From: a virus
Length of the DNA: 24,505 nucleotides
Virus record (IMG/VR): IMGVR_UViG_3300028196_000087
Span: 1 to 24,505 of that record
Direction: 5' to 3' (one strand)
Below are positions 1 to 24,505 of this stretch, one piece after another. The notes under the pieces are model-generated. The model searched no databases and was not told the origin of the DNA. It saw only the letters and a program-made list of their open reading frames with translations. A program made the translations under genes and the position numbers. Every line of letters starts with the position of its first letter. The stretch's first letter is position 1.

Positions 1-360
1 TACCATTACACTTTTTCGTATGATGGCACGCAAGAAAGCGAGCGGGCCGCACGGCGTTATCTTGAGAACGGGCAGACAGTAGCGGTCACTTTCTACAATG
101 AAGATGGCAAGTGTAACGCGCACGCTGCAAAGCAGATTCTACCCCGGTCTTATGCTCTCGATGGTAAGCGGTTCCAAGTTATAGATGGTGATCCTACCGA
201 CTGGAGAATAGGCGACCCGTCCGGGGTAATCGTCGGCCTACGTTTAAAGGCCGCCACCCGTGCCAGTCGTGAGCGTGCAATCCGCACGGGCTTCGCTCAG
301 TTGCATACTCCGAAGCACGGCCCCTTCACTGCAGCCGGTCGGGCCGTCGAGTACGCTTGA
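1..360 (+). CDS. Unrecognised protein, C-terminal part (5' end outside window)
   Basis: An open frame runs from the first base of the window to a TGA at 358-360, giving 119 residues with no start codon required inside the window. The sequence is a soluble, mixed-charge protein with a well-formed middle (VAVTFYNEDGKC, then PTDWRIGDPSGVIVGLR) and an Arg-rich end (ATRASRERAIRTG). I do not recognise the family and see no catalytic motif or membrane segment. GC content by count is 203 of 360 bases, about 56%, clearly above the neighbouring early and virion genes. An intrinsic terminator follows 28 bases after the stop, so this gene ends its own transcription unit. The frame is judged coding because it is long, stop-free from the window edge and followed by a terminator. 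Function unknown. Confidence 0.7.
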   Translation, partial: YHYTFSYDGTQESERAARRYLENGQTVAVTFYNEDGKCNAHAAKQILPRSYALDGKRFQVIDGDPTDWRIGDPSGVIVGLRLKAATRASRERAIRTGFAQLHTPKHGPFTAAGRAVEYA

Positions 361-387
361 GCCTGCAGCCTATCGCCTGCAGTTGTT

Positions 388-423
388 GCCCGGTCTGCCC
401 GTCATGGTAGGCCGGGCTTTTTT
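388..423 (+). terminator. Intrinsic terminator after the first gene
   Basis: GCCCGGTCTGCC (388-399) pairs with GGTAGGCCGGGC (406-417), with two G-T wobbles, across a short CGTCAT loop. Six T follow directly at 418-423. It lies 28 bases after the stop of the partial gene and separates it from the early cassette. Confidence 0.8.
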
Positions 424-477
424 GTGCGCCGATGGAATCGCCCTGGGTGATTGTCTGCAGTCGTGCGCCCTGGGTGC

Positions 478-516
478 GCCCGGTTAGGTAAGATCGGGCC
501 GGGCTTCTTTCTTTCT
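478..516 (+). terminator. Possible second (back-up) terminator
   Basis: GCCCGG (478-483) pairs perfectly with CCGGGC (499-504) over a 15-base loop, followed by the pyrimidine-rich tail TTCTTTCTTTCT (505-516). The tail is T-rich but interrupted by C and the loop is long, so it is weaker than the one at 388-423. It resembles the first in its GCCCGG/CCGGGC stem and may act as a back-up. Confidence 0.45.
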
Positions 517-731
517 ATCGTGTCAAGAGTAGGCAGGCAGTGGTGTATGTATTTATGTACGGTACTCTTTTCTTTTACCGGGGAAGGGGGTGGACGGGAG
601 GACTGCTCCCCTGTGCCACGTATCCCCCGTGTATATATAGGCTTCTTTAGACTCATGGCCTCCCCCCCCCAGCCAGCAAAGACTATATATATCTTCAGGT
701 GCTGGATTTTTTTCAGTTTTGCAAACCGGGG
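517..731. other. Non-coding stretch with inverted repeats and a C9 run
   Basis: No convincing gene lies between 361 and 783. Apart from the two upstream hairpins, this part holds: AAGAGTA (525-531) with TACTCTT (563-569); GGGAG/CTCCC around 596-610; a nine-base complementary pair TATATATAG (632-640) with CTATATATA (683-691); and a run of nine C at 662-670. Open frames crossing it have no ribosome binding site and low-quality translations. It looks like a regulatory gap between two transcription units. Confidence 0.5.
673..713 (+). terminator. Weak terminator-like hairpin
   Basis: CCAGCA (673-678) can pair with TGCTGG (700-705) across a 21-base loop, followed by A and seven T (707-713). The stem is only six pairs and the loop is long. 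It also overlaps the competing TATATATAG/CTATATATA pairing. It lies just upstream of the possible early promoter. Confidence 0.35.
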
Positions 732-761
732 TTGACGGCTACCTGCACGGCGTGGTTGAAT
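732..761 (+). promoter_or_regulatory. Possible sigma70-type promoter of the early cassette
   Basis: TTGACG (732-737, five of six consensus bases) is followed after 18 bases by TTGAAT (756-761, four of six). Transcription would begin near 768, only about 15 bases before the first start codon. The position after the terminators and before a strong Shine-Dalgarno site supports it; the -10 is poor. Confidence 0.35.
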
Positions 762-783
762 ATGTGCAGAAAGGAGGTGCTTG

Positions 784-1014
784 ATGGCAACAATGCACCA
801 ATGTGACCCGCCTCTTTGGGTCAATACTCCCATTGGAGAAGGCCACTGCTTGTTCCTGTTAGACTATGGGCCAAGTATCAATACCGTTTGGCTGGTACAT
901 TTATTCGATAGCGGCAAGGTGCTACACATCGACTCTAGTGAAATACGTATTATGGGAAACGAGATGTACGGCATTCCGCACCCAACTAAACCTGAAAGGG
1001 CAATGAACAAATGA
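784..1014 (+). CDS. Small early phage protein, unknown function
   Basis: 76 residues beginning MATMHQCDPPLW. The strong Shine-Dalgarno AGGAGG at 772-777 is six bases from ATG 784, so this start is preferred over the in-frame TTG at 781, which is only three bases away. The protein has a hydrophobic middle (CLFLLDYGPSINTVWLVHLF) reading like buried beta strands rather than a membrane helix, then a polar end. I do not recognise a family. It is the first gene of a tightly coupled cassette, and its TGA overlaps the ATG of the next gene (ATGA). Its position suggests an early accessory protein, but no function can be assigned. Confidence 0.7.
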   Translation: MATMHQCDPPLWVNTPIGEGHCLFLLDYGPSINTVWLVHLFDSGKVLHIDSSEIRIMGNEMYGIPHPTKPERAMNK

Positions 1015-1265
1015 GTGAGGGAATATTGAGCGGAGAAGGGCTAATAGCGTCAAAGGATATCGCTAAATACCTAAAAGTGTCTTCTAAGCACGTAAGGAGG
1101 CTTTGTTACAGAGGGGACATGCCGAAACCTTACAGGCTGGGCCACCTCCTCAGATGGGAGAAGTCTGAGATACGGGAATGGCTTAGTCGTGCAAAGATGA
1201 CCGAAGGCGAATCGTTGCCTTGCCGAAATCCGAACGGACGACTAGGGAAGGAGGGGGACAAATGA
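1011..1265 (+). CDS. AlpA/excisionase-like helix-turn-helix DNA-binding protein
   Basis: 84 residues. Residues about 11-60 read as a classic MerR-superfamily helix-turn-helix with wing, as in AlpA and small excisionases: LIASKDIAKYLKVSSKHVRR (helices one and two), then GDMPKPYRLGHLLRW (wing), then EKSEIREWL (closing helix). The Trp at the end of the wing and the EI..WL helix are typical of this family. The start overlaps the previous stop (ATGA), with an AAAGGG-type ribosome site upstream. Family members act as small transcription regulators or recombination directionality factors. No integrase is in this window, so a regulator of early or late phage genes is at least as likely as an excisionase. 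The last 20 residues are a polar tail with no visible motif. Confidence 0.8.
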   Translation: MSEGILSGEGLIASKDIAKYLKVSSKHVRRLCYRGDMPKPYRLGHLLRWEKSEIREWLSRAKMTEGESLPCRNPNGRLGKEGDK

Positions 1266-1405
1266 GTGGATGGCTTATCATAATAACTGGTCTGATTTAC
1301 CTATGGGTAGCAATAGAGCAGTCGTTTGAGGGGAACATTGGATTAGGGATCGCGTACCTAGGGTACTCGTTTAGTAACATAGGTTTATACATACTTGCAG
1401 CATAG
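1262..1405 (+). CDS. 47-residue membrane protein
   Basis: The start at 1262 overlaps the previous TGA (ATGA) and has a very strong purine-rich ribosome site (GGAAGGAGGGGG) just upstream. An in-frame ATG at 1220 would add 14 polar residues but lacks such a site. The protein has two hydrophobic segments, about residues 3-18 (GWLIIITGLIYLWVAI) and 27-46 (IGLGIAYLGYSFSNIGLYIL), separated by a short polar turn with QSFEGN. This predicts a two-pass inner-membrane protein almost without soluble parts. Small phage membrane proteins include superinfection-exclusion factors and holin-like proteins, but its place among early-type genes argues against a holin. Function unknown. Confidence 0.65.
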   Translation: MSGWLIIITGLIYLWVAIEQSFEGNIGLGIAYLGYSFSNIGLYILAA

Positions 1406-1413
1406 GAGTAGTG

Positions 1414-1689
1414 ATGACGCAGGAAGAAACAAGATTAACCAAGATTGTCCATGACTATTCAATGATTACCGCTACTTTGTATCGAGACTTGAACGATGCA
1501 AAGGAACGTATTAGTGATCTTGATGAATACAACAAAAAGTTAAAGAAGCATTTAACTAGAAGCGAAAACGCAAGGGGGAACTGGAGGAACTTGGCTAGAC
1601 AACTGAAGGACGACTTATCTGTTCAACTAGGGAAGGAACCTTGTAATGAACGACCCATCGATAGTAAAGATACAGCCGTGGGAATATGA
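1414..1689 (+). CDS. Coiled-coil early protein, unknown function
   Basis: 91 residues. ATG 1414 is five bases after AGGAG (1404-1408); the GTG at 1411 is too close to that site. Residues about 20-75 are strongly helical and charged, with heptad-like spacing (LYRDLNDAKERISDLDEYNK, KKLKKHLTRSENARGN), predicting a coiled coil. No catalytic motif is seen. The gene follows the membrane protein by eight bases, and its 3' end overlaps the next gene by 44 bases in another frame. It may be a dimeric accessory or regulatory protein; nothing more can be said. Confidence 0.65.
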   Translation: MTQEETRLTKIVHDYSMITATLYRDLNDAKERISDLDEYNKKLKKHLTRSENARGNWRNLARQLKDDLSVQLGKEPCNERPIDSKDTAVGI

Positions 1690-2125
1690 GTACGCATATC
1701 AAGTAGGGATACGAAGGTTCACAGAAAACTGGGGGAGGAATGACGCTAGTTATTACGACAGGAGCAAAATGGAAGAGGATCGTAATGCTCAGTCGGCTGC
1801 AGCACTATGTGAACTGGCAGTAGCAAAATACCTAAACCAATACTGGCATGCATCGGTATGGCGAGCGGCTGCACATCGTTCGCACAAACACTTACCTGAT
1901 GTTGGTAATAACATAGAAGTAAGGCGGGTACGCACTGCTAAGGGCGTAACCGTCAGGAAAAACGACCGCGACAAAAGAGTATGGGGAGCAAAAATAATCG
2001 ATCCAGAATTTCGACGAATCCAGTTACTAGGCTACATAGAGGCTAATGAAGCATTGGAAAGGGGAAAGAAAGATATCGTGGTAGTTCCCTTTCAGTACTT
2101 AACTAAGCCTTGGGAAACAAGTTGA
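1646..2125 (+). CDS. PD-(D/E)XK nuclease-like protein
   Basis: 159 residues. The order of motifs resembles the PD-(D/E)XK nuclease superfamily. A helix carries Glu56 (ALCELAVAKYL). Pro84-Asp85 lies in LPDVG. Glu91-Val-Arg93 follows on the next strand, where the family normally has (D/E)xK. A further basic strand (VTVRKNDRD) comes next, then a strand-rich end (DIVVVPFQYL). Phages carry such proteins as recombination nucleases or Holliday-junction-type resolvases. Here the Lys is replaced by Arg, so activity is uncertain. The start follows AAGGAACC inside the end of the previous gene. Its TGA overlaps the -35 box of the promoter at 2122. It closes the early cassette. The fold assignment rests on motif spacing only. 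Confidence 0.6.
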   Translation: MNDPSIVKIQPWEYEYAYQVGIRRFTENWGRNDASYYDRSKMEEDRNAQSAAALCELAVAKYLNQYWHASVWRAAAHRSHKHLPDVGNNIEVRRVRTAKGVTVRKNDRDKRVWGAKIIDPEFRRIQLLGYIEANEALERGKKDIVVVPFQYLTKPWETS

Positions 2126-2149
2126 CACTGGCAAATACACACTTAAAAT
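2122..2149 (+). promoter_or_regulatory. Strong sigma70-type promoter ahead of the virion genes
   Basis: TTGACA (2122-2127, full consensus) and TAAAAT (2144-2149, five of six) are separated by 16 bases. The -35 box overlaps the stop codon of the preceding gene. Transcription should begin at about 2156. It is the best promoter match I find by eye in the window and is followed at once by a strong terminator. Confidence 0.6.
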
Positions 2150-2155
2150 TTAGGC

Positions 2156-2237
2156 AACCATTGTGAAAGCGGTCTAGCCAACCGCATATGCGACCCTCAA
2201 CGTGCTTTATCCTTTCTACGTTGAGGGTCGTTTTTTT
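2156..2237 (+). ncRNA. Candidate short leader RNA (about 80 nt)
   Basis: The promoter at 2122-2149 and the terminator ending at 2237 define a transcript of about 82 nt without an open frame that has a ribosome site. Besides the terminator stem it contains a small hairpin, GCGGT (2169-2173) with ACCGC (2181-2185) over a seven-base loop. Two readings are possible: a free-standing small RNA, or the aborted leader of the late operon, like the lambda 6S RNA made from pR' when Q is absent. Both are inferences from promoter-terminator spacing. Confidence 0.4.
2191..2237 (+). terminator. Strong intrinsic terminator (13-bp perfect stem)
   Basis: CGACCCTCAACGT (2191-2203) is exactly complementary to ACGTTGAGGGTCG (2218-2230), with a 14-base loop and seven T at 2231-2237. 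It ends both the early cassette and the short transcript from the promoter at 2122, and must be read through or bypassed if that promoter drives the virion genes. Confidence 0.92.
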
Positions 2238-2286
2238 ATGCAATGACCATAAGTATTGTGAGTGTTCATAACTAAAGGAGAATACG

Positions 2287-2442
2287 ATGCCCAAGGGTGT
2301 ACCTAAAACCGATGGCGAAAAACTTAAAGACAAGTTTGACGCTAACTATGGCAAGATGAAATCGAACTTCAGAAAAGGTGGTGCGAAGAAGGGTCGCAAT
2401 AAGTCACAATGTGATTGTCCAAAATGCAAAGCCAAGAAATGA
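2287..2442 (+). CDS. 51-residue Lys-rich protein with a C-terminal CxCxxC motif
   Basis: ATG 2287 follows the good ribosome site AAAGGAG (2273-2279). The 51-residue product begins MPKGVPKTDGEKLKDKF and is very basic, with about a third of residues Lys or Arg. It ends in Cys42-Asp-Cys44-Pro-Lys-Cys47, a possible metal-binding or redox cluster, then KAKK. The basic body suggests nucleic-acid binding. It is the first gene after the strong terminator, and the next start comes five bases after its stop. The clear ribosome site and abutting downstream gene support it despite its small size. No family recognised. Confidence 0.65.
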   Translation: MPKGVPKTDGEKLKDKFDANYGKMKSNFRKGGAKKGRNKSQCDCPKCKAKK

Positions 2443-2446
2443 ATGT

Positions 2447-2827
2447 ATGCGTAAATCGACCGCCAACGTACCGCAGTTTCAAAAATACTGTTGGGGCATG
2501 CTCCCTATCAGGCGTGAAGCAGTAGACGAAGAATCAGTCTTTGACTGCATCTTAGTAGCAATCCAGACTTGGCCGGTTGAGAGGCTGGCTCAAACAGAGG
2601 CTGGAACTATTGAGGAAGCAGAGGCGTTAACGGAAACGGCATATGACATACATCGAGTTCTTGAGTTTGTATATGGTGACGAGCGTTGGAAGGGCTACAG
2701 AACAATTGGCATTGATTGCCTATTGCCTGAGTTGCTTGCAATCATGTGCCATTGGTGGCGGCGGCGAAAAGACAACAGAGCAAAGATACTACTCTGGAGA
2801 AGGAAGTGGGTGATGAGCGATGAGTGA
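2447..2827 (+). CDS. Helical protein of unknown function (126 residues)
   Basis: The frame is open upstream to 2378, but ATG 2447 (MRKSTANVPQFQKYCWGML) lies five bases after the preceding stop and is the natural start; no clear Shine-Dalgarno is seen, which suggests translational coupling. The protein is mostly helical, with conserved-looking aromatic and hydrophobic positions (ESVFDCILVAIQTW, ELLAIMCHWWRRRKDN) and a basic end. No catalytic motif is evident. Its last codons overlap the start of the next gene by eight bases. Its place just upstream of the large virion-region gene suggests a late gene. Function unknown. Confidence 0.6.
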   Translation: MRKSTANVPQFQKYCWGMLPIRREAVDEESVFDCILVAIQTWPVERLAQTEAGTIEEAEALTETAYDIHRVLEFVYGDERWKGYRTIGIDCLLPELLAIMCHWWRRRKDNRAKILLWRRKWVMSDE

Positions 2828-5156
2828 ACTTAGCGCACTAATGGATTCGCTAAAGAAGGCAGCAGGCACGAAGAGCGTCATTCCGCTAAAGACCAAGGCG
2901 TTGCTGGAAAACGACCTTCTCAAGCAGCAATTTATCGAGGCCAACGGAGTAGATGCCTACAACAGGGCGGTTGAGAAAGGTGGTGCGTATGTCAATGCTG
3001 ACGGCTTTAAAGAGATACCACCCGGCAGCCCGTTCACTAGAGGTGCTGCTGCTACTGGCGTTGACCCGGCCAATCCACGTAGGAACGAAATGCTTGTTGA
3101 GTTAGGCGGCGAGGCTGGCCCTGCACCGAAAGTTGTAGGTGGCGAGACACGAACAAACCTTATGCAGCCAGATAAGTACTACGTTGTTCAACCGGATGGT
3201 TCTGTAGCAAGAAGCCCCGAGTTCATGGGTTCTGTCCAATACACCGACCCCAAGACCGGCAAACCAACGCATGACTTCGCAAAGGAGTTGCAGTTTCCTG
3301 ACGGAGGATATTTGTATCACAAAGGAGTCAATGCCCAACCTGCGATGCGTCCATCGATTGGCGTAGACCCATCTGTAGGAAACGAAGGCGTTCGCATATA
3401 CGGAGGAAATGTTCTTGGCGACATTCGCACAAAACAGGGCGGGCCTAACAGGGAGTACCGCGATCTTCTTGCTATCACACGAGAAGGCGGTACTGTGCCA
3501 GAGAACATGGAGCGATTGAAGTCGCTGCTTCTCACAGCAGGTGCAGCAGGTGCAGCCGGTCAGGCAGAAGCAGCAATGCCTGACGCACAACAGCCACAGC
3601 AGCAAGAAGTGAAGCAACCAACAGACACGCAGAGTACATATGTCGAAAACATATACGACTACGTACAGAACCAGCAATTAAGTAACGAGTATGTTAACGA
3701 CATTCACGCTACAGTGCAGCACATCATGGGGCCAGAGGCAGGTGTAGATTTAATAAAAAGGATGGATGCAGCCACGAAAGCAGACGGCAAAGATACCTAT
3801 AGTTTCTCCTATGGGATGATGCTCATGGTGGCAGCAAATGAAACCAACGGTGATATTGGACAAGCGGCAGAACTGCTGCAAGGTCGATTAGAATCTATGG
3901 ACGAGGCCACATTAAGGGATATCGGGGCTGTGTCCCAAGCACACTTTGATGGTAAGTACAAGATTCCTACATACCGAACGCAAGAACAACTAGATCAGTT
4001 AGGGAAAGAGTTCGGCGGGAATCCAGATCAGTACCTAACTCCCGAAGGTGTGATAAATCATTCGTATCTTCGTGGAGCAGACCTTGCACTTGCTGGCGTG
4101 AAGGAAGACTTCTACAAGGTTAGGCCACAATTCAATAACGATCAGCCTAGGCCGTTTGGTATGGGCATGGCATCAGCCGGTTTCGATGCCGGAATAAACG
4201 CAACACCACTACAGGGAGACGAAGAAGTTGAGAAAAGACTGTCAGAAGCAAACAATCTCTATGGAGTGGCTAACATACCCAAGACGCTTGCACCCGAAAT
4301 GCAAACAATCATGCTGCCGGACGGGACTCCTAGGTACTATATGTACAGGGATGACACGGTTATGGGGCAGTTGGGGAACATCCAAGGGCCGATGTCGAAC
4401 ATGAACCCTGTTGGAAGGACGCAGAATTTCCTCAACTCGTTCAGAAGTCCACTTGCCGACATGGATATGGCAAACAGATCGGGCATTCCTAGAGAAGACA
4501 TACGTCAAATCGGTGGCTACATGCAGCAGGCAGAGGATAGGCCAGTAGGAATAATGCCAGAAGGTACAACCCCTGAAGCATTTAGCGACAAAATTAAGCG
4601 ATACAAGGACTACGCAGGCAAGGTTGCGGTTAGAACAGAGGAGGAAGCAGGCCCGGCATTCGGTGCATTAATGGGATACGAGCCAATGGATAGGCGTTTC
4701 TTGTCGGGTTCGCAGAAAATGCCTCTTAATTTATTACCAGATGCAACTCTAGATGTATCAAACGCATTAATTCCGTTCGCAGCGGCTGGTTATCAGGGTG
4801 CAAAGACACTGGGCAAGCCACTTATGCAGGTAGGTAAAGCAGCAGCAGGAGGATTTGGTGCGTCATTATTGTCCCCCAAGGATGATGCCGTGGCCGAATT
4901 AGTGGCGGGTACAGCGATCCCAACAGTACTTACAGGCACAAGTTTCCTCTCAGTACCAGACGCTAACGAGGTAGGGCTAATCAGTGGGACAACAGCCACA
5001 GACCCAGACTTCTTCAAGAAGTTTGACGCTGGTACGGAGCAGATGGCGAAGGAAGGTCAGGAGGTTTACGAGGAACTTGATCCTCTTTACAGAAGAAAAC
5101 CAAAAGAACATAAGACTCCTTTAGGCTTCCCTGCCGGAGTACCAAAACCGTATTAA
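2820..5156 (+). CDS. Large (778-residue) probable virion-associated protein
   Basis: The start ATG 2820 overlaps the previous gene by eight bases; a purine stretch GGAGAAGGAAG lies upstream. I do not recognise the family. Residues 1-225 are a polar, Gly- and Pro-containing domain. Residues about 228-250 form an Ala/Gly-rich hydrophobic stretch (KSLLLTAGAAGAAGQAEAA), followed by a Gln-rich linker to about 270. Residues 275-400 are helical. Residues 400-620 contain repeated Tyr/Arg/Pro-rich loops. A second Ala/Gly-rich weakly hydrophobic region lies at about 645-715, then a polar end. Such interrupted hydrophobic stretches occur in phage internal or ejection proteins and other large virion proteins. 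Its position directly ahead of the scaffold and capsid genes fits a head-associated role. That role is inference only. Confidence 0.6.
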   Translation: MSELSALMDSLKKAAGTKSVIPLKTKALLENDLLKQQFIEANGVDAYNRAVEKGGAYVNADGFKEIPPGSPFTRGAAATGVDPANPRRNEMLVELGGEAGPAPKVVGGETRTNLMQPDKYYVVQPDGSVARSPEFMGSVQYTDPKTGKPTHDFAKELQFPDGGYLYHKGVNAQPAMRPSIGVDPSVGNEGVRIYGGNVLGDIRTKQGGPNREYRDLLAITREGGTVPENMERLKSLLLTAGAAGAAGQAEAAMPDAQQPQQQEVKQPTDTQSTYVENIYDYVQNQQLSNEYVNDIHATVQHIMGPEAGVDLIKRMDAATKADGKDTYSFSYGMMLMVAANETNGDIGQAAELLQGRLESMDEATLRDIGAVSQAHFDGKYKIPTYRTQEQLDQLGKEFGGNPDQYLTPEGVINHSYLRGADLALAGVKEDFYKVRPQFNNDQPRPFGMGMASAGFDAGINATPLQGDEEVEKRLSEANNLYGVANIPKTLAPEMQTIMLPDGTPRYYMYRDDTVMGQLGNIQGPMSNMNPVGRTQNFLNSFRSPLADMDMANRSGIPREDIRQIGGYMQQAEDRPVGIMPEGTTPEAFSDKIKRYKDYAGKVAVRTEEEAGPAFGALMGYEPMDRRFLSGSQKMPLNLLPDATLDVSNALIPFAAAGYQGAKTLGKPLMQVGKAAAGGFGASLLSPKDDAVAELVAGTAIPTVLTGTSFLSVPDANEVGLISGTTATDPDFFKKFDAGTEQMAKEGQEVYEELDPLYRRKPKEHKTPLGFPAGVPKPY

Positions 5157-5179
5157 TAATTCGTGCTTTTTCCTATGGT

Positions 5180-5207
5180 GAGGTGCTGCCCATAATGGGT
5201 TTACCTC
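5180..5207 (+). promoter_or_regulatory. Hairpin in the leader of the scaffold gene
   Basis: GAGGT (5180-5184) pairs with ACCTC (5203-5207), enclosing GCCCA (5188-5192) paired with TGGGT (5196-5200) over a TAA loop. The structure ends five bases before the GGGAG ribosome site (5212-5216). It has no T tail, so it is not an intrinsic terminator; a role in RNA stability, processing or translation is possible. Just upstream, CGTGCTTTTTCCTAT (5162-5176) resembles CGTGCTTTATCCTTT in the terminator loop at 2201-2215. Confidence 0.35.
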
Positions 5208-5222
5208 GTATGGGAGAACGAC

Positions 5223-6281
5223 ATGAGCGAAGAAGAAATATCCGATTCAGAAGTAGTCGAAGACGTAGCCGCCGAAGCAGTGGAAGACTCCTCTCAGGAA
5301 GTTCCTGCGGAGGGTGGAGAGCAGCAGGCAGAACAGGCTGATGTCTGGAATCATTTCCGTGGGATGGATCAGTTCCAAGGGAAAGATGACAACACAATTG
5401 CCCAGTCTTTGTACGAAGCAATGCAACGTGAAGACGCTGCAAATCGTGCTTTACAGCAGTATCAGACAGTAGTACCTATTGCTCAAGAGTACTTGCAGAA
5501 TAGAGACCAGTATGAGTCTTGGAAGTCACAGCAGTTCCAAGGTCAGCAGTCGTCAGGGAGCGTCAGTGGCAGTCAGCAGCCGTCACCAGCACCCGAAGAG
5601 AAGCCTTGGTGGAGTCCACCTGAAATAAAGGATTCTCACAAACGGTATCTAATTAAGGATGAACAGGGCAGGGACACAATACACCCCGATGCCCCCCTAG
5701 ATGCCAAGGCTTCTTTAGAAGAATATATGAATTTTAGAGCAGATTTTGCTCAAAAGTTCTTAGATAACCCTGAACAAGCACTAGGGCCAATGGTGGAAAA
5801 AGTCGCTGTACAGCGGGCAGAATCCATTATTGACGAGCGAATGGGGCGTATGCAGGACGAGCAATACGTCTCTGGGCTAGAGGCCGACAATAAAGATTGG
5901 CTTTATGACGAAAAAGGAAATGTATCTGCAGAGGGCATGGCAGTCCAAAAGTATATTGCAGATGCTAAACAAAACGGCATTGCCGGTGCGAAGGCCCGTT
6001 GGGACTATGCAACCAAGATGGTCGAGAGAGATTTACTCTTGCAGGCCGTCAACAGGATGCAGGGTGGTCAGCAGGCTCAAGCCCCGGTAGCCCAACAACT
6101 TGTTCCACAGCAACAGCAACCGACAGCGGATCAAAGAAACATGGAATACTTGAGGCAGCAAGCAGCAAGAACTCCGAGTCAGCGATCAGCGGCGGGAACT
6201 AATGCAGCGGAAAAAGACACTAGTGGAATGACGTTCGCTGAAAAACTGCAGGCAGTTGCTCAGGAACAAGGTTACCTTTAA
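5223..6281 (+). CDS. Capsid scaffold-like protein
   Basis: 352 residues. The first 45 are extremely acidic (MSEEEISDSEVVEDVAAEAV). Next comes a helical region with Gln-rich segments (residues 60-115), then a more structured middle (IKDSHKRYLIKDEQGRDTI), charged helices at about 165-270, a Gln-rich linker (LVPQQQQPTADQ) and a short helical end (GMTFAEKLQAVAQEQ). Acidic, helical, low-complexity proteins placed immediately before the major capsid gene are typical phage scaffolding proteins, which guide procapsid assembly and then leave. The C-terminal helix would be the expected capsid-contact site. The start has GGGAG at seven-base spacing. Alternatives are a capsid-associated internal protein. 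The assignment rests on composition and position. Confidence 0.7.
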   Translation: MSEEEISDSEVVEDVAAEAVEDSSQEVPAEGGEQQAEQADVWNHFRGMDQFQGKDDNTIAQSLYEAMQREDAANRALQQYQTVVPIAQEYLQNRDQYESWKSQQFQGQQSSGSVSGSQQPSPAPEEKPWWSPPEIKDSHKRYLIKDEQGRDTIHPDAPLDAKASLEEYMNFRADFAQKFLDNPEQALGPMVEKVAVQRAESIIDERMGRMQDEQYVSGLEADNKDWLYDEKGNVSAEGMAVQKYIADAKQNGIAGAKARWDYATKMVERDLLLQAVNRMQGGQQAQAPVAQQLVPQQQQPTADQRNMEYLRQQAARTPSQRSAAGTNAAEKDTSGMTFAEKLQAVAQEQGYL

Positions 6282-6311
6282 CAAACTATTTCTAAAAAGG
6301 AATAATTAATT

Positions 6312-7481
6312 ATGGCTAGTCCAACCGACTGGAGCCGAGTTATTGCAACTACGATTGTCCAGCATCTTCGTGAAGAAGAGTTGACGACATTTCGTAAGTT
6401 CAAAATCTTTGCAATGCTGGAGTCATCCGGCAATGTTTTAATGAACCAGTCGGGCCGTGGCTTTGACTGGAATGTTCGTTATCGCAATGCTCCTGTAACA
6501 GGGAATACCGGCGACACACCACGAACATTCTCCCGTGTCAACATGTGGAAAAAGGCTGAGTTGCCTTGGCGTGGATTTACGACAACTGACGCGATTTATC
6601 GCCGTGAGATGTTAGAAAATCGCGGGCAACAAGCACTGGTAGACGTTGCGTCGAAGATGGCTGAAAGACTTCAAGAAAGTCTTGAGCAGCATCTTTCCTA
6701 TCAGCCATACGCTGATGGCAGTGCAGCCGGTCATGAAAATGACTTCCACGGTCTTGAGAGTTTCCTCAAGTACAACGGTACTGTTGACGAGTCGTCAGCA
6801 GGCGTAGCAGATGTTGATAGTGCAACTTCTGGTGCTTACTACACTGGCACGGCAGATCGTTTTGCTCACCCAATGGATACCTATGCAGGTCTTAGCACCA
6901 AACTAGGTTACTACGGTGGTGGTCGAATGAGCGGTACTACTGGCACATGGCCTGATGTACCAGTCGATCCAGAACTAGATTTTTATTCCCCAATTATTGT
7001 CAACTACAATGCAACATCGTTTAACGGTGCTGGTGGTGGACAGAACTGGAAGAGCAATTGCGTCTTTGCTGTTCGTGAAGGTATTCATCAGTGCAAACGA
7101 AATGATACCCGCGAAGCACAGATCGATCTCGTAGTGCTTGACCGTCACCTCTACATTCAGTTGTTGAACACCTACAAGGATCAAGAACGAATTGTAGTCA
7201 GTAAGGAAAACGGGCTGAAGGCTCTAGGATTTAATGACGCAATCACGATTGATGGCGTTGAAGTAACGAGTGAGTACGCTTGCCCAGCGGGTAAGGGTTA
7301 CGGACTTTCAATTGGCAACATGGAAATGCGTTGCCTTGAGAATCAACTCATGGTAGCAGAAGGGCCATTCTTCTCAGAAGAAACTCAGTCCTACCGTTAT
7401 GCTTGTTCAACCCTTGGCAACTTGCGTTTCAAGTCGCCTCGTAACTTCTTCCTGCTCGATGGCGTATCTACACCTGCTTAA
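6312..7481 (+). CDS. Major capsid protein (HK97-fold type)
   Basis: 389 residues, about the usual length for an HK97-like capsid protein without a fused protease. ATG 6312 follows AAAAAGGAATAA. The N-terminal helix region (SRVIATTIVQHLREEELTTF) leads into alternating strands and helices, a Trp-rich region (KKAELPWRGFTTTDAIYRRE), a long helix (MAERLQESLEQHLSYQPYAD), a Gly/Ser/Thr-rich middle (residues 150-225) and a C-terminal half with the pattern of the capsid core (LVVLDRHLYIQLLNTYKDQE, then FNDAITIDGVEV). The end, NLRFKSPRNFFLLDGV, resembles the last strand common in these proteins. The preceding scaffold-like gene and following decoration-like gene support the call. I cannot identify a specific subfamily. 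Confidence 0.8.
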   Translation: MASPTDWSRVIATTIVQHLREEELTTFRKFKIFAMLESSGNVLMNQSGRGFDWNVRYRNAPVTGNTGDTPRTFSRVNMWKKAELPWRGFTTTDAIYRREMLENRGQQALVDVASKMAERLQESLEQHLSYQPYADGSAAGHENDFHGLESFLKYNGTVDESSAGVADVDSATSGAYYTGTADRFAHPMDTYAGLSTKLGYYGGGRMSGTTGTWPDVPVDPELDFYSPIIVNYNATSFNGAGGGQNWKSNCVFAVREGIHQCKRNDTREAQIDLVVLDRHLYIQLLNTYKDQERIVVSKENGLKALGFNDAITIDGVEVTSEYACPAGKGYGLSIGNMEMRCLENQLMVAEGPFFSEETQSYRYACSTLGNLRFKSPRNFFLLDGVSTPA

Positions 7482-7498
7482 TAAGGAGTTGACTTTAA

Positions 7499-8080
7499 AT
7501 GTCTAGTATTTTTTCAGACCCATTCTGGCGTAGAGGCTCCACGCTTCTCACCGGAGAACCAATAGAACTTGATGCTTCTAGCAATCCAGTTGCAGGCACG
7601 GAGGTCATTGGGCAGGTGAAAGCCTTCCAAGACGTTTCGCCTACTGGTCAAGGAACCCGACACAGTAACAAACTTGTTTACTGCATCGGAGTCCGATACC
7701 TTGGATCGACAGTTGCTGACGCTTCTACAGTTGCTGGTGTGCGATATGCACTAAGTGCTGATCAGACCACGATTACTTCCGCACGAACGAAGGTTAATGC
7801 TGACGCAGCAGTACCTTCTGGTGTTCTTGACGAGTACCTCACCGGGGAACTCCGACAGAATGACATAGTGTGGCTCGTTGTCAAAGGCCCATGCGAAGTT
7901 AAGACTAGCGGCTCTAGTGCTATTGCTGCTGGTGATAACGTCGTTCAGGGTTCTGTTGCTGGCGAAACAGTCAAGACAGGCACTTCCAGTGCTTCCGCGA
8001 CTGTTGATGGCACTGCTCTCGCAGCGTCACTTTCAGCAGCAGTAAAAGGTCGAGTCAACCTTCACTGTAACTTCATCTAA
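7499..8080 (+). CDS. Capsid decoration-like protein
   Basis: 193 residues, starting MSSIFSDPFWRRGSTLLTGE, with AAGGAG at 7483-7488 ten bases before the ATG. Composition is rich in Ser, Thr, Ala, Val and Gly, with alternating strand-and-turn patterns throughout (GVRYALSADQTTITSARTKV, NDIVWLVVKGPCEVKTSGSS). The segment DIVWLVVKGPCEV..SG..A..AGD.V resembles the small beta-rich head-stabilising proteins such as lambda gpD relatives that often sit beside the capsid gene. The end returns to a hydrophobic strand (RVNLHCNFI). It is 17 bases from the capsid gene. The alternative is a head fibre or minor capsid protein. Call based on position and composition. Confidence 0.6.
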   Translation: MSSIFSDPFWRRGSTLLTGEPIELDASSNPVAGTEVIGQVKAFQDVSPTGQGTRHSNKLVYCIGVRYLGSTVADASTVAGVRYALSADQTTITSARTKVNADAAVPSGVLDEYLTGELRQNDIVWLVVKGPCEVKTSGSSAIAAGDNVVQGSVAGETVKTGTSSASATVDGTALAASLSAAVKGRVNLHCNFI

Positions 8081-8108
8081 TGAACAGTTCGTGATAGGAA
8101 ATGCAAAG

Positions 8109-8134
8109 CAGCCCGTGGGTCACCCTGCGGGCTG
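8109..8134 (+). terminator. Stable hairpin after the capsid genes, possible terminator
   Basis: CAGCCCGTGGG (8109-8119) folds against CCTGCGGGCTG (8124-8134) through about 11 pairs including two G-T wobbles, with a four-base loop. It lies 29 bases after the decoration gene. The T tail is missing (TTAGCATATAT), so it may instead be an RNA-stabilising or processing structure, or a partial terminator lowering terminase expression relative to capsid. Confidence 0.4.
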
Positions 8135-8149
8135 TTAGCATATATACAT

Positions 8150-8857
8150 ATGAAAACAAAACTATGCATTAAATGCGACAAAGAAATAGAACTTGATGCA
8201 GAGAACTTTCGTCATCGGACAAGAGATGGCAAGAGTTCTTATAGCAATGTGTGCAAAAGATGCGAGTACGTAGTTAAACAGAAGCGTATAGAAGAAAACA
8301 AAGTCAATAAAAAAATGGCTCTGCAAGAAATAGAGCAGGCCGGTGTTGACGTATTTCTGGCTACGATTGCAAAAGGCGGGAACAACATACCGCATACCGC
8401 CGAGGTTGTAGAGAAAGTGATGTCGTACTTTGGGGGTGTCTCGGGATTCTCTTCGGTCATGGTCAAGCAGTACTGGGACAGCCCGCCGGGAAGTAGCCAG
8501 AGAAATAAACTGCTTGAGACCATGTGCAGGATGGTTACGAGAAACGTGGAGTCTGGTGGTGCAAAGAAACCTTTGCAGTTCTGGAGCGAAGATGAGTTAG
8601 AGCAAGAACTAGATGCTCGATTGTTAGAGGCAGCAATGCAATACAAAGGAGTGACTATCAATGCCACCACGCAAAAAATTGAAGAAACACCCAAAGGTAG
8701 TGGCCCCGCAGGTCTCCGTTCAATCGGGCATGACCCAGCATCAGAAGGATCACCTGAAGGACGTACAACAGGAGTTGAAGGAACGTCAGGTAGAAGCCCT
8801 GAAGTTGTACCAACCCAACAAAAATCAAGAAGAGGTACACAAGACAAAAGCAAGTGA
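8150..8857 (+). CDS. Probable small terminase subunit with N-terminal zinc-binding motif
   Basis: 235 residues. The N-terminus has Cys6-x-x-Cys9 and Cys35-x-x-Cys38, with the FRHRTRDGKSSYSNVCKRC pattern seen in zinc-binding heads of phage HNH and related proteins. Residues about 55-170 are mainly helical (EIEQAGVDVFLATIAKGGNN, SSQRNKLLETMCRMVTRNVE, EDELEQELDARLLEAAMQYK). Their location directly before the large terminase is what suggests the small subunit, which recognises phage DNA and regulates cutting. From about residue 171 on, the coding DNA is shared with the large terminase in the +1 frame, and the tail is low-complexity Gly/Ser/Thr/Pro/Arg. No Shine-Dalgarno is visible before ATG 8150; the upstream bases are AT-rich. 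Alternative: an unrelated DNA-binding or nuclease-accessory protein, with the true small subunit elsewhere. Confidence 0.55.
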   Translation: MKTKLCIKCDKEIELDAENFRHRTRDGKSSYSNVCKRCEYVVKQKRIEENKVNKKMALQEIEQAGVDVFLATIAKGGNNIPHTAEVVEKVMSYFGGVSGFSSVMVKQYWDSPPGSSQRNKLLETMCRMVTRNVESGGAKKPLQFWSEDELEQELDARLLEAAMQYKGVTINATTQKIEETPKGSGPAGLRSIGHDPASEGSPEGRTTGVEGTSGRSPEVVPTQQKSRRGTQDKSK

Positions 8858-10370
8858 AGTACTTGTTATCGGTGGTAATAGATCAGGTAAATCGTTATGT
8901 ACTTTTGTGGAGGACGCTAGGGCCGTCACGGGGCAAGACCCTTTCAAGAAGTATCCAGAGAAAGACGGCATCCTTGTAATTGTTGGAAAAGACTGGAAGC
9001 ACATAGGACTAGTTGCAGTTCCTTATCTTTTTAATGACGGTGCTTTCAAGATAATAAAAGACAAGAAGAGTGGGGATTGGAGGGCGTTCAATCCTGAAAC
9101 CGATGAAGATCGGAAGAGCGAAGCAAAGCCAGCACCGGCACTAATACCAAAGCGTATGATCAAGAGTACATCTTGGTTGCTACGTAGTGCTAACTACATG
9201 CAGCGTTGCACCTTGCACAATGGATGGGAGATACATTTCTTCTCAAGCGAAGGTGAGCCTGTACAAGGCTTCAACTGTAATCGTGTCCATATCGATGAAG
9301 ATATTTCGGACGAGAGGTGGGTGCCTGAGATGCAGGCTCGTATAGTTGACCGCAAGGGAATGCTGTGCTGGTCTGCTATGCCGCACTCAACTAACAACGC
9401 ACTGTTAGGGTTAAAAGAACGAGCGGAGGCTTCGACAGCAGACTTAGGCAAAGAGTCAAACATTCAGCAATTCAAGTTACGGTTTCTCGACAACCCTTAC
9501 CTAGACCAAGAAGAGAAGAAAAAAAGTATTGAGCGATGGGCGGCATTAGGTGACGACATTCTTAGGATGCGTGCCGAGGGTGACTTCGTCACAGATAGCA
9601 TACTGATGTACCCTAACTTCGATATGCGGATACACGGGATGTCTAAGGACGAGTTGCCTGACGGCATGATCCCCCATGAGTGGACAAGATATGCAGTGAT
9701 TGACCCCGGACATGCAGTCACGGCAATCCTGTTTGCGGCTGTTCCCCCGGACGAGTCGTCCATAGTGTGCTATGACCAATTGTACCTACGGCAGTGTAAC
9801 GCCACAATATTCGGAAAGAGGTTTGCCGAGAAGGTCAGGGACTGGCATTTCCATGCATTCATAATCGATGCTCATGGTGCTAGGCTAAGAGACCTTGGCA
9901 GTGGTAGGCTCCCATCGGAGCAGTACACCGAACAGTTAGTCAAGGCGGGCATACGCTCAGAAATAACAGGTTCTAGTTTCCTTGCTGGCTGTGATGACAT
10001 ACAGGCAAGAACTGAGTCAACCCGAGTATCTTTACATATAAAACCAGAAGGCAAGCCACACCTCAGAGTTCTAGAAGATACCTGCCCTGATTTAGTAAGA
10101 GAACTCAAAAGATACAGAAAACTAGTAAATTACGTATCTGGTACACCTATCGTGACAGACAAACCAAACGCCAAAGGCGAGGTTCATTTGTGTCAATGTC
10201 TCGAATATTTATGTGCATATCGCCCACATTACCACGCTCCACCAATTCGTAACGGTGAGCAGGAGCCTTGGTGGGTAAAATGGCAGAAGGAAAGAAAAAA
10301 GAGACAGGGTCAAGGTGACCCCGGACATGTTTATTTAGGGCCACAAGGAGGGAATGATGAGTACAGTTGA
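8661..10370 (+). CDS. terL: Large terminase subunit (packaging ATPase and nuclease)
   Basis: 569 residues. The ATPase half shows the adenine-binding Gln region (LYQPNKNQEEVH, residues 49-60), Walker A GGNRSGKS (71-78), Walker B VHIDEDI (209-215, Asp212-Glu213), and a coupling motif WSAMP (237-241). The RNase H-like nuclease half has YAVIDPGH with Asp348 and FIIDAHG with Asp403 as likely metal ligands. It drives DNA into the procapsid through the portal and cuts concatemers. ATG 8661 follows AAAGGAG (8645-8651) at nine bases. The start lies 197 bases inside the preceding gene in another frame, and the Gln motif itself is encoded within that overlap, so the overlap cannot be removed by choosing a much later start. 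Ends three codons into the next gene. Confidence 0.95.
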   Translation: MPPRKKLKKHPKVVAPQVSVQSGMTQHQKDHLKDVQQELKERQVEALKLYQPNKNQEEVHKTKASEVLVIGGNRSGKSLCTFVEDARAVTGQDPFKKYPEKDGILVIVGKDWKHIGLVAVPYLFNDGAFKIIKDKKSGDWRAFNPETDEDRKSEAKPAPALIPKRMIKSTSWLLRSANYMQRCTLHNGWEIHFFSSEGEPVQGFNCNRVHIDEDISDERWVPEMQARIVDRKGMLCWSAMPHSTNNALLGLKERAEASTADLGKESNIQQFKLRFLDNPYLDQEEKKKSIERWAALGDDILRMRAEGDFVTDSILMYPNFDMRIHGMSKDELPDGMIPHEWTRYAVIDPGHAVTAILFAAVPPDESSIVCYDQLYLRQCNATIFGKRFAEKVRDWHFHAFIIDAHGARLRDLGSGRLPSEQYTEQLVKAGIRSEITGSSFLAGCDDIQARTESTRVSLHIKPEGKPHLRVLEDTCPDLVRELKRYRKLVNYVSGTPIVTDKPNAKGEVHLCQCLEYLCAYRPHYHAPPIRNGEQEPWWVKWQKERKKRQGQGDPGHVYLGPQGGNDEYS

Positions 10371-10680
10371 AACTAAAAAATGGAAGATGCCTGTCCCAAA
10401 CATTGGGGACGTAGTGCTATTCAGCACGGACTGGCAAACTTTTAAAAATCCGCAAATAGGTTTCGTAGCATCTAAGCCGGGTGATACGACCATAAGCATT
10501 CTGACGTTCTCACCCGCAGGGTTTGCTACGGTACACAATTCTGCCCATCACAAGGACGACCCAGCACTGCAGGGAGACCACGGATGGGAAGACCTTGGGG
10601 CGTGGGATTTCGCAACAATAACTAAAACATACCGCGAATTAACATCAGGGGTGAGCAGTGCAAGAAAGTCTACCAAGTAA
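10357..10680 (+). CDS. Small SH3-like conserved phage protein
   Basis: 107 residues from the second of two consecutive ATGs: AGGAGG (10346-10351) is five bases from ATG 10357 but only two from ATG 10354. Residues about 14-75 read as a small beta-barrel: NIGDVVLFSTDWQTFKNPQI, GFVASKPGDTTISILTF, then VHNSAHHKDDPAL and GAWDFATI. A gene of this kind, with a short barrel followed by a His/Asp-rich loop, sits next to terminase or portal genes in a number of phages, but its role is not known to me. It overlaps the terminase end by 14 bases and the portal start by 23. Probably a late gene with a structural or assembly role. Confidence 0.6.
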   Translation: MSTVETKKWKMPVPNIGDVVLFSTDWQTFKNPQIGFVASKPGDTTISILTFSPAGFATVHNSAHHKDDPALQGDHGWEDLGAWDFATITKTYRELTSGVSSARKSTK

Positions 10681-12685
10681 TAATCCTTTAAAGCAGTGTG
10701 TAACCACTTGGATTAAAAAACTTAAGTCCGCTCAAAAGTATAAAAAATCCTTTGATGATGTCGCCAAAGAAGCATCACAGTTCTTTGATGGCGATCATAA
10801 CTGGATGTGGAAAGATGCGTATGCAAGAGGCGAGCGTGGATACAACTCCAACATAGCCCCTCCTTCTTTCCGCATGCAGTTGAATAAGGTCTTTGAGTTA
10901 GTAGAGATATTTGCCAGTGTTATCTATCATCGCAATCCGGTGCGTACTGTTTCAGTGCAGCAGCCTCCAGATACTCCGTTAGATCAGATGGGTTTGGATC
11001 AGCCGCTGGGGCCAATGGGCCAGCCGTCACCAGAGCAGCAAGCAATACTGGAATCCGTTCGCAACGAAGAAGACCAGCGTAATCAACGTAAGACGGCAGC
11101 CAAACTCTTAGAGGGCTATCTTAACTGGAGTCCAGTAGAACTTGACTTAAAGCGTCAGGCTCGCAAGGTGGTCAATGAGGCGATGATAAAGGGGGGTGGA
11201 GTCTTCTGGACAGAAATGGTTTCCTTGGATGTTTCAGCAGACATGGAGCGTCCTCCAATGAAAATGGTGGGGTCGTTCTATGATACTGTTGACAATCTTC
11301 TTATTGACCCTGACTTTGATAATGAAGACGACATGCTCTGGTGTGCGCGTAAGTGCGTCCGACCTTTGCAAGAGGTTGCAGCCACTTACGGAATACCGGA
11401 AGAAGATTTAAAAAAGCACCTCGACGGCGATACGACCACTCTTCGTAAAGAACCGAGGAACAGGAAGAAGAAAGACACTACTAACACGCTCGTGACTTTT
11501 CATAAAGTCTGGAGCAAGACGGGGATGGGAGACAGGTTTAAGGATAGTCCTAAAGAGAATAAGGGATTCTTTGACACTGTCGGTAGGTATTGTTATCTCG
11601 TCATATGCGAAGGCGTGCCGTACCCACTTAACCTGCCGCCAGAAATTCTTCAAGAACAAGTCGATGAAACTGGATTGCCACCCAGCATAATTCCTAGAGT
11701 GGCGTGGCCGATACCGTTCTATGCAGACCCGAACGGTTGGCCTTTTACGATGCTAGCCTTTCACAGGAAGCCCGGATACGCATGGCCCATATCACATATC
11801 AAACCAGCGATTGGTGAACTTAGGCTACTTAACTGGTGCTTTAGTTTTCTTGCAACACGCATTGCAACAAGTTGCGAAACAGTGGTTGCAGTCCAAAAGG
11901 CTGCTGATCAAGACATTAAAGACAAGTTGCTCGCTCCATCGGAAGGTGGGTTTAAAGTAATTGAGTTGTCTGAATTACTTGGCAGGCGAGTGGAAGACGT
12001 TGTTTCTGTGTTCCAGATGCCACAAGTCTCTAAAGATTTGTGGGACATCATACAGGCGATCATGGATCAATTCGCACAACGTACCGGCTTATCAGAACTC
12101 GTGTTTGGATATACAAGAGCAATGTTCCGTAGTGCTGCAGAAGCACAAATTAAAAACGAGAACATTAGCATACGTCCAGACAATATGGCAAATGAATTAG
12201 AAGATTGCATGAGTCTTCTGGCTAGGCGTGAAGCGTTGGCTGCACGGTGGTTGTTAGAGCCACAGGACGTAGAGCCAGTCCTTGGGGCTATGGGTGCAGC
12301 AGCGTGGACGCAGACAATCATGAAGCGTGACATAGTAGACCTAACAAGGGAACTGCTTTACAGGGTTGAGGCCGGTTCTGCTAGGAAGCCGAACAAGGCA
12401 AGCCGAGTCGAGCAAATGCAAATGGCTGTGCAAACACTCGGCCCAATACTTAGCCAACTAGCAGGTGCAGGAGTTACAGAACCCTTTAATGCTTTAATGA
12501 AAGACTGGGCTAAATCACTGGACATTGATGCGGCTGGGTACTTGCTGCCGCCACCGGCTCCTCCCCCTCCTCCTGATGCGCCACCCGGCCTTCCCTCCCC
12601 CGCTGGGCAGGCTGCACAGGGGGGTGAGGGGAGTCCTCCTCCAGACCAGCCTCCTCCACAAATACCACCGGAGTTACAGACCTAG
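10658..12685 (+). CDS. Portal protein (P22-like length)
   Basis: 675 residues starting at GTG 10658 with AGGGG (10647-10651) six bases upstream. Portal features: a helical N-terminus (SFDDVAKEASQFFDGDHNWM), a membrane-free alpha/beta middle (ARKVVNEAMIKGGGVFWTEM), wing-like strands (GSFYDTVDNLLIDPDFDNED) and long crown helices near the end (SRVEQMQMAVQTLGPILSQL). Length is near that of P22 gp1. It forms the dodecameric DNA channel at one head vertex and binds the terminase. Residues about 629-675 are a striking Pro-rich tail (PPPAPPPPPDAPP) absent from the structured core. Position between terminase and connector supports the call. The exact family is not identified. Confidence 0.85.
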   Translation: MQESLPSNNPLKQCVTTWIKKLKSAQKYKKSFDDVAKEASQFFDGDHNWMWKDAYARGERGYNSNIAPPSFRMQLNKVFELVEIFASVIYHRNPVRTVSVQQPPDTPLDQMGLDQPLGPMGQPSPEQQAILESVRNEEDQRNQRKTAAKLLEGYLNWSPVELDLKRQARKVVNEAMIKGGGVFWTEMVSLDVSADMERPPMKMVGSFYDTVDNLLIDPDFDNEDDMLWCARKCVRPLQEVAATYGIPEEDLKKHLDGDTTTLRKEPRNRKKKDTTNTLVTFHKVWSKTGMGDRFKDSPKENKGFFDTVGRYCYLVICEGVPYPLNLPPEILQEQVDETGLPPSIIPRVAWPIPFYADPNGWPFTMLAFHRKPGYAWPISHIKPAIGELRLLNWCFSFLATRIATSCETVVAVQKAADQDIKDKLLAPSEGGFKVIELSELLGRRVEDVVSVFQMPQVSKDLWDIIQAIMDQFAQRTGLSELVFGYTRAMFRSAAEAQIKNENISIRPDNMANELEDCMSLLARREALAARWLLEPQDVEPVLGAMGAAAWTQTIMKRDIVDLTRELLYRVEAGSARKPNKASRVEQMQMAVQTLGPILSQLAGAGVTEPFNALMKDWAKSLDIDAAGYLLPPPAPPPPPDAPPGLPSPAGQAAQGGEGSPPPDQPPPQIPPELQT

Positions 12686-12690
12686 TAGTT

Positions 12691-13398
12691 ATGGCACGGA
12701 GAAAGTACCCGCCCACTACCCAGAAGCGGGCGCACAATCTGTGGAATAGGTACAGGCTTACGGTTAAAGAATGGTATTCAATAACCGAAAGCAATAATGG
12801 TTTATGCCATGTGTGCAATAAGAGAAAAGGTAGGTGCATAGACCATTGCCATAAAACAGGAGAAATCAGAGGCCATCTGTGCATTGGATGCAATCGAGCC
12901 ATAGGCACTCTTGGTGATGATATCGAAGGAGTCGAAAGAGCATTAAGTTACTTAAGAGGAAAAAATGAGTTACCCAATCGAAATAGAGTGCGCAAGCAGA
13001 GAAGTTCAACGGCATTACGACCAGATGTTAAAGGACGGGCAGACCCCAAAGTTCGCAGAAATGTGCGCCCTACAAATCGCACCCGGTCTAAAGGGAACAG
13101 ACAGGAGCCTGATGCAGGGCAGGTACAACAACGAACAGTTCGACAAGATGCCGAAGGATCATGCTCAAAACATAATAACACTAGCAAAACGGGCAGGTAT
13201 CAATCCCAGCGGAAAGTATTACGCAGCGGGGCTGGCAGACAAGCGAGGGGTACAAGACCCAGCAGCGTGGATAGACAGTGCGAACGATGTAACGAATGTA
13301 GCAAGAAAAAGAAACCTAACAGTAGAAGGGGCAGTAAATCACAAAGGCCGCAAAATGCCAAGGCCAAAGTCTCCACCGTTAAGCGAAAATCTCACTAG
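12691..13398 (+). CDS. Endonuclease VII-family HNH nuclease with overprinted tail
   Basis: 235 residues. Residues 1-92 form a complete endonuclease VII domain: zinc ligands Cys39/Cys42 and Cys64/Cys67, the catalytic core Asp51-His52-Cys-His54 in CIDHCHKTGEIRGHLC, Asn68, and the closing helix VERALSYL. T4 endonuclease VII resolves Holliday junctions and debranches DNA before packaging. Residues 93-235 are encoded entirely over the next gene in another frame, are rich in Arg, Lys, Ser, Gln and Asn, and show no family resemblance; the conserved domain ends almost exactly where the next gene begins. ATG 12691 is five bases after the portal stop with no clear ribosome site, suggesting coupling. 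It could be a packaging-associated resolvase or a mobile free-standing HNH nuclease gene that inserted here. Confidence 0.85.
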   Translation: MARRKYPPTTQKRAHNLWNRYRLTVKEWYSITESNNGLCHVCNKRKGRCIDHCHKTGEIRGHLCIGCNRAIGTLGDDIEGVERALSYLRGKNELPNRNRVRKQRSSTALRPDVKGRADPKVRRNVRPTNRTRSKGNRQEPDAGQVQQRTVRQDAEGSCSKHNNTSKTGRYQSQRKVLRSGAGRQARGTRPSSVDRQCERCNECSKKKKPNSRRGSKSQRPQNAKAKVSTVKRKSH

Positions 13399-13498
13399 AG
13401 AAATGATGAAGGTAGAGAAGAAGAGTCACCCGACCATGAAACAAGGTGAACTCAAAGAGATGGTGCAAGAAAAGTACGGTCGCAAAAGGCGTAACTAA
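12965..13498 (+). CDS. Conserved unknown phage protein in the portal-connector interval
   Basis: 177 residues, ATG 12965, preceded by AGAGGA at seven-base spacing. Translation is well formed: a helical start (ASREVQRHYDQMLKDGQT), a core with GTDRSLMQGRYNNEQFDKMP then AGINPSGKYYAAGLADKRGV and DPAAWIDSANDVTNVARKR, and a basic, helical end. I have a sense that this core pattern (GTDR..M.GR, GKYY..GLAD, DP.AW) recurs in phage proteins of unknown function, but I cannot name a family. This frame, and not the overlapping endonuclease VII frame, looks like the true protein in 12965-13398. It ends TAATG with the connector gene (one-base overlap). Role unknown; position suggests head completion or packaging. 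Confidence 0.75.
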   Translation: MSYPIEIECASREVQRHYDQMLKDGQTPKFAEMCALQIAPGLKGTDRSLMQGRYNNEQFDKMPKDHAQNIITLAKRAGINPSGKYYAAGLADKRGVQDPAAWIDSANDVTNVARKRNLTVEGAVNHKGRKMPRPKSPPLSENLTREMMKVEKKSHPTMKQGELKEMVQEKYGRKRRN

Positions 13499-14973
13499 TG
13501 CAAACAGCACAAGATATTGTAGCCTTCCTTCTCGCAAGTAATGGAGGTGGCGCACAGGATGGAGAACATACTGCTGTTCGTCACGCTGTTCTACACGGGG
13601 TTAGGGAGGTCATGCAGTGCAAGAACTGGTTATGGCATACGTCAACCAATTCATTCACTACATCTAAGGTAACTACTGTAGGATCAATCACCACAGGCAG
13701 TAATGTTATTAATCTGGCAAGTGTCGCAGGGTTTGTCCCCGGCAGAATAGTCGATGTCCCCGGATTCGATGATCCCGTAAGGATCGTGCAGGTTCGTGAA
13801 GGAAACATTGTTGTAGATCAAAATGCAAAATCAACTGCAACGAATATAAATGTTACTCCACAGCAATACTACGACTTGCCATACGACCTTAAAGATTTAG
13901 ATACTCTGTCAACGCAGACTGTCGGAACTTTACATTGCAGGATTACTCCACAGGAGTGGCAGCGTCTAGAGGTAAATCACAGGGGTTCTGGAGAGCCTTA
14001 CTTCTACACGGTAATGCGAAGTGATGTGAATCCTGATAGGTATCAGATACGATTTGTTGGGACACCAACCAACCCGGTAAGAGTATCGTATACATACCGA
14101 GTGCTTCCAAAGCCAATCAAGTACATGGGATATGAAAAACTTTGCAGGCAAGGAACGGTTACTGTTGGAAAGGTTTCGACCACCGCAAGCGTAACCAGTG
14201 GTAGTAGCACAATAGCCGTTGCAAACCCCGCTGGACTAGTTGCTGGAATGCGTATAACAATAAGCAACTTTCCCACAAGCGAAGTAACAATCCTCAGTGT
14301 GTCTGCTGGATCAGTTGTAGTAGACGCATCCGCTACGGCTACTGCAGCAAGCCTCGTACTACGCAGCGTTGACGTTAGGGTTACTGGTGTAGGCACAAAC
14401 TTCCCTCAAGACTGCATCGGTGCATTCATTAGGTTTGGCTCAAACGGCATGCCTGCTGACGCACTGGGATCAACAGTTCCGTTCATAATGGAGCGAAGGA
14501 TAGAAGACTGGTCTTCAGTCAGTAGCCTAAGCCTTACCAGCACTTCCGTGTACCAGAGGCGTGGTGTTAATGGCCTTCCGTATGAACCATTAGACTTTGA
14601 TGCAAATGAAGTGGATATAAGTTCTCCATCGGCTACCCCAGTTGATGCGAACACAAACAATCCCTATGTGACAAATGATTACGACGACATCAACACGGCA
14701 TTGCCAGCGTTAACAAAATACGCGATTACAGATGTAATAAATGCTTCTCCCCAGATGTACACAGCAATCCTTTCTGCTTGCGAAATGTGGTACGCCCGTC
14801 TTGCTGGCAAAGACTACGGGCTTGCAATGAATGCCTTCAATAGAGACTTGCGAATTGCTATGGAGAATGATGTCGTAACGCCGCTTAGTGGATTGCCAAG
14901 TGGGGCTTACTCACACGGAGGTTCTCCAAGGACTATGGGCTGGCACTCAGACCTAGGGCAAGACATGACATGA
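13498..14973 (+). CDS. Head-tail connector (gp4 / tail tubular protein A-like)
   Basis: 491 residues. The ends look like a short-tail connector: N-terminal helices (TAQDIVAFLLASNGGGAQDG, then GVREVMQCKNWLWHT) and C-terminal helices (ILSACEMWYARLAGKDYGLA). The WLWH segment and PYDLKDL resemble T7 gp11 and P22 gp4 relatives, which bind beneath the portal. Between them are beta-rich insertions, including two copies of a repeated module at about residues 58-118 and 226-291 (each with AG..PGR or AGL..GM, then V.V..G.IVVD). Core connectors of this kind are usually far shorter, so the insertions account for the length. The start overlaps the previous stop (TAATG); the end overlaps the tail-hub start (ATGA). 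Confidence 0.7.
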   Translation: MQTAQDIVAFLLASNGGGAQDGEHTAVRHAVLHGVREVMQCKNWLWHTSTNSFTTSKVTTVGSITTGSNVINLASVAGFVPGRIVDVPGFDDPVRIVQVREGNIVVDQNAKSTATNINVTPQQYYDLPYDLKDLDTLSTQTVGTLHCRITPQEWQRLEVNHRGSGEPYFYTVMRSDVNPDRYQIRFVGTPTNPVRVSYTYRVLPKPIKYMGYEKLCRQGTVTVGKVSTTASVTSGSSTIAVANPAGLVAGMRITISNFPTSEVTILSVSAGSVVVDASATATAASLVLRSVDVRVTGVGTNFPQDCIGAFIRFGSNGMPADALGSTVPFIMERRIEDWSSVSSLSLTSTSVYQRRGVNGLPYEPLDFDANEVDISSPSATPVDANTNNPYVTNDYDDINTALPALTKYAITDVINASPQMYTAILSACEMWYARLAGKDYGLAMNAFNRDLRIAMENDVVTPLSGLPSGAYSHGGSPRTMGWHSDLGQDMT

Positions 14974-17900
14974 AGATACGCCAATGGCTAGGATACAACG
15001 AAGATGCATCGCAGTATTTACTGCGACCGGGCGAACTGCGTGTACTTAACAATCTTCAGTCTCGCAGGCCGGGCATGCTTATAGCACGACCCGGAATTAA
15101 AAAGATATATGGAGAATATGACGATCAAACCATATTTGGATTGTATCGTCGATCTACCATACTAGGCACACCATCTGACTTTCTTTGGTTGCAAAAGATT
15201 CTTGTAGAAAAAGAACTTAGTGCAGACGAGATTGGTCAATCTGTATTTCCACTTGAGTATAGGTGGCAGGTCAAAAGGATTAAGGACGACCAAGCAAGGG
15301 TTGTTGACGAACTAGACATTTCTCCTAACGGCACTGCTATTAATAACTTTAGTCTTGCCGAAGACAGGCACGGGAGGATATTTATCTTTTACGGTCATGG
15401 TGTTGAGCCGCGATTGTATCGTCCCGACTTGCTTTCTACGTTGGCAATTAGCATGGGAATGAACCCTCCATTGTCAATGCCTAAAATCACACCAACCGGC
15501 GAAGGGTTCTTTATAGAACAAGTTGACGTTGACCTAGGCGGTGGTGGGTACAACTCGCCACCAGAACTGACCGTGTCAGAGGGCGACCCAATTCGTCCTG
15601 CAAAATTAAAAGCCATAGTTAAACGTGGCAATGTGGTGGGCGTAGATATTATTGATGGTGGTGCTGGATACAAAACCCCTCCCGAGATTAAAGCAGACTT
15701 AACTGACATAGGTTCGGGATTCCGTGCTGTGGGTACAGTCTCAGGAAGTGCGGCTGTATTGTCTGGATTCCTAGAGTCTGATGCAGGCACAGTAACAGGA
15801 ACTGCCATAGGCTCCAATGAAACATATGGAGACAAAGACGGAACTGAAAATCAAAAAATTGGATATGCCGCCCCTCTTTCAGATCAAGAGTTAACGCTTA
15901 CTAACTGGATGTATCAATGGGTTGTAGGTAGCATCACGCCAGTTGCCGGATTTAACATACCACTAGAAAGGGTTGATGGGCTGAAGGTAGGGATGCAAGT
16001 AAGAGCCGTTGCATATAACGCCAACGGTAGCAACTCTGGCAACTACGCCTATCCGGTAAAAACAATTACTGGAGTGGATACGGTTAATAAAACAGTCACG
16101 CTTAATACTTTTGCGTTCGACAATGCAGCCAACACTACCTCCACAGCATATATATATAGTTTTGTTGTTCAAAGTGATGCATCGCATCGCCTTGGGTTCG
16201 CTGTACAAAGCGTAGAAGGTGTTACTGTTGGGGACGCTGTTCAGTTAACACCTGATATAAATTGTATTCCGGTTGCAGGAAATACAATGCCGACCGTAAC
16301 TAATAATTTGGCTGTAGCAAACTACACTTCGTTTAACGCAGCGGGAGCCAAAGTACTTTCAATCGATTCCGACCTGAAACAAATAGTTGTAGACAAAGTA
16401 ATTCACATCGGAGGGTCATTCACAGGCAACGCAATGACCAGTGATCAGAACCCTCTTAACAAGGTGGTGACTCTCACTACAACAAACAACGGTACTGCTT
16501 ACGCTAACGCTACTTACGAGAGCAACTCAAGAAGATACTTTGCAAGCATCCCTCTTTCTACTGCATCATCAACTGGCGAGAACGCTCACGCAACTCTACA
16601 GTTTTCTCCTCTTCCTTTAGGGTTTGCCGTAAACACAAGTGGAGAAAGTTCCAAGGGTATTTCTGACACTGGCCTTAATAAACACTTTAATATTATTGGC
16701 CTTGAAGGTGGAAGATGGGCTACTCAGTCCACTCTAACAGAGTACCTGTATGGAGAGTACTGGTCAGGTTCAGACTTTGACAGGCCACGTTCGTCAGAAA
16801 ACGCTAGGTATGGTGGTCTTCAGGCAAGCGGAACTTCGTTTGTACATGGGTTCTCAGGTACTACTGGCGGTCGTAAGACTGATGTCTACTGGCCTGACTA
16901 CTCTAAGTTAAGCGTTTGGTTTAACACGGGGGTTCGGTCAACCTCGTTGTCACAATGGACAAGAGCCGATGTTCCTGTCCAAACCGACAGCGGTGGCACT
17001 AGATACATTGAATTTGATCTAAAGCCGCACAAGCAGGCAAAGCAGGTAAGTGGCACCGAGAGATCAACGATAGCAACTGAATACGAAGATCAGACTGAGT
17101 TGCCCGATGCAACGGCTCCAAGAGTAAGGATTAACCTAGTCGATTGCCCAGACTCATGGATTGTTGAGGGTGACCAATGCATACCAACAGCCAATAAAGA
17201 AACCGGAAACCACGGAGCAGGAAATAGACTTCCTTGGTACTCCCCTACATCCGGCGTTCCACGGCCAATAGTTGATCTTCCAAGAGATGGCATTACGAAT
17301 GAGATTCAGACGACTGCGTGTCAAATTATAAACGCAGGTAATGGATGGGGTAAGGATACGCAGTTTGTATTCAGAATGTACCAAGCCAATTCGTATCAGC
17401 AATTGAATGATCACAATACTGCGAACACAGAACTTACTAAGCCCAGATCGCACAGCATATATTCTGCGAGCAATCGATACGTAGAGTTTAATATCAAGAC
17501 TACGGTAGCAGACGCGAACACCCCGCATGGGCCGCCGCACTCATTGATATCTCCTAATGTAGTTGGGATTACTGGAGATGGTTACAAGAATGGGGATGTA
17601 GGTACTGTCACTTTACGTAAAAGAACAATAGGCGTTGCGGGCATTACGGACGGTCAGGCCATGTCTTGGACTGCTAAGACAATAGCAACATTAGGTACTT
17701 CAACACAAAAAAATGTAACTGGGTTTACCATTTACAATAAGGGTCAGAACTACCGGACAAAACCAAACGTAATGATTCGGAACGAAGGTTCCGGGTACGG
17801 ACTTAGCGTCGATCCTGTAATAAAGAATGGTCGAATCGATTCGTTGACCATTCTAGATTCAGGCATGCAGTACAACTCTGTTCCCGAGTTGTACACGCTG

Positions 17901-20900
17901 GCACGGGCTGCAAAACTTAGTCCAGTCATGCGTCCTGCAATGCGAGGAAAGTATCGATGTGCCTACCGATATGCGGACAGGTCAGAGCAGATTATAAAAA
18001 CAATTACTGCTGAAAGGGGTGAGTCATCAACGATGCTCACCGTCTCAGATACAACAGACCTTGAGGCAGGCATGTTCTTGGAAAGTCCAGAACTAGCAGA
18101 CTTCACGCAGATTAAAAGTGTAATTAAAGATCAGGTTGAAATAAGTAGAGAAATACTAAACTTGCCGGAAAGTTACAAGACTTATTGGTCAACCCCATTT
18201 TTTAACAATTCGTCTGGGACAAAGATACTGGGCAGTGCCACAGCAACTACAAGTTACAAGATTGCTTCTGGCACAACTGTATATAGCGATAACAATGAGT
18301 TCGCCTTGATAATGCAGGCCGATGGCGACCTTGTAATTTATCAAAAGCGAACTTTTGTTACAGGCTTTGATTCTGCTAGCGGAACCACGGCTAGCGAATC
18401 TGCCTACGACACTAAGGTATGGGCGTTCTCTGACTTAGGCTATGTACCAGTCGCTGGTGCGTATGCAATGCTTGGTAATGATGGTCAACTTTACATCCTA
18501 CCCTCAGACTGGCCTACGTCTCCTCCAATCACCGGAACAGGCATTGTTATTCCTAGCACGCAACTTCCCGCAACGCTAGAGTTGACTAACGGCGGGCAGT
18601 TGCAAGTTAAGAGTGGAAGGGTCATAGCAAGCATAACTGTCCGTGACCCCAAGAAGCCCGTTGCGTATAGCGACTTATCTCCTATAGCGGACGTTGATGC
18701 AGGCCCGACAGCAGAAAGAAGTCACGCCTCTAAGATGACTTGGGTTCTGGAAGGTGCAGAGCCTTCTTCTCGCTGTGACATGGTCGAACTATGGAGAACA
18801 AGTTCTGACCAGTCATTGGTCTTTTATCGAGTTGAGGCTTATGGTAAGCCAACAGACAGTAATGTCGAGATTGTTGGAGAAGACACCCTTACTGACGAAG
18901 AACTGTTTGATCCAGACAGGCCAAACTACGCTGCACTTCCAGTAGTCCTTCCTAACGGAGCAGTAAATGCTTTTCGTTTTGGTCAGCCTCGTAAAGACAT
19001 GGCTGTTGCCGTAGCCTTCCAAGACAGATTGTTTATGGCTGTGTCAACTAGCGGCAAGGATGTCAACACTCTGTTCTACAGTGAGTTCGACGAGTTCGAG
19101 AGCGTTCCAGACGTTAACGAACTTCCGATACAATCAAACCAAAAGTCTAATGATGTTATCACCGCACTCGTCCCCTTTGGCTCCATGCTGTTGGCAATGC
19201 AGCACACACACACCTATGCATTAACTTACAATACAGACCCAGCCCTTGATGCATCTATTCAGATGATGAGTCATCGAGGCACTCTTCATCAGCGTTGTTG
19301 GGACATTCACGAAAACATTCTTTACTCGGCTGACGAGTCAGGCGTTTATGCAATGTCTCGAAATGGTGAGGTCACTGATATTAGTTTGCCAGTGAGGGAT
19401 TACTTTGTTGGAGAACTTATAGACTTCTCTAAGAGAGAGACCTTCTTCCTGCAAACTGACCCTCGCACTCACATTCTTAGATTCTTTTGCACCACAACGT
19501 CTATTGCCACTGACACTCCTTCTATGGCGTTGTGCTACGACATTCAGGCGCAGAGTTGGTGGACAGAGAGTTATCCAAACAGCATGACTGCTGCGTGTAC
19601 TGGGCGACCCGATGCACAGCGTATCAATACTATTCTGCTTGGAGGCGTTGATGGAAACCTCTACGAATATGATGGCGATGGCGACGAGCCAAATGCATCT
19701 TTAACTGGAACCGTTGTAACGAATGGTGGCAGTGGGTACAGGGAGGCACCCATTATAACTGTGCCAAACGTCCAAGGAGCAACAGCACAAGGAGTTGTTT
19801 CTGATGGTCAACTAGTCGATGTAATTATTGAGAACGCTGGTTGGGATACAGATTACGGAATCAATATCCTTACGGAAACAGGAATTCCAATAAGCGGACA
19901 CGACAACAAATACATACAAGGTGCCGAGTATGCTCCAGTAAGATTAGAAATTGGCAAGCCATGTGATGGTGGCATACAGGCCGTTGCAGAAGCAGACTGG
20001 GAAGTCATGCCGGAAATTAAAAGATTTGCGACAATGACTGAAGGGGCTAACTTTGTTCGGGTTGATCCGGCAAGAGTAGACAATATCGAACCAGTTTCTC
20101 ACGACCATATCTCAACTGAAAGTGGATTGTATTTAGAATTAGAACAAGGGTCTGATCAAACATTAAGAACACAGCCACCATTAGTAGAGATTGGAATGGA
20201 GGCTTTAGGTGACTTTATACCTTTAAATTCTTATGTGTCTAGGATTGACCGCAACGATGTTTACCTCCAGCACCCTGATGGAACGGACGTAAGTCTTCTG
20301 AAGGGAGAGCCAAGAACTGAAGAGGTCTTGCAGGAGATAACAGTCGATAACCAAACAACATCTTGCAACTTACTGGCAAGCGTTGCACTCTTAACGCAGG
20401 CAGCACTTAATGTCGAAGGCACAACTCCATACAGAATAGATGTAAATGACGTAACCGGAATCGCTGTAGGCAGCGTAGTTTCTGGAAGTCTTGGAGTCCC
20501 TGACGTTACTACAGCGAGGCTTGCAGCAGCAGCGTTAGAAACTGCTAGCCCAAACACTGCCCCGTACACAATAACAGTTGATGATGCGACAGGCATACAG
20601 GTAGGAGCAGCGATAACCGCAGTAAGTAACTTTGGTGCAGATGTAAATCAAAGCATTCCAGCCGGAACAACGGTATCAAGCATATCGGGAAATGTAATTA
20701 CCACCAACAATCCTATTTACATACCCGAATCTGCACAAATGTTCACTAGCGTTGGCGGCACAGCGGTGGACTTTTCACTAGAAATAATATTGTCGTTCAG
20801 TAAGCCGACCACGGTTACCTCGCTCGAAACAGAAATCATAAACTTCCCTGATGGAACAAGCCAAACTGTTTTTACAGGTGGTGTTTTTGTAGATCGACCA

Positions 20901-21770
20901 ATTAACATTCCAACATCTTCTTACAACACAGTCTTTCTTAGGTTTGGTTTTGTTGGTAATGCACCATTAACTTCCAGCCTGTGGCATGTAGGGAACATGG
21001 CCCAGATAGATCGCGGCGAGCCTGTTTCTGGAACCGGAATCCAAGCCAACACAACACTGCTTACTTCATTTACAAACACAAACTTTTCTGATCCGTCAGA
21101 TTTATACAGTACGTCAACTAATATTGTTTCCTTCTCTAAGACAGCAACGGTCGTTGCAAACACTGCTGCTACTTTTGGGTATCAAGTTGTGCCAATCCAA
21201 TACGATTCTTTGACGAAGACTCCTTATCTAGAAAAGGGAGGCACTCGAATTCTTGTAAGATTTGTTAAGCCATCTCAAACAAGCGTGCCTTTCAGGATGC
21301 AAACAGGCCACATGCCCGTGGTTAATGAAGACGTAGCGAAAAAGGGAGATCAGTTAATTGACCGCTCGTTCTCTTTGATCTATACGCCTACGTATGGTGA
21401 TAAAGACATTTCGTTGATTGAGAGATACAACGGGTGGCAAGAGCCACGATCAAACGAGATGAGAAGGGAACGAGGTGGGCCGGGTACATTTGTTCATAAG
21501 CAGGACAGTGCGTCTACTGACCTGAACATGAACAGAGAATCGTCAAGTCTAGGGTTTGCAACCGGGGTTGCTAAAGCCAAGTTTGCCTCAAGGTCAAACG
21601 CAGACATGACAGGAACTGACCAACACATTCAAATAGAACTCTTTGGAAAGCCTTCAAGAGGAAGCAAGTGGAAAAGGACTAACTTCTTTGTTCCAGAAGA
21701 AACAGTCAAGCCTCCCCTTCCGTGTGTCTTGCACCAGATTGTAGTAGAAGGGGTGGTTGAAGATGGCTAG
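14970..21770 (+). CDS. Giant tail hub/nozzle protein (gp10 / tail tubular protein B-like) with lectin-like insertion
   Basis: 2266 residues; T7 gp12 is about 800. The N-terminus (YLLRPGELRVLNNLQSRRPG then LIARPG) is typical of short-tail hub proteins. Residues about 1224-1577 form a beta-propeller-like core (AVAFQDRLFMAVSTSG, LFYSEFDEFESV, VPFGSMLLAMQHTHTYALTY, ILYSADESGVYAMSR), the signature of P22 gp10/T7 gp12. Added parts: a Gly-Tyr module at about 189-247, 915-975 and 1575-1635; a VG-turn module at about 329-390, 407-480, 1019-1063, 1818-1840, 1864-1920 and 2016-2061; and a three-repeat bulb-lectin-like domain at about 1085-1215. The C-terminal 170 residues are again strand-rich with a long basic linker (EPRSNEMRRERGG). 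It would form the hexameric end of the short tail and could bind a host surface sugar. Confidence 0.75.
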   Translation: MKIRQWLGYNEDASQYLLRPGELRVLNNLQSRRPGMLIARPGIKKIYGEYDDQTIFGLYRRSTILGTPSDFLWLQKILVEKELSADEIGQSVFPLEYRWQVKRIKDDQARVVDELDISPNGTAINNFSLAEDRHGRIFIFYGHGVEPRLYRPDLLSTLAISMGMNPPLSMPKITPTGEGFFIEQVDVDLGGGGYNSPPELTVSEGDPIRPAKLKAIVKRGNVVGVDIIDGGAGYKTPPEIKADLTDIGSGFRAVGTVSGSAAVLSGFLESDAGTVTGTAIGSNETYGDKDGTENQKIGYAAPLSDQELTLTNWMYQWVVGSITPVAGFNIPLERVDGLKVGMQVRAVAYNANGSNSGNYAYPVKTITGVDTVNKTVTLNTFAFDNAANTTSTAYIYSFVVQSDASHRLGFAVQSVEGVTVGDAVQLTPDINCIPVAGNTMPTVTNNLAVANYTSFNAAGAKVLSIDSDLKQIVVDKVIHIGGSFTGNAMTSDQNPLNKVVTLTTTNNGTAYANATYESNSRRYFASIPLSTASSTGENAHATLQFSPLPLGFAVNTSGESSKGISDTGLNKHFNIIGLEGGRWATQSTLTEYLYGEYWSGSDFDRPRSSENARYGGLQASGTSFVHGFSGTTGGRKTDVYWPDYSKLSVWFNTGVRSTSLSQWTRADVPVQTDSGGTRYIEFDLKPHKQAKQVSGTERSTIATEYEDQTELPDATAPRVRINLVDCPDSWIVEGDQCIPTANKETGNHGAGNRLPWYSPTSGVPRPIVDLPRDGITNEIQTTACQIINAGNGWGKDTQFVFRMYQANSYQQLNDHNTANTELTKPRSHSIYSASNRYVEFNIKTTVADANTPHGPPHSLISPNVVGITGDGYKNGDVGTVTLRKRTIGVAGITDGQAMSWTAKTIATLGTSTQKNVTGFTIYNKGQNYRTKPNVMIRNEGSGYGLSVDPVIKNGRIDSLTILDSGMQYNSVPELYTLARAAKLSPVMRPAMRGKYRCAYRYADRSEQIIKTITAERGESSTMLTVSDTTDLEAGMFLESPELADFTQIKSVIKDQVEISREILNLPESYKTYWSTPFFNNSSGTKILGSATATTSYKIASGTTVYSDNNEFALIMQADGDLVIYQKRTFVTGFDSASGTTASESAYDTKVWAFSDLGYVPVAGAYAMLGNDGQLYILPSDWPTSPPITGTGIVIPSTQLPATLELTNGGQLQVKSGRVIASITVRDPKKPVAYSDLSPIADVDAGPTAERSHASKMTWVLEGAEPSSRCDMVELWRTSSDQSLVFYRVEAYGKPTDSNVEIVGEDTLTDEELFDPDRPNYAALPVVLPNGAVNAFRFGQPRKDMAVAVAFQDRLFMAVSTSGKDVNTLFYSEFDEFESVPDVNELPIQSNQKSNDVITALVPFGSMLLAMQHTHTYALTYNTDPALDASIQMMSHRGTLHQRCWDIHENILYSADESGVYAMSRNGEVTDISLPVRDYFVGELIDFSKRETFFLQTDPRTHILRFFCTTTSIATDTPSMALCYDIQAQSWWTESYPNSMTAACTGRPDAQRINTILLGGVDGNLYEYDGDGDEPNASLTGTVVTNGGSGYREAPIITVPNVQGATAQGVVSDGQLVDVIIENAGWDTDYGINILTETGIPISGHDNKYIQGAEYAPVRLEIGKPCDGGIQAVAEADWEVMPEIKRFATMTEGANFVRVDPARVDNIEPVSHDHISTESGLYLELEQGSDQTLRTQPPLVEIGMEALGDFIPLNSYVSRIDRNDVYLQHPDGTDVSLLKGEPRTEEVLQEITVDNQTTSCNLLASVALLTQAALNVEGTTPYRIDVNDVTGIAVGSVVSGSLGVPDVTTARLAAAALETASPNTAPYTITVDDATGIQVGAAITAVSNFGADVNQSIPAGTTVSSISGNVITTNNPIYIPESAQMFTSVGGTAVDFSLEIILSFSKPTTVTSLETEIINFPDGTSQTVFTGGVFVDRPINIPTSSYNTVFLRFGFVGNAPLTSSLWHVGNMAQIDRGEPVSGTGIQANTTLLTSFTNTNFSDPSDLYSTSTNIVSFSKTATVVANTAATFGYQVVPIQYDSLTKTPYLEKGGTRILVRFVKPSQTSVPFRMQTGHMPVVNEDVAKKGDQLIDRSFSLIYTPTYGDKDISLIERYNGWQEPRSNEMRRERGGPGTFVHKQDSASTDLNMNRESSSLGFATGVAKAKFASRSNADMTGTDQHIQIELFGKPSRGSKWKRTNFFVPEETVKPPLPCVLHQIVVEGVVEDG
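18222..18620 (+). other. Bulb-type (mannose-binding) lectin-like domain within the tail hub
   Basis: Residues about 1085-1215 contain three spaced copies of the beta-prism II strand motif: MQADGDLVIY (1115-1124), LGNDGQLYIL (1168-1177) and LELTNGGQLQV (1203-1213). The first fits QxDxNxVxY, the monocot-lectin mannose site, with Asp in place of Asn. The second and third keep the (N/D)G(Q)L core but not the full site. A Trp lies between copies (KVWAF), as in the family. Confidence 0.6.
20421..20730 (+). repeat. Tandem copies of the VG-turn beta module in the tail hub
   Basis: Two adjacent coding repeats: TTPYRIDVNDVTGIAVGSVV (from about 20421) and TAPYTITVDDATGIQVGAAI (from about 20560), the second continuing IPAGTTVSSISGNVITT. 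They share the pattern PY.I.V.D.TGI.VG. The similarity is at protein level; related copies occur elsewhere in this protein and in the connector. Confidence 0.65.
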
Positions 21771-22476
21771 AGAAGCACTCGAAGCAAGTCTAATTGATGG
21801 CGGCATACCTGCTGCTGCTGCAAAAATACTAAGCAACGCTATTAGTAATACTAATACGGGGAAAACCTTTCAAGGCAGGCAAACAGAAGATGCGACCCCT
21901 ACGCAAAGAATGCGGTTAATTGACAGCGACACTAGGAGATATGTCTTAACAAACCTTGATAACAATAGTGACAGCCCACACAGAGAAGCCCTGTCTCAGT
22001 ACAGAATGAACGACAAGAGGCATCCATACGAGGGCAGCCAGCCATCTACGGCAAATCCCACATTAAATACGCCTACCGTTAAAAGCGGGAAATACCTGCA
22101 ATCTAACAGAAAAACTGACGGCGAAGTGGCCCAAGCAGAAGTTACACTAGATATAGACGAAAGGGAGGGGCAGCACCCTCGGTTGAACAAAGAAACAGGA
22201 AAAGTAGAAAGTGTGCCGTTTTCTATTGAAATAGAACCAAAAGGGATACTAGAGGGTACAGTCGAAGAAACAGAGAATGGCACTGTACTGAAACTAAAGA
22301 TTGTATCTCTCGCACTTAGAGAAATGAAGAACAAGAAACTGTCATACATTAATCAAACCAATCCGCTAAAAGTTGGGAACACGGGCGGCTATGCACAGGT
22401 TGGGCCGGGTGTAGCAATGGTCATACTTGACCACGACAGGGCCGACAGTGCTGAGATCACAAACCATCACGGATAG
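21763..22476 (+). CDS. Probable virion protein, unknown function (237 residues)
   Basis: ATG 21763 follows AGAAGGGG at nine bases and overlaps the tail-hub stop by eight bases; the in-frame TTG at 21757 is too near that site. The first half is polar and probably flexible (GKTFQGRQTEDATPTQRMRL). Residues about 125-225 are strand-rich: VAQAEVTLDIDEREGQ, then FSIEIEPKGILEGTVEETEN, then GTVLKLKIVSLALREM, then GPGVAMVILDHDRADS. This suggests a small beta domain on an unstructured arm. No family recognised. Tail-adjacent position suggests a tail or head-completion role. Confidence 0.6.
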   Translation: MAREALEASLIDGGIPAAAAKILSNAISNTNTGKTFQGRQTEDATPTQRMRLIDSDTRRYVLTNLDNNSDSPHREALSQYRMNDKRHPYEGSQPSTANPTLNTPTVKSGKYLQSNRKTDGEVAQAEVTLDIDEREGQHPRLNKETGKVESVPFSIEIEPKGILEGTVEETENGTVLKLKIVSLALREMKNKKLSYINQTNPLKVGNTGGYAQVGPGVAMVILDHDRADSAEITNHHG

Positions 22477-22481
22477 AGTAA

Positions 22482-23057
22482 ATGGGAAATATTAACGACC
22501 AAGTAACAAGAGGATGGAGTCCTTACAAGGGCGGCAAGCCAAAAACGCCTGCACCGCTTGGCCGTGGCCCAAAGCAAGGCTATGAAAATCCAAGGTTTCC
22601 TACCATTGGGCAAAAGGATGTCAAGGCTCCTGCCGGTGGATACCAATCTATTATTAGCACTGCGGCACCTTTAGACGCTGGGCAAACAAACAGAATTTCA
22701 GATGTACAGCCTGCGTTTAAATCACTTGGGTCAGGTTCTGGTGACAGGTCTCGGACAGCATTTGCTCAAGGGGTTTCCGATACGTCGAGGAATACTTTAG
22801 ATAAAGCAACCGACACCTATCAGACAGACTATCGCAAGCAGGCCGAAAAGAGCCGTAGCGAAGATGTTCTGGCACAAAGACAAAACGCACTCGACAGATA
22901 CAGGCAGGATGTATTCAAAGATTTGTTCGACGAAGATACCCGCACACGGCTATCAGAAGGTGTGAAAGATATGAGTCAGTCCTTTGAAACTGTGAAACGT
23001 GACGAGCAGGCTAAAAGGACTGCTATGATTCTGTCATTCTTAGGGAGCATGATTTAA
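22482..23057 (+). CDS. Coiled-coil virion-region protein with hydrophobic C-terminus, first of a pair
   Basis: 191 residues. ATG 22482 lies five bases after the previous stop; a clear Shine-Dalgarno is absent. Residues 1-75 are Gly/Pro/Lys-rich and likely disordered (GWSPYKGGKPKTPAPLGRGP). Residues 85-180 are charged and helical (FAQGVSDTSRNTLDKATDTY, QRQNALDRYRQDVFKDLFDE), predicting a coiled coil. The last residues, RTAMILSFLGSMI, form a short hydrophobic end. The next protein has the same plan. In short-tailed phages, helical proteins encoded after the tail genes are often internal ejection proteins, but no homology is visible here, so that role is a guess. Confidence 0.55.
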   Translation: MGNINDQVTRGWSPYKGGKPKTPAPLGRGPKQGYENPRFPTIGQKDVKAPAGGYQSIISTAAPLDAGQTNRISDVQPAFKSLGSGSGDRSRTAFAQGVSDTSRNTLDKATDTYQTDYRKQAEKSRSEDVLAQRQNALDRYRQDVFKDLFDEDTRTRLSEGVKDMSQSFETVKRDEQAKRTAMILSFLGSMI

Positions 23058-23572
23058 TGTACGGTGAATCTAAACCGGCAGGTAATGCACCCACGATGTA
23101 TAGGACAGACAACACGTTTGCCACTACATTCTCTGGGCCAATAAAGAAAAACGAGCGGTTGTTTGATACGTCTAGAAATCAATCAATGGCTCAGGCTGCT
23201 TTTCAGGGAGACACTCGGCAGTACGAAGGCCAGCAAAACAAAGGCGTTCAGGCCGGTGGTGAAATGGCTGCCTACCGTGCAGGGATACAGGGTGACACTG
23301 AAGCAGCGAAGGGCTATGCACAAGCACAGCAAGACCTTCTAAATAAAATGACTGATTCCTCATCAGCAGACCTGCAGTTTCAAGAACGACTTTCTGGAGA
23401 ACGTGGCTGGGTGCAAGATATGCTTCTTGACCGAGACGAAACAAGGCAGCGAGAAAGAATGTCTGCTTACAAACGAGTTGCAGACGTTCGGCTTGGTGAC
23501 TACGAAAGAAAGATTAAAGAAGCACAGGCTGCTGAAAGACGTAAAACAACAATACTTGGTGGATTGATCTAG
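23057..23572 (+). CDS. Coiled-coil virion-region protein, second of a pair
   Basis: 171 residues, joined to the previous gene by a TAATG one-base overlap. It repeats the same layout: a polar, disordered N-terminus (ESKPAGNAPTMYRTDNTFAT), a long charged helical region rich in Gln and Ala (QAGGEMAAYRAGIQGDTEAA, QRERMSAYKRVADVRLGDYE), and a short hydrophobic end after basic residues (RRKTTILGGLI, compared with AKRTAMILSFLGSMI in its neighbour). The pair may be paralogues or parts of one complex. Possible internal or ejection proteins; not proven. Confidence 0.55.
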   Translation: MYGESKPAGNAPTMYRTDNTFATTFSGPIKKNERLFDTSRNQSMAQAAFQGDTRQYEGQQNKGVQAGGEMAAYRAGIQGDTEAAKGYAQAQQDLLNKMTDSSSADLQFQERLSGERGWVQDMLLDRDETRQRERMSAYKRVADVRLGDYERKIKEAQAAERRKTTILGGLI

Positions 23573-23581
23573 GAGAAACTA

Positions 23582-23935
23582 ATGGATATTGACCTCGGCA
23601 AGCACCCGTTCAAGAAGTTCACTCGCCCAGCGTTAGAAGATATGTTGGAAGAGATGATCGCTAAAGAACTTGACAAGCAGAAACCTCGTCACAAGCGAGG
23701 AGAGGAGCGTCAGGAAAAAGATAACGAGGACGATGAACAAGACGAAGAGCGAAATAAACTGGCTGACCTTGTTGAGGAAAAGCGAGGCAAGTCTAACGAA
23801 GTGGGCATGGACGACGAAGACATGTCCGACGATTCAATGGACGACCTTAAAGAGGCTGTAAATGTAAAGCCTAAAGACTCCAAAAAGGATGAAGGCAAGA
23901 ACAAGCCTCCCAAGAAGAAAAAAGATGAAAAATAA
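23582..23935 (+). CDS. Highly charged, probably disordered protein
   Basis: 117 residues. AGGAGA just upstream of ATG 23582 is a good ribosome site. After a short ordered start (DLGKHPFKKFTRPALEDMLE) the sequence is almost entirely Lys, Glu, Asp and Arg: an acidic stretch (EKDNEDDEQDEERNKLADL), a second one (GMDDEDMSDDSMDDLKEAV), and a strongly basic end (GKNKPPKKKKDEK). No enzyme motif. Such acidic-basic proteins can be assembly chaperones or internal virion components, but function here is unknown. The end overlaps the next start by 11 bases. Confidence 0.55.
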   Translation: MDIDLGKHPFKKFTRPALEDMLEEMIAKELDKQKPRHKRGEERQEKDNEDDEQDEERNKLADLVEEKRGKSNEVGMDDEDMSDDSMDDLKEAVNVKPKDSKKDEGKNKPPKKKKDEK

Positions 23936-24467
23936 TCTACTAAAAGACCTATCGGCTCCTGCTGGTTTTGAGCAAGGCATACGTGGTGAAGTCCAGTCAA
24001 TGGATGAGCAGGGCGGTATGTCAAGCGAAATTGTTCCGGGTGCTTCAGAAAACGCTGTTATAAAACAAGCAGAAGGGTTTGCGGAACTTATCCTTCAGGC
24101 CGAACGAGAAGTCGGTGCTGGAGGCCCAACGCCTGCAGTTGATCAAATCGTGGAGCAGGTAATGCAACACGATAGAGAGAATGACCCAGTCGATGGAGAT
24201 GTGCCTACTGTCATAGGCGGCATGGCCGCTGCCCTGCAAATCGCCAGTCCTGAATTGCGTAATATGATAATGCAAAAGGCTGGCAACCCAGATACGTTTA
24301 TGCCTCTACAAGAAGAAGGGATGCAACAAGGAATGCAGCAGGCACCGCTAGCCGGACTTGCTGACACAATGCCAATGGCACCCCCTATGGACGGTGGCCT
24401 TGACCCAAGCAGGCCATCGATGAGCAAGATGGATCAGGTTTCCCCACTCAGATCATTAATGAAATAA
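23925..24467 (+). CDS. Gln/Met-rich phage protein, unknown function
   Basis: 180 residues from ATG 23925 (MKNNLLKDLSAPAGFEQGIR). The frame is open further upstream to 23889, but that start would overlap the charged protein by 47 bases without a ribosome site. Residues about 45-130 are helical (KQAEGFAELILQAEREVGAG, VIGGMAAALQIASPELRNMI). The last 50 residues are low-complexity, rich in Met, Gln, Pro and Gly (EEGMQQGMQQAPLAGLADTM, PPMDGGLDP). No recognised domain. A partial gene follows two bases later, so it sits inside the operon. Possibly an internal virion or assembly protein. Confidence 0.6.
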   Translation: MKNNLLKDLSAPAGFEQGIRGEVQSMDEQGGMSSEIVPGASENAVIKQAEGFAELILQAEREVGAGGPTPAVDQIVEQVMQHDRENDPVDGDVPTVIGGMAAALQIASPELRNMIMQKAGNPDTFMPLQEEGMQQGMQQAPLAGLADTMPMAPPMDGGLDPSRPSMSKMDQVSPLRSLMK

Positions 24468-24469
24468 CC

Positions 24470-24505
24470 ATGTCACCAAAACAATTTGCCGAAGCATTAG
24501 CAGCC
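24470..24505 (+). CDS. Start of a further gene, cut by the window edge
   Basis: ATG 24470 begins two bases after the previous stop, and 12 codons (MSPKQFAEALAA) run to the window end without a stop. The tight spacing is like the rest of the operon. Too short for a functional call. No clear Shine-Dalgarno is visible, so coupling to the preceding gene is likely if the start is right. Confidence 0.5.
   Translation, partial: MSPKQFAEALAA

Follow-up and report, generated by a model that had tools for sequence, protein, structure and literature searches.

The window, as we call the whole stretch of DNA analysed here, is a complete IMG/VR record of 24,505 bases and a linear fragment. Its features at and beyond a junction near its left end are listed in Table 1. 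All large ORFs downstream of the junction, up to position 24467, lie on the + strand. The initial annotation had described more than 22 kb of same-strand virion-type genes with little internal termination, and this description holds, the terminator-like sites within the operon being weak only. Searches of viral contigs with the window's major capsid protein gave 43 and later 341 relatives, the closest being G001/L002 (97% capsid identity) and L003 (96%). Relatives of the capsid protein are absent from 50,697 phage records, a nucleotide search of phage records with the window found no relatives, and cultured relatives are not known. Only remote matches were obtained for the window's portal and large terminase proteins. 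A tRNA search found none, and the 1133-aa protein behind the virion genes, considered as a polymerase, was rejected, having no family or PDB match. The contig of one relative (L149) sits in a Planctomycetia metagenome bin, a weak host hint given that phage contigs can be mis-binned.

Table 1. Features at the junction and candidate internal sites, in window coordinates
Feature	Position	Strand	Remarks
159-aa ORF, final gene of the upstream (early) set	1646..2125	+	stop codon overlaps the -35 hexamer
sigma70-type promoter TTGACA-N16-TAAAAT	2122..2149	+	TTGACA 2122-2127, 16-nt spacer, TAAAAT 2144-2149
Predicted ~82-nt RNA	2156..2237	+	start predicted; end at the terminator
Hairpin 1: GCGGU, loop CUAGCCA, ACCGC	2169..2185	+	added by the present analysis
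Hairpin 2 and U7, intrinsic terminator	2190..2237	+	the loop sequence UCCUUUC is conserved
Site A, GACCATAAGTA, proposed late promoter element	2245..2255	+	right after the T run; added by the present analysis
Shine-Dalgarno AAAGGAG and start codon of the first late gene	2274..2289	+	position conserved
First late gene, 51 aa, basic, cysteine-rich end	2287..2442	+	homologs in L002, L003 and L030
Site B, GTCCAAAAGTA, weaker candidate	5943..5953	+	inside a 352-aa ORF, ~370 nt before the major capsid gene
Site C, GACCATAAGCA, possible internal late promoter	10488..10498	+	inside a 108-aa ORF, ~170 nt before the portal gene

Homologs of the 159-aa ORF occupy the same place in L002 and L003 and also occur in L030, L039 and L043; among the relatives at large, the gene immediately upstream of the junction varies. 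In many of them, outside the window's clade, a small protein (CxGGPLCG ... HYYR ... FWHY) is encoded directly 5' of the terminator (L015:2824-3075, L030:3092-3394, L031:1099-1356 and others). Two more + strand terminator-like hairpins (388-417 and 478-504) lie further upstream in the window, in the intergenic gap at 361-780.

The sigma70-type promoter reported in the initial annotation was confirmed by direct reading of the sequence. It is the window's sole 11/12 match, every other site scoring 10 or less. The scan alone proves nothing, since weaker promoter-like sites are no commoner than in shuffled sequences. The window and the fetched loci of L002 and L003 each contain a single + strand match to TTGACA-N15-18-TANNNT, at the same place. 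Compared with the window, the hexamers in these two relatives are 6/6 and 4-5/6 identical and the spacer only 6-8/16. The promoter is recognisable in the window and these two relatives only, and not in most of the relatives that keep the RNA described below.

The perfect 13-bp stem followed by seven T, also reported earlier, is present and slightly longer than described: the hairpin 2 stem (2191-2203/2218-2230) consists of 13 Watson-Crick pairs and one G-U pair at each end, encloses a 12-nt loop and runs into the T at 2231-2237. The RNA predicted between the promoter and this T run has a folding energy of -31.9 kcal/mol (z = -5.9), and none of 200 shuffles was equally stable. Alignment of the region in relatives, as the initial annotation had suggested, revealed that the two-hairpin RNA is conserved with covariation. 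The eleven junction sequences, from the window and ten relatives, share two hairpins, one with the 7-nt loop CUAGCCA and one with the pyrimidine loop (U)CCUUUC, and then a T run. In this alignment 96% of the cells are paired, and 15 of 18 pairs have changes on both sides (4/4 counted pairs in hairpin 1, with 100% of cells paired, and 11/14 in hairpin 2). The cells changed on both sides number 49, compared to 15.7 in shuffles, and slid registers all gave far lower counts. A covariance model placed the element at a single junction in each relative (E values down to 1e-20). In L132 there is one further, weaker match, again preceding the same small gene; the remaining matches are weak and unconnected with the early-late junction. 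A search of 4227 Rfam models placed the RNA in no family, with only a chance snoR9 match elsewhere, and we describe it here as a conserved two-hairpin terminator RNA outside Rfam. The put RNAs of phage HK022 also consist of two adjacent hairpins near a phage promoter; unlike in those, hairpin 2 here is followed by a T run and acts as the terminator itself. The short RNA probably exists. Its loops stay the same while its stems change, and because CUAGCCA and (U)CCUUUC are conserved, it may be more than a stop signal.

Directly behind the T run lies a second conserved element. Its family consensus is GNCCATAARYA, often followed by RGG, and at this place it reads GTCCATAA, GCCCATAA or GACCATAA in the relatives. 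The motif precedes the first late gene in nearly all relatives with a located late start, and comparable short ORFs follow it in relatives other than those with a homolog of the 51-aa gene. Some of these junctions have the motif and no terminator (L029, L036, L039, L106, L121, L126 and L128), and in L004 the stem differs from the two-hairpin terminator. In the deepest relatives the motif is found 4-9 nt past the stop codon of a gene that we take, from the look of its sequence, to be SSB-like. Since the motif is kept at junctions with no terminator or a very different one, it probably predates the terminator. It is rare, with only 2-5 copies per genome, and the 30 matches to KWCCATAWRYA found in 18 relatives share the strand of the late genes without exception. 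Judged by its position and conservation, the motif behaves like a putative late promoter independent of the terminator. Site A in the window is without the downstream RGG found elsewhere.

Searches for sigma factor domains Sigma70_r4/r4_2 gave weak matches to the same ORF (172-195 codons) in 10 of the 12 long relatives. The proteins are 170-173 aa long and 61-72% identical to the first member of the family. Some members match Sigma70_r2 (E 1.5e-5) and others region 4, these Pfam matches falling below the curated cut-offs. The family also matches PHROG families annotated as RNA polymerase sigma factor, and the closest sequence in the PDB belongs to the ECF factor SigE (E 0.06). A structure model of moderate confidence (pLDDT 76, pTM 0.52) matched sigma factors all the way down the list of structures; its region 2 superimposes on the ECF factor 8b3z (Z 9.2, 2.3 Å over 75 residues) and its region 4 on 2h27 (Z 9.4, 2.7 Å over 67 residues). 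The protein fits the ECF layout, in which regions 2 and 4 make up ~170-200 aa and region 3 is missing. The family comprises L150:6599-7114 and 30 loci on 30 contigs (L156-L185), and matched nothing in the 50,697 phage records or in plasmid records. A search for T7-type RNA polymerase (PF00940) was silent in all 18 records, and likewise in the family's control set.

The sigma gene is absent from the 24.5-kb window fragment. It was not found in the nearest long relative either, whose contig breaks off just after the helicase gene and before the sigma region. In L178, a contig from the sample that also yielded the near relative L003, the order is helicase, a motif copy, sigma, and the window phage presumably carries the gene as well; judging by the nearest relatives, it would sit between the helicase gene and this fragment's left end. 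The early-region motif copy is syntenic. Another small gene follows it closely, the sigma gene lies 2.46-2.79 kb downstream, and in 15 of 15 listed relatives NCCATAA is kept while the flanks have diverged, most copies reading NCCATAARYARGG. These copies have a TG 20-21 nt upstream, and the TGC element there has no counterpart at site A, which is also outside the top matches of a matrix built from the early-region sites alone. The co-occurrence of motif and sigma factor suggests that the phage sigma may be what reads GNCCATAARYA.

From the observed anatomy, conservation and covariation of the junction and the sigma domains in relatives, we infer that the motif is a promoter. The explanation that we favor, with reasonable confidence, is that the junction divides early from late genes in a phage genome read in one direction and that a phage-sigma promoter at 2245 opens the late genes. 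Host RNA polymerase with its housekeeping sigma would transcribe the early genes and, in the window's clade, also start from the sigma70-type promoter at the junction. Such transcription would yield the two-hairpin RNA, end at 2237 and be kept out of the virion operon. The ECF-type phage sigma, made from the early region, would then redirect host polymerase to GNCCATAARYA promoters, and the site ~2.5 kb before its own gene may be one of these. Late mRNA would start just after 2255, ~20 nt past the terminator, and read the 51-aa gene. A late switch by a phage sigma requires a conserved short element before the late genes, and a putative promoter of this kind is present.

The initial annotation had instead proposed a lambda-type switch, in which the 2122 promoter acts as pR' and transcription stops at tR' (2237) until a Q-like phage antiterminator permits read-through. 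Like lambda pR'-tR'-Q, the window has a sigma70-type promoter with a terminator close behind it (~80 nt) ahead of a long one-direction late operon, a short RNA is expected, and a structured RNA is indeed conserved at the junction. However, lambda lacks a counterpart to the independent, conserved promoter-like element behind the terminator, which is kept in those relatives that have no terminator. The antiterminator search suggested at the time was run on the relatives. Neither PF06530 nor PF03589 was found in the 12 long relatives, the lone sub-cut-off match being the C-terminal part of the sigma ORF, and no Q or Antiterm protein was recognised among 40 early ORFs. Such proteins vary so widely that a search may overlook them, and the window covers only part of its genome. 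The variable gene directly upstream of the junction, and a sigma70-type promoter that is unrecognisable in most relatives retaining the RNA, also speak against a lambda-type arrangement. With no Q or Antiterm protein found and a promoter-like element behind the stop, lambda-style antitermination becomes less likely; we regard it as very unlikely, and a phage sigma factor probably turns on the late genes. The place of the proposed early-late switch and its discrete small RNA are supported, with conserved hexamers and covariation in both hairpins, while the Q/tR' mechanism is not. The predicted start behind the terminator comes close to the finding that the initial annotation had set against its own model, namely late transcripts starting after 2237.

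A phage sigma reading short late promoters has precedents. In phiEco32, gp36 reads single-element promoters (tAATGTAtA) and transcription starts 6-8 bp downstream; in 7-11, gp47 reads late promoters of the form GTAAtg-16-aCTA (PMC8948821). The element here is GNCCATAARYA. Common to these phages and the window's family would be a phage sigma (here in the relatives), short elements before late genes, and early genes transcribed from host sigma70 promoters. Unlike gp36 and gp47, the sigma factor here shows both regions 2 and 4, in the ECF layout, and a conserved two-hairpin terminator abuts the proposed late promoter. SPO1 and T4 use sigma-like proteins of their own to have host polymerase transcribe the late genes. 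The likeness to them is in the proposed late-gene scheme, the genomes being unrelated. If correct, our proposal provides a testable transcription programme, with a sigma factor, a promoter motif and an early stop signal, for a large group of uncultured phages.

The conserved loops raise the possibility that the RNA is mainly a regulator, its loop UCCUUUC pairing with Shine-Dalgarno sequences, foremost that of the first late gene, and silencing it early. The terminated RNA could do so in trans, or the same loop in cis within read-through transcripts, and either would be compatible with the phage-sigma switch. The loop sequence is conserved while the stems change, and the RNA has its own promoter in the window's clade. 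In most members the loop can pair with its own downstream Shine-Dalgarno sequence (UCCUUU/AAAGGA in the window, CCCUUUC/GAAAGGG in L033, CUCCCUUC/GAAGGGAG in L015), better than shuffled loops do (0/300). A preference for cognate over non-cognate Shine-Dalgarno sequences is weak, with P values, which ignore relatedness, of 0.01, 0.065 and 0.044 in differently thinned sets. However, any pyrimidine loop pairs with Shine-Dalgarno sequences, pairing is poor in L023, L010, L116 and L030, and the conserved hairpin 1 loop CUAGCCA is left unexplained. The loop pairing predicted from these sequences is suggestive, and we consider a mainly regulatory role possible but not likely. Bacterial RNA polymerase is known to reinitiate after termination (PMC6978380). 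Polymerases terminating beside the late promoter could restart there after exchanging sigma, and the cassette would then have the transfer from host to phage sigma built into it. That the cassette is such an active device, through this transfer or through repression of late translation by the anti-Shine-Dalgarno loop, seems to us rather improbable.

Under the phage-sigma switch, site A would serve the whole late operon, and site C, perhaps also site B, would be internal boosters. The 108-aa ORF that contains site C sits between the terminase and portal genes. In the nearer clade its codons ACC, ATA and AGC are nearly fixed (26/27, 26/27 and 22/23), and neighbouring wobble positions vary around the fixed ATA and AGC codons. 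Site C did not stand out in a first scan for synonymous constraint, which used distant relatives; in the nearer-clade scan it ranked 4 of 1768 codon windows. The three windows above it reach into the region where the following gene starts, which leaves site C as the top synonymous constraint that gene overlap does not account for. Site B has one mismatch to the motif and ranked 12 of 1768. These would be candidate promoters hidden in coding sequence and visible only through frozen synonymous codons.

The motif could also be another kind of DNA or RNA site (for packaging, nicking, activator binding or processing), with the terminator merely closing the early operon. Its low copy number would fit, as would the two copies near head-assembly and packaging genes, at the late operon start and at terminase large/portal. 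We find this doubtful, however, as the copies are on the gene strand and mostly precede genes, one lies in the early region far from virion genes, and a sigma factor accompanies the motif.

Further constrained stretches were seen in the coding sequence. The scaffold-like 352-aa ORF is under strong synonymous constraint at 5919-5960, which reads AATGTATCT ... GTCCARAAATATAT in relatives; an overlapping gene as its cause was rejected, the +1 frame being closed in many relatives. AATGTAT in this stretch is similar to the phiEco32 sigma element, which may be a coincidence. The same ORF has a constrained stretch AGAACTCCGAGTCAG at 6168-6182 (rank 11 of 1768). A one-mismatch copy of the motif, GTTCATAAGCAGGA, is located at 21492-21505, late in the 2266-aa ORF and upstream of an ORF at 21757.
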